A stretch of DNA of 64,000 nucleotides, taken from contig NZ_AUIS01000005.1 in assembly GCF_000423825.1 (NCBI RefSeq), positions 62,001 to 126,000 of the forward strand. The letters are read 5' to 3'. The notes beneath the pieces are model-generated. The model saw only the letters and a program-made list of their open reading frames with translations, was not told the origin of the DNA and ran no database searches. The position numbers were made by a program, and so were the translations under genes. Position 1 is the stretch's first letter, and each line of letters begins with the position of its first letter. The DNA comes from Thermithiobacillus tepidarius DSM 3134 (GTDB lineage: Bacteria > Pseudomonadota > Gammaproteobacteria > Acidithiobacillales > Thermithiobacillaceae). Below are positions 1-64,000 of this stretch, piece after piece.

Positions 1-1
1 C

Positions 2-442
2 CGCGATCTGGTCATGCTCAAGCTGCGGATGGTCGGCCTGCGGCCCGCGGACGCGCTCAAGATGCCGGCCGAACTGTCCGGCGGCATGGTCAAGCGGGTG
101 GGCCTGGCCCGCGCCCTGGCCTTGGATGCCGAGCTGCTGTTCCTGGACGAGCCCACCTCGGGCCTGGATCCGGTGGCCGCCAACGCCTTCGACGAGCTGA
201 TCGGCCATGTGCGCGACGGCTTGGGCCTGACCGTGGTCATGATCACCCACGATCTCGATTCGCTGGCCACCGTCTGCGACCGGGTGGCGGTATTGGCCGA
301 CCAGCGCTTCATCGCGGTGGCGCCGCTCGCCGAGGTGGTGCAGTTGGCCCACCCTTTCATCCGGGATTTTTTTCATGGGGAACGCGGCGACCGGGTGCTG
401 CGCGCTGCGGCGCAGCCCGCCTCGTCTCCGGGAGGTGCTTGA
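2..442 (+). CDS. mlaF: Mla-type ABC transporter ATP-binding protein (5' truncated by window edge)
   Basis: C-terminal 146 residues of an ABC ATPase; the reading frame is open to the first base, so the start and Walker A lie outside the window. Visible motifs are the ABC signature LSGGMVKRVGLARAL, Walker B LLFLDEPTSGLDP and the H-loop in MITHDLDS. In the MlaF/Ttg2A family this protein powers phospholipid (or other hydrophobic substrate) movement between the inner membrane and an MCE protein. The MCE gene follows after 3 bp and an auxiliary lipoprotein gene after that, so this is the distal part of an mla-like operon whose permease is presumably upstream. The family is secure; the substrate is inferred from family. 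Confidence 0.9.
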   Translation, partial: RDLVMLKLRMVGLRPADALKMPAELSGGMVKRVGLARALALDAELLFLDEPTSGLDPVAANAFDELIGHVRDGLGLTVVMITHDLDSLATVCDRVAVLADQRFIAVAPLAEVVQLAHPFIRDFFHGERGDRVLRAAAQPASSPGGA

Positions 443-445
443 ACG

Positions 446-1399
446 ATGGAAAATCGCGCACACGCCTTGATGGCGGGACTCTTTCTCCTGCTGTTCGGCC
501 TGGCCCTGGCCGCGGCAGCCCTATGGCTGGGCCAGCGCGGCACCGACCGCGCCACGTACAACATCGTGACACCCTTTACGGTCTCGGGACTGAATCTGCA
601 GGCGCCGGTCAAGTACCGCGGTGTGCAGATCGGCCAAGTGGAGGCCATCGACTTCGATCCGAAAAATCCCGCCCTGATCGTCATTCGCATTGCCGTGGAC
701 AAGAGCGCCCCCATCAAGCGCGACACCTACGCCCAACTCTCCTATCAGGGCGTCACCGGCTTGGCCTATGTGGAGCTGGCCGACAGCGGCCAGCCCAGCC
801 CGCCGCTGCAAACCAGCGAGCGCGAGCCGGCCACCATCCCCATGCGCCAATCCTTGCTGGCGGAAGTCGGCAGCTCGGGGCAGATGCTGCTGATGCAGCT
901 CAATGAACTCATGGGCAAGCTGAACAAGCTGGGCAGCGAGGAAAACCAGGCCCACGTCAGCCGCATTCTCGCCAACGTGGAGACCAGCACTGCGGAGATC
1001 GTCCAGATGCAGCAGCAGCTGGAGCCCACGCTGCAACGCCTGCCGGGGCTGCTCGCCTCCGCCGAACGCGCGCTCGGCAACACCAACGTGCTGGTGCAGG
1101 ATCTCGACCGGCTGACCCTGGCCGCCCAGCAGGAGCTCAAAAACGTGGGCAAGGCGGGCGACTCCGTTGCCGCCATGGGACAGGCCGGCGAACAGATCAG
1201 CCGGGAGATCAGCAGCACCACCCTGCCGGAGCTGCATGCGCTGATGAACTCCCTGACGCGCACCAGCGAAAGCTTCGACCGGCTCGCCACCCAGCTGCAG
1301 CAGCGCCCCCAAAGCCTGGTATTCGGCAAGGGTCGGGCCGCCCCCGGGCCCGGAGAGCGGGGGTTCACTCCACCCACCGCCGAGGAGGCCAAGCCTTGA
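446..1399 (+). CDS. mlaD: MCE/MlaD family substrate-binding protein
   Basis: 317 residues. An N-terminal signal-anchor helix (about residues 9-28) is followed by one MCE domain (about 38-115, with GLNLQAPVKYRGVQIGQV) and a long helical C-terminal part (about 130-290) rich in Gln, Leu and Glu, typical of periplasmic MCE proteins that form a hexameric channel. The C-terminal tail is Pro/Gly-rich. A GGAGGT ribosome site precedes the ATG. It sits between the ATPase (3 bp gap) and the lipoprotein (TTGA overlap), so the three are surely cotranscribed. Likely anchored in the inner membrane, shuttling lipids across the periplasm. Longer than E. coli MlaD (about 183 residues) because of the helical extension. 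Confidence 0.9.
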   Translation: MENRAHALMAGLFLLLFGLALAAAALWLGQRGTDRATYNIVTPFTVSGLNLQAPVKYRGVQIGQVEAIDFDPKNPALIVIRIAVDKSAPIKRDTYAQLSYQGVTGLAYVELADSGQPSPPLQTSEREPATIPMRQSLLAEVGSSGQMLLMQLNELMGKLNKLGSEENQAHVSRILANVETSTAEIVQMQQQLEPTLQRLPGLLASAERALGNTNVLVQDLDRLTLAAQQELKNVGKAGDSVAAMGQAGEQISREISSTTLPELHALMNSLTRTSESFDRLATQLQQRPQSLVFGKGRAAPGPGERGFTPPTAEEAKP

Positions 1400-2058
1400 G
1401 TCGCGCCCACCGTTTGCTAGCACTGCTCCTTCCCTTTCTTCTGCTCCAGGCCTGCACGATGATCACGCCGCCTGCTGGCGGCGGCGCCCTGCGGGAGTAC
1501 TCCCTGGGACGCATCAACGAAGAGCCGCTCTCTCCGCCCGCCGCCAGGCCGCTGCAGGCGGTGCTGCTGGTGTCCACGGCCGAAGCCCCCAGCTGGTTCG
1601 ACAGCCAGGCCATCTACTATCGGCTCGCCTACGCGGGCAGCGAGAACCTGCAGCCCTATGCCAGCAGCAGTTGGGTGGCGCCGGTCTCCGAGCTCCTGAC
1701 CCAGCGGCTGCGCGCCTACCTGGCCGCACGTGGTCCCTTCGCCAGCGTCCTCAGCCCCGAGGACGGTGCACGGGCCGACTATGCGCTGCGGGTCAGCCTG
1801 GAAGATTTCAGCCAGGTCTTCACGGATAGCCGCAGCAGCAGCGGCGTGGTCCGCGCCCGCTTCACCCTGGTCGATCTGAGCAATCACCAGGTCCTCGCCC
1901 AGCGCATCTTCCAGCAGGAAGCCCCGGCGCCGCGCCCCAATGCCCAGGGCGGCGCCGGGGCCTTGGATCAGGCGAGCGAGGCACTCATCCGCTCGGTCGC
2001 CGCGTGGCTGGTGGACTTGGCCCCGGAGCTGCGCCCCGCCGGGGCGGCACGGCGTTAG
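1396..2058 (+). CDS. ABC-type transport auxiliary lipoprotein (PqiC/DUF330-like)
   Basis: 220 residues with a lipoprotein signal peptide ending in the lipobox LLLQAC (Cys at about 20). The TTG start overlaps the stop of the MCE gene by 4 bp and has GAGGAGG just upstream, which fixes the start. The rest matches the pattern of the auxiliary lipoprotein family (PqiC/YmbA-like): alternating short strands, a conserved region around YYRLAYAGSENLQPYASSSW, then WVAPVSELLTQRL. Members are outer-membrane-anchored partners of MCE transporters. Last gene of the operon. No clear terminator follows, but there is a 350-bp gap before the next gene. Confidence 0.85.
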   Translation: MSRAHRLLALLLPFLLLQACTMITPPAGGGALREYSLGRINEEPLSPPAARPLQAVLLVSTAEAPSWFDSQAIYYRLAYAGSENLQPYASSSWVAPVSELLTQRLRAYLAARGPFASVLSPEDGARADYALRVSLEDFSQVFTDSRSSSGVVRARFTLVDLSNHQVLAQRIFQQEAPAPRPNAQGGAGALDQASEALIRSVAAWLVDLAPELRPAGAARR

Positions 2059-2201
2059 CCATGCTCTGATCGATTCGCCTTCCAGTACCCCGTCGAAAAC
2101 ACGCCGCTGGCCCGAGTCGTCGTCGGCGTGTTTTTCCACCGCTCCTGCCTGCACTTAGCTGCGCAACAAATGGCCAGACTCCGGTCTTTGTCTTCCCCTG
2201 A

Positions 2202-2218
2202 TTGACAAAGTTTGTCAC
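2202..2218. promoter_or_regulatory. Palindromic site 1, TTGACAA-AGT-TTGTCAC (candidate enhancer site)
   Basis: Two 7-bp half-sites separated by 3 bp; 2203-2217 is a perfect 7-1-7 inverted repeat. The same 7-3-7 design with the same half-site occurs twice upstream of the lytic transglycosylase gene (3892-3908 and 3933-3949). Its centre lies about 87 bp upstream of the start expected from the -24/-12 element at 2271-2286, a usual distance for a sigma-54 enhancer-binding protein. I cannot assign the regulator. Confidence 0.6.
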
Positions 2219-2270
2219 CCCTCGGCCGCAAGCCGCGCCATTTCTCAGCTTTTTCACCGTCCGGCAAAGT

Positions 2271-2286
2271 TGGTGTGCAACTTGCT
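2271..2286 (+). promoter_or_regulatory. Sigma-54-type -24/-12 promoter of sigma factor gene
   Basis: TGGTGTGCAACTTGCT aligns with the sigma-54 consensus TGGCACG-N4-TTGCW: GG (2272-2273) and GC (2284-2285) are exactly 10 bp apart and the -12 block TTGCT is perfect. The middle of the -24 block is off consensus. Transcription would begin near 2297. No acceptable sigma-70 promoter is visible here: TTGACA at 2202-2207 has no -10 at the right distance. Support comes mainly from the matching arrangement at 3989-4004. Confidence 0.6.
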
Positions 2287-2408
2287 TAAGGATTGGGCAA
2301 GGAGATGATCACCGCGGCGGCCACGCGCCGCCGGCGTCTTCCGCCCGGCCGGACAAGCACATCGCAGCCGCCCGGGCTGTTGAGTTTCACTTGATCAGGA
2401 TTATGCTC

Positions 2409-3314
<906 letters not shown>

Positions 3315-3429
3315 GAGCCCTGCCGTCTGTCAGGACGAGGCTTGGCGGCCGGCCGGCGCGCCCCGGCGTCGGCGCACGCTGGCAATTTCAGGCAAATGGA
3401 TTATGATTTCCCCGAACGGAGGAGATGCC

Positions 3430-3831
3430 ATGTTGCCATCCACTGCCAAGCCTTATCTCATCCGCGCCATCTATGAGTGGTGCCTGGATCAGAATCACAC
3501 CCCCCATCTGCTCGTCGCCGCCGACTACCCGGGCGTCCAGGTGCCCGCCGGCTACGCCAAAGACGGCAAGATCACGCTCAACATCGCCCCGCGCGCGACC
3601 CACGGACTGGTGATGAGCAACGACTGGATCAGCTTCATGGCCCGCTTCGGGGGCAAGCCGATGAAGCTGGAAATCCCGACTGCGGCGGTAGTGGCCATTT
3701 ACGCCACGGAGACCCAGGAGGGGCTGGTCTTCGGCGAGCCGGAGGCCCCCGCGACCCCGCCCTCGCCACCGGCGCCGGAAACGACGCCCAGCACGCCGGG
3801 CAAGCGCCCCGGCCTGCGCGTGGTCAAGTAG
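3430..3831 (+). CDS. sspB: ClpXP protease specificity-enhancing factor SspB
   Basis: 133 residues; ATG at 3430 preceded by GGAGGAG. The N-terminal fold matches SspB: KPYLIRAIYEWCLDQNHTPH, then a beta-rich substrate-binding body (about residues 20-105, with NIAPRATHGL and the ISFMARFGG stretch), and a Pro-rich flexible tail ending in the short ClpX-docking peptide GLRVVK. SspB tethers ssrA-tagged and other substrates to ClpXP. In many proteobacteria it follows sspA; here it follows the sigma factor instead. ClpXP-SspB can control sigma and anti-sigma levels, so the proximity is suggestive only. Confidence 0.92.
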   Translation: MLPSTAKPYLIRAIYEWCLDQNHTPHLLVAADYPGVQVPAGYAKDGKITLNIAPRATHGLVMSNDWISFMARFGGKPMKLEIPTAAVVAIYATETQEGLVFGEPEAPATPPSPPAPETTPSTPGKRPGLRVVK

Positions 3832-3891
3832 GATTTCATCTATAATGATGTAAAATGCAGCTCCGGCCGGATGAGCCGCAAGGGCTGCGTC

Positions 3892-3908
3892 CCGACAAGA
3901 ATTGTCAC
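3892..3908. promoter_or_regulatory. Palindromic site 2 (CCGACAA-GAA-TTGTCAC)
   Basis: Imperfect 7-3-7 inverted repeat; five inner pairs (GACAA/TTGTC) are exact and the right half is identical to the right halves of the sites at 2202-2218 and 3933-3949. It lies 41 bp (centre to centre, about four helical turns) upstream of site 3, the phasing expected for two dimers bound on one face of the DNA. Confidence 0.55.
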
Positions 3909-3932
3909 CCGAATCCCGTATCGCGGGCCAGG

Positions 3933-3949
3933 GTGACAATTTTTGTCAC
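3933..3949. promoter_or_regulatory. Palindromic site 3 (GTGACAA-TTT-TTGTCAC)
   Basis: Perfect 7-3-7 inverted repeat, the best copy of the motif. Its centre is about 73 bp upstream of the start expected from the sigma-54-type promoter at 3989-4004. Fits an upstream activating sequence; a repressor operator at this distance would be less usual. A TATAAT at 3841-3846 with a poor -35 lies further upstream and could be a second, weak promoter. Confidence 0.6.
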
Positions 3950-3988
3950 ATCGCCGCCCCGCAATCAGGGAACCGCTAAGTAATTGTT

Positions 3989-4004
3989 TGGCAAGATTCT
4001 TGCT
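3989..4004 (+). promoter_or_regulatory. Sigma-54-type -24/-12 promoter of lytic transglycosylase gene
   Basis: TGGCAAGATTCTTGCT matches TGGCACG-N4-TTGCW at all positions but one (A for C in the -24 block), with GG (3990-3991) and GC (4002-4003) exactly 10 bp apart. Transcription would start near 4014, 40 bp before the ATG at 4055. Two palindromes stand at enhancer distance upstream. This is the strongest sigma-54 promoter I see in the window. Confidence 0.75.
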
Positions 4005-4054
4005 GGCTATCAGCCACTCACTGTTGACAGGATCGATCACTCGCCGCGTCAAAC

Positions 4055-4693
4055 ATGAATAAGAAACCACTTCTCTTCGCCAGTCTGGCCACGAGCATGC
4101 TGATCTGCAGCGCGGGGATCACGACCGCCCATGCCGACATCTATACCTACACGGATGCCGATGGCGTGTTGCACATCAGCAACGTGCGGCAGAACAAGCT
4201 CTATAAGCTCTACATGCGCAGCGCCGTGAGCCGGCCGCAAAACCCCGCCGCGGGCGCCGCTCCCGCGCGGGGCTATGGTACCCCCAATGCGGCCCGGCGC
4301 GCCCAGTTCGAGCAAATGATCGAAGACGCCGCCCGCACCTACATGGTCGACAAGGCGCTGGTGCATGCCGTCATCACGGCGGAGTCGGGCTACAACCCCA
4401 ATGCCGTGTCCCGCAAGGGCGCCACCGGCCTGATGCAGCTCATGCCCGCCACCGCCCGCCGCTACGGGGCCACCAACCTCTTCGACCCGTGGGAAAACAT
4501 CCAGGCCGGCACCCGCTATCTGAAGGACCTGCTGCGCATGTTCAACAATGACACGCGCTTGGCAGTGGCCGCCTACAACGCCGGCGAAAACGCCGTGGTG
4601 CGCTACGGCTACGCCGTGCCTCCCTATGCGGAGACCGCCAGCTACGTGCCCAAGGTCCTGCACTTCTACGAGCGGTACCGCAGCAGCATGTAA
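4055..4693 (+). CDS. Exported lytic transglycosylase (DUF4124 + SLT domain)
   Basis: 212 residues: signal peptide ending near AHA (about 27), a DUF4124-type strand pair (DIYTYTDADGVLHISNVR, about 28-46), a Pro/Ala linker, and a C-terminal goose-lysozyme-like SLT domain (about 90-210) with the catalytic Glu in ITAESGYNPNAVS, then GLMQLMPATARRYG and AYNAGENAV. The enzyme cleaves glycan strands of peptidoglycan in the periplasm, forming 1,6-anhydro ends. Such enzymes often open the wall for envelope-spanning export or secretion machines. Its sigma-54 promoter and palindromes suggest regulated use rather than housekeeping turnover. Single-gene unit. Confidence 0.92.
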   Translation: MNKKPLLFASLATSMLICSAGITTAHADIYTYTDADGVLHISNVRQNKLYKLYMRSAVSRPQNPAAGAAPARGYGTPNAARRAQFEQMIEDAARTYMVDKALVHAVITAESGYNPNAVSRKGATGLMQLMPATARRYGATNLFDPWENIQAGTRYLKDLLRMFNNDTRLAVAAYNAGENAVVRYGYAVPPYAETASYVPKVLHFYERYRSSM

Positions 4694-4807
4694 ACGCCGC
4701 CGCCTCCATGGCGGATCGGGCGGGTCGGCTTTTCGGGCAAGGCGGATTTGACAGCGGTCAGCGCAGACCGCTTGATGGCAGCAGGGGCAGCCGCGCCGAT
4801 GCGCAGC

Positions 4808-6004
4808 CTAGCGGAGGCGGCCGCGCAGCTCGCTGGGCCCCAGGCGTTGTTTCGCGGCGATCAGCGCCCGGGCGGCCTCGACCCGATCCCAATTGTTCCA
4901 GAGCAGCACGCCCCGGACCAGGCCGCCCTGCAGGTAATAGGCGGTGCCCTGGCGGTAGTCCGCCGGCATGTCGACGAAGGTCTCCAGCCGGCTGGACAGG
5001 CGCCCCACCGCCTCGAAGCCGATGTCCAGCAAGTCGCTGAAAAACATGCTCTGATGCGTGAAGGGCGTCTCGGCACCCGCCATGTTGCGGCCCGCCGCCC
5101 GGCCGGTGGCGACGGCATTGTCCCAGTGCTCGATGCGCACCGCATCGCCCCAGACCGGATCCGGATAGTTGGCCAGGTCGCCCGCGGCATAAATGCCCGG
5201 ATGGCTGCTCTGCAGATGGGCGTCGACCCGCACCCCGTCGTCCACCCGCAGGCCGGCGTTGCCTGCCAGCGCAGTGTTCGGCTCCAGGCCCACGCCCGCC
5301 AGGATCCAGTCCGCCTCCAGCACCTGGCCCCGCTCCGTCAGCACGCGGCTGCCTTTGTCCGTCGCTTCGATCCGCACGGCCCGATCCTCGGGGCGTAGAT
5401 GGATGCCGTGCTCGCGGAAGCGTTCGGCCAGGAGCAGGGACAGGGGCAACGGCAACATTTGGGCCAGCGGTCCGGGGCCCGGAAAGAGCATATCGACCCG
5501 CACCCCCGGCTGTTGCGCCAGGGCACAGGCCATCTCGGCACCGATAAAGCTGCCGCCGATGATGAGCACGTTTCCGCCCTGGGCAGCCAGAGCGCGCAGC
5601 TTGCGGTAGTCGGCCAGGGTCTGCAAGGTGAAAACATGCTCCCGTACGGCGTCCGGCAGATGGCGGGGCTTCCCGCCCATGGCCAGGAGCAGCTTGCCGA
5701 AGCCGAAGCGCCGCCCTTGGGCAGTGGTCACCGTCCTGCCACCGGGATCGAGCTCCACTGCCGCATCGTTCAGGTGCAGCGCTACGTCCATGGCCTGCCA
5801 GTCGGGAGCGGTTTTGACGTAAATGTCCTCTTCGCGCTTTTTCCCGAGCCACAAGCCTTTGGACAGCGGCGGCCGGTGATAGGGCGGCTCCGGCTCGCCC
5901 CCGATCAGCAGCACGCTGCCCTGTCGGTCGAGCTCGCGGATGCCCTGCGCCGCGCTGGCGCCGGCCAAGCCCGCGCCGATGATGAGGTAATCGTAGTCAG
6001 CCAT
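4808..6004 (-). CDS. FAD-dependent NAD(P)H oxidoreductase (ferredoxin/rubredoxin reductase family)
   Basis: 398 residues from the ATG at 6004, with GGAGG 8-9 bp upstream; the frame stays open further upstream but without similarity. Three nucleotide-binding signatures are in order: YLIIGAGLAGASAAQGI (FAD, about 5-21), NVLIIGGSFIGAEMACAL (NAD(P)H, about 140-160) and GIYAAGDLANY (FAD, about 265). A C-terminal domain of about 80 residues resembles that of putidaredoxin-, rubredoxin- and AIF-type reductases. No CxxC redox-active disulfide is in the FAD domain. The electron acceptor is unknown. The DUF3330 gene lies 35 bp upstream on the same strand, so the two are probably cotranscribed. Confidence 0.88.
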   Translation of the reverse strand: MADYDYLIIGAGLAGASAAQGIRELDRQGSVLLIGGEPEPPYHRPPLSKGLWLGKKREEDIYVKTAPDWQAMDVALHLNDAAVELDPGGRTVTTAQGRRFGFGKLLLAMGGKPRHLPDAVREHVFTLQTLADYRKLRALAAQGGNVLIIGGSFIGAEMACALAQQPGVRVDMLFPGPGPLAQMLPLPLSLLLAERFREHGIHLRPEDRAVRIEATDKGSRVLTERGQVLEADWILAGVGLEPNTALAGNAGLRVDDGVRVDAHLQSSHPGIYAAGDLANYPDPVWGDAVRIEHWDNAVATGRAAGRNMAGAETPFTHQSMFFSDLLDIGFEAVGRLSSRLETFVDMPADYRQGTAYYLQGGLVRGVLLWNNWDRVEAARALIAAKQRLGPSELRGRLR

Positions 6005-6039
6005 TCCCCCCTCCTTGCCGCGCTTGGGCGCCGACGCGG

Positions 6040-6228
6040 CTAGGAGCGCTTGCCGCCCGCCTTCTGTCGTGCCGCCTCCTCGTTCCAGCGGCTGTAGCAG
6101 TCCACGCCGCAGAAGAACAGCACGTAATCCTGCGCCTCCGGATTGACGGCCTCCGATTGCGGAATTTCCTTCAAGCACACCTCGCACTTCACTTGGGGCT
6201 CGTCGATCGGTCTGGTCAGCTTGTCCAT
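6040..6228 (-). CDS. DUF3330 small Cys-rich protein
   Basis: 62 residues with CEVCLKEIP and, about 20 residues on, FFCGVDCYSRW: a four-cysteine arrangement (CxxC...CxxxC) that probably binds a metal such as zinc. It matches the DUF3330 pattern (EVCxKEIPxSEA ... DYVxxFCGxxCYxxW). DUF3330 proteins are known as passengers of mercury-resistance transposons, but no mer or transposase gene is nearby. Here it probably forms a two-gene operon with the FAD reductase downstream, which raises the possibility that it is a redox or metal partner (inference). Confidence 0.85.
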   Translation of the reverse strand: MDKLTRPIDEPQVKCEVCLKEIPQSEAVNPEAQDYVLFFCGVDCYSRWNEEAARQKAGGKRS

Positions 6229-6404
6229 GTCGGTACCTCGTGTTGGGCCTTCAATTCAAGTAATAGCACAAGAACGCAGCGGAATGTCGCCATGGAAACA
6301 TCAAAGACTTGGAGCGCGCGACGGCCCTGTTTGTTCGGCAACGGAGGGGAGGTTCGGCAACAGCGGCGGGGAGAGGCGGGAGCGTCGGGCCCGTCGGCCA
6401 GGCT

Positions 6405-6423
6405 GAGCGGGCGCAGCCCGCTC
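6405..6423 (-). terminator. Hairpin downstream of ubiE
   Basis: Perfect 8-bp stem GAGCGGGC / GCCCGCTC with a 3-nt loop, 54-72 bp beyond the ubiE stop on the minus strand. No T-run follows, so it is either an mRNA-stabilising hairpin or a weak terminator. The 248 bp between ubiE and the DUF3330 gene hold nothing else that I can name. Confidence 0.4.
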
Positions 6424-6476
6424 CTTCGGCCATTCTGAGCATTGGGCCAGCCGTGGCCCGGGCACGGATCAATGGG

Positions 6477-7247
6477 CTAAATCTTGATCCCCTTGTGCAA
6501 GGCCACGATGCCGCCGGACAGGTTGAAGTACTCCACCAGATCGAAGCCGGCCGTCTCCATCATGCCCTTGAAGGTTTCCTGGTCCGGGAAGCGGCGGATG
6601 GATTCCACCAGGTACTGGTAGCTGTCGCGGTCGCCGGCCACCCACTGGCCCAGGCGCGGCAGGACATGGAAGGAGTACAGGTCGTAGACCGGGCCGACGC
6701 CGGGCCAGGTGGGGTGGGAGAACTCCAGGATCAACACCCGCCCCCCGGGCTTGAGCACCCGGTACAGCTCGTGCAGGGCCTGGTCGGGATGGGTCATGTT
6801 GCGGATGCCGAAGGCCAGGGTGGCGACATCGAAGCTGTCGTCCGGGAAGGGCAGCCTTTCCGCATCGGCTTCCACGAACTCCACGTTGCCGACGATGCCC
6901 TTGTCCGCCAGCCGGTTGCGTCCCACCTCCAGCATGGCCGGATTGATGTCGGAGATGACCACGCGCCCCCCAGGGCCGACCCGCTCGGCCAGGGCCGCGC
7001 CCAGGTCACCGGTACCGCCGGCCACGTCGAGCACCTGATAGCCGGGGCGCACGCGGGCCTGATCGATGGTGAAGCGCTTCCACAGGCGGTGGATGCCGAG
7101 CGACATGAGGTCGTTCATCAGATCGTACTTGCCCGCCACGCTCTGGAACACCTGTCCCACCAGGGTGGCCTTCTCCGACTCGGGCACTTCGCGAAAGCCG
7201 AAATGCGTGGTGCCCTCGCCATGCCGCAGCGTATCCTGGTCACTCAT
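6477..7247 (-). CDS. ubiE: Ubiquinone/menaquinone biosynthesis C-methyltransferase UbiE
   Basis: 256 residues from ATG 7247, with AGGAGG 8 bp upstream. Class I SAM methyltransferase: [26 protein letters not shown] (the UbiE N-terminal signature, about 30-55), SAM motif [11 protein letters not shown] (about 71-81), [13 protein letters not shown] (about 130), the UbiE/COQ5 signature FGIRNMTH, then [15 protein letters not shown]. It performs the C-methylation of the benzoquinone (or naphthoquinone) ring in ubiquinone or menaquinone synthesis. It stands alone; ubiB/ubiJ are not adjacent. The upstream gene is divergent, with about 125 bp of shared promoter space. Confidence 0.96.
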
Positions 7248-7371
7248 GGTTCTGTTCCTCCTGTCGCCTGGGCCGTACTGTCGATGAATGTCGCACGCGC
7301 TAGCATAACGCAAAACACCGCGATTGCGGTTAAAATTCCTTCGTTTTCCCTGTCCGACGCGAACGCCATCC

Positions 7372-7836
7372 ATGAACGCCACCGCCGACTCCCCGAGTGC
7401 CCTCTTCCGTGCCCGCTTCGCGGCCTTCAAGGCGGGCGACACCGATTTCATCTGGCGCACCTACAGCCGCGGCAACGCTTTTTACCGGGAATATCCCAAT
7501 CCGGCGGATTTTCGGGCCGATTACGGCGCCATGCTGGTCAAGGGCGTAGCGGTGGAGGAGATCCTGGAGGCGCGGGAGCCGGCTCGCTTCGCGGCCGCGC
7601 GCGCCCTGCTGCCGGACCCGGACGAGCCCGCCGAGGCGCGCGGCCTGCTGGTCTACGCCCTGGTCTACCAGGTCGGCTGGCACAAGGAGTATCACCATGA
7701 GCTCGGGCTCTTCCTGCGGCAGGCCGGGCACTGGGGCTTCCATTCCAGCGTCAGCACGCCTACCCGCCGCTACCGGCCGGGCACGCCGCTGAAGCCCGTC
7801 GTGTTCGGCGGCCTGCGCTTCGGCGGCGCGGCCTGA
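7372..7836 (+). CDS. Conserved hypothetical protein, SEC-C/YchJ-like or NTF2-like fold
   Basis: 154 residues from ATG 7372; no strong ribosome site is visible. The N-terminal half has the pattern of YchJ/UPF0225-type domains ([24 protein letters not shown]) and the C-terminal half is strand-rich with [36 protein letters not shown], typical of NTF2-like/UPF0225 folds, but the usual SEC-C cysteine zinc motif is absent. Cytoplasmic, with no signal or membrane segment. It is divergent from ubiE and convergent with the GST gene. Function unknown. Confidence 0.7.
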
Positions 7837-7862
7837 ACCGCCGCCCGCTGCAGGCGCCCGCC

Positions 7863-8510
7863 CTATTTGACGAGCACGCTGCCCTTGTCGCGCAGGTACA
7901 TCCGGAACTGCTCCCGGAAGTCGGCGGGTACCGAGTCCCGCACCGCCGGCAGCTCCATGAGCGCCCGGCTCCATGCCCGCAGCTTGGCCAGCTCGTCCCA
8001 GCGCGGCATGGGCCGCCAGGCGTGCAGGATCTCCAGGCGCATGAAGAGCGGCGCGTAGGCGGCATCCACCAGGGAAAAGCGCCGGCCGCGGAAGAAGGGG
8101 GTCGCCACGACGCCTTCCAGGCGCGCCAGGTTGGTGAAGAAGCGCGCCTCGATGGCCGCGAGCCCCTCCTCGCTCTGCGCAGTCATCATGGCGAACTGTT
8201 CCGCCAGCAACGCGGCGCCGTACTCGATCCAGGCGCGGTGGCGGGCGCGCTCCAGCGGGTCCTCGGGATGCAGGCGCGGCAGCGTGGTCTCGTCGATGTA
8301 CTCGTTGATCACCGCTGATTCGAAGAGCGCCGTCTCGTCATTGACCCGCAGCGCCGGCACCTTGCCCGTGGGCGACAGGGCCAGGAACCAGTCGGGTTTG
8401 TGGGCCAGATCGATGTAGGTGACCTGAAAGCGCACCTGCTTGTGCAGCAGCGTGATCACCGAGCGCTGCACGTAGGGGCAGAGAGCAAAGCTGATCAGTT
8501 CCAGTTTGAT
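7863..8510 (-). CDS. Glutathione S-transferase family protein with apparent ATC start
   Basis: 215 residues if translation starts at the ATC at 8510. That codon has GGAGG 6 bp upstream and gives the expected GST N-terminus: KLELISFALCPYVQRSVITLL, with the Cys/Pro of the thioredoxin-like fold at 11-12, then GKVPALRV (the cis-Pro turn) and ESAVINEYID (the Glu-Ser GSH-binding pair). No ATG, GTG or TTG lies in frame between an upstream TGA and the GTG at 8471, and that GTG lacks a ribosome site and would delete the active-site strand. The C-terminal all-helical domain spans about 85-210. Resembles SspA- and maleylacetoacetate isomerase-type GSTs; substrate unknown. If the ATC reading is wrong, a sequencing error is the main alternative. 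Confidence 0.82.
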   Translation of the reverse strand: MKLELISFALCPYVQRSVITLLHKQVRFQVTYIDLAHKPDWFLALSPTGKVPALRVNDETALFESAVINEYIDETTLPRLHPEDPLERARHRAWIEYGAALLAEQFAMMTAQSEEGLAAIEARFFTNLARLEGVVATPFFRGRRFSLVDAAYAPLFMRLEILHAWRPMPRWDELAKLRAWSRALMELPAVRDSVPADFREQFRMYLRDKGSVLVK

Positions 8511-8600
8511 AGGCCACCTCCTCGCACTGCTGTGCCATCATTATCCCAGCATTTCCCCGGCCGGCGGGTATAGGACCAAAAACCCAGGCCGGCCCGGACG

Positions 8601-8613
8601 GCCGGCTCCTACA
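8601..8613. repeat. Fragment of REP-like repeat
   Basis: GCCGGCTCCTACA resembles the outer part of the REP-like copies at 13356-13430 and, in opposite orientation, the CTGTAGGAGCGAGC stretch at 26124. It lies just upstream of the DUF3096 gene. Short, so it could be coincidence. Confidence 0.3.
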
Positions 8614-8647
8614 ATGGCAACATTTCCATCATGGCAGGAGGGGCGAG

Positions 8648-8782
8648 ATGACACTGCATTTGGCGCTGGAACCGGTCCTTTCCATCATCGCGGGCATCCT
8701 GATCCTCATCATGCCCCGCCTGCTGAACTACGTCATTGCCCTGTACCTGATCATCATCGGCGTGCTCGCCTTGGTCCGCTGA
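8648..8782 (+). CDS. DUF3096 small membrane protein
   Basis: 44 residues, with an AGGAGG ribosome site 7 bp before the ATG. Almost entirely two hydrophobic helices (about 7-23 and 26-43) joined by MPRLLNY, the pattern of DUF3096 proteins (VxxIIAGILILxxPRLLNYxVAxYLIxxGxL). An inner-membrane micro-protein of unknown function. Its 3' end overlaps the end of the convergent DUF4124 gene by 29 bp. Confidence 0.85.
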   Translation: MTLHLALEPVLSIIAGILILIMPRLLNYVIALYLIIIGVLALVR

Positions 8783-9098
8783 TCGCAGCGCGGCCGTCCC
8801 GGGACAGGCGCTCGGTCGCGCGAGTGCGGGCACGCCAGGCCTTCTCCCGGTCCCGGGCCTCTGCGGCCCACTCCCGGTCCTTGGCGCGGTTGTACTGCTC
8901 CAGCGCCGCGGTTCGGGCGTCGGCGGCCTGGCGGTCGGCCGGAGTCGGCGCCGGCGCAGCCTGCACGGCGCGGGCGCGGCCGGCGGGCGGCGTGTCGCCG
9001 TAATGCCAGCGGCCCTGGGCGTCCTGCCACTTGAGCAGGTCCGCCGCCAGCGCGGGCGGTACCAGCAGCAGCGCGAGCACGGCCCAGGCGGCGCGCAT
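8754..9098 (-). CDS. Exported DUF4124-containing protein
   Basis: 114 residues: signal peptide to about ALA (19), a DUF4124-type motif (LLKWQDAQGRWHYGDTPPAG, about 21-40), then an Ala/Arg/Glu-rich, probably helical tail with periodic Arg and Asp. The ATG overlaps the metW stop by one base (TGATG), so it is translated from the metXW transcript. Periplasmic and of unknown role. The same DUF4124 strand motif begins the lytic transglycosylase at 4055. The 3' end overlaps the convergent DUF3096 gene. Confidence 0.75.
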   Translation of the reverse strand: MRAAWAVLALLLVPPALAADLLKWQDAQGRWHYGDTPPAGRARAVQAAPAPTPADRQAADARTAALEQYNRAKDREWAAEARDREKAWRARTRATERLSRDGRAAISGPRRARR

Positions 9099-9709
9099 CA
9101 GCCCAGCGGCAGGCGCGCGCAGCGGTACAGCGCGATCTCGCCGAAGAGGTTGGGGGCCATGCGGTTGAGCCAACTGTCGCGCCGCTGGTCGTCGAGCACC
9201 TTGCGCTCCAGTACCTGGATGGCGCGCTTGTCGCACAGCGCCTCGAAGTCGCGGATGGTGCACAGGTGGATGTTGGGCGTGTTGTACCACTGGTGCGGCA
9301 TGGCGTCGGTGACCGGCATGCGGCCCAGCACGCCGTACTGCCAGCGCGCCTGCCAGTGGCCGAAGTTGGGGAAGGTGACGATGGCCTCGCGCCCCACCCG
9401 CAGCATCTCCAGAAGCAACTGATCGGGGTAGGCGGTGGCCTGCAGGGTCAGGGACAGGATCACGTAGTCGAAGGCTTGGTCGCCGAATTCCTTCAGGCCG
9501 CGGTCCAGGTCCTGCTGGATCACCGGCACCCCGTTGCGGATGCAGGCGGCCACCTTGAGATCGTCCAGCTCCACGCCGTAGCCGGTGGCCTTGCGATGGT
9601 CGCGCAGATGGGCGAGCAGGGTGCCGTCGCCGCAACCCAGGTCCAGCACCCGGCTGCCGGGCCGGATCCAGCCGGCGATGATGTCGAGGTCGGGACGCAA
9701 CCCGTTCAT
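9098..9709 (-). CDS. metW: Methionine biosynthesis protein MetW
   Basis: 203 residues starting [18 protein letters not shown]-type methyltransferase fold with [15 protein letters not shown] (about 20-34), [16 protein letters not shown] and [12 protein letters not shown], all typical of MetW. It overlaps metX by 4 bp (ATGA). The metX-metW pairing is widespread in proteobacteria; MetW is needed for MetX activity or stability in several of them and no methyl acceptor is known. Same operon as the small exported protein downstream. Confidence 0.95.
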
Positions 9710-10857
9710 GCGCCGCACTCCCGGGCCACCCGGTCCATGTAGCCGCCGAACACCTCCACGTATTGCGCGATGGGCATCAGGAAGGCATCGTGGCCCTGGT
9801 GCGCCTCGATCTCCGCGTAGCTCACCTCCAGATTGTTGGCGTAGAGGGCGGTGACGATTTCGCGCGAGCGCGCCGGCGCAAAGCGCCAGTCGGAGGTGAA
9901 GGAGACCACCAGGAAGCGGGCCGTGACCCCGGCCAGGGCAGCGGTGAGGTTGCCGTCGTAGGCCGCCGCCGGATCGAAGTAATCCAGCGCCTTGGTGATG
10001 TACAGGTAGCTGTTGGCGTCGAAGCGCTCCACGAAGCTGCGCCCCTGGTAGCGCAGATAGCTCTCCACCTCGAACTCCACGTCGAAGCCGAAGGAAAAAT
10101 CCTTGCCGTTGCGCAGGTCGCGGCCGAATTTCTGGCGCATGGCGTCTTCGGACAGGTAGGTGATGTGGCCGACCATGCGCGCCAGCGCCAGGCCCCGGCG
10201 CGGCTTGGTGTCGAATTCGTAGTAGCGGCCCTCGTGGAAGTCGGGGTCGGTCATGATGGCTTGGCGCGCCACCTCGTTGAAGGCGATGTTCTGGGCCGAC
10301 AGCTTGGGCGTGGCGGCGATCACCACGGCGTGGCGCAGACGCTCGGGAAAGTCGATGGCCCACTGCAGCACCTGCATGCCGCCCAGGCTGCCGCCCACCA
10401 CCGCGGCCCATTGGGCGATGCCCAGCACGTCCGCCAGCCGCGCCTGGGTTTGCACCCAGTCCTTTACGGTGACCATCGGAAAATCGAGCCCGTAAGGCTT
10501 GCCGGCTTCGGGGTTGGTGCTGGCCGGCCCGGTGGAGCCCTTGCAGGAGCCGATCACGTTGGCGCAGACCACGAAAAAGCGGCTGGTGTCCACCGGCTTG
10601 CCCGGTCCCACCAGGGCGTCCCACCAGCCTGGCTTGCGGTCGGCCATGCTGTGATAGCCTGCCGCGTGGTGGTCACCGGACAGGGCGTGGCAGAGGAGCA
10701 CGGCGTTGGAGCGGTCGGCGTTCAGCTCGCCGTAGCACTCGTAGGCGAGCGTGTACTCGGGCAGGGTGCGGCCGCACTCCAGCAGCAGGGGCTCGCTGAA
10801 GTGGCGGCTTTGCGGCGTGACGAGGCCGACGGAGTTCTCGGGAATGGATTCAGGCAT
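9706..10857 (-). CDS. metX: Homoserine O-acyltransferase MetX
   Basis: 383 residues, alpha/beta hydrolase fold. Nucleophile elbow [13 protein letters not shown] (Ser about 160), oxyanion region [13 protein letters not shown] (about 54-66), and the catalytic Asp and His near [10 protein letters not shown] and AHQGHDAFL. It acylates homoserine on oxygen as the first committed step of methionine synthesis. The family contains both acetyl- and succinyl-transferases and I cannot tell which from sequence alone. Start ATG 10857 with AGGAAAG just upstream. First gene of metX-metW-DUF4124. No SAM riboswitch is seen in the 150 bp upstream. Confidence 0.94.
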
Positions 10858-11005
10858 CTTTCCTGCAACAATTCAAAATTTTTCGAGTGTAATCAGGGGC
10901 CGGCCGAGGGCAATCCCTGACGATGCAAAACGGCCGCCATGAACTATATTGCTTAAAATTAAGCTGCTAATCATAAAACTACAAGGCCATTCAACGCACG
11001 GATTG

Positions 11006-13315
11006 ATGAAACTCGCTTTCAGGCCCCAATTCCGCAATTCCTTCGCCACCCTGCTCCGGGCTGCCACCACGACCTTTCTCGTGCTGGGCCTCTTTGCGCT
11101 GGCGGTGTACGGCTTTTTGAGCTGGCGTCAGGAGAAGGAAGATCTGCAAAACAGCCTGGCCATCCAGGCCAGCTTCGCCGCCGCCAGCAGCGAGCACTTC
11201 TTCGCCAGCGTCAGCAGCGGACTCGACCTGCTCGGGCAGCTCCTGCTCGAGCGTGACGTGCTGCAGCGTCCCCAGGATGCCCTGCCCCTGCTCGGCGCCT
11301 TCCGGTCCCGCCACGAGGAAATCGCCAGCATGGCGATCTTCAGCAGCGACGGCCAGATGCTCGCCAATTCGGCGGCCGCGCCCGGCTCGCGGCTGCCGGA
11401 TCTGCGCCGGCACCCGGATTTCCTGCAGACCCTGCGCGCGGACATGCAGTCGCCGGCCGCCTATGTGGTCGGCCGCACCCAGTATGGCCTGGTGGTGCGG
11501 CAGTGGCGTATTCCGCTGCGCCACACCGTGCGCGACGCCCGCAACCGCCCGCTGCTGGTGCTGCAGGCCAGCATCCCGGTGCAGCAGAAGACCACACTGT
11601 GGCAAGCCATTCCATTGCTGCCCGGCACCAGCATCGGCCTGGTGCGTGACGACGGCTATCACCAGAGCCGCTGGCCCGCGCCGCAGCCGGAGCGCGTCTA
11701 CCTGACCCGCGCCCGGGGGCCGCTGATGCAGGCGCTGCGGGCCCGGCCGGCGCAGCGCACCGGCTTCTTCCAGGGGCGGGTCATGGCGGACGGCCGCAAT
11801 CGCCTGGGCGCCTACGCGCGGCTGCCCACCATGGGGATGACCGCCTACGTCTCCGTGCCCCAGACGCTGCTGTGGATGCGCTGGTGGGAGCACAATGCTC
11901 CGGTGTTCGCGGGCTTTGTCATCTACTTCGCCATCTTTCTCGGTGTCGGCAAGTTCGTCGTGCGGCGGGAGGAGGACCACAGTCGCACGTTGCTGGCCCA
12001 GGCCCGGCACGATCCGCTCACCGATCTGCCCAACCGGCTGGCGGCGGAGGAGCAGCTGGCGCACGAGGTGGCGCGGGCGCGCCGGGAGAACAGCCGCTTC
12101 GCCGTGCTCTTCCTCGATCTGGACCGCTTCAAGGATATCAACGACAGCCTGGGCCACGCCATCGGCGACAGCATTCTGCGGCAGGTGGCGGCGCGCCTGC
12201 AGCACAACCTGCGCGACGAGGATATCCTCGCCCGCCTGGGCGGCGACGAGTTTCTGGCCATCCTGCCGGCCGCCGGCGCCGAGGATGCCACCCAGGCGGC
12301 GCAACGGCTGCTGGCCGTGCTGGACATGCCCTTCCCGGTGGACGAGCGCCGCTTCCAGCTCGGCGCCAGCATCGGCATCAGCCTCTTCCCCGACGACGGC
12401 CGCAGTGCCGGCACCTTGCTGCAGCATGCCGATGCGGCCATGTACGAAGCGAAGCGCCGCGGGCGCAACAATCTGGTGCTCTTTGCCGAAGCCCTCGGCG
12501 AGAGCAGCCGGCAACGGCTGCAACTGCAGCAGGATCTGCGGCGGGCGCTGGAGCAGCAGGAATTCGTGCTCTACTACCAGCCCCTGGTGGAGCTTGCCGG
12601 CGGCCGTGTCGTCGGTGCCGAAGCACTGATCCGCTGGCGGGACCCGCAGCACGGCCTGCGCAGTCCGGCCGAGTTCATCCCCTATGCGGAGGAGTCCGGC
12701 CTCATCCTGCCCATCGGCGCCTGGGTGCTGCAGGCGGCGTGCCGGCAGGCGCAAGCCTGGGCGGCACAGGGCCTGGACCTGCAGGTGGCGGTGAACCTGT
12801 CCACCCGCCAGTTCCAGGATCCGGAGATCGTGGCCAAATTGCGCTCGATCCTGGCCAACAGCGGCGTGGATCCCTGCCGACTGGAGCTGGAGATCACCGA
12901 AAGCGCCGCCATGCTGGATCCCGAAGCCAGCATCCGCACCATCGGCGCGCTCAAGGGGCTGGGCCTGCAGATCGCCATCGACGACTTCGGCACCGGCTAT
13001 TCCTCGCTGAACTACCTCAAACGCATCCCGGCGGACGTCATCAAGATCGACCAGTCCTTCGTGCGCGACCTGGCCACCGATCCCGATGACGCGGCCATCG
13101 TGCGCGCCATCATCGGCTTGGCGCAGACCCTGGGGCGCCGCTGCCTGGCCGAGGGCATCGAAACGGCGGAACACTTCCAGACGCTGCAGCGCTTCGGCTG
13201 CGACTACGGCCAGGGCTACTGGATGAGCCGGCCGCTGCCCGCCGCCGAGTTCGAAGCGCTGGTCCTGGAGCAACCCTGCTTCCTGGCAACCGGGAATCTG
13301 GCACCCGTTTCCTGA
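11006..13315 (+). CDS. Membrane-bound GGDEF-EAL protein (c-di-GMP turnover)
   Basis: 769 residues. Transmembrane helices at about 20-40 and 300-322 flank a periplasmic sensor of the Cache type. The GGDEF domain (about 335-500) has an intact RLGGDEFLAIL active site and an RxxD inhibitory site (RDED) five residues before it. The EAL domain (about 515-760) keeps AEALIRW, the NLSTRQF strand, LEITES, DDFGTGYSSLNYL with its acidic metal ligands, and the EGIET end. Both diguanylate cyclase and phosphodiesterase halves therefore look competent. ATG 11006 chosen as the first ATG before the membrane helix; a TTG at 10949 is in frame but followed by AT-rich leader. Monocistronic. Confidence 0.92.
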   Translation: MKLAFRPQFRNSFATLLRAATTTFLVLGLFALAVYGFLSWRQEKEDLQNSLAIQASFAAASSEHFFASVSSGLDLLGQLLLERDVLQRPQDALPLLGAFRSRHEEIASMAIFSSDGQMLANSAAAPGSRLPDLRRHPDFLQTLRADMQSPAAYVVGRTQYGLVVRQWRIPLRHTVRDARNRPLLVLQASIPVQQKTTLWQAIPLLPGTSIGLVRDDGYHQSRWPAPQPERVYLTRARGPLMQALRARPAQRTGFFQGRVMADGRNRLGAYARLPTMGMTAYVSVPQTLLWMRWWEHNAPVFAGFVIYFAIFLGVGKFVVRREEDHSRTLLAQARHDPLTDLPNRLAAEEQLAHEVARARRENSRFAVLFLDLDRFKDINDSLGHAIGDSILRQVAARLQHNLRDEDILARLGGDEFLAILPAAGAEDATQAAQRLLAVLDMPFPVDERRFQLGASIGISLFPDDGRSAGTLLQHADAAMYEAKRRGRNNLVLFAEALGESSRQRLQLQQDLRRALEQQEFVLYYQPLVELAGGRVVGAEALIRWRDPQHGLRSPAEFIPYAEESGLILPIGAWVLQAACRQAQAWAAQGLDLQVAVNLSTRQFQDPEIVAKLRSILANSGVDPCRLELEITESAAMLDPEASIRTIGALKGLGLQIAIDDFGTGYSSLNYLKRIPADVIKIDQSFVRDLATDPDDAAIVRAIIGLAQTLGRRCLAEGIETAEHFQTLQRFGCDYGQGYWMSRPLPAAEFEALVLEQPCFLATGNLAPVS

Positions 13316-13355
13316 ATCGTGGTGGTCCCTGGCAACCGGGGGCGGAGTGGCGCCG

Positions 13356-13430
13356 ATCGCGAGCAAGCTCGCTTCTGCAGGGAGCGCAGAGGCCGGGCTT
13401 GAGTTGCAGGAACGAGCTTGCTCGCGATGG
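13356..13430. repeat. Inverted pair of REP-like elements
   Basis: Copy 1 (13356-13381) reads ATCGCGAGCAAGCTCGC then TTCTGCAGG; copy 2 (13404-13430) is the same about 25-nt unit in opposite orientation with three mismatches. Each unit contains the self-complementary core GCGAGCAAGCTCG(C). Head-to-head REP pairs of this type are common in Pseudomonas and relatives, where a RAYT transposase mobilises them. They lie between two convergent genes, the usual place, and may also act as a bidirectional terminator. Confidence 0.75.
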
Positions 13431-13454
13431 ACTTTGGCCGTGCCGCCGGCCCAT

Positions 13455-14222
13455 TCAGGAGGCAGTTCTGCCCCGCCGTGGTCCCAGCGCCATCACCTCC
13501 GCCGGCGTCAGCAGGCGGTACTCCCCCCGCTTCAGCTCGCCGAGCGTCAGCGGGCCGATGGATATCCGCACCAGCTGCAGCACGTCGGCGCCGAGCGCCT
13601 CGGCCATGCGCCGGATCTGGCGGTTGAGTCCTTCCTCGAGAGTGATCTCCAGCCACTGGGTCTTCTCCCCCTGACGCAGCACGCGCACCATTGCCGGCCG
13701 GGTGCGCTCGCCCGCGCCTAGATCCAGGCCCTGGCGCATGGCTTCCAGGGCCGCGGCATCCAGATGCCGGTCGAGCTGCACGTGGTAGGTCTTGGGCACG
13801 TGGCTGGCGGGATCGAGCAGGCGATGGGCCCACTGCGTATCGTTGGTGAAGAGCAGCAGGCCCTGGCTGGCCCGGTCCAGGCGACCCACCGGCGCCAGCC
13901 AGGCGTCCTCGCGTCCCCACTCCCCAAGACAATCGTAGACCGTGGCACGGCCCTGCTCGTCGCTGCGCGTGGTCGTCACGCCCGCTGGCTTGTGCAGGGC
14001 CAGATAGACCTTGGTCCGAGGGCGCAGCAGAACGTTATCCAGGAAAATACGGTCGCGGTGCATGTCGACCCGGTACCGGCCGTCCCGCACGACCCGCTCG
14101 TTGACGCGCACGCGCCCCGCACCGATCAGCACCGCCGCCTGCGTGCGCGAGGCCACGCCCAGCTTGGACAAGGCGCGTTCCAGGGACACGCCGGCGGGCG
14201 CTTTTTTGTGGGAGCTTTTCAT
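13455..14222 (-). CDS. RsuA/RluB/RluE-family rRNA pseudouridine synthase
   Basis: 255 residues: N-terminal S4 RNA-binding domain (about 14-60, LERALSKLGVASRTQAAVLIGAGRV), then the pseudouridine synthase fold with the catalytic Asp in APVGRLDRASQGLLLFTND (about 110-128), KTYHVQLD and the family C-terminal signature LEEGLNRQIRRMAEALG. It isomerises a uridine in ribosomal RNA; the target is not evident. Only the RsuA-type subfamily has this layout. Convergent with the GGDEF-EAL gene across the REP pair, divergent from the DsrE-like gene. Confidence 0.92.
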   Translation of the reverse strand: MKSSHKKAPAGVSLERALSKLGVASRTQAAVLIGAGRVRVNERVVRDGRYRVDMHRDRIFLDNVLLRPRTKVYLALHKPAGVTTTRSDEQGRATVYDCLGEWGREDAWLAPVGRLDRASQGLLLFTNDTQWAHRLLDPASHVPKTYHVQLDRHLDAAALEAMRQGLDLGAGERTRPAMVRVLRQGEKTQWLEITLEEGLNRQIRRMAEALGADVLQLVRISIGPLTLGELKRGEYRLLTPAEVMALGPRRGRTAS

Positions 14223-14269
14223 GGGATGCTATTTTATTGCTGTTTCGACATCCCAGAAAGGAGAATAAA

Positions 14270-14635
14270 ATGAGTCACTTTTTCGTCAACATCACCCACG
14301 CCGCCAACGATCTGGACCGTGCCACCGTGGGACTGGTGCTGGCAAAAAACGCCCTTGCCGAAGGCCATCAGGTCACCCTGTTCCTGAGCCTGGATGGCGT
14401 GCACCTGGCCCGCGCCGACAACTACGTCGACGGTCTGCAGGAGCCCACTTTCCCGAGCGTGAAGGAGTTGCTGGATTTCCTGCTGGCCCAGAAGGCCACC
14501 ATCTGGGTTTGCGCCGGCTGCTACAAGAAGCGCGGCCTGGAGGAGACCCACTTCATCCCCGAAGCCGAAATCGTCGGCGCGGGCGCGGCAATCAAGGCCA
14601 TGGCGACACCTGGCGTCGTGCCCGTCTATTATTAA
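14270..14635 (+). CDS. DsrE/DsrF-like family protein
   Basis: 121 residues; ATG 14270 with AAAGGAG 7 bp upstream. Compact DsrE fold: FFVNITHAANDLDRATVGLVLAKNALAEGHQVTLFL, ARADNYVDGL, then VCAGCYKKRGL with two cysteines (about 87-90) where sulfur-relay members carry their active Cys, and the C-terminal MATPGVVPVYY. Family members handle sulfur trafficking or act as peroxiredoxin-like small proteins. A GC hairpin at 14699-14718 separates it from the encapsulin genes. A second DsrE-like gene lies at 23416. Confidence 0.85.
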   Translation: MSHFFVNITHAANDLDRATVGLVLAKNALAEGHQVTLFLSLDGVHLARADNYVDGLQEPTFPSVKELLDFLLAQKATIWVCAGCYKKRGLEETHFIPEAEIVGAGAAIKAMATPGVVPVYY

Positions 14636-14698
14636 ACTGAATCCAAGCCGTTTGTTCTAAGTTGACGAGTGTAGTTTCTGCTTCATCCATCTGCCATC

Positions 14699-14718
14699 CC
14701 GCCCGCCAGCGCGGGCGG
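14699..14718 (+). terminator. GC-rich hairpin between DsrE-like gene and encapsulin genes
   Basis: Perfect 8-bp stem CCGCCCGC / GCGGGCGG with loop CAGC, followed only by ATTTC. It may end the DsrE transcript or act in the leader of the encapsulin mRNA, whose ribosome site AAGGGAG lies 12 bp further on. Confidence 0.5.
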
Positions 14719-14743
14719 ATTTCACGCAAGAAGGGAGTGGATC

Positions 14744-15139
14744 ATGTCTCATGAAGGCCTGCACGAAGACCCCGCCAAGCTGAGCCCGGAAACCCAGGAT
14801 CGCCACCGGGCCATCATTTCCCTCATGGAAGAATTCGAAGCCGTGGACTGGTATCGGCAGCGCGCCGACGCCTGCGGCGACCCGGCGCTCAAGGCCATCC
14901 TCCTGCACAACATGGAGGAGGAGATGGAGCACGCGGCCATGGTGCTCGAGTGGCTCCGCCGCCAGATGCCCGAGCTGGACAAGAACCTGCGCGAGTACCT
15001 CTTCACGACCGGGGACATCACGCATCTGGAGGAGGAAAACACGGGCAAGACGGAATCCGGCGCCACCCGTCCCGCGGACGAGGTACAGCCCGCGGCCAGC
15101 CCGCGCCGCTTCACCGTCGGTGATCTGAAAGGAGACTGA
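14744..15139 (+). CDS. Encapsulated ferritin-like protein (EncFtn)
   Basis: 131 residues. Two-helix half-ferritin: helix 1 has HRAIISLMEEFEAVDWYRQRADAC with the first metal Glu, helix 2 has HNMEEEMEHAAMVLEWL with the ExxH ligands, the arrangement known for the Rhodospirillum EncFtn ferroxidase that assembles as an annular decamer. A flexible acidic linker follows, and the C-terminus PRRFTVGDLKGD is a typical encapsulin-targeting peptide (LTVGSL-like). The protein oxidises ferrous iron and delivers it into the shell. Stop and next start are one base apart; the ribosome site for the shell gene is inside this gene. Confidence 0.95.
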   Translation: MSHEGLHEDPAKLSPETQDRHRAIISLMEEFEAVDWYRQRADACGDPALKAILLHNMEEEMEHAAMVLEWLRRQMPELDKNLREYLFTTGDITHLEEENTGKTESGATRPADEVQPAASPRRFTVGDLKGD

Positions 15140-15140
15140 C

Positions 15141-15998
15141 ATGAACGTGACCATCCCCTTCCTCGACCCGGACCTGATTTCCCGCATGGAAGCCGCGGCG
15201 GTGGCCACCGCCCGGGATCTCCTGACCGGCCGGCGCATCCTGCCGGTGGAGGGTCCCTTCGGTCCCGGCTTCACCACCTTCGAGCTCGGCAACGACGACC
15301 TGCGCCACCACGACAACTTCCACGACGCCATCACCGTGGTCTCCCGGCCCCTGTCGGTGCCCATGATCTTCCGCCGCTTCGTCCTCAGCCGCCGGCAGGT
15401 GGCGGCCCACCTGGAGCACGGCCAGCCCCTGGACCTCACGCCCGTGCGCAATGCCACCATGGCCGTGACCCTGCGCGAGGAGGAGCTGGTCTATCGCGGC
15501 GCCCCGGAGCTGGGCCAGGCCGGCCTGGCCACGGCGGAGGGCCGCAACCATCTCGAAGGCGGCGACTGGGAAAGCGTGGAGCAGGTGCTCAAGGACGTGC
15601 TGGCGGCCGTCACCCTGCTGGACGAGCAGGGCTACCGCGGCCCCTACGCCCTGGTGCTGGCGCCGCGGCTCTACAACAGCTTGTTCCGCCGCTATCCGGA
15701 CGGCAGCGACCTGGTGCAGATCGAGCACCTCAAGAGCCTGTGCACCGCCGGCATCTACAAGACCCAGATCGAGGGCGCGCTGCTGCTCACGCCCGAGGCG
15801 GGCACCCTCCTGATCGGCGAGGACCTGCACGTGGACTACACCATTCCCGACCCCACCCACTTCAACTTCGCCATCAAGGAATCCCTGGTGCTGAAGATCG
15901 ACGCGCCGGGGGCCATCTGCACCATTGCCCCGGCGGGCATGGCCGCGCCCAAGGAGCAGGACGACAGCGAGGTGGGCCGCCACCCCAGCCGGAGCTGA
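15141..15998 (+). CDS. Family 1 encapsulin nanocompartment shell protein
   Basis: 285 residues, HK97 capsid-like fold of family 1 (linocin M18-type): RMEAAAVATARDLLTGRRILPVEGPFGPG at the N-terminus, the cargo-docking region, the P-domain helix around EGGDWESVEQVLKDVLAAVTLL, GYRGPYALVLAPRLYNSLFR, and near the end the shell strand HFNFAIKESLVLKIDAPGAICTI. It self-assembles into a closed protein shell storing iron oxidised by the EncFtn cargo encoded directly upstream. The C-terminal tail (about 20 residues, MAAPKEQDDSEVGRHPSRS) is polar and probably exposed. Two-gene operon; convergent with the flippase-like gene with no gap. Confidence 0.95.
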   Translation: MNVTIPFLDPDLISRMEAAAVATARDLLTGRRILPVEGPFGPGFTTFELGNDDLRHHDNFHDAITVVSRPLSVPMIFRRFVLSRRQVAAHLEHGQPLDLTPVRNATMAVTLREEELVYRGAPELGQAGLATAEGRNHLEGGDWESVEQVLKDVLAAVTLLDEQGYRGPYALVLAPRLYNSLFRRYPDGSDLVQIEHLKSLCTAGIYKTQIEGALLLTPEAGTLLIGEDLHVDYTIPDPTHFNFAIKESLVLKIDAPGAICTIAPAGMAAPKEQDDSEVGRHPSRS

Positions 15999-17000
15999 TC
16001 AGCCGGCGGGCGCCAGCAGCCGGCGCGCCGCCCGCCCGGTCTGCAGGATGAAGACCGGCGCGCCGACCAGCAGATACCAGTAGAAGGTGCAGAAGCGCCA
16101 GACGATGAGGGTCAGGGCGCTGGTGGCGGGGTTGAGATAGGTGCTCAGCAGGGCGCCGAAGCCGATCTCCACCCCGCCGCCGCCGCCCGGCAGCAAGAGG
16201 ATCTGGCCGCCGAAGAGCAGAATGGACTGCACCAGGAAGAGATAGGCCCAGGGCACCGACTCCTTCAGCAGCCACAAGAGCACCGCCAGCACGCTGTAGC
16301 GCAGCAGCCAGTGGCCCGCCGTGAAGAGATAGAGGGCCAGTAGCCGGTGCAGCGGCATGCGTATCAGCAGGGCGACGGCTTGGCGGAAGTGCACCACCAT
16401 GCGCGCCATGCGGAAGCGGAAACGGGCGAGGAAGCGGATGCGCCGCGCCAGGTTGCCCAGCCACAGCAGGATGCTGCGGTGCTTGTGGACCACCAGCCAC
16501 AAGAGCGCCAGCCCCGCCAGGATCAGCGTCAGCAGCAGCCCGCCGAAGAGCAGCGGATGGCTGACGCCGCTGCGCGAAAGGAAGAGCAGGATGGCGATGG
16601 GAATGGCGGTGCCGAAGAACACCAGATCGGCCAGCGCGTCCACCGCCAGCATCCCCGCGCTGCGCCCCGTGCTCAGCCCCTTCTCCGTCAGCAGGAACAC
16701 CAGCGTGGGCGGCCCGCCGGAGCCGGCCGGGGTGGCGGCGCTGGCGAACTCGGTCGCCACCACCGTCGACAAGGCTTGGCGGCCACTCAGGCGCAGCCCC
16801 AGGCTGCCGCCCAAAAGCTGCAGGCGTGCCGCGTTCAGGCGCCAGCCGAGCAGCACCATGCCGAGCAGCAGGGCGATGCCCCACAAGGGCAGGCGGCCCA
16901 GCACCCGGAAGCTCTCCAGGCCGCCGTAGAAGATCGGCACCGAAACGGACAGGGTCAGGCTGACGATGAGCAGCAGGGCGAAGGAGTGCTTCAGACGCAT
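15999..17000 (-). CDS. Flippase-like / LPG-synthetase-type membrane domain protein
   Basis: 333 residues with about eight transmembrane helices (from residue 7 on), matching the UPF0104/AglD-type domain (EFASAATPAGSGGPPTLVFLL, LPGGGGGVEIGFGALLSTYLNPATSAL). The MprF catalytic C-terminal domain is missing. Such proteins are thought to flip or transfer glycolipids or lipid-linked sugars. ATG 17000 lies inside the upstream deacetylase gene (10-bp overlap), and a glycosyltransferase precedes that, so the operon glycosyltransferase-deacetylase-flippase suggests synthesis and translocation of a surface glycolipid (inference). Confidence 0.85.
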   Translation of the reverse strand: MRLKHSFALLLIVSLTLSVSVPIFYGGLESFRVLGRLPLWGIALLLGMVLLGWRLNAARLQLLGGSLGLRLSGRQALSTVVATEFASAATPAGSGGPPTLVFLLTEKGLSTGRSAGMLAVDALADLVFFGTAIPIAILLFLSRSGVSHPLLFGGLLLTLILAGLALLWLVVHKHRSILLWLGNLARRIRFLARFRFRMARMVVHFRQAVALLIRMPLHRLLALYLFTAGHWLLRYSVLAVLLWLLKESVPWAYLFLVQSILLFGGQILLLPGGGGGVEIGFGALLSTYLNPATSALTLIVWRFCTFYWYLLVGAPVFILQTGRAARRLLAPAG

Positions 17001-17746
17001 GCGCGAACGGCGGCCTCTTTGGTCATGGCCACGCGATCTGCCAGCGCGCGCGCCAGGAAATCCTGCCAGTCGCGCATCACCTGCGGATGGGCGGCGTCGG
17101 CCGGGTGCAGGGACAGGCGCAGCACGGAGTTGTCCTGCAAGCGCTGGAAGAGGAAGGGATTCCAGCGCCGCGACAGCCACACCCGCCAGGGCGAGCGCAC
17201 GCTGTAGACCAGGCTCTGGCTGGGGATGAAGCGGCGGCTGGGCAGGTGGTGCAGCCCCTGCAGGGTGGTGGTGTACTGAAAGGACAGGGCGCTCAAGGCC
17301 TGCCAGGCGCCGTCACCCAGGAGCCAGGCCGGCGCGACGAAGCCGGGCGCGGACCAGCCCAGGCGCTGGAAGAGCGCCAAGCCGGCCTCTAGGCGCTCCC
17401 GCGCCTGCGCCGCATCCAGGGCGGCGAACTCTCCCTCGCCGGCGGTGTAGAAGCGCCGCCGCAGCCGCCCCCAGGGCGTGCGCGCCTGGGGCGCGTCGTC
17501 CACATGATAAAAGCCGTGCAGGGCGATTTCGTCGCCTTGGGCCAGGCGCGCGTCGATGGCGCGCACGAAGGTGGGGTCCCGGTCGACCCGGCCGAGCCGG
17601 TGGTAGTCGGGCACCACCAGCAGGGTCACGGGCACGGGCGCCACGGCATGCAGGGCTTCCAGAATGCGGACGCAGGCGGGCCAGGTGGCGGGCGCCACGT
17701 CATGCAGGGACACGCACAGGGCGCGACGGGCATCAGTCAACGGCAT
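16991..17746 (-). CDS. DUF2334 polysaccharide deacetylase-like protein
   Basis: 251 residues. NodB-like fold: VSLHDVAPATWPACV (about 13-27, with the metal-binding His-Asp), PVTLLVVPDYH, GDEIALHGFYHVD (the HGxxH metal pair, about 70-83), GFVAPAWLLG, and the end LRLSLHPADAAHP. The DUF2334 group acts on unknown N-acetylated sugars. Cytoplasmic, with no signal peptide, so it probably modifies a lipid-linked sugar at the inner face. Overlaps the upstream glycosyltransferase by 14 bp and the downstream membrane protein by 10 bp: tight translational coupling. Confidence 0.88.
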   Translation of the reverse strand: MPLTDARRALCVSLHDVAPATWPACVRILEALHAVAPVPVTLLVVPDYHRLGRVDRDPTFVRAIDARLAQGDEIALHGFYHVDDAPQARTPWGRLRRRFYTAGEGEFAALDAAQARERLEAGLALFQRLGWSAPGFVAPAWLLGDGAWQALSALSFQYTTTLQGLHHLPSRRFIPSQSLVYSVRSPWRVWLSRRWNPFLFQRLQDNSVLRLSLHPADAAHPQVMRDWQDFLARALADRVAMTKEAAVRACV

Positions 17747-18905
17747 ACTGGACGGGCAGGCGACTCAGATCCAGGCGTCCGGCCAGGGCGGGAATGCTGG
17801 CGTAGTGGCGCAGCAGGCGGGGCATCACCCGGTCCCAGCCGTACAGGCGCTCCACCTTGGCGCGCGCGTTGCATCCGAGCTGCGCCAGATCCTGCTCGAA
17901 GAGCGCGGCAATGCCTTCGGCCAGGGCCGCGGCGCGGCCGGGCTCCACCAGCAAGCCGCAGCTCGGGTCCACCAGCTCCGCCACGCCGCCCGCCGCCATG
18001 CCGACCACCGGCAGGCCGCAGGCCATGGCTTCCAGCACCACCAGCCCGAAGGTTTCCTGATCGCCCGGATGCACCAGGGCGTCGCAGCTGGCGATGAGAC
18101 CGGCCAGATCCGCCGTGTCCGACTGGTAGGGCCAGTAGGTCACGTTGCGTTGCGGCGGCAGGTTCGCGCCCGCGCCGACCATGAGCAGGTGGTAGGCGGG
18201 GCCGAGGCGTTCCAATGCCTGCAAGAGCAGAGGCAGGTTTTTTTCCCGGGAGAAGCGGCCCACGTAGATCAGCAGGCGCGTATCCGCAGCTAGGCCCAGG
18301 CGGGCGCGCAGGGCGGCGTCGCGCAACTCGGGCCGGAAGCGCTCCAGATCCACGCCCAGGGGCTGATAGCGCGCCTGCATGATGCCCAAGCTATGCAGTT
18401 TGTCCACCATCACCTGGCTCGGCGCCAAGACCAGGTCGAAACGGCCATAGAGGCGCCGCACATAGGCGGCCGTAGCGGCGCCGGCCATGCCGCCGAAGCG
18501 GCTGCGCACCAGCCGCGGCAGATCGGAGTGATAAAAGCTGACCACCGGCACCCCTAAATCGCGGCCCACCCGCAAGCTGAGCCAGGCCAGCTGATAGGGA
18601 TCGCCGGCCTCGATCAGGTCCGGCTCCAACTGGCGCAGGGTGCGGCCCCAGGCCGCCAGATTGACGGGCAGGCGATAGCCGTGGCCGAAGGGGATCTTCG
18701 GGCTGCGCAGCGTCACCACGCCGGGGTTGCTGTGCGGGCTGTTGCGCGCTCCCGGCACCACCAGCGTGTGGCGCAGTACCCGATAGCGCTGCAGCCAGGC
18801 CCGTTTCTGGGTCAGATAGCGCTTGACCCCGCCGGATTCCCGGGCAAAAAACATGGTCGTGTCGACTAGATGCAAATTGGCACTCCCAATGCCGTTCTGT
18901 TTCAT
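17733..18905 (-). CDS. GT4-family glycosyltransferase
   Basis: 390 residues from ATG 18905 (an in-frame TTG two codons earlier is possible). GT-B fold: the acceptor domain includes HLVDTTMFFARESGGVKRYLTQK (typical of sugar transferases that bind a glycolipid acceptor), linker LGVDLERFRPEL, then the donor domain LLIYVGRFSREKNLPLLLQAL and the retaining EX7E motif ETFGLVVLEAMACGLP. First gene of the three-gene operon. Donor and acceptor are not evident. The 265 bp upstream contain no second gene; the operon promoter must be there, but I see no confident -35/-10. Confidence 0.9.
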   Translation of the reverse strand: MKQNGIGSANLHLVDTTMFFARESGGVKRYLTQKRAWLQRYRVLRHTLVVPGARNSPHSNPGVVTLRSPKIPFGHGYRLPVNLAAWGRTLRQLEPDLIEAGDPYQLAWLSLRVGRDLGVPVVSFYHSDLPRLVRSRFGGMAGAATAAYVRRLYGRFDLVLAPSQVMVDKLHSLGIMQARYQPLGVDLERFRPELRDAALRARLGLAADTRLLIYVGRFSREKNLPLLLQALERLGPAYHLLMVGAGANLPPQRNVTYWPYQSDTADLAGLIASCDALVHPGDQETFGLVVLEAMACGLPVVGMAAGGVAELVDPSCGLLVEPGRAAALAEGIAALFEQDLAQLGCNARAKVERLYGWDRVMPRLLRHYASIPALAGRLDLSRLPVQYAVD

Positions 18906-19170
18906 GCCCAAGAAGAGCTGCGTGGCGCGGCCACCGGAGCATGGCCGGCGAAGCGCGGCCCGCTCGGCCCTTCCGCATCCGGACTGCGCAGTGCGTCACT
19001 TCAATTGTAGCCAAGCGCCGAATGCTCGGCCGCGTTATCTTAGCTTGTTTCCGCGGAACCGGTAAAACGCCCGCGACGAAGCAAGCCGGCTCGGGCGGGT
19101 GTGGGACCGGGCGTCGCTTGTCATGATGCCACCGGCCGCCCGCTCCGGCCTCTTCCGAAAGACCGTCCCG

Positions 19171-20343
19171 TCAGGCGTCCGGGGGCAGGAACAGGCGCTG
19201 CAGATCGTTCAAAAAGCGCAGGCCCAGCGGCGTGGGACGGATGCGCTGCAAGTCCCAGGCGATCAGCCCCTGCCGTTCCGCCGATTCCAGGGCCTGTTGC
19301 ACCTTGACCAAGGGCAGGCCGGTACGCTCTTCGAAGAGGCGGGTCTCGAAGCCGTCCACCAGGCGGAAAGCATTCAGGGCGAACTCGAAGGGCAGGTCGC
19401 GGGCCGCGGCCTCGCGCCGCTCGCCCAGTCCGCCGCTGCCCAGCGCCTGGGCTTGATACTGCTCGGGACCGCGCGGCTTGGTGGTGCGCAGGACACGATC
19501 ATGGCTGGTGATCTTGCCGTGCGCGCCGGCCCCGATGCCCAGGTAGTCGCCGAAGCGCCAGTAATTGAGGTTATGGCGCGCCTGCTGGCCGGGCGCGGCG
19601 TGGGCGGATATCTCGTAGCGGCCGAGCCCCGCCGCCTGCAGCCGCTCCCGCAGCACGTCCTCCATCTCTCCGAGCGCATCGTCGTCGGGCAGTCCGGGCG
19701 GCGGCTCGTGGGCGAAGGGGGTGTTGGGCTCCAGGGTGAGCTGGTAGAGGGACAGATGCGAGGGCGCAAAGGCCAGCGCCGCCTCCACGTCGGCCAAGGC
19801 CTGCTCGAGTTCCTGGCCGGGCAGGCCGAAGATCAGATCCAGGTTGAAATTGTCGAAGCCCGCCGCCCGCGCCGCGGCCGCCGCCTGCCGCGCTTCGATG
19901 CCGCCGTGGATGCGTCCCAGGCGCTGCAGCATGCCGTCGGCGAAGGACTGGATGCCGATGGACAGGCGATTGATGCCCGCCGCCCGGAACCCCTGGAAGC
20001 GCGCCACGTCCACCGTACCCGGATTGGCCTCCAGGGTGATCTCCGCCAAGGGCGAGAGCGGCAGGCGGGCGCGGATCCCCGACAACAGCCGGTCGATGGC
20101 CTCGGGACTGAACAGGCTCGGGGTGCCGCCGCCGAAGAACACGGTCTCCACGTGACGTCCCCAAACCAGCGGCAGATCCCGCTCCAGATCGGCCAACAGG
20201 GCATCCACATAGGCATCCTCGGCCAGCGCCCCGCGCAGGGCGTGGGAGTTGAAGTCGCAGTACGGGCACTTCCTGACGCACCAGGGCAGGTGCACGTACA
20301 GGGACAGGGGCGGCGGCGCGCTGAAATGCAGGGGTAGGGCCAT
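19171..20343 (-). CDS. hemW: Radical SAM heme chaperone HemW
   Basis: 390 residues from ATG 20343 (a TTG at 20361 is the alternative). Radical SAM cluster motif CVRKCPYC (CxxxCxxC) in SLYVHLPWCVRKCPYCDFNSH (about 14-34), then FFGGGTPSLFS, EANPGTVD, NRLSIGIQSF and a C-terminal HemN-type domain. The short N-terminus and YCDFNSH identify the HemW branch rather than coproporphyrinogen oxidase HemN; HemW inserts heme into membrane respiratory proteins. Divergent from the Lon-N gene. rdgB, often its neighbour, is elsewhere in this window (47043). Confidence 0.92.
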   Translation of the reverse strand: MALPLHFSAPPPLSLYVHLPWCVRKCPYCDFNSHALRGALAEDAYVDALLADLERDLPLVWGRHVETVFFGGGTPSLFSPEAIDRLLSGIRARLPLSPLAEITLEANPGTVDVARFQGFRAAGINRLSIGIQSFADGMLQRLGRIHGGIEARQAAAAARAAGFDNFNLDLIFGLPGQELEQALADVEAALAFAPSHLSLYQLTLEPNTPFAHEPPPGLPDDDALGEMEDVLRERLQAAGLGRYEISAHAAPGQQARHNLNYWRFGDYLGIGAGAHGKITSHDRVLRTTKPRGPEQYQAQALGSGGLGERREAAARDLPFEFALNAFRLVDGFETRLFEERTGLPLVKVQQALESAERQGLIAWDLQRIRPTPLGLRFLNDLQRLFLPPDA

Positions 20344-20405
20344 GTCGATCCGTTGATGCAAGGGGGCAAGGCGGGCGAGTCCTCACCGGGACCAGGTACG
20401 GGTGC

Positions 20406-20411
20406 TATAAT
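20406..20411 (+). promoter_or_regulatory. Candidate -10 element (TATAAT) of Lon-N gene
   Basis: Perfect TATAAT 46 bp upstream of the ATG at 20457. No good -35 is seen at 16-18 bp spacing; an extended -10 TG is absent. Probably the start region of the 20457 gene. Confidence 0.45.
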
Positions 20412-20456
20412 GCGGGTATTTGGTGGAATCCGTCATCCATCGCGCAGGACCGATCC

Positions 20457-21044
20457 ATGCCCGAAAGCATAGAACAACTCCCGCTCTTTCCGCTGAACAC
20501 CGTGCTGTTTCCGGGCAGCCGGCTGGCTCTGCGCGTTTTCGAGCCACGCTACCTGGACATGGTGACGGACGCCTTGAAGCGCGAGCGGCCCTTCGGCATC
20601 GCCCTCATCCGCCAGGGCGCGGAAGTGGGGGAGCCGGCCGAGCCCTTCGACGTGGGCACTCTCGCCCACATCATCAACTGGGACATGCCGGAGCAGGGCA
20701 TCCTGCAGATCGAAGTTCAGGGCGGACACCGCTTCCGCGTGGAGCGCCGGTCCCTCCGGGACCGGCTGGTGCTGGCCGACGCGGCGCTGTTGCCCGGCGA
20801 GCCCGCCACCCCGCTGCCCGACGACCTGCAGGACCTCGGCATCTTTCTGGCCGAAATCTGCCGCGAATTCGGCCCCGCCGTGCTGGGCGATCGCGCCCAT
20901 CTGGACGATGCCGGCTGGGTGGGCATGCGCCTGGCCCAGCTGCTGCCCATCGACAACCGGGACAAGCAGGAGCTGCTGGAACTTCAGGATCCCCTGGCGC
21001 GGCTGGACCGGCTCCGGGAGATCCTGCGCCACCCGCCCGTCTAG
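20457..21044 (+). CDS. Lon N-terminal (substrate-binding) domain protein
   Basis: 195 residues. LPLFPLNTVLFPGSRLALRVFEPRYLDMV is the hallmark start of the stand-alone Lon substrate-binding (PUA-like) domain family; the C-terminal half is helical, with VGMRLAQLLPIDNRDKQELLELQDP. There is no ATPase or protease domain. Such proteins are related to the N-domain of Lon and to cereblon; their bacterial function is undetermined. Divergent from hemW, convergent with the cyclic-nucleotide-binding gene, whose stop lies 3 bp away. Confidence 0.9.
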   Translation: MPESIEQLPLFPLNTVLFPGSRLALRVFEPRYLDMVTDALKRERPFGIALIRQGAEVGEPAEPFDVGTLAHIINWDMPEQGILQIEVQGGHRFRVERRSLRDRLVLADAALLPGEPATPLPDDLQDLGIFLAEICREFGPAVLGDRAHLDDAGWVGMRLAQLLPIDNRDKQELLELQDPLARLDRLREILRHPPV

Positions 21045-21046
21045 GG

Positions 21047-21538
21047 CTACTTCCCGCGACCGTACAGGTAGCTGGAAAACTCCGTGTAATCCTGGGACAC
21101 CCGGCGGAACAGGTGATCCAGGCTGATGATGACGTGCTCCAGCAGGTTCACCGCAATGTAGGGGTGCTCCACCCGCAGGCGCTTGTAGCGGGCGCGGGTC
21201 AGGACCAGCACCTGGGTATCCTCGCTCTTGGCCACCAGCCGCGCGCTGCGGGGGCGGCGGTCGAAGAAGGACATCTCGCCCATCACCTCCCCCTCCACCA
21301 TGCGGCCCACCTCCTGCTGATCGCCGGTGGGCGCCTCGTAGATCAGGGCCACCTCGCCCTTCACCACGAAATAGAGTGCTTCGCCGAGGGTGCCGATGTC
21401 GGCGATGACCTCGTTCTTGGAGAAATGGGCGTGGGTGACGTATTCCAGCAGCGTGTTGATCTCCTGCATGGTCAGGGATTCGCACAAATGCTGGTGCTTC
21501 AGAAACTGGCTTAGCTCCACCTTGTGGGCGGCTGACAT
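21047..21538 (-). CDS. Cyclic nucleotide-binding domain protein
   Basis: 163 residues from ATG 21538, with AAGGAG 7-8 bp upstream. A cNMP-binding beta-roll covers about 20-130 (FSKNEVIADIGTLGEALYFVVKGEVALIY, then MVEGEVMGEMSFFDRRPRSARLVA, the phosphate-binding cassette with Glu and Arg), followed by a single C-terminal helical segment. No helix-turn-helix DNA-binding domain, so this is not a CRP/FNR activator; it is probably a stand-alone ligand sensor or partner-binding protein. The speD promoter fires in the opposite direction about 135 bp away. Confidence 0.88.
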   Translation of the reverse strand: MSAAHKVELSQFLKHQHLCESLTMQEINTLLEYVTHAHFSKNEVIADIGTLGEALYFVVKGEVALIYEAPTGDQQEVGRMVEGEVMGEMSFFDRRPRSARLVAKSEDTQVLVLTRARYKRLRVEHPYIAVNLLEHVIISLDHLFRRVSQDYTEFSSYLYGRGK

Positions 21539-21924
21539 GTCCTTGCTCCTTATGTATTGGCGGTGCGCCCCGCCGGCAATGCCGATCGCCGGCGGGGCCA
21601 TGCCACTCCTGTCCTCGTGGCGTCCCCAGTATATCATGCCGTGTCGCGGAGTTAAGCAACCCTGCAAAAAGTCTTGCATCCCGCGGCCCGCCTCCCTATA
21701 ATGCGCCGCTTTCACTGTTTCCACGGCACCGAAAGCTGCACCGGGGGGAAACGCCGTCACCGACGGCCGAAGCGGCCCAAACCCTCAGGGGAATACGCCA
21801 AATCCAAAACCTAGGGCTGTCTGGGGGTGCACGGGAGCTACTTCTTAAGCGGCCGCTCGCTGGCCTTTCTCCGCAAAGCGGAGGACCGTCAGCTGGCTTT
21901 CTCTTGTTAGGGGGGGCTTGACCG
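21539..21924 (+). other. 386-bp intergenic region with long structured speD leader
   Basis: No open frame of substance. The first half holds the promoter of the minus-strand cyclic-nucleotide gene and, further on, the strong + strand promoter at 21674-21702. The remaining about 215 nt up to the speD start would be untranslated leader. It contains at least two perfect hairpins: GCCGTC/GACGGC (21753-21767) and CTCCGC/GCGGAG with loop AAA (21869-21883). The speD ribosome site AGGGGGG is at the very end. May be a riboswitch, an attenuator, or a separate small RNA. Confidence 0.6.
21674..21702 (+). promoter_or_regulatory. Sigma-70 promoter of speD leader
   Basis: TTGCAT (21674-21679) and a perfect TATAAT (21697-21702) with an optimal 17-bp spacer, the best sigma-70 promoter I see in the window. 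The start is expected near 21709, which gives an unusually long leader of about 215 nt before speD. Confidence 0.8.
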
Positions 21925-22326
21925 ATGCGCTCTTTGGGACATCAAATCGTTGCAGAATTCTACCACTGCGACAAGAACATCCTCAGCGATGTTGACCTCG
22001 TGACCGATGCCATGCTGGAAGCGGCCCGCCGCACCGGCTGCACCATCGTCACCCAGACCTTCCACCATTTTTCCCCGTATGGCGTCAGCGGCGCGGTCAT
22101 CGTGGCCGAATCGCATCTGGCCATCCATACCTGGCCCGAGTACGGCTATGCCGCCGTCGACATCTTCACCTGCGGCGACACGGTCTTCCCGGAGCAAGGC
22201 CTCACCTACCTGAAGGAAGCCCTGCGCGCCCAGCAGGTGTCCACCATGGAAATGAAGCGCGGCCAAGTGGACATGATGGGCGTGGACCCCAGCCAAGTCA
22301 CCGTCAAGCTGGCCGCCAGCGCCTGA
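21925..22326 (+). CDS. speD: S-adenosylmethionine decarboxylase proenzyme
   Basis: 133 residues, the short bacterial SpeD form (class 1B type). The self-cleavage site that creates the pyruvoyl group is in VAESHLAIHTWPE: Ser about 63 becomes pyruvoyl, and the His and Cys of HTWPE...FTCGD are catalytic. The product, decarboxylated SAM, donates aminopropyl groups to putrescine. It precedes speE by 111 bp on the same strand and is preceded by a strong promoter and long leader, so expression is probably controlled in the leader. Confidence 0.96.
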   Translation: MRSLGHQIVAEFYHCDKNILSDVDLVTDAMLEAARRTGCTIVTQTFHHFSPYGVSGAVIVAESHLAIHTWPEYGYAAVDIFTCGDTVFPEQGLTYLKEALRAQQVSTMEMKRGQVDMMGVDPSQVTVKLAASA

Positions 22327-22437
22327 CGGCGCCCACGGCCGTCCGTCCGCGGGCGGCCGTTGCCCATCCCCAATCCCGCAACCCACGGCTCGGCCAGACT
22401 GCGACCCGCCTGAGCCTTGCTTTTCCATGGAGGCACT

Positions 22438-23277
22438 ATGAGCACGGAACTGTGGTACTCGGAGCGCTGGGAAGAAGGCCGCTCGGCCATCAGCCTCAAG
22501 GTCCTCGAAGTTCTGCATCGGGAGCAGAGCCCCTATCAGACCATCGAAATCTTCCGCACCGAAAGCTTCGGCACTCTGATGACCCTGGACGGGCTGGTCA
22601 TGGTCACCGACCGGGACAACTTCGTCTATCACGAGATGATGTCCCACCCGGCCCTCTTTTCCCATCCCGATCCCAAGCGCGTGCTCATCATCGGCGGCGG
22701 CGACTGCGGCACCCTGCGCGAGGTGCTCAAGCATCCCGGCGTCCGGCACGTGGACATGGTGGAGCTGGATGAGCGGGTCACCCGGGTGGCGGAGCAGTTT
22801 TTCCCCGAGCTGTGCGAAGCCAACGGCGACCCGCGCGCCCATTTCCATTTCCAGGACGGCATCCAGTGGGTGGCCGACGCGCCGGCGGGCAGCTATGACG
22901 TGATCATCATCGACTCCACCGATCCGGTGGGTCCGGCGGCGGGGCTCTTTTCCGCCCAGTTCTACGGCAACTGCCTGCGCGCCCTGGGCGAACGGGGTGT
23001 CGTGGTGGGGCAGAGCGAGTCCCCGCTTTTCCATGCCGAGCTGATCCGCAGCGTGCGCGCCCGCTTGCGCGAGGCCGGCGCCAGCGACGTGGCCACCCTG
23101 CACTTCCCCCAGTGCACCTATCCATCCGGCTGGTGGAGCGCCACCCTGGGCGGCAAGGGTGTCAAGCTGGAGGAATTCCGCCATGCGGACGCCGCCGCCA
23201 AGTCCTTCGCCACGCGCTACTACAACGCCGCCCTGCACCGCGGCGCGCTGGCCATGCCGGAGTTCCTGCGGGACTGA
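22438..23277 (+). CDS. speE: Spermidine synthase
   Basis: 279 residues from ATG 22438, with GGAGG at optimal distance. ELWYSERWEEGRSAISLKV begins the N-terminal strand domain, then LDGLVMVTDRDNFVYHEMMSHPAL (putrescine/dcSAM-binding gatekeeper region), VLIIGGGDCGTLREVLKH (glycine-rich SAM fold), VELDERV, and DVIIIDSTDPVGPAAGLFS with the catalytic Asp. It transfers aminopropyl from decarboxylated SAM to putrescine. Cotranscription with speD is likely. Putrescine-forming genes are not in the window. Confidence 0.96.
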   Translation: MSTELWYSERWEEGRSAISLKVLEVLHREQSPYQTIEIFRTESFGTLMTLDGLVMVTDRDNFVYHEMMSHPALFSHPDPKRVLIIGGGDCGTLREVLKHPGVRHVDMVELDERVTRVAEQFFPELCEANGDPRAHFHFQDGIQWVADAPAGSYDVIIIDSTDPVGPAAGLFSAQFYGNCLRALGERGVVVGQSESPLFHAELIRSVRARLREAGASDVATLHFPQCTYPSGWWSATLGGKGVKLEEFRHADAAAKSFATRYYNAALHRGALAMPEFLRD

Positions 23278-23320
23278 GAGCCGGCGAGCGCCGCGCCCGT
23301 GCAACGCCGCCGGCATGCGC

Positions 23321-23326
23321 TATAAT
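23321..23326 (+). promoter_or_regulatory. Candidate -10 element (TATAAT) of second DsrE-like gene
   Basis: Perfect TATAAT 90 bp before the start at 23416; the -35 (GTGCAA at 23299-23304, 16-bp spacer) is mediocre. Suggests that the DsrE-like gene has its own promoter rather than relying on speE. Confidence 0.45.
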
Positions 23327-23415
23327 AGACAGCATGTCGTCGGGACGTGCCGCAAACAGCACCGCGCCGGCCCCGGACAAGGTTTTTCGCGTTTCCCCCC
23401 GCTAAGGAACACTGC

Positions 23416-23769
23416 ATGAGCTGGACCATTATCATCCAATCCCGCCCCGATGCCCCCGGCAACCCCGCCTTCACGGCCCTGCGCCTGGCCGGCGCCGCCG
23501 TCGCCGACGGGGAGACCGTCTGTCTCTTCCTGGTGGAAGGCGCGCTGCAACTGGCGCTGAAAACCCCCGAGATCGAGGACGAGCGGCTGCAGGCACAGCG
23601 GGACATGCTGTGCGAATTCATCGAACTCGGCATGAGCGTCCAGGCCTGCGGCATGTGCCTGACCCGCGAGTGCAAGTCGGAAGGCGATTTGCTGCCGGGA
23701 GTGGAGAAAGGCTCCATGAAGACGCTGGTCGCCAGCATTCGCCAATCGGAAAAGGTCCTGACCTTCTGA
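23416..23769 (+). CDS. DsrE/DsrF-like family protein (second copy type)
   Basis: 117 residues from ATG 23416 with AAGGA 7 bp upstream. DsrE fold: WTIIIQSRPDAPGNPAFTALRLAGAAVADGETVCLFLVEGALQLAL, followed by VQACGMCLTRECKSEGDLL, which has three cysteines (about 74-83) in the position where sulfur-relay proteins carry reactive Cys, ending GSMKTLVASIRQSEKVLTF. Only distantly similar to the DsrE-like protein at 14270. Probably a soluble sulfur-handling or redox protein; partner unknown. Confidence 0.82.
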   Translation: MSWTIIIQSRPDAPGNPAFTALRLAGAAVADGETVCLFLVEGALQLALKTPEIEDERLQAQRDMLCEFIELGMSVQACGMCLTRECKSEGDLLPGVEKGSMKTLVASIRQSEKVLTF

Positions 23770-24014
23770 CGGCAGCCAATCCCCTCCGTCAACCACTCAT
23801 GCGCCACGTCGTTATATCCTCAGCAATGGCCTCCGAGCCCATCCTGACTGTCTGGAGTAACGGCGATGAGTATTCTCTGTTCTGCGCTGCCCGATGCCAC
23901 CTTGGCGACTCGCGCGCCGCGCCGCGGCCGCCGCGGCGGATTTCCTGAACATGCACGTCCGTCCGGCCACCATCTTCGGCCCGTTGGCCGTCGCCCGGCA
24001 GGGAGCGTGCAGCC

Positions 24015-24698
24015 ATGAGCGGCCACGCGCACGGCCTGACGTTTCCTCTGCATCCGCGGGGCACCGTGGCTGAACAGCACGCCGTGCCCGTCGACTTCGA
24101 TGCGTTTTTCCGGCAGGTGGAAAGGCGTGCCTATCGCATGGCCTGGTACGCCCTCCATGACGAGGAAGCGGCCCGCGACCTGGTGCAGGACAGCATGCTG
24201 AAGCTGATGGAGAAATACGCCGACAAACCCGCGGAGGAATGGGCGCCGCTGTTCTATACTATTTTAAACCGGCGCTTGGTGGACTGGCAGCGGCGCCGCA
24301 AGGTGGAGCAGATGCTGGGGCTCTTCCTGCCCTGGCGCCACGATTCCGCCGACGAGAACGAAGAACCGGTCTACGTGCGCGTGGCCGATGGCGCGCCGAC
24401 CCCCGAGGGGCGGGCGGCCGGCAAGCAGATGGCTCTGGCCATCGATCAGGCCCTGGCCACCCTGCCCCTGCGGCAACGCCAAGCCTTTCTGCTGCGCGAC
24501 TGGGAAGGTCTGTCGGTCAAGGAAACCGCCGTCGCCATGCAGTGCTCGGAGGGCAGCGTGAAGACCCATCACTTCCGGGCGCTGGCCAAGCTGCGCGAAC
24601 AGTTGCAGAATTTCGTGGAACAGGACGCCAACGGGGGAGAGAAGCTTGCGGGAGAGATCCCGGAGTTCGAGCGGGGAAGGGGAACAGACAATGATTGA
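24015..24698 (+). CDS. RNA polymerase ECF-type sigma factor
   Basis: 227 residues. Sigma region 2: FFRQVERRAYRMAWYALHDEEAARDLVQDSMLKLMEKYADKP then FYTILNRRLVDWQRRRK (about 35-95); sigma region 4: ALATLPLRQRQAFLLRDWEGLSVKETAVAMQCSEGSVKTHHFRALAKL (about 155-200). Region 3 is absent, as in extracytoplasmic-function factors. The gene overlaps the downstream anti-sigma gene (ATGATTGA, 8 bp). The 245 bp before it show no gene I trust; a 50-codon open frame with a GGAGT at 23867 is arginine-rich and probably spurious. Confidence 0.92.
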   Translation: MSGHAHGLTFPLHPRGTVAEQHAVPVDFDAFFRQVERRAYRMAWYALHDEEAARDLVQDSMLKLMEKYADKPAEEWAPLFYTILNRRLVDWQRRRKVEQMLGLFLPWRHDSADENEEPVYVRVADGAPTPEGRAAGKQMALAIDQALATLPLRQRQAFLLRDWEGLSVKETAVAMQCSEGSVKTHHFRALAKLREQLQNFVEQDANGGEKLAGEIPEFERGRGTDND

Positions 24699-25161
24699 CG
24701 GCACGTTCAGACAGGACTCGAGTGTAACGGCACTCTCGCATCCGGACGATACCTTGCTGGACCAGTGGCGCGCCGGTCTGCTTCGCGCCGAGATGGCCGC
24801 ACGGGTGGACGAGCATGTGCGCCATTGTCCACGCTGTCGCCGGCGCGCCGACTTGGCGGACGCCGTGCTGCGGCGGCTTGATGCGTTGCCGCACCCCCGC
24901 CTGCGCCCCGCCCGCGCCCAACGGCCGCTGCCGGGCATGGCGCCCGTGTACCGCCTCGGTGCCGCCATGGCCACCTTGCTGCTGGTCATCGGCCTCAGCT
25001 GGCAAATGCATACCGGCATGAACAACGGCATCAACCATGAACTGGATACGGCCAAGCTGCTGGAAGACCCGCAGACCGTGGATATGCTGTCTGACCTGGA
25101 GTTCTATCAGTGGCTGGCGGAACACCCCGATCTTATCAAGAACAACAGCCATGATGCGTAG
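24691..25161 (+). CDS. Zinc-binding anti-sigma factor, membrane-anchored
   Basis: 156 residues from ATG 24691, inside the 3' end of the sigma gene. ZAS-type motif HVRHCPRCRRRADLADAV (HxxxCxxC, about 45-60) with an upstream His, and one transmembrane helix (about 90-108, LGAAMATLLLVIGLSW). The C-terminal part (about 110-156) is therefore periplasmic. It should hold the ECF factor at the membrane until a signal releases it. Followed directly by the DUF3106 gene. Confidence 0.85.
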   Translation: MIDGTFRQDSSVTALSHPDDTLLDQWRAGLLRAEMAARVDEHVRHCPRCRRRADLADAVLRRLDALPHPRLRPARAQRPLPGMAPVYRLGAAMATLLLVIGLSWQMHTGMNNGINHELDTAKLLEDPQTVDMLSDLEFYQWLAEHPDLIKNNSHDA

Positions 25162-25174
25162 TGGATTGGAACCC

Positions 25175-25495
25175 ATGCTGAAGACAGCGTTTCACCGAGG
25201 CGCGCTGCTGTGCGCCCTGTGCCTGGCCCCGGCGGCTTACGGCGCCGCGCCGGCGGAGCCGGCCCAGCCCTTCTGGAGCCAGGAGGCCTGGCAGCTGGCC
25301 CGGGACAACCGCGACCTGAGTCCGGAGGAAAAGGCGCTGCTGCAAAAGCGCTTGGAACAGTGGCGCAACATGCCCCAGGAGGAGCGCGAGCAGATCCGGC
25401 GCCAGCGCCAGGACTTCGAGCGCCTGAGCCCCGATGAACAGCAGCGGCTCCGCGAGGAGTTCCGCAGTCGCCACCCCGGCCGCGGCCGCGGCTGA
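25175..25495 (+). CDS. Exported DUF3106 protein
   Basis: 106 residues from ATG 25175 (25151 and 25154 are alternative starts). Signal peptide to about YGA (24), then a charged helical domain with repeated LSPEEKALLQKRLEQWRNMPQEEREQIRRQRQ-type pattern, which is DUF3106; it ends basic with PGRGRG. Third gene of the sigma/anti-sigma set. The periplasmic anti-sigma tail and this exported helical protein may sense together, by analogy with CpxP/Spy-like or resistance-type metal sensors (RsiW/CnrX-like), but this is inference. Confidence 0.8.
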   Translation: MLKTAFHRGALLCALCLAPAAYGAAPAEPAQPFWSQEAWQLARDNRDLSPEEKALLQKRLEQWRNMPQEEREQIRRQRQDFERLSPDEQQRLREEFRSRHPGRGRG

Positions 25496-25509
25496 ACGCG
25501 CTACAGCCG

Positions 25510-26040
25510 GTGGCCGCCTTGGACTTTTTCGCCCTCCGCCAGTCGCTGCAAGGCGCCGGCGCCCTGATCGGCCCGGCGGAGGCTCACGGCATGCTGGCCG
25601 GCATGGTCTGCGGCCCGCGCCTGCCCGGTGTCCAAGACTGGCTGCCCCTGGTGCTGGGGGAGGCGCGGGCGGAAGCCCACAAGGAGCTCGTCGCCAGCCT
25701 CGCCGGCGGCCTGATGCAGATGGGCAGGCAACTGAGCGGAGATCAGGCTTTCGCGTTTCGTCTGCTCCTCCCGCCCGATGCAGCCCCGCTGGAAGAGCGG
25801 GTGGAAGCCCTGGCCGCCTGGTGCCAGGGCTTTTTGCTGGGCCTGCGCTTGGCTGGCGCGCCACAGCCCCTGCCCGGCGACGCGCAGGAGCTCGCCACCG
25901 ACTTCGAGGCCATTACCCAAGCCGGGCTCGATCCCGACCTCCCCGCTCCCGAGCAGGAGCAGGAGTTCACGGAACTCGAGGAGTTCGTGCGCATGGGGGT
26001 GGCGCTGATCTACACGGAGCTGCACCAGGCCGACGGCTGA
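25510..26040 (+). CDS. UPF0149 (YgfB/YecA-like) family protein
   Basis: 176 residues from a GTG start, 14 bp after the DUF3106 stop. FFALRQSLQGAGALIGPAEAHGMLAGMVCG (about 5-35), WCQGFLLGLRLAG (about 98-110) and EEFVRMGVALIYTELH at the end are the UPF0149 signatures. Some family members carry a C-terminal SEC-C zinc motif; this one does not. Soluble, function unknown; YgfB in Pseudomonas affects a beta-lactam resistance regulon. A GC-rich G-tract region follows. Confidence 0.88.
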   Translation: MAALDFFALRQSLQGAGALIGPAEAHGMLAGMVCGPRLPGVQDWLPLVLGEARAEAHKELVASLAGGLMQMGRQLSGDQAFAFRLLLPPDAAPLEERVEALAAWCQGFLLGLRLAGAPQPLPGDAQELATDFEAITQAGLDPDLPAPEQEQEFTELEEFVRMGVALIYTELHQADG

Positions 26041-26044
26041 GGCT

Positions 26045-26066
26045 GGGGCTGGGGCTGGGGGCGGGG
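26045..26066 (+). other. Four-tract G-quadruplex-forming sequence
   Basis: On the + strand, four G runs (GGGG, GGGG, GGGGG, GGGG) with loops CT, CT and C, immediately after the UPF0149 stop and between convergent genes. This fits the strict short-loop G4 rule. A GGCT tandem repeat made it. May block polymerase or act as an mRNA end structure for the upstream gene. Confidence 0.6.
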
Positions 26067-26123
26067 CGGCCCGGTCAGGGCAGGAGCGGCTTCAGCCGCA
26101 AGGCGCGCCGATGCCGTGTCCTG

Positions 26124-26137
26124 CTGTAGGAGCGAGC
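26124..26137. repeat. Fragment of REP-like repeat
   Basis: CTGTAGGAGCGAGC is the characteristic outer half of Pseudomonas-type REP elements and similar to the reverse complement of the copies at 13356-13430. No complete palindrome remains, so it may be a decayed copy. It lies in the gap between the UPF0149 gene and apaH. Confidence 0.4.
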
Positions 26138-26203
26138 CGGCATGGGAAGCGCTATCGCCGCGTTACCCATCCCCGCCCAAGCCATTCGCCCAGTGCTGCT
26201 GGC

Positions 26204-27046
26204 TCATCCCTCGTCTTTCATTGCCGCCGCCTGCGGACAAGCCTGCTGCCACACCGGGGCCAGCGCCGCACCGCTGTCGAGACGGGCGGCGCTGAGCTGC
26301 TTGCCCCAGACGCAGCCGCTGTCCAGGGCCAGCAGCCGCTCCTGGCGCACGAGGCCCTGCGCGGCCCAGTGGCCGCAGACCACCCGCACGCCCGGATGCC
26401 GCGCCAGGTACAGGGCGTGCCAAGGTTGATAGGAGGACGATTCCTGGGGCGGCTTGGCGGGCCAGTGGAAGCGCCCGTCCGCCGTCACCAGACGGGTACG
26501 CGTGAAGACGCCGGCCCGGAAGCGCTGGCGCTCTTCCTCGCTGCCGCAGTCTTCCCAGCGCGCGGGCGCGGGGCCGCCCCACAGCATGGCGAGGAACTCC
26601 CGCCACCCGGGGCCGCGCAGCGGCGCGCTGAGGCTCTCCGCGTGCCGGCGCGCCAGCTCGAGATCCCAGTCGGGGTGCAGGCCGGCATGCACCATGCACC
26701 AGCCCGCAGACCCATCCTCATGCAAGAAAGGCTGCCGGCGCAGCCAGTCGAACAGCTCGGGGCCATCCGGCGCCGCCAGGAGCGGCGACAGCGTATCGCC
26801 GTCCTTGGCTTCGAGCACGCCGGCGGCCCGGGCCAGGCAGTACAGGTCGTGATTGCCGAGCACGACCTGCACCTCGCCGCGCAGGGCGTAAACGCTGCGC
26901 AGTACGCCCAGGCTGTCCGGCCCGCGATTGACCAGGTCCCCGGCCAACCATAGCCGATCCCGACCCTTCCGGAAGCCGATCCGCTCCAGGAGGGCTTCGA
27001 ACGGGTTCAGGCAGCCTTGCAAGTCACCGATCGCGTAGAGGGCCAT
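26204..27046 (-). CDS. apaH: Bis(5'-nucleosyl)-tetraphosphatase, symmetrical
   Basis: 280 residues. PPP-type metallophosphatase: YAIGDLQGCLNPFEALL (GDxQG in place of GDxHG, normal for ApaH), WLAGDLVNRGPDSL, VVLGNHDLYCLA, then HAGLHPDWDL and VVCGHWAAQGL supply the remaining metal ligands. It hydrolyses Ap4A to two ADP; loss of ApaH is also known to affect mRNA 5' capping by Np4. Alone in its transcription unit, opposite to the UPF0149 gene. Confidence 0.96.
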   Translation of the reverse strand: MALYAIGDLQGCLNPFEALLERIGFRKGRDRLWLAGDLVNRGPDSLGVLRSVYALRGEVQVVLGNHDLYCLARAAGVLEAKDGDTLSPLLAAPDGPELFDWLRRQPFLHEDGSAGWCMVHAGLHPDWDLELARRHAESLSAPLRGPGWREFLAMLWGGPAPARWEDCGSEEERQRFRAGVFTRTRLVTADGRFHWPAKPPQESSSYQPWHALYLARHPGVRVVCGHWAAQGLVRQERLLALDSGCVWGKQLSAARLDSGAALAPVWQQACPQAAAMKDEG

Positions 27047-27135
27047 GCTTGCCTCGAAATACTGAGCGTACAGCTTGGGACGGGCTCACGCAGCGGCACG
27101 GGCGCGGCCAAGTCCGCTTGCCTGCTGCGCTTCCT

Positions 27136-28026
27136 TTAGTGAATCCGTTCTGAATCCAGGAGCCCCGGATGCTCGCTGGCGAGCAGCTCGGCGACGTCGA
27201 CCGGGTCGAAGTGATAGGGGGTTTGGCAGTACTCGCAGGTCACTTCCACCTGGCCCTGCTGTTGCAGGATATCCTGCAGCTCCGCCTCGCCCAGGCTGCG
27301 CAGCATGCGTTCCACCCGCTCCCGCGAGCAATGACAGGCGAAGTAGACCGGCTGCGGGGTAAAGAGGCGGAGATCGTCCTCATGGTACAGGCGGTGCAGG
27401 AGTGTCTTGCTGTCGCAATCCAGCAGCTCCTCGGAGCTCAGGGTGTCGGCCAACAGTCCCACCCGCACCCAGTCGTCCATATCGCCGCGCAACTCCGGCA
27501 GACGCTGCAGCAGCAGGCCGGCCGCGCCGGCAGCCGCCGGATCGGCGGCCAGCCACAGGCGGGTCAGCAGTTGCTCGGACTGCACGAAGTAGTGTTCAAG
27601 GCTGGCGGCCAGCGATTGCTCCAACTGCACGATGCCCTGATAGCGCTCCATCCCCGGGCCGGGATCGATGGTGATCACCATCAGCCCGCCCTGGCAATAA
27701 TCACGCAGATCGCCCTCCGAGCCGGCAAAGCGGTCACGCGCCTCCTCGTCCCAGCGCGCGTAAGCGCGCAAACCGCCCTTGGGGTCGCTTTCCCCCACCA
27801 GGAGCCGCAACGGACCCTGGCCCTGGATCTGCACGATGAGACTGCCATCGAACTTGATGGTGGAGCTCAGCAGGCTGACCGCGGCCAGCATCTCGCCCAG
27901 CCAGGCCTGCAGCAGAGGCGGGTAGTCGTGCTGCTTGAGCACGCGCTGGTAGACGCTCGCCAATTGGCAGATCTCGCCGCGGATGGGTTGCTGCTCGAAG
28001 GTAAAGCGTTGTCGGTAATCAGGCAT
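27136..28026 (-). CDS. hslO: Redox-regulated holdase chaperone Hsp33
   Basis: 296 residues from ATG 28026, with GAGGAGG 8 bp upstream. N-terminal domain DYRQRFTFEQQPIRGEICQL, the middle GQGPLRLLVGESDPKGGLRAYARW, and the C-terminal zinc switch CHCSRER ... CEYCQTPY (CxC then CxxC, about 240-275), which releases zinc and forms disulfides under oxidation. Cytoplasmic. The stop of ttcA and this start are almost adjacent, so hslO and ttcA form an operon, both with redox or sulfur chemistry. Confidence 0.96.
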   Translation of the reverse strand: MPDYRQRFTFEQQPIRGEICQLASVYQRVLKQHDYPPLLQAWLGEMLAAVSLLSSTIKFDGSLIVQIQGQGPLRLLVGESDPKGGLRAYARWDEEARDRFAGSEGDLRDYCQGGLMVITIDPGPGMERYQGIVQLEQSLAASLEHYFVQSEQLLTRLWLAADPAAAGAAGLLLQRLPELRGDMDDWVRVGLLADTLSSEELLDCDSKTLLHRLYHEDDLRLFTPQPVYFACHCSRERVERMLRSLGEAELQDILQQQGQVEVTCEYCQTPYHFDPVDVAELLASEHPGLLDSERIH

Positions 28027-28028
28027 GA

Positions 28029-28811
28029 TCAATCCTCCTCGGCCGGTGTACCCGCCAGACCCGCTGCGCCGCCCTGCCGGAACACTTCCTGCCCATCCCC
28101 CATGAGCGGACGCATGGCTCTGAGAAGGTTTTGAAAGAGATGCGGCTGAATGGTTTCCTGCGCCGCCAGGATTTCCTTCATCCGCACCCTTTCCGTCGGC
28201 GCGGCGAAGCAGGCGGGGCAGTTCTCGCTGATGACCGGCAGGCCCGCCGCTTCGGCGAAGGCGCGGGTCTGGCGCTCGCGCACGTACACGAAAGGGCGGA
28301 TCACGCGCAGATCGCCGGCCCGGATGCGGTAGTGGGCCTTCATGGTGCGCAGCTCGCCGTTGTGGAAGGCGGACATGAGAAAGCTCTCGGCCAGATCGTC
28401 CAGGTGCTGGGCCAGGACCAGCACATTGTACCCCTCGCGCCGGGCGCAGGCGTAGAGGGTGCCGCGCTTCATGCGGGCGCAGAAGCTGCAGTAGGAGTGC
28501 TTGCCCATGTGTGCCCGGGCGCGCTCCAGGATGGGTTGGCTCTCGTAAAAATAGGGTATTCCCAGGCTGGGCACGTAGTCCTGCAGCGGGCTGGGATCGA
28601 AATCCTGGCTCTGCGGATCGACCGTCACCGCGGCCAGGTCGAAGTGCACCGGCGCGCGGCGCCGCAGATCGAGCAGCACGTGCAGCAGGGACAAGGAATC
28701 CTTGCCGCCGGACAGGCCCAGCAGCAGGCGATCGCCGGGCCGGATCATGCGGTAGTGGCCGATGGCCTGGCCGGCCAGGCGCAGCAGGGATTTAGGCGCC
28801 ACGGCTGTCAC
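28029..28811 (-). CDS. ttcA: tRNA 2-thiocytidine(32) synthetase TtcA
   Basis: 260 residues. PP-loop ATPase LLLGLSGGKDSLSLLHVL (about 30-47); CSFCARMKRGTLYACARREGYN has the CxxC pair for the iron-sulfur cluster, and PAC (about 218) the third cysteine; ALAQHLDDLAESFLMSAFHNGE-type helix (about 133-155). The enzyme thiolates cytidine 32 of some tRNAs. Length is in the range of shorter TtcA proteins (E. coli 311). Upstream of hslO in the same operon, downstream of mrcB by 30 bp. Confidence 0.95.
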   Translation of the reverse strand: MTAVAPKSLLRLAGQAIGHYRMIRPGDRLLLGLSGGKDSLSLLHVLLDLRRRAPVHFDLAAVTVDPQSQDFDPSPLQDYVPSLGIPYFYESQPILERARAHMGKHSYCSFCARMKRGTLYACARREGYNVLVLAQHLDDLAESFLMSAFHNGELRTMKAHYRIRAGDLRVIRPFVYVRERQTRAFAEAAGLPVISENCPACFAAPTERVRMKEILAAQETIQPHLFQNLLRAMRPLMGDGQEVFRQGGAAGLAGTPAEED

Positions 28812-28841
28812 CCCAGCAGGGCGTCGGTGCGACGCCCCCGC

Positions 28842-31304
28842 TCATCGAAAGATGTTCCCCAGGTTCTGGATGAGATTGTCGATGGCGTTGCCCAGGGGCG
28901 CGCCGCCGCCCTGCTGCTGCCCGCCATAGCCCGGCTCCACCTCGGGCCCGGGTGCGGGTTCCGGCGTGTAGATCGGGCAGGGATCGCCGAAGGGCGGCTC
29001 CGAGCCGGCGATGAAGGGCATCTCCACGTAATTGCGGCGCACCGGCACCAGCTGGGGCGGCGCGGGCACGGGCTCGCCGGTCTCGGGATCCAGCACCACC
29101 GCGCTTTCGGTCGGCGCGGTCGGCACCAGCATGGGCTGGTCCAGGCAATTGGCGCCTGGCTGCAGGCCGGTCTGCGGATCCACCAGCACCATTTGCACGC
29201 CGCTCGGGCGCGGGAAGGGCTTGGTCCGCAGGCGCAAATTGCGCGCCATGTGTCCCCAGACGTGCAGCGCGCCCTGGCTGCCGCTCAGCCCGGCGGGCTT
29301 GTTGTCGTCGCGCCCGACCCAGACCACGCCCAGCCAGTCCTTGCTGTAGCCGGCGAACCAGCTGTCGCGCAGATCGTTGGTGGTGCCCGTCTTGCCGGCC
29401 AGGCCGGGGCCGACCGGAATGTACTGGGACACGGCGGTGGCGGTGCCGGACTGTACCACCTGCTGCAAGGCATAGTTGAGCAGGTAGACCGCGCGCGGAT
29501 CCGCCGCCTGCACCGTCTGCGTGGGATAGCGGCTGAGGGCCTTGCCATCGGCGGTGTAGACCGCGCGGATGCTGCGGATGGGCGCGCGGGCGCCGCTGTT
29601 GGCGAGGGGCTGGTACATCTGGCTGACTTCCAGCGGTGTCAGCCCGGCGGCGCCAAGCAACGTTGACGGCAGCGCGGGCATCTCCCGGGTGACTCCCAGG
29701 GTGCTCGCGGTGCTGAGAATGGCCGGCAGGCCCAGGGACTGTCCCAGCCGCGCGGTCGGCACGTTGAGGGAGTTGGCCAGGGCGCGGGACAGCATCACCG
29801 GACCGCGGAAGCGCCGGTCATAGTTTTCCGGGCTCCAGTCGCCGTCGCTCACGCGCCAGGTGAAGGGGCTGTCGTCGAGCGGCGTGGCCAGCGTGAACTG
29901 GGGAGGCCGCGACAGGGCGGTGAGATACACCACCGGCTTGATCAGTGAGCCGATGGGGCGTACCGCGTCCAGGGCCCGGTTGAAGCCCGCGTAGCCCGGC
30001 TCGCGGTCACCCACCAGAGCCAGCACCTCACCCGTTGCCGGCTGCACCACGATGCCTGCACCCTGCAGGCTGTCGGCGGGCAGCCGCCGTTGCCGTTCCA
30101 GGGCAGGCAGCTGCTTGACCAGGGCCGCTTCCAAGGCGCGCTGGGTGGGAATATCCAGCGTCGTGAAGATGCGCAGACCGTCGGCGGTCAGCGCCTCCTC
30201 GTCGTAGCTCTGGCGCAACTGGCGGCGCACCAGATCCAGGAAGGCCGGCGTCGGCCCCAGGGTGCGCGCCGCCTTGACCACGCCCAACGGGGCTATTTTG
30301 GCCTGGGTCGCCCGCTCCGGATCCAGGAATCCCGCCGCGACGAGCTTGTCGAGCACCTCGTTGCGGCGCTTGCGGGCGGCCTTGGGATTGCGATAGGGGT
30401 TGTACAGGTTCGGCGCCTGGATCATGCCGGCCAGCAGGGCGGATTGCGGCAAGTCCAATTCGTTGACGCCGACACCGAAGTACACCCGGCTGGCCAGGCC
30501 CACGCCATGCACGGAACGGCTGCCGTCCTGCCCGAGATAGATCTCGTTGAGATACGCCTCCAGGATCTCATCCTTGGAGTAGTGCATCTCCAGCAGGATC
30601 GCCATCATCGCCTCGCGGATCTTGCGCCACAGGCTGCGTTCGCTGCTGAGGTAAAGGTTCTTCACCAGCTGCTGGGTGAGCGTGCTGCCGCCTTCCACGG
30701 TGCGTCCGGCCTGGGCGTTGTGAAAGAGGGCGCGGATGATGCCGCGCATGTCGATGCCGTGGTGCTCGTAGAAGCGCCGATCCTCGGTGGCCACGATGGC
30801 GCTGATCAGCGGCTTGGGCACGTCCTTGAGCTTCACCAGGATGCGGTCCTCCTGGATCTTGGGATAGAACACCCCGATTTCCTCGGGTTCCAGGCGCACC
30901 AGTTCTACCTGGCTCCTTCCATTGAGCCGCGCCACCCGGCTGATCCGGTCTCCGGCGAAGTCGATGCGCAGGGGCAGGGCGGGCTCGCGATTGTCGCCGA
31001 AATCGAAGCTGCGGGTGTAGAGCAGCAGGCTGCTGCCATTGCGCTTGTAGTAGCCCGGGGTGGTCGGCGGCTGCGCACTTTGCCGGTAGCCGAGCCGGGC
31101 CAGGGAGTCGACCAGCTCATCGGCGCTGAGGCTGCGCCCGGCCGTCAACTCCAGGGGCCTGGCATACACCCGGGCGGGCACCTGCCAACGCTTGCCCTCG
31201 AAGCGGCTGGTGACCGTGCGATCCAGATACAGAAGGCTGCCCGCCGCACCCAGGGAGAATGCCAGCAGCAGGAATCCGAGGAAGGCTGCCAGGCGACGTT
31301 TCAT
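28842..31304 (-). CDS. mrcB: Penicillin-binding protein 1B, bifunctional glycosyltransferase-transpeptidase
   Basis: 820 residues from ATG 31304 with AAAGG 6 bp upstream. Membrane anchor (about 7-27), UB2H regulatory domain (about 40-145), GT51 domain with EDRRFYEHHGIDMRGIIRAL and GGSTLTQQLVKNLYLS (about 170-245), transpeptidase with SLIK (SxxK, in PIGSLIKPVVYL), SLN and KTG (GLAGKTGTTNDL). A Pro/Gly-rich C-terminal tail. It builds and cross-links peptidoglycan; UB2H normally binds the outer-membrane activator LpoB. The nearest downstream genes are ttcA-hslO. Confidence 0.95.
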   Translation of the reverse strand: MKRRLAAFLGFLLLAFSLGAAGSLLYLDRTVTSRFEGKRWQVPARVYARPLELTAGRSLSADELVDSLARLGYRQSAQPPTTPGYYKRNGSSLLLYTRSFDFGDNREPALPLRIDFAGDRISRVARLNGRSQVELVRLEPEEIGVFYPKIQEDRILVKLKDVPKPLISAIVATEDRRFYEHHGIDMRGIIRALFHNAQAGRTVEGGSTLTQQLVKNLYLSSERSLWRKIREAMMAILLEMHYSKDEILEAYLNEIYLGQDGSRSVHGVGLASRVYFGVGVNELDLPQSALLAGMIQAPNLYNPYRNPKAARKRRNEVLDKLVAAGFLDPERATQAKIAPLGVVKAARTLGPTPAFLDLVRRQLRQSYDEEALTADGLRIFTTLDIPTQRALEAALVKQLPALERQRRLPADSLQGAGIVVQPATGEVLALVGDREPGYAGFNRALDAVRPIGSLIKPVVYLTALSRPPQFTLATPLDDSPFTWRVSDGDWSPENYDRRFRGPVMLSRALANSLNVPTARLGQSLGLPAILSTASTLGVTREMPALPSTLLGAAGLTPLEVSQMYQPLANSGARAPIRSIRAVYTADGKALSRYPTQTVQAADPRAVYLLNYALQQVVQSGTATAVSQYIPVGPGLAGKTGTTNDLRDSWFAGYSKDWLGVVWVGRDDNKPAGLSGSQGALHVWGHMARNLRLRTKPFPRPSGVQMVLVDPQTGLQPGANCLDQPMLVPTAPTESAVVLDPETGEPVPAPPQLVPVRRNYVEMPFIAGSEPPFGDPCPIYTPEPAPGPEVEPGYGGQQQGGGAPLGNAIDNLIQNLGNIFR

Positions 31305-31310
31305 GGGCAA

Positions 31311-31632
31311 CCTTTAATCGATGCTGAAATGATCACGAGGAACTACTCCACAAGAAAACACCGCGCCCGCAAGCCGGCCGCCGGGACGATAAAATCGCCT
31401 GGAGCCGTGCCGCTTGTTGAATGACGTGCTGAGGTCCGATCGCTCTCGGGATATGAAGGGCCACCTGCCAAGGCGGCAGCCGGAATGGCAAAGCCTGGCC
31501 ACAAGGTCACACAGCTTATAAAGCTATAAAAAATTTTTCCAGGAATTCTGGCTTTCCCTTCCCAATCAGTAACTATACTACTTATGGTAGTTTGCCACTA
31601 GCAAAATCACACCCTACGACGAGGAGAAGAGA
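31311..31632. other. Divergent promoter region, mrcB / SCP2-like gene
   Basis: About 320 bp, with a clearly AT-richer stretch from 31510 to 31600. It contains the inverted repeat AGCTT-ATA-AAGCT (31513-31525), a -10 TATACT (31574-31579) with a weak -35, and ACTAC-TTATG-GTAGT (31577-31591) overlapping it, which could be an operator. No gene seen. Confidence 0.45.
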
Positions 31633-32154
31633 ATGAAAAAAGCAAGTGCCATTGCATCCGTCCTTGGGCTCGGACTGCTTGCCTTGAGCGCCGCCACCGC
31701 CTCGGCGGCGCCGGTGCTCATGTCCGCTGAATGGGCCAAGCAGGCCTGCAACGCCTGGAACCAGGATCCGGTGCTGACCACCAAACTGGTGGAGTCCGGC
31801 TGGATCAAGAACGACAAGGGCCGCGGCTACAAGCTCATGCAGATCTACCGGGCCGACTGCGAGAACAGCCCGCACGTCGAGCTGAAGATTGCCAACAAAG
31901 ACGGCAAGGCCTGGTGCACGTCCGGCGGCAAGGCGCAGTCCGCGCTGGACAAGAGCGTGGACTATGCCATGTGGGCGGAAACGGACCGCTGGATGGAAAT
32001 GGGCCGCGGCGAATATGGTCCCATGAAGGCCATGATGTTCGGCCGCTTGAAATTCGAAGGCCCCAAGGGCGAAGCCATGGGCAACATGGCGCCGTTCACC
32101 AACTTCCTGCGCCTGGTCGGCAAAGTGCCCAGCGATACCAGCACCTGCCCCTGA
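31633..32154 (+). CDS. Exported SCP2-like sterol/lipid-binding domain protein
   Basis: 173 residues from ATG 31633, with GAGGAGAAGAG upstream. Signal peptide to about ASA (24), then a domain with LVESGWIKNDKGRGYKLMQIYRADC, HVELKIANKDGKAW, a middle helix, MFGRLKFEGPKGEAMGNMAPFTNFLRLVGKVP: this pattern is that of SCP2-type lipid carriers, exported in several sulfur- and ammonia-oxidisers. Three or four cysteines could form disulfides in the periplasm. Substrate unknown. A strong terminator follows (32184-32207). Confidence 0.75.
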   Translation: MKKASAIASVLGLGLLALSAATASAAPVLMSAEWAKQACNAWNQDPVLTTKLVESGWIKNDKGRGYKLMQIYRADCENSPHVELKIANKDGKAWCTSGGKAQSALDKSVDYAMWAETDRWMEMGRGEYGPMKAMMFGRLKFEGPKGEAMGNMAPFTNFLRLVGKVPSDTSTCP

Positions 32155-32183
32155 GCCGGCGCGCCGATCGCCACGCCCTTCAA

Positions 32184-32207
32184 GGGATGCCCAGGCATCC
32201 CTTTTTT
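32184..32207 (+). terminator. Rho-independent terminator
   Basis: Stem GGGATGCC / GGCATCCC with a 2-base loop (8 bp perfect), followed by six T. Classical intrinsic terminator of the SCP2-like gene. Confidence 0.9.
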
Positions 32208-32282
32208 GAGACCTGCAACCGACGGCGCATCATCTATACTTAGAGGCACATCATCCCAACGCCCGCACACAGGAGAGGCTTT

Positions 32283-32738
32283 ATGTCGAAGGCAATCCGC
32301 ATCTTCCGGCGTTTGACCTTGCTGTTCACGGCGACGATGCTCGCGACCCTGGGTGCGCCGCTGGCCCAGGCTGAAACCTTTGGCGATTACGAGATCCACT
32401 ACGGCACGCTGACCACCGACTTCCTCTCGCCGCAGGTGGCGCGTCAGTACGGCGTCAGCCGCAGCGCGAACACGGCCATGCTCAGCGTCGCGGTGCTGAA
32501 ACGGGAAAAAAATGGCACCACCCGGCATGTCAACGCCGACATCCAGGGCACCGCCACCAATCAGTACGGTCAGCTGCGCAAATTGAGCCTGCGTCGGGTC
32601 CAGGAAGGCAACGCCATTTATTACATCGACACCTTCCACATCACCCCGCCGGAGCGCTATACCTTCGAGCTGCAGGTCAAGCCCGCCGGCTCCAATGACC
32701 AGCACAGAATCTCCGTCGACCGCCTCTTCGCCGGCTAA
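32283..32738 (+). CDS. Exported DUF4426 protein
   Basis: 151 residues from ATG 32283 with AGGAGAGG before it. Signal peptide to about AQA (30), then DUF4426: FGDYEIHYGTLTTDFLSPQVARQYGVSRSANTAMLSVAVL, KNGTTRHVNADIQGTATN, IYYIDTFHITPPERYTFELQV. A periplasmic beta-sandwich of unknown role. It has its own promoter (TATACT about 50 bp upstream). Ends at a very stable hairpin (32787-32821) shared with the convergent EF-hand gene. Confidence 0.88.
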   Translation: MSKAIRIFRRLTLLFTATMLATLGAPLAQAETFGDYEIHYGTLTTDFLSPQVARQYGVSRSANTAMLSVAVLKREKNGTTRHVNADIQGTATNQYGQLRKLSLRRVQEGNAIYYIDTFHITPPERYTFELQVKPAGSNDQHRISVDRLFAG

Positions 32739-32786
32739 CCGCCCGGCGTGGCGTGTCCACGCCGCAGCCGCTCGTCCGGCAAATGC

Positions 32787-32821
32787 AAGCCCCGCCGCAG
32801 CCAAGCTGCGGCGGGGCTTGC
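32787..32821. terminator. Bidirectional 16-bp hairpin between convergent genes
   Basis: Perfect 16-bp inverted repeat CAAGCCCCGCCGCAGC / GCTGCGGCGGGGCTTG with loop CAA. No strong T-run on either side, but it lies exactly between the ends of the DUF4426 and EF-hand genes, so probably it stops or protects both transcripts. Confidence 0.75.
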
Positions 32822-32847
32822 TGTCATGCCCGGGCAGGGTCTGCTGG

Positions 32848-33261
32848 TCAACGATGCTGCGCCGCCGGACGCAGGGCGCGCAGCTCTTCGCGGGTGACCG
32901 CGCCGTCGCCGTTCCGATCGGCCTTGGCGAAGTGCGCCTGGCTGCGCGCCGCCAGCTCCTCCGGTGACAAGCGGCCATCATTGTTGGCATCCAGACGCTT
33001 GAATCGCTGCGCCAGGCGCTGCCGCATCCCGGCTTCCATCTCGTCCATGCTCACCTGGCCGTCGCGATTGCGGTCGAGCCGGGCGAAGTGTTCGGTCCGC
33101 GCCTGATTCGCCTCCTCCCGGGTGACCGTGCCATCCTTGTTGATGTCCATGTGGGCGAAGCCGCCGCGGTGATGGCCCGGACCGGACTCGCCGGGCGCCG
33201 CCAAGGCCGCGCTGCTCAGGAACGTGAGGGCCAGGGTAGAAAAGATAAGTTTCCGCTTCAT
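32848..33261 (-). CDS. Exported EF-hand calcium-binding protein
   Basis: 137 residues from ATG 33261 (a second ATG at 33267 would sit on the ribosome site AAGGAG). Signal peptide to about LAA (22). Four complete 12-residue EF-hand loops in two pairs: DINKDGTVTREE, DRNRDGQVSMDE, DANNDGRLSPEE and DRNGDGAVTREE, each with D-x-[ND]-x-D-G and the final Glu. Resembles the periplasmic EF-hand proteins encoded beside BaeSR/CpxR-type regulators. The response regulator gene starts 120 bp away on the same strand. Likely a calcium buffer or sensor in the periplasm. Confidence 0.93.
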   Translation of the reverse strand: MKRKLIFSTLALTFLSSAALAAPGESGPGHHRGGFAHMDINKDGTVTREEANQARTEHFARLDRNRDGQVSMDEMEAGMRQRLAQRFKRLDANNDGRLSPEELAARSQAHFAKADRNGDGAVTREELRALRPAAQHR

Positions 33262-33383
33262 TGCCATCTCCTTGTCGAGGCTGGTGCATGGGCCGTCTGG
33301 CGGCCCACGTGGACAGCTTATGCGCCGACTGTCGAGAAAGTGTGTGCGAATGGCGGAGAAACTGTGAAGATTGGGCGGGTGCG

Positions 33384-34055
33384 CTAGAGCTCCAGCTTGT
33401 AGCCGACGCCGTAAACCGAATGGATGAGCTCCCGCTCCGGACAGGCCTGGGCCAGCTTGCGGCGCAGATTCTTGATGTGGCTGTCCACGGTGCGGTCGGT
33501 CACCACACGGTGGTCGGTGTACAGCTTGTCCAGCAGCCGGTCGCGTGGAAAGACGCGCCCAGGCGCGGCGGCCAGTGCCCGGAGCAGCCGGAACTCCACC
33601 GGCGTGAGATCCAGCACTTGGCCGTGGAGCGTCGCCCGGTACTGGGCCTCGTCGATCACCAGCCCCAGCTCGTCCGCCGCCTTGCCCGCCGCACGCCGCG
33701 TCCGGCGCAGGATGGCCTTGACGTGAGCAACCACCTCCCGCGGGCTGAACGGCTTGCAGATGTAATCATCGGCGCCCAATTCCAGTCCGAGCAGGCGATC
33801 GATCTCTTCCACCCGCGCCGTGATCATGACGATGGGCACTTCGGTGAAAGCGCGCAGCTCCCGGCAGAGCTCCAGGCCATCGCGCCCTGGCAGCATCAGA
33901 TCCAGCAGGATCAGGTCCGGCGTTGCGGCCTTCACCGCGGGCATCACCTCGCGACCATCCGCGAGCCAGCGCGTCTCGAAACCGGCGGCTGCGAGGTAGT
34001 CCGCGAGCAGCGCCGCCAGCTTGGGCTCGTCCTCGACGATCAGGATGCTCGCCAT
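33384..34055 (-). CDS. OmpR-family response regulator (BaeR-like)
   Basis: 223 residues from ATG 34055. Receiver domain: [18 protein letters not shown], phosphoacceptor Asp in [13 protein letters not shown] (about 51), Thr in MITA, Lys in YICKPF (about 102). Winged-helix effector (about 130-222) with [43 protein letters not shown], and [10 protein letters not shown]. Overlaps the sensor kinase by 16 bp. Its output is probably the neighbouring EF-hand and other envelope genes, but no site is visible. Most similar in architecture to BaeR. Confidence 0.92.
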
Positions 34056-35476
34056 GCCGGCCTCGCCTCGGGCGGGTTGGGGACGGTCGACTGCGCCAGC
34101 AGCGGAAAGGCGACGGCGATCCACAGGCCGCCCAAGGGGGACGGCCGGGCGCGGATCTCGCCATCGTGGGCCTCCACGATGCGCTGGCTGATGGCGAGCC
34201 CGAGTCCCGCGCCGCCGCTGGCCCGGTTGCGCGAGCCCTCCATGCGGAAGAGCCGCTCGAAGAGGCGCGGCAGCAGTTCCGCCGGCACGCCCGGTGCCGA
34301 ATCCTGGAAGTCGATGTGCACCCGGTCGGCGTCGCGCCGGCAACTGACCCGAAGGCGACCGCCCGGGTCCGTGTAACGCACGGTGTTCTCGAGGATGTTG
34401 TTGAACAGTTGCGCCAGTCGCTCCGGGTCACCCAGCACGCGCAGGGAGCCGGCGTCCGGCAGCGCGGTTTCCAGGGCGATCCGCCGTGCGGCCAGCCGCT
34501 CCCGGTACGCCTCCAAGGCGACCTGCAACAGGTGCGCGATGTCCACCGGCACCTTCCGGTAGTTCAAGGCGCCCATGTCCGCCAGCGAGAGCTGGTAGAG
34601 ATCGTCGACGAGCTTGCTCAGGATCGCCACCTCGGCCTGCAGTGACTGGAGCGAGGCCGGCGTCAAGGCCCGCACGCCGTCCTCCAGCGCTTCCAGTTCG
34701 CCGCGCAGCACGGCCAGCGGGGTGCGCAGTTCGTGGGAGATGTCCGCCATGAAGCGCCTGCGCATCTGCTCGTTGCTTTCCAGCGTGTGCGCCAGGCGGT
34801 TGAAGTCTTCGGCCAGTTGGCCCAGCTCGTCGCGGGCGCCGACCGTTGCTCGCGCCGCATAATCGCCGGCCGCCAGCCGATGGGTCGCGCCCGTGATGCG
34901 CTTCAGCGGCGCCAGAAAGACACGGGCCAGCAGCACGGCCATGATCGCGGCGAGCAGGAGGGACAGGCCGGCGATGATCCAGGCGGCCCGCAGCTGCTGT
35001 TCCTGGAAATGCAGGTCGGCGGCACTGGTGAGCCGGCGGAAGGGCGCGGCCGCCAGCCACCCCACCGGGCGCCCGTCCACCAGGATGGGCCGCAGCACCG
35101 CATCCGCCACCGGCGGATGATGCCCGATCACCACCCGCCGCTCGGCGTCCAGCAGGGACAGGCGCGGGCTGAGCCGGACCGGTTCGGGCACGGACTGCGG
35201 GCCCGCCGGGCCGCGGGCAGCGTCCTCGGCGTGCTGGCGGAGCAGCCGGCGCCAGAGCCGGCGGTTGTCGCGCAGGAAATCCCAGCCGCCGTGCTCCCGA
35301 TAGGTTTCCGCCAGCACCCGGGACAGGGCCTCCAGGCGCTGCGCCTGGAGGCCGTTGACGTAATCCAGGAAGCCTTGCTTGAAGCTGACGCGCACGGCCA
35401 CGCCCATGGCGGCGGCCACGATGATGCTGAGGGCCAGCATGGCGAGGAAGAGCTTGGAGGTGATGCCGAGCCTCAT
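34040..35476 (-). CDS. Sensor histidine kinase (BaeS-like)
   Basis: 478 residues. Transmembrane helices at about 7-29 and 165-187 enclose a periplasmic sensor of about 135 residues; HAMP (about 188-240, [21 protein letters not shown]); DHp with phosphoacceptor His in [16 protein letters not shown] (about 255); the CA domain with [15 protein letters not shown] (N box), [11 protein letters not shown] (G1) and [19 protein letters not shown] (G2). Full-length, all boxes intact. Cotranscribed with the response regulator in the order kinase-regulator. Envelope stress sensing is inferred from similarity in design to BaeS/CpxA. Confidence 0.92.
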
Positions 35477-35625
35477 GGTCTGCCGCCTTCCGGGGATGGA
35501 GCGGGCGCCGCCGCGGGTCCGCTATTATTGAATCATGTCCGCCTGGATCGGCAAGCCATTGCGCCGCTCGCCGCGCAATCTTCAAAGTTTCTGCACAGTT
35601 GGCCGCCATGCGGGCGGCACAAACG

Positions 35626-35653
35626 GCGAAAGCCGGGCTGACCCGGCTTTCGC
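35626..35653 (-). terminator. Intrinsic hairpin ending the L,D-transpeptidase operon
   Basis: Perfect 12-bp stem GCGAAAGCCGGG / CCCGGCTTTCGC with loop CTGA. In the minus direction it follows the DUF882 stop by 33 bp and is followed by CGTTTGT, a weak T-run. Placed to end the 37211-35686 transcript before the kinase gene. Confidence 0.7.
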
Positions 35654-35685
35654 TGACAACGGCATGCGGCTCGAGAGGCGCCGGT

Positions 35686-36270
35686 CTATCCCGCCCACTG
35701 GCGCACGCGGCCCACGTCCACGTGCACGAAGTTCGAGCCCGGATAGTAGCCTACCCCGCCCGACTTCAGCGACAGGGCCGCGTTGCGCACGTGGGCCAGC
35801 GACACGCCTTCCAAGCGGATGTCGATGGCCTTCGCCTCCATGTGCAGGCTGTGCTTGGCCACGCCGTTGCTGCGGCCGCGCAGGGCGGCATTGGTCGCCG
35901 GCGAGCGATAGCCGGAAATGATCTGGAAAGGCTTTTGCGTTTCCAGACGATTCCGCATCACGTACAGCAGGTCCAGCAGGCTGCGGTCCATGGCCTGCAC
36001 TTCGTTGGCGCGGAAATCGCGCAGAATAAAGTCAATTTCCTTCAAGCCCTCGGGCAGGTAGTCGCCTTCGGCCCAATAAGCGGTCCTGACCGATTCGCCC
36101 GTGTGCGTATTGTAGAAAGACAGCGCCCGTTCTCCGGCCGGGCTCAGCAGCCCGGCCAGCGCGGGTGCGGGCAGGCCCAGGCCGGCCACGCCGGCCAGGC
36201 CAAGCTTGAGAAATTGACGTCGATTCAAAGCGTGAGCGGAATCTCCAAACAGCTTTCCGGTTCGCTTCAT
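35686..36270 (-). CDS. DUF882 (YcbK-like) exported peptidase M15-type protein
   Basis: 194 residues. A twin-arginine signal peptide (NRRQFLKLGLAGVAGLGLPAPALA, about 16-40) takes it through Tat. The body is a peptidase M15/D,D-carboxypeptidase-like domain: SGYRSPATNAALRGRSNGVAKHSLHMEAKAIDIRLEG, with the zinc ligands H-S-x-H...D, and the final FVHVDVGRVRQW His. YcbK/MepK-type proteins cut mDAP-mDAP peptidoglycan cross-links (D,D- or L,D-endopeptidases). It overlaps the upstream L,D-transpeptidase by 4 bp (ATGA), so maker and breaker of the same 3-3 bond may be coupled. Confidence 0.9.
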   Translation of the reverse strand: MKRTGKLFGDSAHALNRRQFLKLGLAGVAGLGLPAPALAGLLSPAGERALSFYNTHTGESVRTAYWAEGDYLPEGLKEIDFILRDFRANEVQAMDRSLLDLLYVMRNRLETQKPFQIISGYRSPATNAALRGRSNGVAKHSLHMEAKAIDIRLEGVSLAHVRNAALSLKSGGVGYYPGSNFVHVDVGRVRQWAG

Positions 36271-37211
36271 CCATGTGCCTCCGTTGCATTCGGAATAGGT
36301 GACGGCCCAAGCGGGTCCGGGCTGATCAGCACGGCTCGGCCCTGCTTTTTCAGAATCGCCTGGTTCACGCGATCCCAGTCCACTTGGTCCTGGAGTTGAT
36401 ACTGCCGGATCAACCGTGCCGCCTCCCGCGCCAGATTGATGCCCTTTTTATATACATCGCGATGCACTTCCAAAAAGACGCGCCCGTCGGGCAGGCGCGC
36501 CAGCAAGACGGGCTCGTAGATGAGCTGGCCCGTCGTTCCTCTTTCCACCCAGCCAAAGAGGTCCGCGATGTCGTCGTTGTGCAGGCGAATGCAACCGTGG
36601 CTGGAAAATGTATAAACCGTCAATGGGGCGATAGTCCCATGCAGGCCATAGCCGGGTCGGTTCAGCCCGATCCAGTACGCGCCCAGGGGATTGTCCGGTC
36701 CCGGCGGCACCTTGGTCTTCACCACCTTGCCTTCCCGACGCATCTCCTCCTGGATGGACTTGGGCACGTCCCAGGTGGGATTTTCCTCTTTCACGACCAC
36801 CCGGAACGGGCCGGTGGGTGTCTGCCAATCGGGCTTGCCCAGGCCCACGGGATAGCCGGCCACCGCCTCGCCGTCCTGCAGGACGAAGACCATGCGCTGG
36901 GGGATATTGATAATGATAGTCGCGGAACGCAGCGGCACAATGTGCCGGTTGTCGATCAGCAGCTCGGTGCCGGGCTTGAGCTTGGCATCGGTCTTCAGGC
37001 CGTTGTCCCTGGCCAGCACCGAAGGCGCCAAGCCGAAGCGGGCACCCAGGCTGCTCAGGCTGTCGCCGCGCTCGACGCGATGGATCTGCACGTCGCCGAG
37101 CAGTTGATGATAGGGGCCGGGAGCCGGCAGGACCTGGGCCGTGGCCAGGCCGCCGGCCATGAGATACAGCAGGCCGGCGACGAAAAGACGAAGGTGGACC
37201 GCGCGCTTCAA
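36267..37211 (-). CDS. L,D-transpeptidase with LysM domain
   Basis: 314 residues: signal peptide to about 25, LysM-type segment (HRVERGDSLSSLGARFGLAPSVLARDNGL, about 42-75), then YkuD catalytic domain (about 95-235) with the Cys motif FSSHGCIRLHNDDIADL and GLHGTIAPLTVYTFSSHG. It forms 3-3 cross-links or attaches lipoproteins to peptidoglycan in the periplasm (ErfK/YbiS/YcfS/YnhG type). The C-terminal tail (about 245-314) is helical and basic. Translationally coupled to the DUF882 endopeptidase. Promoter not evident; gatB ends 37 bp upstream. Confidence 0.92.
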   Translation of the reverse strand: MKRAVHLRLFVAGLLYLMAGGLATAQVLPAPGPYHQLLGDVQIHRVERGDSLSSLGARFGLAPSVLARDNGLKTDAKLKPGTELLIDNRHIVPLRSATIIINIPQRMVFVLQDGEAVAGYPVGLGKPDWQTPTGPFRVVVKEENPTWDVPKSIQEEMRREGKVVKTKVPPGPDNPLGAYWIGLNRPGYGLHGTIAPLTVYTFSSHGCIRLHNDDIADLFGWVERGTTGQLIYEPVLLARLPDGRVFLEVHRDVYKKGINLAREAARLIRQYQLQDQVDWDRVNQAILKKQGRAVLISPDPLGPSPIPNATEAHG

Positions 37212-37247
37212 ACCGGAATCAACCTCAAGCCATGCTTGTGAAGCGGG

Positions 37248-38678
<1,431 letters not shown>

Positions 38679-38696
38679 AATCGAATTCGCCTTTTG

Positions 38697-40166
38697 TTAA
38701 ACGCCTGCCGGGGCCTTGCGATGCCAGTCCGTCGCCTGCTGGTACTGGTGCGCCACGTTCAGCAGCCGCGCTTCCTCGAAGTAGTTGCCCATGAGCTGCA
38801 GGCCCACCGGCAGGCCGGCCTGGGTGAAGCCGCAGGGGATGCTCATGGCGGGGATGCCGGCCAGGTTCACGGCGATGGTGTAGATGTCGGCCAGGTACAT
38901 GGACACCGGATCCGCGGTCTTCTCGCCGAGGCGGAAGGCCGCCGACGGCGTGGTGGGACCGGCGATGACGTCCACCTCGTGGAAAGCGTTGAGGAAGTCC
39001 TGGCGGATCAGGGCGCGCACCTGCTGGGCCTTGCGGTAGTAGGCGTCGTAGTAGCCCGCCGACAGCACGTAGGTGCCGATCAGGATGCGGCGCTGCACCT
39101 CGGCGCCGAAACCCGCGGCGCGGGAACGCTTGTAGAGATCGATGAGATCCTTGGGGTTCTCGGCGCGGTGGGTGTAGCGCACGCCGTCGAAGCGCGCCAG
39201 ATTGCTGGAAGCCTCGGCCGGGGCCAGCACGTAGTAGGTGCTCACCGCATGGGGGTTGTTGGGCAGGTGCACGGATTTCACCGTGGCGCCGAGCTTCTCC
39301 AGCTGCCCGATGGCCTCCTGCACCAGCGCGCCCACCTCGGGATCGAGGCCGGCGCCGAAGAACTCCTCGGGCACGCCCACGCGCAGGCCCTGCAGCGGCT
39401 GGTTCAGCTGCGCCGTGAAATCAGGCCGTTCGGCGGGGCTGCTGGTGGAGTCCTTGTCGTCGAAGCCGGCCATGGCGTTGAGCAGCAGGGCGCAGTCTGC
39501 CGCCGTGCGCGCCATGGGGCCGCCCTGATCGAGACTGGAAGCAAAAGCGATCATGCCGTAGCGGGACACCCGCCCATAGGTGGGCTTCAGGCCCGTGATG
39601 CCGCACATGGCCGCCGGCTGGCGGATGGAGCCCCCGGTGTCCGTGCCGGTGGCCGCCGGCGCCAGCCGCGCCGCCACGGCGGCGGCCGAGCCGCCCGAGG
39701 AGCCGCCGGGGATGCGCTCGGCATCCCAGGGATTCTTCACCGGCCCGAAGTGGCTGGTCTCGTTGCTGGAGCCCATGGCGAACTCGTCCATGTTGAGCTT
39801 GCCCAGCATCACCGTGCCCGCCGCCTTCAGGCGGCCGACCACGGTGGCGTCGTAGGGCGATACGAAGTCCGCCAGCATGCGCGAGGCGCAGGTGGTGCGC
39901 ACGCCCTCGGTGCAGAAGATGTCCTTGTGGGCGATGGGCACGCCCAGCAGCGGGCTCGACTCGCCTGCGGCGCGGCGGGTGTCGGCGGCCTGCGCGGCCT
40001 GCCGGGCCGTCTCGGCGGTCACGGTGATGTAGGCGTTCAGGCCGGGGTTGACGGCGTCGATGCGGGCCAGCAAGGCATCGGTCAGCTCGCGCGAGGAAAA
40101 GCGCCGCTCGGCCAGGCCGGCGGCCATCTCCGTCAGCGTCAATGCGGTCAGATCTGTGGCGGACAA
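38697..40166 (-). CDS. gatA: Aspartyl/glutamyl-tRNA(Asn/Gln) amidotransferase subunit A
   Basis: 489 residues. Amidase signature: [19 protein letters not shown] (catalytic Lys), [45 protein letters not shown] (Ser-cisSer-Lys triad and oxyanion), PSAAFRLG and [22 protein letters not shown]. The glutaminase subunit that supplies ammonia through a tunnel to GatB. 66 bp downstream of gatC and 18 bp upstream of gatB: an uninterrupted operon. Confidence 0.97.
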
Positions 40167-40232
40167 AGGATCATCCTTGGCTTCGCGAAGTGGGCTGGGT
40201 ACTGCGTACGGGAAAGCGGAGGATCGCGCGGA

Positions 40233-40520
40233 CTACTCGATCACTTTGGGTACCAGGTAGAGGCCGGCCGCCTGGTTGGGGGCCGTGGCCATGAGCTTCT
40301 CCCGCTCATCGGCGTTGGTGACCTCGTCGGGCCGCAGGCGTTGGCTGAGGTCCAGCGGATGCGCCATGGGCGACACGCCCTCCGTGTGGATGGCCTGCAT
40401 CTCGGCGATCATGCCCAGGATGCTTTCCAGCTGGGCAGTCATCGCCGCCACGTCCGCGGGCGCCAGTTCCAGCCGGGCCAGGTGGGCAACGTGTTCGACG
40501 GTCTTCTGATCCAGGGACAT
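40233..40520 (-). CDS. gatC: Aspartyl/glutamyl-tRNA(Asn/Gln) amidotransferase subunit C
   Basis: 95 residues. DQKTVEHVAHLARLELAPADV at the N-terminus, the helical hairpin AMTAQLESILGMIAEMQAIHTEGVSPMAHPLD, and RPDEVTNADEREKLMATAPNQAAGLYLVPKVIE at the end are textbook GatC. It wraps and stabilises GatA and couples it to GatB. First gene of the operon; the 215 bp upstream are shared with the divergent outer-membrane protein gene. Confidence 0.96.
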   Translation of the reverse strand: MSLDQKTVEHVAHLARLELAPADVAAMTAQLESILGMIAEMQAIHTEGVSPMAHPLDLSQRLRPDEVTNADEREKLMATAPNQAAGLYLVPKVIE

Positions 40521-40638
40521 GGCAGCTCCAACCGGTTGTTTGCAAAAAATCCTCCCAATGATACCGGTTGGAACGCGCCAATGCCAGACCGGGCGGCCTC
40601 CCGGCGGCGCCAGGCGCTCCCTTGGTCAAATCGCGTCT

Positions 40639-40667
40639 TTGTCCTATCTTCCCGGATGCGGTATAAA
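40639..40667 (+). promoter_or_regulatory. Sigma-70 promoter of outer-membrane protein gene
   Basis: TTGTCC (40639-40644) and TATAAA (40662-40667) with a 17-bp spacer, 69 bp before the ATG at 40736. Strong fit. The start is expected near 40674. Confidence 0.65.
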
Positions 40668-40735
40668 ACCGTTGCACTGTGCGGCCGGTCTCCGGCGAAG
40701 GCACGATCGATTCACCTAACCAGAAGGTAGTTTGC

Positions 40736-41473
40736 ATGCGTTATCACGGCATTACTTTGGGCATGATCCTGGCTGCTCTGGCGGCGCCGGCGAGCGCGCT
40801 GGATTTCCAGCCGTCGCTGGGCGTGGAGCAGGCCAACATCTCCGGCACGGTGCAGACCGATGCCGAAACCACGGTGGACCTGAAATCGGATCTGGGCCTG
40901 GACAAGAGCAATCCGGTCGTTGCCGGCTTCCGCATCGGGGCGGGCAAGCATAGCTTCAGCTTCCGCTACGTGCCCTACAGCTTCTCCGGGGATTCCACCA
41001 TCAGCCGCAGCATCACTTTCAACGGCCGCACCTTCGGAGTGAACGAGCGGCTGCATTCGGAAGTGGACCTGAAGGAGTACGCGGCGGACTACCGCTACAA
41101 GCTGCTGCGCACGCCCGTGGCCTATGCCAGCCTGGGGTTGGGCCTGAACGTCTTTGATGCCCGCATCGACATCCGCAGCCAGTCGGGCCTCAACAACGCC
41201 CAGGAGGAGTTGACCGCGCCCATTCCGACGCTTGGCGCTTCCGCCGGCGTGAGCCTGCCGCTGACCGGCCTGTCGGTGAACGGCGATCTCTCCGGCATCG
41301 GCTACGGCGGCAATCGCTACATCAATGCCGACGCCAACGTGGACTACAGCCCTCTGCCCTTCGTCGGCATCAAGGCGGGCTACCGTTACCGTGAACTCAA
41401 GTTCGACGTGAGCGACACCAAGGCGGACATCCGGCTCAAGGGCCCCTATGTAGCCGCCTACGTTGGCTTTTAG
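40736..41473 (+). CDS. Outer-membrane beta-barrel protein (TIGR04219-like)
   Basis: 245 residues from ATG 40736. Signal peptide to about SA (21), then alternating strands (LDFQPSLGVEQANISGTVQTDAETTVDLKSDLGLDKSNPVVAGFRIG, HSFSFRYVPYSFSGDS, YAADYRYKLLRTPVAYASLGLGLNV, GYRYRELKFDVSD) ending with aromatic Phe at the C-terminus (YVAAYVGF), as for Bam-inserted barrels. The length and pattern match a small barrel family described in gammaproteobacteria; cargo or role unknown. Own promoter (40639-40667). Followed by a small gene. Confidence 0.85.
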   Translation: MRYHGITLGMILAALAAPASALDFQPSLGVEQANISGTVQTDAETTVDLKSDLGLDKSNPVVAGFRIGAGKHSFSFRYVPYSFSGDSTISRSITFNGRTFGVNERLHSEVDLKEYAADYRYKLLRTPVAYASLGLGLNVFDARIDIRSQSGLNNAQEELTAPIPTLGASAGVSLPLTGLSVNGDLSGIGYGGNRYINADANVDYSPLPFVGIKAGYRYRELKFDVSDTKADIRLKGPYVAAYVGF

Positions 41474-41532
41474 TATGCTAGGGCGTTAGCGCGGTCTGGC
41501 CGCGTCGACATTCCTAGAGGAGAGCAAGACCG

Positions 41533-41829
41533 ATGGATAAAGCCGCTTTGAATCAACGCTGCGTGACCCTGTTTCAGAACCCGCGGGTGAAGCTGCGCCT
41601 GTGGAACCCGCGCATGTTCTGGAAGGTGGAGGACAAGCTGAGCGCCAAGCCGGAGAGCTGGTCCGAGCCCAAGGTGGACCTGTGCGAACTGGAGGTGCTG
41701 CTGAGCGCCGCCGCTTACGAGCCTTCCCAGTGCGCCGAGAAGGTGAACCAGCAGGAGCCCGGCCGCGCCGACTTCATCGCCCGCCAGGCACGCGGCGGGA
41801 TGCGGCCGCTGCTGAAGGGCGCTGCCTGA
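41533..41829 (+). CDS. Small hypothetical protein
   Basis: 98 residues from ATG 41533, preceded by AGAGGAGAGCAAG. No signal peptide or membrane helix. It contains three cysteines (about positions 10, 51 and 67), several Trp (LWNPRMFWKVEDKL, SWSEPK) and a basic C-terminus. I do not recognise the family. A good ribosome site and a downstream terminator (41847-41872) support expression. It may be cotranscribed with the outer-membrane protein gene 59 bp upstream. Confidence 0.7.
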   Translation: MDKAALNQRCVTLFQNPRVKLRLWNPRMFWKVEDKLSAKPESWSEPKVDLCELEVLLSAAAYEPSQCAEKVNQQEPGRADFIARQARGGMRPLLKGAA

Positions 41830-41846
41830 ATCCAGGCACCCGCAAG

Positions 41847-41872
41847 AAACCGGGCCGCTGGTCCGGTTTTTT
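41847..41872 (+). terminator. Rho-independent terminator
   Basis: Stem AAACCGG / CCGGTTT with loop GCCGCTGGT, followed by a run of T. It ends the + strand unit 40736-41829 and overlaps the stop of the convergent PA2778-like gene. Confidence 0.85.
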
Positions 41873-42842
41873 ATTGTCCGGCGTCGGGGTGAAAAGTGGC
41901 CAGGGCGGTGCGCACGGCCGCGAGAGTGTCCCGGAAAGCGGGATTTCCGGCATCCAGCTCCACCGCCTTCTGGGCATGGGGCAGGGCATCGGACGGCTTC
42001 TTCAGGTCGAGCAGGGTTTGTGCCAGGTTGTTGTGGAGCACGGCGCTGTCGGGATGCTTGGCCAAGCCGTCCCAGAAGGCCTGCACCGCGCCCGGCCGGT
42101 CGCCGTCCGCATAGCGGCTGTTGCCGAGGCCGAGGGCCGCTCCCAGACTGTCCGGCCAGCGCTTCAACGCCGTTTCGTAGGCCTGGGCTGCGGCGGCCCA
42201 GCGGCGTGCCTTTTCAAGGCCCAAGGCCGCGGTCAGAAAGGGCTCCTGCTGCGCGGTGGCCGGCAAGGCGGTGGGCGGCAGCACCAGCAGCCCCCAGCGT
42301 CCGCCGCGCGCCCAGGTGCGCTCGAACACGCGCAGGGGCATCAGCTGTCTGGCCTCGCGGCCCGAGCGCAGGATCAGATCGCCCGACCCCAGGTCGTAGC
42401 CGACCACCACGGCGTAGTGCCAGCGCGGATACCAGTTGAAGGCGAGATTCTGCAGGATGATGACAGGATGCCCGGCCGCCATCTCGCGCAGCAGATCCTC
42501 CAGATCCGGGCGGATTACATAGGCCAGCGCCCCATGGCGGCGGGCGGCACCGATGAGATCCATCTGCAGGCTGCCGGCGCGGCCCGGCGTGTAGACTTCG
42601 TTCAGCAGGGCTTCCGGCGTCAGGCCGGCGCCGGGCAGATAATTCATGGCCATGGCCAGGCTGGCGGGGCCGCACTGGAGCGCTTCCTGGGGGAAGAAGG
42701 GCACCTGCGTGAGCTCCTGGCGCGGCGGCAGGCCGCCCATGGACGCCGGCCCGCCCAGCAGACGGTCGCTCTGGGGCGTGCTGGCGCAACCGACCAGGGA
42801 CAGTACGGCAACCAGCAGAAACAGGGACCACAGACGGCCCAT
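41871..42842 (-). CDS. PA2778-family lipoprotein: C39-like cysteine peptidase with TPR
   Basis: 323 residues from ATG 42842 (ATG 42857 is in frame). Lipobox LVGCAS (Cys about 19). Peptidase C39-like domain about 35-190: VPFFPQEALQCGPASLAMAMNYL has the catalytic Cys, and WHYAVVVGYDLGSGDLILRSG the His. TPR repeats fill about 205-315 (AAAAQAYETALKRWPDSLGAALGLGNSRYADGD, HPDSAVLHNNLAQTLLDLKKPSDALPHAQKAVEL). Paired with PA2779-type gene upstream, as in Pseudomonas, but function unknown. Presumably anchored to the envelope and cleaves a double-Gly-type or other peptide. Confidence 0.88.
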   Translation of the reverse strand: MGRLWSLFLLVAVLSLVGCASTPQSDRLLGGPASMGGLPPRQELTQVPFFPQEALQCGPASLAMAMNYLPGAGLTPEALLNEVYTPGRAGSLQMDLIGAARRHGALAYVIRPDLEDLLREMAAGHPVIILQNLAFNWYPRWHYAVVVGYDLGSGDLILRSGREARQLMPLRVFERTWARGGRWGLLVLPPTALPATAQQEPFLTAALGLEKARRWAAAAQAYETALKRWPDSLGAALGLGNSRYADGDRPGAVQAFWDGLAKHPDSAVLHNNLAQTLLDLKKPSDALPHAQKAVELDAGNPAFRDTLAAVRTALATFHPDAGQ

Positions 42843-42879
42843 GGATGGTCCTTTCAAGGCTGGATGGGGGCAAGACCGG

Positions 42880-42905
42880 GCAGGGAGAGGAAGCCCTCTC
42901 CCTGC
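42880..42905. terminator. 11-bp hairpin between the PA2779- and PA2778-like genes
   Basis: Perfect inverted repeat GCAGGGAGAGG / CCTCTCCCTGC with loop AAGC. It lies in the gap of about 110 bp between two same-strand genes. Without a T-run; it may be a processing or stability hairpin that lowers expression of the downstream gene relative to the first. Confidence 0.5.
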
Positions 42906-42952
42906 GCGACGGACTACTCTTTCTATCTTTCCGGCAAGCGGGCGGGCCCGGC

Positions 42953-43366
42953 TTAGCGGCGATGATAGACGAAGGGGAAGACGTGGGTGAGGCCGAGGAT
43001 ATCGGTGATCAGCAGCACGACGAAGATCAGGATCAGCGCGCCGACCACGGCACCCACGCCATCGCCGCCGGCGGGCAGCATGTCGAGCTTGCCGGCGATC
43101 TTGCTCACCTCGGCGTCGCTGAGGGCATCCACGCGGGCCAGGGCCTCGGTGGGCTTGACGCCTTGGCGCTCCAGTTCGGCCTGCACGTCCTGGCGCTCCA
43201 GGAAATTGCGGACGCGCTCACGGTCGGCGCTGTTGGTGTACTGGTTGATCACGCTGTCGGTGCCGACCATGCTGGCCTGCGCCGGGCTGACCGGCAGGCT
43301 GAGACCGAGCGTGGCGGCAATCAGCAGGGTACTGATGGGTTTGGCGAGGCGCGGCATGATGTGCAT
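42953..43366 (-). CDS. PA2779-family membrane-associated protein
   Basis: 137 residues: signal peptide to about AQA (31), a helical region about 35-90 with RERVRNFLERQDVQAELERQGVKPTEALARVDALSDAEVSKIAGKLDMLPAGG, and a C-terminal transmembrane helix (about 108-127, VVGALILIFVVLLITDILGLTHVF) with a basic tail. Matches the PA2779 family, encoded beside PA2778. Good ribosome site AAGGAG. Partner of the lipoprotein peptidase downstream; perhaps its substrate, since its hydrophobic C-terminus follows a Gly-rich stretch (PAGGDG). That is inference. Confidence 0.85.
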   Translation of the reverse strand: MHIMPRLAKPISTLLIAATLGLSLPVSPAQASMVGTDSVINQYTNSADRERVRNFLERQDVQAELERQGVKPTEALARVDALSDAEVSKIAGKLDMLPAGGDGVGAVVGALILIFVVLLITDILGLTHVFPFVYHRR

Positions 43367-43435
43367 GGAAATCTCCTTGTGCGGAAATGTTTGTTTTAAT
43401 TGCGCAAAGACCGACAGCGGGCCGTGCGGGCCGAC

Positions 43436-43861
43436 TCAAAATGGTTTTACCACAACCAGAATCACCACGGCAATGAGTATAAAGACGGGGAATTCGTTGA
43501 TCCAGCGGTAGAAGACGTGGGAGCGGGTGTTGCGGTCGTCGCGGAAGACCTTGACCAGATGCCCCAGGTAGAAATGATAGGCGATCAGCACCGCCACCAG
43601 CGCCAGCTTGGCGTGCAGCCAGCCGTCGCTCCGGTAGGCCTGCCAAGCGTAGCCGAACAGCAGCCACAGCCCGAGCCCCAGCGCCACCCACATGCTCGGA
43701 TTGGTGATGCCGCGCCAGAGCTTGCGCTCCATGACCTTGTAGGTGTCCCGACAGGCGGCGTCGGTACTCATGGCGTGATAGACGAAGAGGCGCGGCAGAT
43801 AGAAGAGCCCGGCGAACCAGGTGACCACGGCAATGAGGTGGAAGGCCTTGACCCAGAGCAT
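43436..43861 (-). CDS. hemJ: CopD/HemJ-family membrane protein (protoporphyrinogen oxidase HemJ-like)
   Basis: 141 residues from ATG 43861. Four transmembrane helices: MLWVKAFHLIAVVTWFAGLFYLPRLFVYHA (the HemJ His in FHLIAVVTWFAGLFYLPRLFVYH), WVALGLGLWLLFGYAW, WLHAKLALVAVLIAYHFYLG (His), and NEFPVFILIAVVILVVV. The conserved HemJ residues (His and Lys about 10-85) and the RVYH-like motif are present. HemJ oxidises protoporphyrinogen IX to protoporphyrin IX. Alone in its unit. Confidence 0.88.
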   Translation of the reverse strand: MLWVKAFHLIAVVTWFAGLFYLPRLFVYHAMSTDAACRDTYKVMERKLWRGITNPSMWVALGLGLWLLFGYAWQAYRSDGWLHAKLALVAVLIAYHFYLGHLVKVFRDDRNTRSHVFYRWINEFPVFILIAVVILVVVKPF

Positions 43862-43937
43862 GGTTCTTTTCCTTGTGGTGAATCGTGATTCATGAAAAGT
43901 GAGGCGCGAAACGGCGCACCCCCCCACATCTACCGCT

Positions 43938-44444
43938 TCAGCGTTCGCGCAAATAATACACGTAGTCCATTTCCGGCGCCGCTGCGCCCAATTGGGTCAG
44001 CAGCGTGCTGGCTTGGCCGCGGTGGTGGGCGGCGTGGTTGAAGAGATGGAAGAGGAGTTCGGCGACCTGGCCCGCCTGCGGCGTGCCGTCGAGGCGGACA
44101 TAGCGGCAGGTGTCCTGAAAGCGGGCTTCGGGCTGCGTCGCCAGCCAGCGGGCCATATCGGCGAATTCGGCAGCCAGGGCCGCGCGCAGTTCGCCACGGC
44201 TGCCGGTGAGCGTGTCATGAAAGCTGAATGCGCTTGCCGGCCGCCCCTCCAGCCGCGCCCGCCACAGCCGGGTGACCAGCAGAATGTGATCCAGGGTGTG
44301 GTGCAAGCTGCCGAAGAAGGCGCCGCGCGGCGCGTGCCAATCGGCCTCGCTCAGCGCCGCCGCCGCTGCGAACAGGCGCTCGTGGGCCCACTGCTGGTAG
44401 CATGCCAGGTCAGCGAAATGGGCCTGCCATGTCGATGCCGGCAT
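43938..44444 (-). CDS. DinB-family protein
   Basis: 168 residues from ATG 44444. Four-helix DinB fold: ACYQQWAHERLFAAAAALSEADWHAPRGAFFGSLHHTLDHILLVTRLW (first metal His in HTLDHIL) and HAAHHRGQASTLLTQLG (His pair) supply the three-His metal site. Family includes thiol transferases and hydrolases (bacillithiol or mycothiol S-transferases and others). Immediately follows the TlpA-like gene (5-bp gap), so the two may be one operon. Function not defined. Confidence 0.85.
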   Translation of the reverse strand: MPASTWQAHFADLACYQQWAHERLFAAAAALSEADWHAPRGAFFGSLHHTLDHILLVTRLWRARLEGRPASAFSFHDTLTGSRGELRAALAAEFADMARWLATQPEARFQDTCRYVRLDGTPQAGQVAELLFHLFNHAAHHRGQASTLLTQLGAAAPEMDYVYYLRER

Positions 44445-44448
44445 AATC

Positions 44449-44970
44449 TCAGCCTTGGGCCAGCAGGGAGCGGATCTTGGCGGCCATGGCCTCGCGACTG
44501 ATGACGCCGAGCTTGCGTTCGACGATGCGGCCCTGGGCATCGATCAGGAAGGAGGTGGGCACCAGGTTGACGCCACCGAAGCCTTCGGCCGCCTTGCCTT
44601 CGGTATCGAGGGCGATGACATAGGGCATGCCCATCTGCGCGACCATGTTGCGCACCCGCTGCGGGTCGTCGTATTTCATGGTCATGCCCACGACGGCGAA
44701 GCCCTGGGGGCCGAATTCCTGATGCAGCTTGATGAGATCGGGAATTTCCTCCACGCAGCCGGGACAGTCGGTGGCCCAGAAATTCACCAGCACGGGCTTG
44801 CCGCGATAGGCCGCCAAGTCGAAGCGGCCGCCGTCGAGGGTCGGCGTGCTCACGGGCGGCGCCTTGGCGGCGAAGATCTGCCCGCCCTGCGGGGACAGCC
44901 ACAGGAAGGCGGCCACGGCGATGATCACCAGCACCACGAGGCCGCCCACGATTTCTTTCATCTTGCCCAT
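44449..44970 (-). CDS. Membrane-anchored TlpA-like thiol:disulfide oxidoreductase
   Basis: 173 residues: N-terminal membrane anchor (about 8-27), thioredoxin domain with active site ATDCPGCVEEIPDLIKL (CPGC about 68-71), GFAVVGMTMKYDD, NLVPTSFLIDAQGRIVERK (cis-Pro). CPGC rather than CVPC/CEPC is a slight variant. Periplasmic side, probably reduces cytochrome c apoproteins or other Cys. Cotranscribed with the DinB gene downstream. Confidence 0.88.
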   Translation of the reverse strand: MGKMKEIVGGLVVLVIIAVAAFLWLSPQGGQIFAAKAPPVSTPTLDGGRFDLAAYRGKPVLVNFWATDCPGCVEEIPDLIKLHQEFGPQGFAVVGMTMKYDDPQRVRNMVAQMGMPYVIALDTEGKAAEGFGGVNLVPTSFLIDAQGRIVERKLGVISREAMAAKIRSLLAQG

Positions 44971-45188
44971 CAGTTTTCACCTGCTGTCGCGCAAACGCGC
45001 CGTCACGTTTCCTTAACTCAACAAAGATACTATTTCCCGATCGCGGCAGGCACAAGCGCGCCATCGGTCGCCAACCGCTCGCGGATGGAATTGGCGCCGA
45101 CGTGCCGGTTACGTTATGTTAAGCAGCAACAATCCTGCCAATCACTGGCTGCCATTATAAGGGCAACGCCCCGCACTGACACAATCGA

Positions 45189-46928
45189 ATGGATCTTTCC
45201 AACCAGCTCATCCTTGCCGCCGGCCTGCTGCTGCTGATCAGCGTGCTGAGCAGCGCCGTGTCGTCGCGCCTGGGCGCGCCGCTGCTGTTGGTCTTTTTGG
45301 TGGTGGGCATGCTGGCGGGCGTGGATGGCATCGGCGGCATCCGCTTCGATGACTACCAGGGCACGCACCTGGTGGGCAGCCTTGCCCTGGCGGTGATTCT
45401 CTTCGACGGCGGCCTGCACACGCACAAGGGGATTTTCCGGGTCGGCCTGCGCCCGGCGCTGACCCTGGCGACCTTGGGCGTGCTCATCACCGCCGGGGCG
45501 ACCGGCCTCTTCGCCGCCTGGCTGCTGGATCTCGGTTGGCTGGAGGGCTTGCTGCTCGGCGCCATCATCAGTTCCACCGATGCCGCCGCCGTCTTTTCCC
45601 TGCTGCGCTCCCATGGCATTGCGATAAAGGAGCGGGTCGGCGCCACCCTGGAGATCGAATCGGGCACCAACGACCCGATGGCCGTCTTTCTCACCATCGC
45701 CTTGGTGGAAATGCTGGCGGCCGGGCAGCGCTCCCTGGACTGGCACATCCTGGCCTTTTTCGTGCAGCAGATGGGCTTGGGCGGCCTCTTCGGCGTCGGC
45801 ATGGGCTTCGCCATGCTTTACCTGCTCAACCGCTTCACTCTGAGCGCCAAGGGGCTTTATCCGCTGCTGGCCCTTGCCGGGGCCGTGATGACTTTCGGTC
45901 TGACCAGCAGCCTCGGCGGCAGCGGCTTCCTGGCGGTCTACCTGGCCGGCCTGATCCTGGGCAACCGGCCGTTGCAGATGAAGCAGGACATCAGCAATTT
46001 TCACGTGGGCCTGGCCTGGCTGGCACAGATCGTCATGTTCCTGACCCTGGGGCTGCTGTCCGCGCCCAGCGATCTCGTCGACGTGGCCCCCCAAGGTCTC
46101 TTGATCGCATTGGTGCTGATGCTGATCGCCCGCCCCCTGGCCGTCTACGTGGGCCTGCAGCCGTTCCGCTTCCCGTGGCGGGAACAGGTTTTCATCGCCT
46201 GGGTCGGGCTGCGCGGCGCGGTGCCCATCATTCTCGCCATCTTCCCGCTGCTGGCGCAGTTGGAGCACGCCTATCTGATGTTCAACATCGCCTTTTTCGT
46301 GGTGTTGATATCCCTGCTCATCCAGGGCTGGACGGTGGCGCCGCTGGCGCGCTGGCTGCGACTGGAGGTGCCGCCCACCCACGGCCCGTTGCACCGGGTG
46401 GATCTGGGCTTTCTGGGCAATACCGATTACGAGCTGGCCGCCTACCGTCTGGAAGAGGACTGCCGTGCCCTGCAATACGCGCCCCTGCAGCTGCCGATGC
46501 CGAGCCAGGACAAGCCGGTGCTGGTGCTGCGCGGCAATCGGGTGATGCGTCTGCGCGAAGTGGACAAGCTGCTGCCCGGCGACATCCTTTACGTGCTGAC
46601 CCGGGCCGCCGACCTGAGCGGCCTCAACCGTCTCTTCTCCAAGCCGCCGCTGGGCAGCGATGCCAAGCGGCAGCGCTTCTTCGGCGAGTTCGAGATCAAC
46701 GGCGAGGCCCTCCTGGGCGACCTGGCCGCCCTGTACAGTCTGCCGGTGCCACCCGGCCAGGCGCAGACCAGCCTCTCGGACTTCATCTCCCGGGAGCTGC
46801 ATACCCGGCCGGTGGTAGGCGACCAGATCGCCGTGGGGCCGGTGCGCCTGATCGTCAAGGAACTGGAGGGCAACGCCATCAAGCGGGTGGGATTGAAGCT
46901 GGTGGACAGGAGGGAGACGGTCGGCTAG
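45189..46928 (+). CDS. Potassium/proton antiporter (CPA1, CvrA/NhaP2-like)
   Basis: 579 residues. About 12 transmembrane helices in the first 390 residues with CPA1 motifs FDGGLHTHKGIFR, AIISSTDAAAVFSLLRSHG (the TDAA family), and SGTNDPMAVFL (ND pair of the transport site); the cytoplasmic C-terminus (about 400-570) contains RCK_C/TrkA_C (DYELAAYRLEEDCRALQYAPLQLPM... VLVLRGNRVMRLREVDKLLPGDILYVL) and a CorC-like domain. Likely exports K+ (or Na+) in exchange for H+ and is gated by a nucleotide. Divergent from tlpA with about 218 bp between. Confidence 0.92.
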   Translation: MDLSNQLILAAGLLLLISVLSSAVSSRLGAPLLLVFLVVGMLAGVDGIGGIRFDDYQGTHLVGSLALAVILFDGGLHTHKGIFRVGLRPALTLATLGVLITAGATGLFAAWLLDLGWLEGLLLGAIISSTDAAAVFSLLRSHGIAIKERVGATLEIESGTNDPMAVFLTIALVEMLAAGQRSLDWHILAFFVQQMGLGGLFGVGMGFAMLYLLNRFTLSAKGLYPLLALAGAVMTFGLTSSLGGSGFLAVYLAGLILGNRPLQMKQDISNFHVGLAWLAQIVMFLTLGLLSAPSDLVDVAPQGLLIALVLMLIARPLAVYVGLQPFRFPWREQVFIAWVGLRGAVPIILAIFPLLAQLEHAYLMFNIAFFVVLISLLIQGWTVAPLARWLRLEVPPTHGPLHRVDLGFLGNTDYELAAYRLEEDCRALQYAPLQLPMPSQDKPVLVLRGNRVMRLREVDKLLPGDILYVLTRAADLSGLNRLFSKPPLGSDAKRQRFFGEFEINGEALLGDLAALYSLPVPPGQAQTSLSDFISRELHTRPVVGDQIAVGPVRLIVKELEGNAIKRVGLKLVDRRETVG

Positions 46929-46929
46929 C

Positions 46930-46945
46930 AGGCATTGCGCAATGC
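46930..46945. other. 16-bp perfect palindrome at the 3' end of the antiporter gene
   Basis: GGCATTGC-GCAATGCC sits 2 bp after the antiporter stop, between it and the convergent rdgB gene (stop at 47043). May be an mRNA end hairpin or a protein-binding site. No T-run. The remaining 97 bp show only further GC hairpins. Confidence 0.4.
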
Positions 46946-47042
46946 CGGGCCTCGGCCTGGGCTTCGCGGCTGCATGGGCGGCCGGCCTGTCGCCGAGGTC
47001 GTTGCCGCGGCATGCCAAGTCCGGTGCGCGACCGCGCTTGGC

Positions 47043-47636
47043 TCAGCCCTCGGCCCGCAGCCGCTCCAGCAGCGCCCTGACCGCCTGGCCGCGGTGACTG
47101 ATGCGGTTTTTGAGCGCGGGCTCCAGTTCGGCGGCGCTGCAGCCGTATTGGGGAACGTAGAAGACGGGATCGTAGCCGAAGCCGCCGCTGCCCTGCGCCG
47201 CTTTCAGGATGCGGCCGGGCCAGCGGCCCTCGGTGATGAGGGGCGCGGGGTCTTCGGCGAAGCGCAGCAGGACGAGGCTGCAGTGGAAGTGGGCGCTGCG
47301 CTGGTCCACGGGGACTTCGGCCAGGGCTTCCAGCAGCTTGGCGATGTTGGCGGCGCTGTCGGCGCCGGGGCCGGCATAGCGGGCGGAGTGGAGGCCGGGC
47401 ATGCCGTTGAGGGCGTCCACGCACAATCCGGAGTCGTCCGCCAAGGCCGGCAGGCCGGTGTGCTGGCTGGCGTGGCGGGCCTTGAGCAGCGCGTTTTCCA
47501 CGAAGGTCAGGCCGGTTTCGGCGGCCTCGGGCACGCCGAAGTCGCTCTGCGGGCGCAGATGGTAGCCGAGGGGCGCCAGCAGGGGAGCGAGTTCCGCCAC
47601 CTTGCCCTTGTTGTGGGTCGCCAGCACCAATTCCAT
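47043..47636 (-). CDS. rdgB: XTP/dITP diphosphatase (HAM1/RdgB)
   Basis: 197 residues. ELVLATHNKGKVAELAPLL (about 2-20), ALADDSGLCVDALNGMPGLHSARYAG (catalytic Asp about 68-95), GSGGFGYDPVFYVPQYGCSAAELEPALKNRISHRGQAVRALLE (nucleotide base and phosphate binding). It removes non-canonical ITP, XTP and dITP from the pool. Follows rph by 3 bp on the minus strand: the conserved rph-rdgB pairing. Confidence 0.96.
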   Translation of the reverse strand: MELVLATHNKGKVAELAPLLAPLGYHLRPQSDFGVPEAAETGLTFVENALLKARHASQHTGLPALADDSGLCVDALNGMPGLHSARYAGPGADSAANIAKLLEALAEVPVDQRSAHFHCSLVLLRFAEDPAPLITEGRWPGRILKAAQGSGGFGYDPVFYVPQYGCSAAELEPALKNRISHRGQAVRALLERLRAEG

Positions 47637-47639
47637 GCG

Positions 47640-48359
47640 CTAGCTCATCCCCAGGGCGGCCCGTTGCTCGGCGATCAAAGTCTCGATGCCCTGGCGCGCC
47701 AGCTGGGTCATGGCCAGCATCTGCTCCATGCTGAAGGGTGCGCCTTCGGCGGTGCCCTGCAGCTCGATGAACTGGCCGGCGCCGGTCATGACCACGTTCA
47801 TGTCGACTTCCGCCCGGCTGTCCTCGGCATAGTCGAGGTCGAGCACCGCCTGGCCATCGACCATGCCCACCGAGACCGCGGCCAGGAAGTCCTTGAGCGG
47901 CGACTGCTTGATCGCGCCGCGCTGGCGCAACACCATGAGCGCATCGGCCACGGCGACGAAGGCGCCGGTGATGCTGGTGGTGCGCGTGCCGCCGTCGGCC
48001 TGGAGCACGTCGCAGTCCACCCAGATGGTGCGCTCGCCCAAGGCCTGCAGGTTGATGACCGAGCGCAGGGAGCGGCCGATCAGTCGCTGGATTTCATGGG
48101 TGCGCCCGCCGATCCGGCCCTGGGCCGCCTCGCGCGCCACGCGCTCGCGGGTGGCGCGGGGCAGCATGCTGTACTCGGCCGTGAGCCAGCCCTGGCCCTT
48201 GCCGCGCAGGAACGGGGGGACCTTGTCTTCGACGCTGGCGGTACACAGCACCTGGGTATCGCCGCAGGAGATCAGCACGGAACCTTCCGCATGTTTGGTG
48301 AAGTGACGGGTAATCTTGATGTCGCGCAAGGCGTCAAAGGCTCGGCCGCTGGGTCGCAT
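47640..48359 (-). CDS. rph: Ribonuclease PH
   Basis: 239 residues. [45 protein letters not shown], the RNase PH fold, with [34 protein letters not shown] (phosphate and hexamer contacts) and [55 protein letters not shown]. Phosphorolytic 3' maturation of tRNA. Full length and intact (unlike the E. coli K-12 frameshifted form). rdgB follows in the same operon. A GATCTAGGAGGAT region gives the ribosome site. Confidence 0.97.
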
Positions 48360-48867
48360 GCAATCCTCCTAGATCGGGAGGGGCATTCTACCCGCATCGC
48401 CGGGAATAGGGAAACCGGCGCGCCCGGGTCATGCGGGCACTTGCCTGGCCCGGCCGGCGCGAGCCGCTGCCCGCCGGCGCCGGATGGTTCAGTTGAAATT
48501 TTGCATTTGTCAATAGGCACTTGGTGGGAAGCGAAAGTGGTTCCGCGTGCCGCGATTTAAGCTAGAATGCTTTTTAAGTTGGCGCTGCTCCAGAGATTCA
48601 AGCCGAAGCCGAACGGCTGCAAGATTATTCCTGGCTGTCCTATTTCTCTTACAGTTTAACTTGGACTTTTTGGCTGGCTTTGGATGTGTCACGCCGCCGG
48701 GTATGCGCGTCAGGGCGTGTCGCGCCGGGTGCATCACCTGCGAAGCGGTCATGATACCCGCGGCAAGGGCGCGAGCGTGCCGTGACAAGAGCTCAGCTGC
48801 AAGCCACTGGCCTGCTTTGCCAGCATCCGGCAAATGGATTGCCATCACGAATCAGGGGATTGGCACG
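48360..48867. other. 508-bp intergenic region before the kinase-regulator genes
   Basis: An open frame spans 48547-48867 into the kinase, but its sequence (Cys/Arg-rich, no family) looks non-coding and is AT-richer than the genes. Elements: TAGAAT (48572-48577) with a poor -35; a single GTGACAA half-site (48782-48788), as in the sigma-54 palindromes; and CGGCAAATGGATTGCC (48828-48843), which has the exact GG-N10-GC spacing of a -24/-12 promoter but several off-consensus bases. Could hold a small RNA. No gene named. Confidence 0.45.
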
Positions 48868-49569
48868 GTGAAACAACCTATGGACCGAGAGCGACCTGAC
48901 TCAGACCGACAGGCATTGTGGGTGTCGCTTGCCGCTGTCTTGCACGATATCCGCAACCCGCTGCACAACACCACTTTGCTGGCCGAATCCCTGGGCGCCG
49001 AGGGGGTGGATCCTGCGCTGGTCCGGGATCAGATGCTGGAGCAGCTCGACCGCGTGCACTCGCGCATCAGCCGCGTCATGGCCCAAATGGCGGAGTTCGC
49101 TGGCGAGTCCCGGTGCCGGCCGGTGCGCCTGACCCAGATGGTCAGCGAAGCGGTTGCCCTGATCGAGCCCCAGGCCCGCGAGTTCGGCGTGTCCCTCGGC
49201 ATGGATTGCACCGACCAGCTCATGGTCAAGGCCAACCCGAGTTTCCTGGCCCAGGCATTGGAGCACCTGATGCTGAATTGCCTGGAGATCCTGGCCGGCC
49301 AGCCCGAGGACAAGCCCCGGCGGCTGTGGGTATCGGCCAAGCGGGAGAAGTCGTTGGTCTGGTTGTCCGTGCAGGATTCCGGTCCTGGCCTGCCCCCGGA
49401 AATCCTGCACTCGCCCTTCGAGCCGCTGGCGGCGCCCCGCTCCCGGGGCATGGGCTTGGGGCTCGCCCTTGCCCACGCCCTGGCGCGCGCCGGCGGCGGC
49501 GAGCTGACGTTGCATTGCACCAATGAGATGGGCACCCATTTTCGTATCCGACTGGAAGGAATGCCATGA
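48868..49569 (+). CDS. Histidine kinase lacking a sensor domain
   Basis: 233 residues from GTG 48868, favoured by AGGGGA 8 bp upstream (ATG 48880 is the alternative). It has no membrane helix and no sensor domain: it starts at DHp, VSLAAVLHDIRNPLHNTTLLAESLG (phosphoacceptor His about 25), then a CA domain with degenerate N box LEHLMLNCLEIL, G1 VQDSGPGLPPEIL and G2 SRGMGLGLALAHALARAGG. The receiver gene follows with a 4-bp overlap (ATGA). Since it has no own sensor, it must take its input from a partner, perhaps the hybrid kinase downstream. Confidence 0.88.
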   Translation: MKQPMDRERPDSDRQALWVSLAAVLHDIRNPLHNTTLLAESLGAEGVDPALVRDQMLEQLDRVHSRISRVMAQMAEFAGESRCRPVRLTQMVSEAVALIEPQAREFGVSLGMDCTDQLMVKANPSFLAQALEHLMLNCLEILAGQPEDKPRRLWVSAKREKSLVWLSVQDSGPGLPPEILHSPFEPLAAPRSRGMGLGLALAHALARAGGGELTLHCTNEMGTHFRIRLEGMP

Positions 49570-50159
49570 CTATGAGACAGGTATTGCTCATCGAGGATGA
49601 GGCGGTCGCTGCACAGACCTTGTGTCAATCCATGCAGGCATTCAATATCGAATGCCGTTGGGTCACCGACGTGGACGAGGCGCGCCGCGCACTCAAGGAA
49701 AAAGTGTACGACGCGGTGGTCACCGACATCGTGCTGGGTCCGGGCAAGCCGGACGGCATCGACATGGTGCGCGAGGTGGAGCGGACCGGCATGGTCGCGC
49801 CGGTGGTGGTGATCACCTCCTTCGCCGATCTGGACCGGGTCAAGGATGCGCTGAACCACGGCGCTTCCTACCTGCTGGAGAAGCCGTTCCGCGCCACGGA
49901 GCTGAAGCGCGTGCTGGATCGCATCTGGGAGGAGCCGCGCGGCCTGGTCGGCCTGCGCGAACGGGCCCTGGCCCACGAGAATCTGACCGAGAAGGAGCGG
50001 GAGGTGGCCCGCTTGCTGCTGAAGGGCCTGTCCACTCAGGAGATGGCCCACGTGACCGGCAACAGCGAGAAGACGCTCAAGCAGCATATCAGCCGCATTT
50101 ACGAGAAGTGCGGCGTGTCCAGCCGCGCCGAGTTCTTCCATTACATTTTCCCGACCTGA
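49566..50159 (+). CDS. Response regulator with LuxR-type DNA-binding domain
   Basis: 197 residues. Receiver domain: VLLIEDEAVAAQTLCQSM, phosphoacceptor Asp in DAVVTDIVLGPGKPDG (about 55), VITSFADLDRVKDALNHGASYLLEKPF (Thr/Ser and Lys about 108). C-terminal HTH_LUXR (about 130-190): NLTEKEREVARLLLKGLSTQEMAHVTGNSEKTLKQHISRIYEKCGVSSRAEFF. Directly after the kinase (overlap ATGA), so a classical two-component pair. Targets unknown; the stress island 2 kb downstream is the obvious candidate. Confidence 0.92.
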   Translation: MTMRQVLLIEDEAVAAQTLCQSMQAFNIECRWVTDVDEARRALKEKVYDAVVTDIVLGPGKPDGIDMVREVERTGMVAPVVVITSFADLDRVKDALNHGASYLLEKPFRATELKRVLDRIWEEPRGLVGLRERALAHENLTEKEREVARLLLKGLSTQEMAHVTGNSEKTLKQHISRIYEKCGVSSRAEFFHYIFPT

Positions 50160-50498
50160 GCGCTTGGCCGAGGATTTCGGAGTTCGTTGCCCGCGTTGCC
50201 GCTCCAGGCGGCAATGCGGGGGCTGCCAGCGGCCAGCGCCGGATGGCCGGTTGCGCCTGACGGCAGCGAGAATGGCATCGCCCATGGGAGCTGCGGCTGC
50301 CCGGCAGATGCCGCATGTCTTTGCTATATTCAATAGTTTGAGCGGGCGGGCGCGCCCGCCCGCCCCGGTGCCGATGCACCGTGCCGCCGCGGAGCGGTCG
50401 CCGGGCCCGCGGAAAAGCCGCGCGCATCGCAGCCAGGCTCGGCTGCTTGCCGCCGCTTTCCATTTTCGTATTTTCCCGATGCTTGCAAGTACCACGTC
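50160..50498. other. 339-bp intergenic region before hybrid kinase gene
   Basis: No gene seen. A -10-like TATATT (50325-50330) lacks a convincing -35. A perfect 22-bp GC-only palindrome GCGGGCGGGCG/CGCCCGCCCGC (50342-50363) lies just downstream, so it would fall at the very 5' end of any transcript. The rest is GC-rich with short hairpins. Confidence 0.45.
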
Positions 50499-52451
50499 AT
50501 GAACAACCCACTGAAGGTTCTCCACCTCGAAGACAACCCCCTGGATGCCGACTTGGTCCACTGGACCCTGGCCGCGGAAGGACTGCCCAACACCATCACG
50601 CGCGTCGAGACGCGGGACGCCTTCGCCGCCGCCCTGGAGGAGGAAGAGTTCGATCTCATCCTGGCAGACTATACCCTGCCGGCTTTCGACGGCATCAGCG
50701 CCCTGGCGATCGCCCGGGAGCGGCGGGCGCACATCCCCTTCATCATTCTGAGCGGGGTCATGGGCGAAGAGGTGGCCATCGAGACCCTGAAAAGCGGTGC
50801 CACCGACTACGTGCTCAAGCAGCGCATGTCGCGTCTGGTGCCTTCGGTGCGCCGGGCGCTGCAGCAGACCCAGGAGCGCCTGCAGCGGCAGCTGCTGGAG
50901 GAGAAGCTGCGCCTGCTGGAGAAGTCGGTCGAGCACCTGAACGACATCGTGATGATCATCGAGGTCGATTCGCCGGAGCACGCCGGGCCGAAAGTGGTGT
51001 TCGTGAACGACGCCTGCATTCAGCGCACCGGCTATACCCCGGAGGAGATCATCGGCCAGGCGCCGCCGACCTTCGAGGGGCCCAGGACCGATCCCGCCGC
51101 GCTGGAGCGCATCCGCACCGCCATGGCCAGCTTCCAGCCGGTGCGTGAGGAGCTCCTGAACTACACCAAGGACGGGCAGGAGTTCTGGATCGAACTGGAC
51201 ATCGTGCCAGTGGCCAATGCCCAGGGTCGCTTCACCCATTGGGTATCCATCGGCCGCGACATCACCGAGCGCAAGCGGGCGGAGGAGACGCGCCTGCGTT
51301 TGCAGGAGCAGCTCTATCATTCCCAGAAGATGGAGAGCATCGGCCTGCTGGCGGGCGGCGTCGCCCACGATTTCAACAATCTGCTGACCAGCATCCTGAG
51401 CAGTGCCGAGCTGGCGCAGGAGAGCCTGCCGGAAGTCCACCCGGCGCGAGAGGACCTGAAGACCATCATCAAGGCGGCCCTGCGTGCCTCCGGCCTGACC
51501 AAGGAGCTGCTGGCCTATGCCGGCGGTGGCCGGCGCAGCTCGGAGGTGGTGAACATCAACCACCTGGTCACCGACATGCTGGCCATCCTGCGCTCGCAGA
51601 TGCCCAAGTCCATTATCGTGCGCAAGGCGCTGCAGTCCGGTCTGCCGCCGGTGGAGGCGGACCCGGTGCAGATCCAGCAGGTCATCATGAATCTCTGCCT
51701 GAACGCCAGCGAGGCGATGAAGGACCATGGCGGCGTGCTGTCCATCACCACCGACCGGGTGATGCTGAACGAGGAGCAGACGCGCAAGTTCCGCAGCTTC
51801 AATCCGCCGGAGCCGGGTCTCTACGCCCTCTTCGAGGTCAGCGACACCGGTTCCGGCATGGATGCGGAAACGCAGAAGCGCATCTTCGAGCCCTTCTACT
51901 CGACCAAGACCCAGGGGCGCGGTCTGGGGCTGGCGGCGGTGCTGGGCATCATCAAAAGCCATCGCGGCGGCATCGAGGTGATGAGCGAGCCGGGCGAAGG
52001 CACGACGTTCACCGTCTACCTGCCGGCCACGGACAAGCCCTTCCCGGAGGAGATGGCCAAGCCCGCCGAAGTCGTGCACGGTCCGCATACCATTCTCTTC
52101 GTGGATGACGAGGAGATTCTGCGCGCCCTCGGCCAGCGCATCCTGGAACGCCTGGGCTACCGGGTCATCCTGGCGGCGGACGGCATCGAGGCGGTGCGCA
52201 TCTTCCAGGAGCACATGGAGGAGATCGACCTGGTCATCCTGGATCTGTCCATGCCGCGCAAGGGTGGCGAGGATACCTACCACGAGATCTCCCAGATCCG
52301 CCCGGACATCAAGGTCATCCTGTGCAGCGGCTATGACGAATCCACGGCCAACGAGAAGATCGTGGGCGACAATCTGGTGGGCCTGATCCAAAAGCCGTTC
52401 GAGATGAACGTCTTCGCCCGCGCGGTGCATGCCGCCCTGGAGCAGCCTTAA
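50499..52451 (+). CDS. Hybrid kinase: receiver-PAS-histidine kinase-receiver
   Basis: 650 residues. N-terminal receiver (1-125: VLHLEDNPLDADLVHW, Asp in LILADYTLPAFDG, Lys in YVLKQRM), coiled linker, PAS (about 145-255: IEVDSPEHAGPKVVFVNDACIQRTGYTPEEIIGQAPPTFEG), DHp with phosphoacceptor His in GGVAHDFNNLLTSIL (about 287), CA with NLCLNASEAMK, VSDTGSGMDAET, GRGLGLAAVLGIIKSH, then a C-terminal receiver (about 530-645: ILFVDDEEILRALG, Asp in LVILDLSMPRKGG, Lys in IQKPF). Cytoplasmic; no transmembrane segment. Input through the first receiver suggests it is a mid-chain phosphorelay node; the response regulator upstream is a plausible partner. Confidence 0.93.
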   Translation: MNNPLKVLHLEDNPLDADLVHWTLAAEGLPNTITRVETRDAFAAALEEEEFDLILADYTLPAFDGISALAIARERRAHIPFIILSGVMGEEVAIETLKSGATDYVLKQRMSRLVPSVRRALQQTQERLQRQLLEEKLRLLEKSVEHLNDIVMIIEVDSPEHAGPKVVFVNDACIQRTGYTPEEIIGQAPPTFEGPRTDPAALERIRTAMASFQPVREELLNYTKDGQEFWIELDIVPVANAQGRFTHWVSIGRDITERKRAEETRLRLQEQLYHSQKMESIGLLAGGVAHDFNNLLTSILSSAELAQESLPEVHPAREDLKTIIKAALRASGLTKELLAYAGGGRRSSEVVNINHLVTDMLAILRSQMPKSIIVRKALQSGLPPVEADPVQIQQVIMNLCLNASEAMKDHGGVLSITTDRVMLNEEQTRKFRSFNPPEPGLYALFEVSDTGSGMDAETQKRIFEPFYSTKTQGRGLGLAAVLGIIKSHRGGIEVMSEPGEGTTFTVYLPATDKPFPEEMAKPAEVVHGPHTILFVDDEEILRALGQRILERLGYRVILAADGIEAVRIFQEHMEEIDLVILDLSMPRKGGEDTYHEISQIRPDIKVILCSGYDESTANEKIVGDNLVGLIQKPFEMNVFARAVHAALEQP

Positions 52452-52481
52452 GCTGCGCCTCCCTCCCCCTTTGGTCCGAAT

Positions 52482-52500
52482 GGGGCCCGCGACGGGCCCC
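52482..52500 (+). terminator. Hairpin after the hybrid kinase gene
   Basis: GGGGCCCG / CGGGCCCC with a 3-nt loop, 31 bp after the kinase stop, without a T-run. Weak terminator or stability hairpin. The remaining 175 bp to the next gene show no clear promoter. Confidence 0.4.
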
Positions 52501-52675
52501 CGGCTCGGAACTCTCTCAGCCGCACGAAGCTCTCACAGGTTAAGGTCGTCCAAGGGCCTGCCGGTCGGTTGGGCGCAGCGTGCAGGACTGCCTGCTGTCC
52601 GCCTGCCCGATCCGGTTGCGTCGCCACTGGGCAAATCTCGTGAAAGTAGACAAAACCGACACAGGGAGCGGCGAT

Positions 52676-53257
52676 ATGGAAACTTATCCGCATAAGGTGG
52701 CCGGCATCTACGCCGACAGGAGCAGCGCGATCGCAGCCTACGATTTCTTGCGGAAACACGGCGTGCCCGAGGAGCAGCTGCATCTGATCAGCCCCGAGGA
52801 CGCCAGCAAGGCACAACCCGGCCAGGCTGCCGATGACGCGGCGGTGACCGCCAAGCCCGGCGAGGATCTGCATCAGAAGCTGGAGCCCGAGGGCGATGAG
52901 GTCGGCAAGCGCGTGCTGAAGGACCATATCTTGGGCGCCGGCGTCGGCGGTGTGGTCGGCGGCGTGGCCGGTGCGGCGGGCGTCGCCGCCATGGCGGCCG
53001 GCGGCGTGACCCTTTTTGCCGCCGCCCCGGTGATCGCCACGTTGGCCATGGCCGGCTGGGGCGCCATGGTGGGCGCCACCGTGGGTACCGGCGTCGGCAT
53101 GGAGGCGGGCGAGTTCGAGACGATGATTACGGACGCCGCCAAGAACGGCCAGTATATTCTGGTCGTGCACGCCAGCGACGAGGCGGAGCTGGAAAACAGC
53201 AAGCAGCTGATCCAGCGCACGGTGGGACCGGACGAGGTGGTGGAGGTAAAGGAATAG
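52676..53257 (+). CDS. General-stress-type protein with glycine-zipper membrane segment
   Basis: 193 residues from ATG 52676. N-terminal domain resembles the GsiB/GSP17M-like fold (YPHKVAGIYADRSSAIAAYDFLRKHGVPEEQLHLISPED, about 3-40); the middle is a long glycine-zipper helix pair (LGAGVGGVVGGVAGAAGVAAMAAGGVTLFAAAPVIATLAMAGWGAMVGATVGTGVGMEAG, about 102-160); the C-terminal strand AKNGQYILVVHASDEAELENSKQLIQRTVG. Such proteins are common in proteobacterial stress islands. First gene of the island; an excellent terminator (53291-53320) follows. Confidence 0.75.
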   Translation: METYPHKVAGIYADRSSAIAAYDFLRKHGVPEEQLHLISPEDASKAQPGQAADDAAVTAKPGEDLHQKLEPEGDEVGKRVLKDHILGAGVGGVVGGVAGAAGVAAMAAGGVTLFAAAPVIATLAMAGWGAMVGATVGTGVGMEAGEFETMITDAAKNGQYILVVHASDEAELENSKQLIQRTVGPDEVVEVKE

Positions 53258-53290
53258 CTGCCCCTCTCAGTTTGATTCGGATCGTTCTGA

Positions 53291-53320
53291 TCGGACAGCG
53301 GCATGCTGTCCGATTTTTTT
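53291..53320 (+). terminator. Rho-independent terminator
   Basis: Stem TCGGACAGC / GCTGTCCGA with a 5-nt loop followed by seven T. It ends the gene at 52676, so the following genes need their own promoters. Confidence 0.92.
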
Positions 53321-53483
53321 ATGCCGGTTTTCCGTCGCGGCATGTGGACATGCGTTTGTTCCGGCCGGCGCGGCTAGGACCATGGTGGGACGATTTAAGA
53401 CGGATCGGCGCGAACTTTTGCAGCGTCGGGCAATCCATAAAAATCATGTTTTCTGTCAAATTCCGCACCAAGGGGCAAATGCC

Positions 53484-53840
53484 ATGGAAAGTACCACGAA
53501 ACTGCTCTCCGCCGGCTCGCTCATGAAAGACGAAGTCGAGTCCCGGGATGGAGAGCATCTTGGCAAGATCACCGAGCTCATGATCGACATGGAGCGCGGC
53601 TGCATCGCGTACGCCGTGCTGTCCTTCGGCGGGCTGCTGGGCATCGGCGACAAGCTCTTCGCCGTGCCCTGGGAGGCCTTCCGGCTGCAAGGGCATACCT
53701 TGATCCTGAACGTGGACAAGGACACGCTGAAGCGGGCTCCCGGCTTCGACAAGGACTACTGGCCCGATATCAGTGATCCGGCCTGGGCGGCGCAGGTCCA
53801 CAGGCACTACGGCGTCGGCTCGCGCGGGATGCGGCATTGA
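53484..53840 (+). CDS. PRC-barrel domain protein
   Basis: 118 residues from ATG 53484 with AAGGGG at good distance. One PRC-barrel (about 10-95): LLSAGSLMKDEVESRDGEHLGKITELMIDMERGCIAYAVLSFGGLLGIGDKLFAVPWEAFRLQGHTLILNVDKDTLKRAPGFDKDYWPD. Such proteins occur in stress and photosynthesis-related loci and bind partners or RNA; the substrate here is unknown. Soluble. Confidence 0.92.
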   Translation: MESTTKLLSAGSLMKDEVESRDGEHLGKITELMIDMERGCIAYAVLSFGGLLGIGDKLFAVPWEAFRLQGHTLILNVDKDTLKRAPGFDKDYWPDISDPAWAAQVHRHYGVGSRGMRH

Positions 53841-53872
53841 CGCGCGCCCCTGCAGCCGCCAAGTGAGGCTTT

Positions 53873-53962
53873 ATGCCATACGTGATCCTTTGGCTGGTGG
53901 GGCTGCCGCTGGCGCTGGTCGTGCTCTTCCTGCTTTTTTCCACCCTCTTTCCCCCTGCCTAG
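53873..53962 (+). CDS. Micro-protein, single membrane helix (paralogue A)
   Basis: 29 residues, MPYVILWLVGLPLALVVLFL then a short tail ending FPPA, preceded by AAGTGAGG. A single hydrophobic helix with two conserved prolines. It shares its pattern with the micro-protein at 54055 (LYIILWLLGVPVSLLILFWLF), so the two are paralogues. No known function. Confidence 0.6.
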   Translation: MPYVILWLVGLPLALVVLFLLFSTLFPPA

Positions 53963-54054
53963 CGGCGCCGCGGTGGTCGCGGTGATCCGGCATCGGGGCG
54001 TGGTCTCGGGAGGTTTTGCAATAAAGCCATAAGCCATAAAGCAAGGAGGCCGTG

Positions 54055-54135
54055 ATGCTTTACATCATCCTGTGGTTGCTCGGTGTCCCGGTGAGTCTCC
54101 TCATTCTGTTCTGGCTCTTCTCCGTCATCTTCTAA
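54055..54135 (+). CDS. Micro-protein, single membrane helix (paralogue B)
   Basis: 26 residues, MLYIILWLLGVPVSLLILFW and a short end. A strong ribosome site AAGGAGG precedes the ATG by 5 bp. Shares about half of its aligned residues with paralogue A at 53873, including the ILWL-G-P core. Predicted to sit in the inner membrane. The good ribosome site and the conserved pair support real genes despite the size. Confidence 0.75.
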   Translation: MLYIILWLLGVPVSLLILFWLFSVIF

Positions 54136-54168
54136 CCTTGCTTTTCGTGCGCAATACGGAGGCATGTC

Positions 54169-55077
54169 ATGAACCAACGTGTGGTGGCAGAAGAAGTGGT
54201 GGAAGAGGTGCGCAGGCCGGCGCCGATCAGTTGGGGCGCGGTATTCGCGGGCCTGGTCTTTACCCTGGCCATAGCCTGGTTGCTGCATCTGTTGGGTTCG
54301 GCGCTGGGCCTCAGCATCGTGGATATGACGGATGCTGAAGCCGTGGGCAAGGGATTGGCCTACGGCGCGGCTTTCTGGGTGCTGGTCAGTTGGGCCATCT
54401 CCTTTTTTCTGGGCGGCTTGCTTGCCGGCCGGCTGGCGGGCAAGGCCGACCGCGCCGTCGGCATCATGCACGGCATGACGCTCTGGGGCGTGACCACCCT
54501 GCTCACGGTGCTTCTCGGGGTGGCCGGCTTGACCAATCTGCTGCAGACCGCGGGCTCGGCCCTGCGCGGCGGCGCCAGCCTGGGCGCGGCGGCGGCCGGC
54601 GGGGCGCCGGGCCTGGGTGGGCCGGTGGGGAGCAATGTGGCCGTCGGCCTGCAGGCGGAGCTGAAGCAGAAGGTCAGCGAAGCCTTGGCGCAAGCGGCGC
54701 AGCGGGGCGGTCCCGGCGCCCAGGTCAGCCAGGCCGAAGCGCGGCGTGCCGTGGAGCAGTTGGACCGCCAGACTCTCGGGGAAATCGCCGGTGCGCTGGT
54801 CAGGGGGGACGCGGAGCAGGCCAAGCGCATCCTGGCTGCCAGCACGACCCTGTCCCGAGCCGAGGTGAATCAGATCGTCGACGGGCTGGGCACCGAGGCG
54901 CAGCGCTACCAGCGCGAGGCGAAGGACGCGGCGGACAAGGCGGCGGGCTATTCCTCGGCAGTGCTGTGGGCGGTGTTCGTCAGCAGTGCCATTGGCCTGG
55001 TGCTGGCCATCATCGGCGGCTGGATGGGCGCCAAGAGCGTAGCCCGGATCTATGGCTATCGGTTTTACGAATTCTAA
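54169..55077 (+). CDS. Polytopic membrane protein with alanine/glutamine-rich soluble middle
   Basis: 302 residues. Four transmembrane helices (about 22-48, 64-90, 99-122, 267-290). The segment between the third and fourth is soluble, first Gly/Ala-rich (residues 130-165) then helical with charged repeats (LKQKVSEALAQAAQRGG, AEARRAVEQLDRQTLGEIAGALVRGDAEQAKRILAASTTLSRAEVNQIVDGLG), ending with KDAADKAAGYSSAVLWAVFVS. The pattern occurs in stress islands of proteobacteria as an unannotated family (sometimes labelled PhnA-like). Follows micro-protein B by 33 bp, with GGAGG upstream. Confidence 0.75.
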   Translation: MNQRVVAEEVVEEVRRPAPISWGAVFAGLVFTLAIAWLLHLLGSALGLSIVDMTDAEAVGKGLAYGAAFWVLVSWAISFFLGGLLAGRLAGKADRAVGIMHGMTLWGVTTLLTVLLGVAGLTNLLQTAGSALRGGASLGAAAAGGAPGLGGPVGSNVAVGLQAELKQKVSEALAQAAQRGGPGAQVSQAEARRAVEQLDRQTLGEIAGALVRGDAEQAKRILAASTTLSRAEVNQIVDGLGTEAQRYQREAKDAADKAAGYSSAVLWAVFVSSAIGLVLAIIGGWMGAKSVARIYGYRFYEF

Positions 55078-55089
55078 AGGAGAACGGCC

Positions 55090-55224
55090 ATGACCTACGG
55101 ATTGCTGGGGCTGGTGCTTATTGTCCTGTTGATCGCAATTTTGCTGCAGAACGTCTACGTGGGCGGTTTGGGCGGCGTTGTGCTGGTGGTGCTGCTGATT
55201 CTCCTGCTGATGGGCCGGGTGTAA
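55090..55224 (+). CDS. Small membrane protein, two helices
   Basis: 44 residues, two hydrophobic stretches (MTYGLLGLVLIVLLIAILLQ and a second) linked by NVYVGGLGG. Ribosome site AAAGGAG before the ATG at 12-13 bp from the previous stop, so it is cotranscribed with the membrane protein at 54169. Followed by an intrinsic terminator (55265-55287). Family not recognised. Confidence 0.7.
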   Translation: MTYGLLGLVLIVLLIAILLQNVYVGGLGGVVLVVLLILLLMGRV

Positions 55225-55264
55225 AGATCGAATTTGCGAATGCCGGATTGAGCGCATCTCCTGT

Positions 55265-55287
55265 ACCGGCTGAAAAGCCGGTTTTTT
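55265..55287 (+). terminator. Rho-independent terminator
   Basis: Stem ACCGGCT / AGCCGGT with GAAA tetraloop, then a T-run. It ends the operon 54055(53873)-55224. The next 170 bp up to the SDR gene contain no second hairpin. Confidence 0.9.
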
Positions 55288-55457
55288 GTGGGAAACTTTC
55301 AGAATCGTCATTGCGTGATGTTGAATTGCAAAATTTGCCCATTCGTCGGGTGCTGCATCATCAAAAGGTCCGATTCACCATGCAGGCGCAGCAGATATAG
55401 TTAAGCCCCTGTTGGGACGAACCAATTTGCAGTCGGTCGTGGCAAAAAGGAGGCCGT

Positions 55458-56321
55458 ATGGCAGAGCAGCAGCATCCGGTGGGCCAGCCCCCGCAGCAGC
55501 AGGAGCCGCCTGGCCGGGAATCCGACATGACGCCACGGCCCCGTGCTGACGACAGCCGGTATCGGGGCAGCGGCAAGCTGGCGAACAAGGCGGCGCTGAT
55601 CACCGGCGGCGACAGCGGGATCGGGCGGGCGGTGGCGATCGCTTTTGCCAAGGAAGGGGCCGACGTGGCCATCGTCTATCTCAGCGAACATGGCGATGCC
55701 GAGGAAAGCAAGCGCCTGGTCGAGCAGCAGGGCCGGCGCTGCATCACCATCGCCGGCGATGCCGGGGACGAGGGCTTCTGCCGGCAGGCGGTGCAGCAGA
55801 CCCTGGACGCCTTCGGCCGCCTGGACGTGCTGGTCAACAACGCCGCCGAGCAGCATCCGCAAAAGCGCCTCGAGGACATCAGCGCCGAGCAGCTGGAAAA
55901 GACCTTCCGCACCAACATCTTTTCCTACTTCTTCATGACCAAGGCGGCGCTGCCGCACCTGAAGGCGGGCGCGGCCATCGTCAACACCACTTCGGTGACC
56001 GCCTACAAGGGCAGCCCGGAGCTGCTGGATTACTCGTCCACCAAGGGGGCCATCGTCGCCTTCACCCGCTCCCTGTCCCAGTCCCTGGCGGAACAGGGCA
56101 TCCGCGTCAACGCGGTGGCGCCGGGTCCCATCTGGACGCCGCTGATTCCCTCAACTTTTCCGCCCGAGAAGGTGGAGAGCTTCGGCAAGAACGTGCCCCT
56201 CGGGCGCGCCGGGCAGCCGGAGGAGATCGCCCCCAGCTACGTATTCCTGGCTTCGGACGATGCTTCCTACATGACCGGCCAGGTGCTGCATCCCAACGGC
56301 GGCACGGTGGTCAACGGCTGA
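55458..56321 (+). CDS. SDR-family oxidoreductase (YghA-like)
   Basis: 287 residues; start at 55458 with AAAGGAGGCC upstream. N-terminal extension about 1-38 (PQQQEPPGRESDMTPRPR), then a Rossmann domain: AALITGGDSGIGRAVAIAFAKEGADVAIVYL (TGxxxGIG), NNAAEQHPQ, active site with Ser in NTTSVTAYKG and YSSTKGAIVAF (YxxxK), RVNAVAPGPIWTPLIP. NADP-dependent alcohol or aldehyde reductase of the type seen beside stress genes (YghA, general stress protein 39). Substrate unknown. Confidence 0.9.
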   Translation: MAEQQHPVGQPPQQQEPPGRESDMTPRPRADDSRYRGSGKLANKAALITGGDSGIGRAVAIAFAKEGADVAIVYLSEHGDAEESKRLVEQQGRRCITIAGDAGDEGFCRQAVQQTLDAFGRLDVLVNNAAEQHPQKRLEDISAEQLEKTFRTNIFSYFFMTKAALPHLKAGAAIVNTTSVTAYKGSPELLDYSSTKGAIVAFTRSLSQSLAEQGIRVNAVAPGPIWTPLIPSTFPPEKVESFGKNVPLGRAGQPEEIAPSYVFLASDDASYMTGQVLHPNGGTVVNG

Positions 56322-56356
56322 GCGTGAATCACTCCCTCGATGACAGGAGACACATG

Positions 56357-56890
56357 ATGAATACACGCACGATATTGGGCAACAGCCTCATGGCCGGCAT
56401 GGCTGCCGCCCTGCTGTTCTTTTCACCGGCCAGTCATGCCCAGGCCCAGGCCGACCGGGCCTTCATGGAAATGGCTGCCCAAGGCGGCATGGCGGAGGTG
56501 CAGATGGGACAGATGGCCACCAGGCAGGCCGCCGACCCGGATGTGAAGCAGTTCGGCCAGCGTATGGTGGATGACCACGGCAAGGCCAACGCGGAGCTGA
56601 AGCAGTTGGCTCAGAAAAAGGGCGTGACCCTGCCCGATGACACGGACAAGAAGCACAAGGACATCGCCGCCCGCTTGGCCAAGCTCAAGGGTGCCGAGTT
56701 CGACCGGGCCTACATGGCGGCCATGGTGAAGGATCACCAGGAGGACGTGACCCACTTCGAGAACAAGGCCAAGAACGCCAAGGACGCCGACGTCAAGGCG
56801 TGGGCCGGCAAGACCCTGCCGGTGCTGAAGGAGCACCTGCAGATGGCCGAAAGCCTGCATGCCCGTCTGGCCAAGTCGGGGTCCAAGTGA
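56357..56890 (+). CDS. Exported DUF4142 protein
   Basis: 177 residues from ATG 56357 (ATG 56354 alternative), with AGGAG at 56345. Signal peptide to about AQA (30), then the DUF4142 four-helix, ferritin-like fold: DRAFMEMAAQGGMAEVQMGQMATRQAADPDVKQFGQRMVDDHGKANAELKQLAQKKGVTLPDDTDKKHKDI, AYMAAMVKDHQEDVTHFENKAKNAKDADVKAWAGKTLPVLKEHLQMA. The His/Glu/Asp pattern suggests a metal or stress-binding protein in the periplasm; often near stress regulators. Confidence 0.9.
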   Translation: MNTRTILGNSLMAGMAAALLFFSPASHAQAQADRAFMEMAAQGGMAEVQMGQMATRQAADPDVKQFGQRMVDDHGKANAELKQLAQKKGVTLPDDTDKKHKDIAARLAKLKGAEFDRAYMAAMVKDHQEDVTHFENKAKNAKDADVKAWAGKTLPVLKEHLQMAESLHARLAKSGSK

Positions 56891-56963
56891 GTTCGGGCCG
56901 CAGCCGATGATTGCATGCCGCTCCGGGCCCCGGTCCGGGGCGGCGATCAAGCGGAGGTGCAAC

Positions 56964-57257
56964 ATGGCAAGCGAAAGCAAGATCACGACCAATCACGATG
57001 AGATCCGTCGCTGGGTGGAGCAGCGCGGCGGGCACCCGGCGCGGGTCAAGGGCACCGGCAAGGGAAGCGACGAAGGGCTCCTGCGCATCGACTTTCCCGG
57101 CTACAGCGGAGGCGATTCGCTGGAGGAGATCTCCTGGGAGGACTTCTTCGACAAGTTCGAGGAAAAGGAGCTCGCCTTTCTCTACCAGGACAAGACCGCT
57201 GGCGGCGAGGAAAGCCGCTTTTCCAAGCTGGTGAGCCGCAAGGAGCACAAGCACTGA
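56964..57257 (+). CDS. Small soluble stress-cluster protein (97 aa)
   Basis: 97 residues from ATG 56964, with GCGGAGG upstream. Contains EIRRWVEQRGGHPARVKGTGKGSDEGLLRIDFPGYSGGDSLEEISWEDFFDKFEEKELAFLYQDKTAGGE, a family that is frequent in stress clusters and is often mislabelled in databases as a glucan branching enzyme; no enzyme motif is seen here. Acidic middle, basic ends. Function unknown. Confidence 0.82.
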   Translation: MASESKITTNHDEIRRWVEQRGGHPARVKGTGKGSDEGLLRIDFPGYSGGDSLEEISWEDFFDKFEEKELAFLYQDKTAGGEESRFSKLVSRKEHKH

Positions 57258-57285
57258 GGGCCGGAGTGGCCGGCCAGCGAGGTAA

Positions 57286-58887
57286 ATGATGAACAAGCAG
57301 GCAGCGTGGGCGGGTCTCTTTCTGATCTTGGCCGCTTTTGCCTGGATGGGCAGCGCGGCCGCCGCCGATGGGGCGCGCTCCGGCACCCTGACCATCCTGC
57401 ACACCAACGACTTCCATGGGCGCTACATGCCCTTTGCCGTGGCCCCCGGCAACGCCACCGCCCAGACCGGTGATCCGGGCCGGGCGCCGCAGAGCTTCGC
57501 GCGGACGGGCAAGGTCAACGGATTCGCGCGCCTGGCCACCGCCATCGCGCAGATCCGCCGCGAGCGCGGTCCGACCAACGTGCTGCTCCTGCATGGCGGC
57601 GACACCTTCAGCGACGATCTCCTGGGCAACCTGACCCGGGGCGAGGCGATCATTCGCCTGATGAACGCGGTGGGTTATCAGTTCATGGCCCTGGGCAACC
57701 ATGATTTCGACTACGGCGTCGAGCGCACCCGCGAGCTGCAGCGGCTCGCCCGCTTTCCCATGCGCGGCGCCAACGTCATCGACCAGGCCAGCGGCCGGCC
57801 CTTCCTGGGCAACCCGGCCGTGATCCTGACGGCGGGCGGGCTGCGCGTGGGCATCCTGGCGCTGGGCTACCACAACACCGACCAGACCGGCAGTCCGGAC
57901 AACACCAAGGGGCTGCGCTTCACCAGCGGCATCGAGGCGGCCAAGCGCTACGTGCCCATGCTGCGGCGCCAGGCCGACATGGTGGTGGTCCTGTCCCATC
58001 AGGGCAGCAAGGTGGACCGCATCCTGGCCCGCGAGGTGCCGGACATCGATCTCATCGTCGGCGCCCATTCCCACGACGAGATCGCGCCGCCGGAACGCAT
58101 CGGCAAGGTGCGCCTGGTGCAGGCCCTGTCCGACGCGGCGGTGCTCGGCGAGGTGACGATCCGGGTGGCCGACGGCCAGATCGCCGAGGTGCGCGGCGTG
58201 GCCCACACCCTGTGGGACGACCGGTATCCGGCCGACCCTGGGGTCAGCCGCCTGATCGAGCGCCTGCGCGCGCCCCATCGCGCCCAGCTGGAGGCGGTGA
58301 TCGCCACCGCCGCCGAGCGCATCGGCCGGCGCTACAAATCGGAGAGCCCCTTCGACACCCTGGCCGGCGAGATCCTGCGCCGCCATGCCAAGGCCGAGGT
58401 GGCCTTCCTGCCGGGCGTGGGCTACGGCGTGTCCCTGTCGCCGGGCCCCATCCGGCGCGAGGACCTCTACACCCTGCTGCCGCATCCGTCCAAGGTGGTC
58501 AGCATGCGGCTCACCGGGGCGCAGATCCTGGCGATCCTGGAGCAGAGCGCGACCAACCAGAAGCCGGAGAATCCCCTCGACGCGGTCGGCGGCCTGGTGC
58601 AGACGGCCGGCCTGCGCTGGACCGTTGACCTGACCCGGCCTATCGGCCAGCGCATCCGCGACGTGGCCGTGGGCGACGCGCCCCTCGACCCCGACCGCAG
58701 CTACCGGGTGGTGACCCACAGCGGCATGCTGCAGGGCATCCACCGCTACGGCACCTTTGCCGAGGGCCGCGACATCGAGCGGACAGAGGACAAGGTGACG
58801 GACGTGGTGGAGGCGGGGCTGCGAGCCATGGGGACCGTGCGTGCTCCGGCTTTGGGCGCGGTCACCCTGATCAAAGACGAAACTTGA
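57286..58887 (+). CDS. Exported 5'-nucleotidase/metallophosphatase
   Basis: 533 residues, signal peptide to about AAA (26), metallophosphatase domain (about 32-260): LTILHTNDFHGR, LLLHGGDTFSDDLLG, FMALGNHDFDYG, VVVLSHQGSKVD and VGAHSHDE give the dinuclear metal site; the C-terminal 5_nucleotid_C domain (about 340-500) binds the substrate (GQ...FLPGVGYGVSL, LPHPSKVVSMRLTG, VTHSGMLQGIH). It hydrolyses nucleotides or cyclic nucleotide monophosphates in the periplasm. Its place in a stress island is unusual but common in related genomes. Confidence 0.92.
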   Translation: MMNKQAAWAGLFLILAAFAWMGSAAAADGARSGTLTILHTNDFHGRYMPFAVAPGNATAQTGDPGRAPQSFARTGKVNGFARLATAIAQIRRERGPTNVLLLHGGDTFSDDLLGNLTRGEAIIRLMNAVGYQFMALGNHDFDYGVERTRELQRLARFPMRGANVIDQASGRPFLGNPAVILTAGGLRVGILALGYHNTDQTGSPDNTKGLRFTSGIEAAKRYVPMLRRQADMVVVLSHQGSKVDRILAREVPDIDLIVGAHSHDEIAPPERIGKVRLVQALSDAAVLGEVTIRVADGQIAEVRGVAHTLWDDRYPADPGVSRLIERLRAPHRAQLEAVIATAAERIGRRYKSESPFDTLAGEILRRHAKAEVAFLPGVGYGVSLSPGPIRREDLYTLLPHPSKVVSMRLTGAQILAILEQSATNQKPENPLDAVGGLVQTAGLRWTVDLTRPIGQRIRDVAVGDAPLDPDRSYRVVTHSGMLQGIHRYGTFAEGRDIERTEDKVTDVVEAGLRAMGTVRAPALGAVTLIKDET

Positions 58888-58939
58888 CGGTCCAAAAGAT
58901 TGTGAACAGTCAAAGACCGGAACCTTGAGGAGGTTTGCC

Positions 58940-59590
58940 ATGGAACGCAATCGATTCGGCAAGCATGACATGCGGCGCCGGCACCCGCTGGACGGCCAGA
59001 ATCAGGTGGATCACTCGCCGGAAGGCGTGTCCGGCCGCGACGCCGGGCCGGGCCGCCATCGCCATCACGCGGAACGCTCGGCGCGGCCTTGGGCCGATGC
59101 CGAAGAAGGACAGAGCCATGCGCGCGGCGGCCGCGAGGTGTTCCACCCGGAAGCGGATTACGACGAGGACAACCTGGCCTTCATCCCCAATTCCTACGGC
59201 GGGCGCTACGAGCGCCGCGACATGATGCAGCACCGCATGGATGCCCAGAGCGGCGACTATGGCAGCCACCGTTCCTGGCACGCTTGGGAACGCAATCCGT
59301 CGGGCATCGCGGAGCGGCAGGATGAGCGTCCGCGCGGCGGGCAGCGGGGCAAGGGGCCCAAGGGTTATCAACCCTCCGACGAACGCCTGAAGGAGCGGTT
59401 GCAAGAAGCGTTCTATGATGATGATGAACTGGATGCCAGCGAAATCGAGATCCTGGTCCAGGGCGGCGAGGTGACGCTGCAGGGCGCGGTGGCCGAGCGG
59501 GAGGACCGTCAGCGGGCGGAGTGGCTGGTCGAGCGCGTGGCGGGCCACCGGGTGCACGTCAACAACAATCTCCGTGTCCAGGGCCACTAG
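58940..59590 (+). CDS. BON-domain protein
   Basis: 216 residues from ATG 58940 with a GAGGAGG ribosome site. The first 140 residues are polar and Arg/His/Glu-rich, without signal peptide (LDGQNQVDHSPEGVSGRD, NSYGGRYERRDMMQHRMDAQSGDYG). The C-terminal BON domain (about 148-212): SDERLKERLQEAFYDDDELDASEIEILVQGGEVTLQGAVAEREDRQRAEWLVERVAGHRVHVNNNLRVQ. BON domains bind lipids or the envelope. Stress-associated; the N-terminal part resembles the RcsB-like or SWFGD-type proteins seen in similar islands. Confidence 0.85.
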   Translation: MERNRFGKHDMRRRHPLDGQNQVDHSPEGVSGRDAGPGRHRHHAERSARPWADAEEGQSHARGGREVFHPEADYDEDNLAFIPNSYGGRYERRDMMQHRMDAQSGDYGSHRSWHAWERNPSGIAERQDERPRGGQRGKGPKGYQPSDERLKERLQEAFYDDDELDASEIEILVQGGEVTLQGAVAEREDRQRAEWLVERVAGHRVHVNNNLRVQGH

Positions 59591-59685
59591 AAGTGCGCCG
59601 TGGTCCACGGCAGTCGGCAGGACCTTGGGGTGGGAACGTGGGAGCATCGCGTTGTAATCGGGAATCTGCAAGTGTGGAGGTTGAG

Positions 59686-59916
59686 ATGGCTTCCAGAAAG
59701 ATGTCCGAGCCGCCGGACCCCAAGGGCAGCCTGCCCAGGCATGTACTGGAGATCTACCTGGCGGCGTTCAACCGCGCCTGGAATGCGTGCGCCGGCGATG
59801 ATGACCGCAGAGGGCATCTCTCGCGCGCGGAAATCGCCCATAAAGCGGCTTGGATGGCGGTCAGGCAGCAGTATGAGCAGCCGGGCGGGAACGCCCGCAG
59901 CGGCGCGGAGGACTGA
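59686..59916 (+). CDS. chaB: ChaB-like protein
   Basis: 76 residues from ATG 59686 (GTGGAGG upstream). PRHVLEIYLAAFNRAWNACAGDDDRRGHLSRAEIAHKAAWMAVRQQYEQP is the ChaB core (LP..AQEIYLAAFNNAW...EE.AHRVAWAAVK). ChaB is a putative regulator of the cation antiporter ChaA in E. coli; no chaA is adjacent here, although a K+/H+-type antiporter lies at 45189. Last gene of the stress island. Confidence 0.88.
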   Translation: MASRKMSEPPDPKGSLPRHVLEIYLAAFNRAWNACAGDDDRRGHLSRAEIAHKAAWMAVRQQYEQPGGNARSGAED

Positions 59917-60192
59917 TCCAGCCGTCCTGCGCCGCGCCGGCCGGGCGGCCAAGCGATGATCGCCGGCCGACAGTCCGCGGTTATTCTGCAATGCTGGAAT
60001 CACTCGTCCGGCGTGCCGCCAGGCACGCGCGGACTCCATGAGCCTGGAGCCAGGCGGGTCACTCCGAGCAGGGAGGATCAAACACACCGGTAACGCAAGT
60101 CGAGCAGGCCTTACCCAACTCTTAATAAATCTGAAACGCACCCGCACGCGTTGCGCGCGTTGCCGGTACGGCGAAATAAGATGGAGGAGGCT
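59917..60192. other. 276-bp intergenic region before the sugar-nucleotide genes
   Basis: A 12-bp bulged hairpin GTCCGGCGTGCC...GGCACGCGCGGAC (60006-60034) is likely the end signal of the ChaB unit. An AT-rich stretch around 60121-60135 (CTTAATAAATC) may hold the promoter of the 60193 gene. No further gene is visible. Confidence 0.45.
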
Positions 60193-61221
60193 ATGAAGAA
60201 CTTACAAAGAAAGCGCATTCTGGTCACCGGTGGCGCGGGTTTCCTGGGCTCTCACCTATGCGAGCGGCTGCTGAACGAAGGCCACGATGTCCTGTGCGTG
60301 GATAATTTCTTCACCGGCGCCAAGGAAAACATCATCCCGCTGCTGGACAACCCGCACTTCGAGGTGCTCCGCCACGACGTGACCTTCCCCCTCTACGTGG
60401 AGGTGGACGAGATCTACAACCTGGCCTGCCCGGCCTCGCCGGTCCACTATCAGTTCGATCCGGTGCAGACCACCAAGACCAGCGTGCTCGGGGCCATCAA
60501 CATGCTGGGCCTGGCCAAGCGCACCAGGGCCAAGATCTTCCAGGCCTCCACCAGCGAGGTCTACGGCGACCCGCAGGTGCACCCGCAGCCGGAGGAGTAC
60601 CGCGGTCACGTCAATCCCAACGGCCTGCGCGCCTGCTACGACGAGGGCAAGCGCTGCGCCGAGACCCTCTTTTTCGATTACCGCCGCCAGCATGGCCTGC
60701 GCATCAAGGTGGCGCGCATCTTCAACACCTACGGCCCGAAGATGCTGCCCAACGACGGGCGGGTGATCTCCAACTTCATTGTCCAGGCCCTCCGGGGCGA
60801 GCCCATCACCGTCTACGGCGACGGCCTGCAGACGCGCTCCTTCTGCTACGTGGACGATCTGATCGAGGGCTTTCTCCGCTTGATGAACAGCCCCGACGAT
60901 CTGCCCGGGCCGATCAATCTGGGCAATCCCGGCGAGTTCACCATCCTGGAGCTGGCCCAGAAGGTGCTGTCCATGACCGGCTCTAAATCCAAGATCGTGT
61001 TCAAGCCGCTGCCCAAGGATGATCCCCTGCAGCGGCGCCCGGACATCTCCCTGGCCCGGGAGCAGTTGCGCTGGGAGCCCAAGATCAAGCTGGAAGAGGG
61101 GCTGATCAAGACCATCGCTTATTTCGACAAGCTGCTCAAGGCGGGCAGAACCGCCAAGTCTTTTGCCAAGCCAGTGATCCATCCCGCCGCCGAGGCGCAG
61201 TCGCTGCGCCTGAATTTTTGA
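60193..61221 (+). CDS. uxs: UDP-glucuronate decarboxylase (UDP-xylose synthase)-like SDR
   Basis: 342 residues from ATG 60193, with GGAGGAGG just upstream (earlier in-frame ATGs are unsupported). [22 protein letters not shown] (NAD site), [63 protein letters not shown] with YxxxK as YDEGK (characteristic for UXS), [42 protein letters not shown]. It decarboxylates UDP-glucuronate to UDP-xylose, a donor for polysaccharides. First gene of a nucleotide-sugar cluster; the next gene follows by 71 bp. Confidence 0.92.
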
Positions 61222-61292
61222 AGCGCCGGCCGCCTGCTGAGCCGGCATTGGAGATGCGTGGAGCAACGTGAACAGACTTCCGGAGAATGGGC

Positions 61293-62411
61293 ATGAGTAA
61301 ACTTGTGTTGATTACGGGCGGGGCGGGCTTCATCGGCTCCCATCTCGCAGACGAACTGCTGGCCCACGGCTACCGGGTGCGCGCCCTGGACAACCTGGCG
61401 CCGCAGGTGCACGGGCCCGACGCCAAGCGGCCCGATTACCTGCATCCCGACGTGGAGCTGATGGTCGGCGACGTGCGCGACCCGGCCGCGGTGCGGCGCG
61501 CCCTGCTGGGCGTCGACGCGGTCTACCACTTCGCGGCGGTGGTCGGCGTGGGGCAGAGCATGTACGAGATCGCCCGCTACACCGACGTGAACAACATGGG
61601 CACGGCGGTGCTCCTGGAAACCCTGATCCAGCAGCCGGTGGAGCGCCTGATCGTGGCCTCCAGCATGAGCATTTACGGCGAGGGGCTCTATCGCGGGCCG
61701 GACGGCAGCATCTCCGCCGGCGTCGAACGCAGCCTGGCGCAGCTGAAGGCCGGCGACTGGGAGGTGCGCAACGCCGACGGCGAGGTCCTGAGGCCGGTGC
61801 CCACGCCGGAGGACAAGGCCCCGGCGCTGCCTTCCGTCTATGCCCTGTCCAAGTACGACCAGGAGCGCATGTGCCTGATGATCGGCCGCGCCTACGGCAT
61901 CTCCAGCGTGGCGCTGCGTTTCTTCAACATCTTCGGCACGCGCCAGGCCCTGTCGAATCCCTACACCGGCGTGCTGGCCATCTTCGCCTCGCGCTTCCTG
62001 AACGGCAATCCGCCCCTGATCAACGAGGACGGCTACCAGCAGCGCGATTTCGTCAGCGTCTACGACGTGGCCCGCGCCTGCCGCCTGGCCCTGGAGGTGC
62101 CGGAGGCGGCGGACCAGGTCTTCAACATCGCCAGCGGCAACCAGTACACCATCCGCGAGGTGGCCGAGCGCATGGCCGTGGCCCTGGGCAAGCCGCAGAT
62201 CCGGCCGGAGATCACCGGCAAGTACCGGGTCGGCGACATCCGCCACTGCGTGGCCGACATCGGCCATGCCCGCCGGGTGCTCGGCTACGAGCCGCGGGTG
62301 AGCCTGGAGGAGGGGCTGGTCGAGCTGGCCGAGTGGCTGGAAGGCCAGAGCGCCGTGGACCGCGTGGCCGAGGCGCGCGCCGAACTGGCCATGCGGGGAC
62401 TGGCCCTATGA
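61293..62411 (+). CDS. NAD-dependent nucleotide-sugar epimerase/dehydratase (SDR)
   Basis: 372 residues from ATG 61293 with GGAG 7 bp upstream (ATG 61287 overlaps the site). SDR fold: VLITGGAGFIGSHLADELL, HFAAVVGVGQSMYEI, VASSMSIYGEGLY, SVYALSKYDQERMCLMIG (YxxxK active site), RFFNIFGTRQALSNPYTGVLAIF, RDFVSVYDVARACRLAL. Most like dTDP-L-rhamnose 4-epimerase or related sugar epimerases. The stop overlaps the next gene (ATGA). The precise substrate needs biochemical data. Confidence 0.88.
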   Translation: MSKLVLITGGAGFIGSHLADELLAHGYRVRALDNLAPQVHGPDAKRPDYLHPDVELMVGDVRDPAAVRRALLGVDAVYHFAAVVGVGQSMYEIARYTDVNNMGTAVLLETLIQQPVERLIVASSMSIYGEGLYRGPDGSISAGVERSLAQLKAGDWEVRNADGEVLRPVPTPEDKAPALPSVYALSKYDQERMCLMIGRAYGISSVALRFFNIFGTRQALSNPYTGVLAIFASRFLNGNPPLINEDGYQQRDFVSVYDVARACRLALEVPEAADQVFNIASGNQYTIREVAERMAVALGKPQIRPEITGKYRVGDIRHCVADIGHARRVLGYEPRVSLEEGLVELAEWLEGQSAVDRVAEARAELAMRGLAL

Positions 62412-64000
62412 CACAGCCGATCGTAGGCCTGGTGGAGTGGTTCCGGCCCGGCGAGCATGAGCGCGTGGAGCGCGTGCTCGCCGACTTGCGCAGCCTGGGC
62501 GTGAAGGATCTGCGCGTCGGCGTGTCCTGGGCGGACTGGTTCTCGGCGGACGGCGAGGCCTGGTACCGCTGGCTGTTGCCGCGCTTGGCGCAGGAGGTGA
62601 GGATCCTGCCCTGCTTTCTCGACGCCCTGCCTTTCCTGAACGCGGTCACCCGCCTGACGCGCCCGCCCCACGAGCCCGAGGCCTATGCCGACTGGATCGA
62701 GCTCTTCATCGCCCGCCACGGCCAGACCTTCGAGTGGCTGGAGCTGTGGATCGATCCCTTCCTGCGGCAGCCGGACGCGGCGCTGGATGCCGGCGAGCAG
62801 GTGTGCTTCAGCGAGATGCTGAGCGACGCCGCCCGCCGGGCCCGCAAGCAGGGCAAGAAGATCGTCCTGGGCGGCCTCAGCCCGCGCTACCCCAAGTGGC
62901 TGCAGGTGCTGGCCGGCCATGGCCTGCTGGCGCACGTGGATGCGCTGGGCCTGCACGCCTTTCCGGGCACCTACGATTTCCAGTGGGAGGGCTGGCCCGA
63001 TGCCGTCGACCGGCTGCGCGGCATGCTGGCCGGGCCGGGCGCGCAGCCGGAGATCTGGATCAGCGAAACGGGCTACGCCACCGTGCGCCATGACGAGCGC
63101 CAGCAGCTGCGCGAATTCCTTGCCGCCCTGGACGCCCCGGTGACGCGGGTCTACTGGTACGGCCTGGAGGACCGGCCCGTGCCGGCCGAGGCGGGCGATT
63201 ATCAGGACGAGCGCGCGGCCCATTTCGGCCTGCGCCAGGCCGACGGCGCCCCCAAGCTGCTGTTCCGCCTGTGGGCGACGGGCGGCCTGGACGGCGTGCG
63301 CGAGGCGGCCTGGATGACCCGGCAGTGGCGGGCGAGCCGCGAGCGCGTGGCGCTCATCACCGGCGGCGCCGGCTTCATCGGCACCAATCTGGCCCATCGG
63401 CTGCTCGGCATGGGGCGGCCGGTGCTGATCCTGGACAACCTGGCCCGCCCCGGCGTGGAGCGCAACCTGCAGTGGCTGCGCGACACCCACGGCGAGCGTG
63501 CCCGCTTCCAACTGGCCGACATGCGCGATGCCGGCGCCGTGCGCGAGGCGGTGGCGCGGGCGGAGCAGGTCTACCACCTGGCGGCGCAGGTCGCCGTCAC
63601 CACCAGCCTGGTCAACCCCCTGCACGATTTCCAGGTCAACGCCCTGGGCACCATCAATCTGCTGGAGGCGGTGCGCGCCCAGGACGCGCCGCCGCCGGTG
63701 CTCATCACGTCCACCAACAAGGTCTACGGCGCCCTGGAGCAGGTGGGCCTGCGCCTGCACGGCAAGCGCTACGAGCCCGAGCAGGACCTGCTGCGCGGCC
63801 GCGGCATCGGCGAGGAGGCGCCGCTGGACTTCCACAGCCCCTACGGCTGCTCCAAGGGCGCGGCGGACCAGTACGTGCTCGACTACGCCCGTTCCTTCGG
63901 GCTGGCCACCGCCGTGTTCCGCATGAGCTGCATCTACGGCCCGCACCAGTTCGGCACCGAGGACCAGGGCTGGGTGGCCCACTTCCTGATCCGCGCCATC
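62408..64000 (+). CDS. Fusion: TIM-barrel glycosidase-like domain + SDR epimerase domain (3' incomplete)
   Basis: 531 residues in the window, still open at 64000. N-terminal about 1-300: a clan GH-A barrel (VGLVEWFRPGEHERVERVLADLRSLGVKDLRVGVSWADWF, YRWLLPRLAQEVRILPCFLDALPFLN, WLELWIDPFLRQ, EIWISETGYAT near strand 7). From about 312: SDR epimerase (ALITGGAGFIGTNLAHRLLGMGRP, HLAAQVAVTTSLVNPLHDF, TSTNKVYGAL, SPYGCSKGAADQYVLDYARSFG with YxxxK, RMSCIYGPHQFGTEDQGW). The strand-4 acid/base motif is IDP rather than NEP, while the nucleophile region ISETG is kept. This suggests a sugar-binding rather than a fully active glycosidase, joined to an epimerase. No published example known to me. Confidence 0.85.
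   Translation, partial: MTQPIVGLVEWFRPGEHERVERVLADLRSLGVKDLRVGVSWADWFSADGEAWYRWLLPRLAQEVRILPCFLDALPFLNAVTRLTRPPHEPEAYADWIELFIARHGQTFEWLELWIDPFLRQPDAALDAGEQVCFSEMLSDAARRARKQGKKIVLGGLSPRYPKWLQVLAGHGLLAHVDALGLHAFPGTYDFQWEGWPDAVDRLRGMLAGPGAQPEIWISETGYATVRHDERQQLREFLAALDAPVTRVYWYGLEDRPVPAEAGDYQDERAAHFGLRQADGAPKLLFRLWATGGLDGVREAAWMTRQWRASRERVALITGGAGFIGTNLAHRLLGMGRPVLILDNLARPGVERNLQWLRDTHGERARFQLADMRDAGAVREAVARAEQVYHLAAQVAVTTSLVNPLHDFQVNALGTINLLEAVRAQDAPPPVLITSTNKVYGALEQVGLRLHGKRYEPEQDLLRGRGIGEEAPLDFHSPYGCSKGAADQYVLDYARSFGLATAVFRMSCIYGPHQFGTEDQGWVAHFLIRAI

Follow-up and report, generated by a model that had tools for sequence, protein, structure and literature searches.

A conserved, putatively two-state leader RNA of speD as an orphan riboswitch candidate in Thermithiobacillus and relatives from three bacterial orders

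The leader of speD in Thermithiobacillus tepidarius DSM 3134 (a genome of 2.96 Mb in 43 contigs, of which we analysed a stretch of 64,000 nucleotides, hereafter the window) harbors a conserved RNA element at window positions 21719-21932. We consider it probable, at roughly 0.6, that this RNA is a bistable translational control element, most likely a riboswitch in which a metabolite stabilizes the fold P1/P2 and thereby turns speD ON. Three bacterial orders have the element directly 5' of speD (the order of the window in 30 of 31 genomes, a second in 20 of 57 and a third in 7 of 109). It folds computationally into two alternative structures, and shows covariation both in helix P2 and in a competing helix over the ribosome-binding site (RBS), the anti-RBS helix. 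In the window speD is followed by speE, and in the second and third orders the operon reads speD-arginine decarboxylase-speE, the second-order decarboxylase of L161 being assigned by its likeness to the Pfam-confirmed copy in L164. The associated genes belong to a single pathway, with speD downstream as judged by tblastn and operons containing speE and PvlArgDC; given these polyamine operons, a metabolite of the polyamine pathway is the ligand to expect. The conservation, the covariation in P2 and the anti-RBS helix, the exclusive association with speD and the operon content together support the initial annotation of this DNA, which had suggested a structured cis-regulatory leader tied to polyamine synthesis; covariation in related genomes, the check it had named, is present rather than lacking. 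The features of the locus are collected in Table 1.

Table 1. Features of the speD leader and its surroundings (window positions)
Feature	Positions	Strand	Description	Basis
Promoter	21674-21702	+	TTGCAT -35 box (21674-21679), 17-nt spacer, TATAAT -10 box (21697-21702)	sequence
P1 5' strand	21719-21730	+	UUCC[A]CGGCACC, bulged A at 21723; anti-anti-RBS strand	nearly invariant; pairs with 21826-21837 in RNAalifold consensus
P2 5' strand	21734-21742	+		covarying pairs, A-U/G-C and others
Variable apical region	21743-21813	+	contains hairpin CCGTCACCGACGG (21754-21766)	alignments; few nt left in smallest leaders
P2 3' strand	21814-21822	+	bulged U (elsewhere U or A)	alignments, RNAalifold
Conserved 3' strand	21825-21848	+	GGGUGCACGGGAGCUACUUCUUAA; P1 3' strand (21826-21837, bulged A at 21831) or anti-RBS strand	conserved block; duplex with RBS
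Lineage-specific insert	21849-21906	+	contains hairpin CTCCGCAAAGCGGAG (21869-21883)	Acidithiobacillus-type leaders without it; shorter in L002
RBS, AUG, first speD codons	21907-21932	+	target of the anti-RBS strand	duplex predictions
speD	21925-22326	+	S-adenosylmethionine decarboxylase	PF02675, E 2e-41
speE	22438-23277	+	spermidine synthase	PF01564 and PF17284

From 30 sequences RNAalifold picked, unprompted, a double-bulged P1, in which UUCC[A]CGGCAC pairs with GUGC[A]CGGGAG while two purines bulge out; above it, beyond a GAA/GGG junction, sits a second helix, P2, which has a bulge of its own (U or A). This register supersedes the one we had at first assigned to P1, which contained an A-C/C-A loop. 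In the smallest leaders P1, the junction and P2 amount to about 47 nt. The covariation score of P1 and P2 together was 0.139 against 0.086 for shuffles and was reached by none of 500 of these, while P2 displayed 21 cells changed on both sides, counts that are inflated by relatedness according to the tool's own warning and that come with an alignment (A2) fitted to a model of similar structure. The pairs of P1 are kept throughout (100%), yet nine of the ten lack any variation, and covariation cannot prove a helix that is nearly invariant. Apart from the bulged purines and the loosely conserved junction, the fold contains no strictly conserved unpaired pocket. The two perfect hairpins pointed out previously (CCGTC-ACC-GACGG and CTCCGC-AAA-GCGGAG) both exist but fall outside the conserved core, the first in the variable apical region and the second in the insert missing from Acidithiobacillus-type leaders. 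The overall folding energy of the window leader is unremarkable (z 0.01).

Free folding brought out the competing helix, in which GGGUGCACGGGAGYUACUUC pairs with the Shine-Dalgarno sequence, the AUG and the first speD codons over 18-23 pairs. As it uses the same 3' strand as P1, only one of the two helices can exist at a time; by computation, the leader has the alternative fold that a riboswitch expression platform requires. Several comparisons point to this anti-RBS helix: 1) In 40 leaders the duplex reached -19.5 to -28.5 kcal/mol, with z-scores of -1.6 to -5.8 relative to RBS sides shuffled by dinucleotides (-26.8 kcal/mol and z -4.4 for the window leader, L001); shuffles as good as the real duplex made up at most 1.5% in 37 of the 40 leaders and 3.5 to 8.5% in the other three. 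2) In a fixed alignment of 19 leaders from the second and third orders, from which window-order leaders were excluded because their RBS spacing differs, 94.7% of the cells are paired, whereas sliding the strands leaves at most 60.7%, and the covariation score was matched by none of 500 shuffles. 3) The clearest double change, from GGGAGC/GGCUU to GGGAGU/GACUU, is found in all seven third-order leaders, in which a C to U change directly after the invariant GGGAG goes with a change from G to A on the RBS side; it is probably a single event. Pair types read from the duplex predictions are biased towards pairs, as those duplexes were energy-optimized. 4) The helix loses stability when its strands are exchanged between lineages, with p 0.002 over 12 groups that are not independent of each other and 3 of 120 permutations over five clades. 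Two results speak against the helix. On the shorter inner anti-SD segment alone the same test gave p 0.17, and the short anti-SD stem by itself was dropped as an expression platform as not significant. In GC-rich loci, moreover, other segments sometimes pair with the 3' strand too: the RBS was the single best partner in 16 of 42 loci, although it ranked among the top 5% in 41 of 42 (a 43rd row was void and is not counted). L176 and L157 have G where the 3' strand otherwise bulges an A, so that in the alternative fold a G-U pair with the U of the start codon is preserved.

We propose two states. In the first, UUCCACGGCACC on the 5' side would pair with GGUGCACGGGAG to give the hairpin P1 with P2 on top, leaving the RBS freer; in the second, the same 3' strand together with CUACUUC would bind and hide the Shine-Dalgarno sequence, the AUG and the first speD codons. 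Both states would be populated in cells, and a metabolite of the SAM/polyamine pathway would, by stabilizing P1/P2, switch speD translation ON. A scan of 21500-22500 turned up no terminator-like site, and translation is therefore the likely controlled step. The predicted openness of the RBS, averaged over 42 leaders, is 0.44 with P1 forced against 0.17 with the anti-RBS helix forced (0.35 and 0.19, respectively, in the window leader), openness in the P1 state being only moderate. The anti-RBS state is predicted to be the more stable one in 34 of the 42 leaders, with a median difference of 2 kcal/mol, which could be small enough for a ligand to overturn; in the other eight P1 is predicted to be favored without ligand. 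An ON switch for speD would be best served by a pathway substrate, for instance SAM, rather than by an end product. More tentatively, and with distinctly less confidence than in the switch itself, the element may represent a new class of speD-only ON riboswitches of about 50 nt, in which one strand toggles between the 5' end of the RNA and the RBS with the start codon; if so, this would be a feed-forward polyamine riboswitch responding to SAM or another polyamine precursor.

None of the Rfam 15 families matches the speD leader element. Using the Rfam covariance models we recovered no SAM or SAH riboswitch in the window at the gathering threshold and none up to E 10 in 21500-22100, nor did any of seven related loci match a SAM/SAH family at E values up to 1, so that the statement made earlier from the letters alone, that the leader has no SAM or SAH riboswitch core, is borne out and extends to every other Rfam family. 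Translational riboswitches of the SMK/SAM-III type hide the Shine-Dalgarno sequence, and the speD element is like them in having two mutually exclusive folds with the RBS masked in one; unlike them it gives no covariance-model match, and its masking strand also covers the AUG and the first codons. Direct sensing of polyamines or their precursors by bacterial RNAs has long been argued over: PMC10853860, in the part consulted, calls earlier claims unconvincing and presents its own spermidine riboswitch class as real. That class, as described there, consists of SAM-I variants with an intrinsic terminator acting as OFF switches in other bacteria. Like that class, the speD element is a leader RNA placed ahead of polyamine genes, speD and speE among them, but it gave no SAM-I match and no terminator-like site, and its predicted fold is another one. 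The odc1 and potE motifs (PMC8632094, in the part consulted) are likewise structured RNAs near polyamine-related genes; they lie at other genes, however, and odc1 incorporates an upstream ORF, whereas the speD element has no constant ORF. We found no description of a speD leader element in the open-licence PMC literature: searching PMC8632094, PMC7266159 and PMC11109978 by polyamine terms (and the first two also by speD) brought up no such element, and PMC8886135, in its consulted part, treats the speD-speE genes of these organisms and how they resemble the Acidiferrobacter ones, the leader not being mentioned there. We regard the element as a genuine and apparently undescribed cis-regulatory RNA of riboswitch-like architecture, an orphan riboswitch candidate, and being compact, confined to speD, unrelated to the class of PMC10853860 and clearly two-state, it offers a second candidate for RNA-based sensing in this pathway that can be tested directly.

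The same two-state RNA could also operate in the opposite sense, as an OFF switch in which spermidine or dcSAM favors the anti-RBS state, directly or through a general stabilization of bulged helices. This would follow the feedback repression that is the usual logic of biosynthetic genes, the spermidine class is OFF according to the consulted part of PMC10853860, and in the E. coli polyamine modulon bulged helices at initiation sites are altered by spermidine (PMC7177335, in the part consulted). The modulon is indeed similar in tying translation to polyamines through such helices; it differs in not being a conserved RNA family, and PMC7177335 does not mention speD. As the conserved bulges and the junction sit in P1/P2, and P1 is the helix that frees the RBS in the predicted folds, we regard an OFF switch as unlikely, if by no means negligible. 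We assign a somewhat lower probability still to a switch of the same architecture that responds not to a metabolite but to temperature, pH, a protein or a small RNA. At its smallest the element is just a bulged hairpin with no evident pseudoknot, which would suit a protein or a physical signal; in some clades a C-A mismatch faces the start codon, known hosts include acidophiles, and spermidine genes are reported to be acid-induced in the consulted part of PMC8886135. Against this, the element occurs only before speD, and Thermithiobacillus, the host of the window, is a neutrophile. Some of the host organisms are used in biomining, and spermidine has been linked to acid tolerance in these organisms (PMC8886135, in the same part).

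The distribution of the element was established in two ways. In a DNA search of 57 genomes (that of the window and 56 relatives, 31 in its order and 26 others) the leader was found in 30, all of them in the order of the window, and in none of the 26 others; the one window-order genome without a match is 69% complete, and G029, listed as 5% contaminated, had two leader copies on two contigs. Across this order two blocks of 22 and 43 bases are kept, CTGTTTCCACGGCACCGAAAGC and a block surrounding CTGTCTGGGGGTGCACGGGAGCTACTTC, respectively. The conserved parts of the element are a 5' strand, UUCCACGGCACCGAARGC, and a 3' strand, GGGUGCACGGGAGYUACUUC. The same blocks precede speD in the more distant loci L031-L033 and L037, with mostly different intervening and flanking sequence; the motif is absent from two other speD loci (L034, L035), and L029 and L030 begin too near speD for their leaders to be judged. 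Covariance models extended the element to the second order (15 of 41 genomes in a first search and 20 of 57 once a second model was used, leaving 37 without a match) and to the third (4 of 41, then 7 of 109, with no true match in 102). Elsewhere the element is rare: the 369 genomes examined from the class gave five true matches (four from the order of the window and one from the second), and the 398 from the phylum a single one, in the genome of the window itself; four further weak matches in the former and one in the latter were judged to be chance. In the covariance searches each positive genome gave one match, always before speD where the contig extends to it (L180 stops short). Weak matches in L141-L143, L169-L173 and L177 (E 0.003 to 0.6) were also dropped as chance: tblastn with the window SpeD did not find speD in L141-L143 or L169-L172, and L177, the eighth listed third-order match, reads as protein-coding, L173 and L177 being judged by reading alone. 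A 15-base pattern run on the 369 genomes proved far too unspecific; the two-block pattern had no exact match in viral contigs, nor the L158 leader in plasmids. Leader, promoter type and speD co-occur, and Acidithiobacillaceae speD-speE have been grouped with those of Acidiferrobacter (PMC8886135, in the part consulted), so that the conservation might merely reflect a promoter-leader-speD cassette moving between groups without any regulation; this is improbable, given that SpeD proteins diverge by as much as some 37%, yet the core blocks are both almost identical and the remaining leader is hardly alignable. Least probable of all, and rejected as an attenuator, is a translated leader peptide from the GTG of GUGCACGGGAGY (VHGSYF), for although codons 1-6 read VHGSYF or VHGSYY in most leaders, the frame is 0, 1 or 2 relative to speD, the length runs from 7 codons to open-ended even among close relatives, the G-run directly abuts the GTG, and no short reading frame is conserved.

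The claim that the leader holds no ORF is accordingly right in substance, this GTG frame of varying length and phase being the sole recurring one. It opens in the conserved 3' strand, and in several leaders (noted at L037, L158, L160 and L174) continues in frame into speD; in such cases an N-terminally extended SpeD is conceivable. The idea of an independent small RNA, also raised in the initial annotation, gained no support: no terminator-like site turned up in 21500-22500, and the conserved strand is complementary to the start region of speD itself. The leader is not 6S RNA, as that RNA is located elsewhere in the genome. Of the near-perfect sigma-70 promoter reported about 215 nt before speD, the boxes, the 17-nt spacer and the distance stand, with a leader of about 215 nt; "near-perfect" does not, since the -35 box is identical to TTGACA at only three of six positions and the pair was not among the listings of a promoter scan. 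Of 43 distinct leaders, 42 show a TTGCAT-type -35 and a TATNNT-type -10 at 8-16 nt 5' of the element, by a regular expression biased to that form, and the layout TTGCAT-16/17-TATNNT is seen again before related leaders. TTGCAT itself, unusual for sigma-70, is present in 37 of the 42 promoter-bearing leaders and in all three orders (by the same biased expression); its recurrence may reflect a dedicated regulator or cassette transfer. The gene adjoining the speD promoter on the opposite strand (21047-21565) is divergent and encodes a cyclic-nucleotide-binding domain (PF00027). In the third order the leader is preceded by a SPOR-domain gene (PF05036; L164:861-1454), and an upstream gene resembles, by eye, arginyl-tRNA synthetase.

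Follow-up and report, generated by a model that had tools for sequence, protein, structure and literature searches.

The fusion gene at the 3′ end of the window (the whole stretch analysed here, 64,000 nucleotides at positions 62001–126000 of contig NZ_AUIS01000005.1, contig 3 in the 2.96 Mb genome of Thermithiobacillus tepidarius DSM 3134) encodes a GH-A-like barrel joined to a predicted NDP-sugar epimerase. The reading that we favour, with a probability of about 0.68, is that the barrel has been degraded to a structural or sugar-binding pseudoglycosidase, while a circularly permuted paralogue in the same genome has assumed its catalysis in trans. This reading draws on the conservation of the fusion across phyla, the loss of active-site residues in the fused barrel, and the co-occurrence of such loss with the permuted gene.

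The Fusion Gene and Its Operon

The complete gene encodes 663 residues, with the barrel occupying residues 1–294 and an SDR domain residues 313–648. Its single open frame runs from the ATG at 62408 past the window end at 64000 for a further 399 bp, to a stop at window-equivalent position 64399. The original prediction of a barrel and an epimerase in one frame therefore held when the gene was read to its end without interruption, as did that of an ATGA coupling to another epimerase gene, the overlap lying at 62408–62411. A frameshift or assembly join merging two normal genes, the artefact considered in that prediction, has a negligible probability and is ruled out because the same junction recurs in about 11 phyla. 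The frame is unbroken inside a 203 kb contig, and the identical barrel–SDR junction is present in 80 further loci (conserved in 80/80) and in other genomes.

Because no signal peptide is apparent in the fusion protein, it is predicted to be cytoplasmic. The first gene of the operon (UXS, Table 1) has counterparts annotated as UDP-glucuronic acid decarboxylase in homologous clusters of Xanthomonas, Rhizobium, and Paracoccus. The gene 3′ of the fusion encodes a TIGR04295 B12-binding radical SAM protein (723 bits against a cut-off of 400), which likewise begins by an ATGA overlap with the fusion gene and is followed by three glycosyltransferase genes.

Table 1. Positions of the fusion gene parts, neighbouring genes, and permuted barrel genes (window positions unless a locus is given).
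Feature	Position	Strand	Basis or remark
SDR oxidoreductase, DUF4142, 5′-nucleotidase, BON domain, and ChaB genes, 5′ of operon	55458..59916	+	Pfam matches
UDP-glucuronate decarboxylase-like SDR (UXS), first gene of operon	60151..61221	+	PF01370, 2.8e-49
Extended-SDR epimerase (SDR2), 5′ of fusion	61287..62411	+	PF01370, 2.1e-49
N-terminal GH-A-like (β/α)8 barrel, residues 1–294, degenerate at active site	62408..63289	+	AlphaFold, fold matches, homology to 87 aligned fused barrels
Strand-4 Ile115-Asp116-Pro117 replacing Asn-Glu-Pro	62750..62758	+	Alignment of 87 fused barrels
Glu220, strand-7 nucleophile position, kept	63065..63067	+	IWISETG; Glu in 80/87 fused barrels
C-terminal SDR (NDP-sugar 2-epimerase-like), from residue 313	63344..64000, plus 399 bp to stop codon	+	phmmer, PF01370, motifs
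Permuted GH-A-like barrel	L008:10521-11438; G000:C3:147521-148438 (this genome)	- (L008)	Annotated "beta-xylosidase" in some public records
Permuted-barrel module: histidine phosphatase, TIGR04290 methyltransferase, nucleotidyltransferase, glycosyltransferase, inositol-3-phosphate synthase	L008:9905-18994 and L108-L122		

The SDR half matched CDP-tyvelose 2-epimerases end to end in phmmer searches (9rl0, 1.6e-88; 1orr, 4.6e-84, covering residues 4–333 of 351), with UDP-glucose 4-epimerase as the next-best family (8e-40), and it matched PF01370 at 2.4e-49. It has in common with 1orr and 9rl0 the Rossmann glycine motif, STNK, YxxxK, and the YGxxQFxTxDQGW region of CDP-tyvelose (CDP-paratose) 2-epimerases, and its NAD-binding GGAGFIG motif and catalytic S435/T436, Y479xxxK483, and STNK are intact and conserved in the alignment. 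These features predict that the SDR half is active and epimerizes an NDP-sugar in the manner of CDP-tyvelose 2-epimerases. Unlike 1orr and 9rl0, which are stand-alone proteins, the SDR here bears an N-terminal barrel and is encoded beside glycosyltransferases and a radical SAM protein.

An AlphaFold model of the barrel built from 61 sequences bears out the proposed clan GH-A fold, a (β/α)8 barrel (pLDDT 87.5, pTM 0.88) of low confidence mainly at residues 74–84 and in the loop after β4, which places residues 115–117 at the end of β4 and Glu220 at the end of β7. GH-A structures dominate the PDB fold-match lists, with PslG at the top and GH1 enzymes and Klotho tied. No Pfam family was assigned to the window barrel alone, PF11790 being found in 5 of the 61 members, and sequence searches of the PDB with a single sequence or a profile gave no convincing homologue of solved structure (nothing below E 0.002; GH39 xylosidases matched the profile weakly at E 0.017). 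PslG of Pseudomonas aeruginosa, the Psl glycosidase (PDB 9g17, 5bx9, 4zn2; Z 23.7, Foldseek E 2.8e-13), belongs like the barrel to a polysaccharide biosynthesis locus; it is 16–18% identical to the window barrel, which differs in lacking the acid/base and in being fused to an SDR. The Klotho proteins are GH1-like pseudoglycosidases of similar fold (PDB 5wi9, 5van; Z 23.2–23.3) and a precedent for a GH-A barrel turned into a binding domain after losing a catalytic Glu, but they are animal receptors without an SDR fusion, and their likeness to the window barrel is in type of function only.

Distribution of the Fusion

Among 84,980 species genomes scanned, 222 loci carry the barrel, and the best 80 of these were examined. 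The barrel is joined to an SDR in all of these 80, and the SDR half belongs to the same family at an identity of at least 51% in 79 of them (the exception, L094, at 29%). The fusion was found in about 11 phyla, its loci falling, by record title, in Armatimonadota, Cyanobacteriota, Bacteroidota, Acidobacteriota, Verrucomicrobiota, Planctomycetota, Gemmatimonadota, Chloroflexota, Nitrospirota, Actinomycetota, Thermodesulfobacteriota, and Pseudomonadota; contrary to the earlier claim of novelty, it is neither rare nor confined to this genome. The same fusion is present in annotated plasmid records of Rhizobium, Paracoccus, Tistrella, and others, where it is labelled merely "NAD-dependent epimerase" or "SDR family."

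The conserved operon around the fusion comprises SDR2, the fusion, glycosyltransferases, and the TIGR04290 methyltransferase. Within 10 kb of the fusion, an SDR2 homologue occurs in 75 of the 80 loci (upstream of it in the loci displayed), glycosyltransferases in 69–74, and the methyltransferase in 50. The fusion recurs in about 11 phyla with largely the same neighbours and is therefore an old component of a conserved pathway. It marks a glycan pathway for which no product or biochemistry was found in the literature; publications on TIGR04295/TIGR04290, a tyvelose-epimerase fusion, RpoE2/S. meliloti, and Anabaena desiccation genes yielded nothing on the fusion protein. No phage or viral relatives were found in IMG/VR, and a wider Acidobacteriota sample gave no further barrel genomes.

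In a tree of the SDR, this genome's fusion clusters with those of Acidobacteriota, Verrucomicrobiota, Cyanobacteriota, Nitrospira, and Planctomycetota and not with other Pseudomonadota, which suggests horizontal transfer. In the record of Xanthomonas sacchari R1 (L017:15001-15393), a frameshift within the fused barrel causes the annotated gene to begin late.

Active-Site Loss in the Fused Barrel

Strand 4 of the window barrel reads LELW-Ile115-Asp116-Pro117 and strand 7 IWIS-Glu220-TG, in agreement with the original reading that Ile-Asp-Pro replaces Asn-Glu-Pro and that the Glu of ISETG remains. The loss of the acid/base deduced from it is real; as a description it was incomplete, further active-site positions being gone as well, and it is specific to certain lineages. 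Both catalytic Glu residues are kept in 73 of 87 aligned fused barrels and altered in 14, and the strand-4 position is Glu in 74 and Asp in just two, the window genome and G001 of the same family. The altered pairs (acid-base/nucleophile) are D/E in these two genomes, K/E in five Chthoniobacterales-type genomes, H/Q, R/Q, and Q/Q in four Acidobacteriota, G/A in Rufibacter hautae, Q/gap in a Hymenobacter, and E/G in a Nitrospira.

The extent of the loss was measured at 64 near-invariant columns, defined as those at least 95% conserved among intact barrels, with intact barrels scored leave-one-out. The window barrel deviates at 12 and that of G001 at 17 of these, whereas intact barrels deviate at 1.1 on average and at 6 at most. 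Most changes in the window barrel fall in the motifs of strands 3, 4, 5, 7, and 8 and include the loss of Asn115, the subsequent Asn-Asn, Tyr72-Thr73-Pro74, Trp226, and others; G001 has additionally lost His183. Since the window SDR deviates at 0 of 94 near-invariant columns, decay is confined to the barrel half of the fusion.

A Circularly Permuted Paralogue

The same genome contains a second barrel gene about 21 kb downstream, directly after the gene for a TIGR04290 methyltransferase (369 against a cut-off of 300) in the permuted-barrel cluster (Table 1). In its product, strand 4 (WNEPNN) comes first and helix 3 last, the order being β4–β8 followed by β1–β3. The HMM of the fused barrel matches it in swapped pieces (approximately 105–290 first, then 2–103), with E values on permuted copies of 1e-34 to 1e-44 for the first piece and 1e-17 to 1e-25 for the second. 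This order was also found in 18 copies from other genomes, including G001, Sinorhizobium meliloti, and Azospirillum, and WNEPNN and (T/S)E(V/A)G are kept in every permuted copy read, across several phyla. Judged by the order of its sequence segments, the paralogue is circularly permuted; the permuted copy folded from a two-row alignment reached a pLDDT of 50.

The "beta-xylosidase" (a name from annotation alone) of Azospirillum, Roseomonas, and Sinorhizobium is this permuted paralogue, 60–70% identical to that of the present genome, and its genes adjoin those of TIGR04290 methyltransferase or inositol-phosphate synthase. Unlike the fused barrel of the window, these copies are stand-alone and permuted and have intact catalytic residues. 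Circular permutation of a glycosidase barrel likewise occurs in GH70 glucansucrases, which are permuted relatives of GH13 (PMC4919382); these belong to a different clan and are secreted, whereas the paralogue here is GH-A-like with the break before β4. The literature on circularly permuted glycosidases concerns mainly GH70, and no GH-A case was found there; the paralogue would represent a naturally occurring circular permutation within clan GH-A. A Phycisphaerales genome encodes a stand-alone barrel of native order (L032:18890-19987, + strand), which is 41–48% identical to the permuted family and may represent an intermediate stage preceding permutation.

A module of further genes accompanies the permuted gene. 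Among 19 permuted loci, histidine phosphatase occurs in 17, the methyltransferase in 16, a sugar nucleotidyltransferase in 12, and inositol-3-phosphate synthase in 7; around the 80 fused genes, the phosphatase occurs in 2, the methyltransferase in 52, the nucleotidyltransferase in 4, and the synthase in 3. The sole inositol-3-phosphate synthase gene found in this genome sits in the permuted-barrel cluster. On this basis, our guess is that the pathway product is inositol-linked.

Barrel Decay and the Permuted Copy

In a first sample, made up of the genomes behind the loci, a permuted copy was present in 14 of 14 genomes with a decayed fused barrel (the window genome and G001 included) and in 3 of 68 with an intact one. 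A second sample added 27 Hymenobacteraceae genomes and counted genomes with usable fused sequence; the fused barrel is decayed in 19 of 33 genomes with a permuted copy and in 0 of 75 without (Fisher 1.2e-12, relatedness ignored). Fourteen genomes hold a permuted copy together with an intact fused barrel. Decay and the permuted copy at first seemed to correspond one to one, an idea dropped after the Hymenobacteraceae were added; the association holds in one direction only. Some genomes are incomplete MAGs in which a permuted copy could be missed, but such copies would add only to the class of intact barrels with a permuted copy, because every decayed case already has one. On the SDR tree, the decayed state needs about 9 changes, and well-supported branches provide about 5 independent pairs, of which about 4.3 run in the predicted direction and none against it (p 0.06–0.25).

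At equal SDR identity, decayed barrels are less similar to intact ones, reflecting faster divergence. Rufibacter hautae (decayed) and R. sediminis (intact, permuted copy present) are 96.8% identical in the SDR and 74.3% in the barrel, whereas the two identities are 96.0 and 96.0% for two Rufibacter without a permuted copy. Since decay has occurred repeatedly, pseudoenzyme formation could be tested in close pairs such as these first two species. In one of the Hymenobacteraceae genomes with a permuted copy (L155), the fused gene is split across two frames at the SDR start, which may reflect either a sequencing error or true decay.

An even sample of 299 Pseudomonadota genomes contained the barrel in 12, of which nine have the permuted form only, two the fused form only (intact), and the window genome both. 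Each of the nine permuted-only genomes has a single copy of the SDR, as a stand-alone protein with no barrel remnant, an arrangement also found on pSymB of S. meliloti. With a stand-alone SDR accompanying a permuted barrel, the two therefore share one pathway without having to be one protein; together, the fused and stand-alone forms place a barrel glycosidase and a 2-epimerase in one pathway.

Proposed Function and Alternative Explanations

We propose that the fusion protein works in the cytoplasm as a two-domain enzyme, encoded in a conserved operon for glycan or glycoside biosynthesis, and that its SDR most likely epimerizes an NDP-sugar at C2. The N-terminal half would descend from a retaining GH-A glycosidase or transglycosidase, intact and fused to the epimerase in most bacteria, that to judge from its family most likely cleaves or transfers the glycoside built by the glycosyltransferases of the operon. 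In this genome, the permuted paralogue would perform the barrel's step, with the fused barrel staying on as a structural or sugar-binding part. Some observations weigh against such a takeover: Asp116 might still serve as a weak acid/base with Glu220 kept, the 14 genomes with both genes intact imply that takeover is not obligatory or that substrates differ, the roughly 5 independent pairs, none of them contradicting, do not reach p 0.05, and the model of the permuted copy is of low confidence. It nevertheless seems fairly probable that two GH-A topologies serve one pathway and that acquisition of the permuted form repeatedly (about 9 changes) freed the fused form to decay or be deleted, in which case the window would show this replacement at a late stage.

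A working glycosidase with altered catalysis, using Asp116 or another residue as acid/base and Glu220 as nucleophile, would explain why Glu220 is kept and why Asp116 is shared with G001, the sole family relative, despite barrels only 60.5% identical. We consider this improbable given that Asn115, the Asn-Asn, Tyr72-Thr73-Pro74, Trp226, and others have gone too, that His183 is gone in G001 and the nucleophile in several other decayed lineages, and that decay tracks the permuted copy. The scaffold proposed originally, in which the barrel would hold a glycan or nucleotide sugar and pass it on to the epimerase, is likewise doubtful. The decayed barrel has been kept with good fold confidence and the barrel is fused in every locus examined (the best 80 of 222), but channelling cannot be a requirement, since S. 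meliloti and nine further genomes have the same SDR without the barrel. What stands of that proposal is a possible present role of the barrel in an uncharted sugar pathway, as a scaffold or sugar-binding domain without catalysis; this is not its general function, because most fused homologues keep both catalytic Glu residues, and it would be limited at most to lineages with a permuted stand-alone paralogue.

The decayed barrel might also be an evolutionary residue en route to deletion, tolerated as a folding partner of the SDR or simply awaiting removal. Many Pseudomonadota do pair a permuted barrel with a stand-alone SDR and no remnant, and the faster divergence of decayed barrels fits this account. 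Decayed barrels, however, have kept their full length and reading frame in groups of Acidobacteriota and Verrucomicrobiota, and closely related decayed fusions show barrel conservation on a par with that of the SDR (e.g., 89.7 vs 88.2%), which suggests continued selection and leaves mere residue a rather unlikely explanation next to a retained pseudoglycosidase.

Stress-Type Neighbours

The stress-type genes upstream of UXS (Table 1) are probably outside the operon. As neighbours (DUF4142, BON, ChaB, SDR), they weakly suggest that the product is a protective glycoside. Rhizobium sp. NXC14 (L018) likewise has DUF4142 and SDR genes close to its homologous operon.
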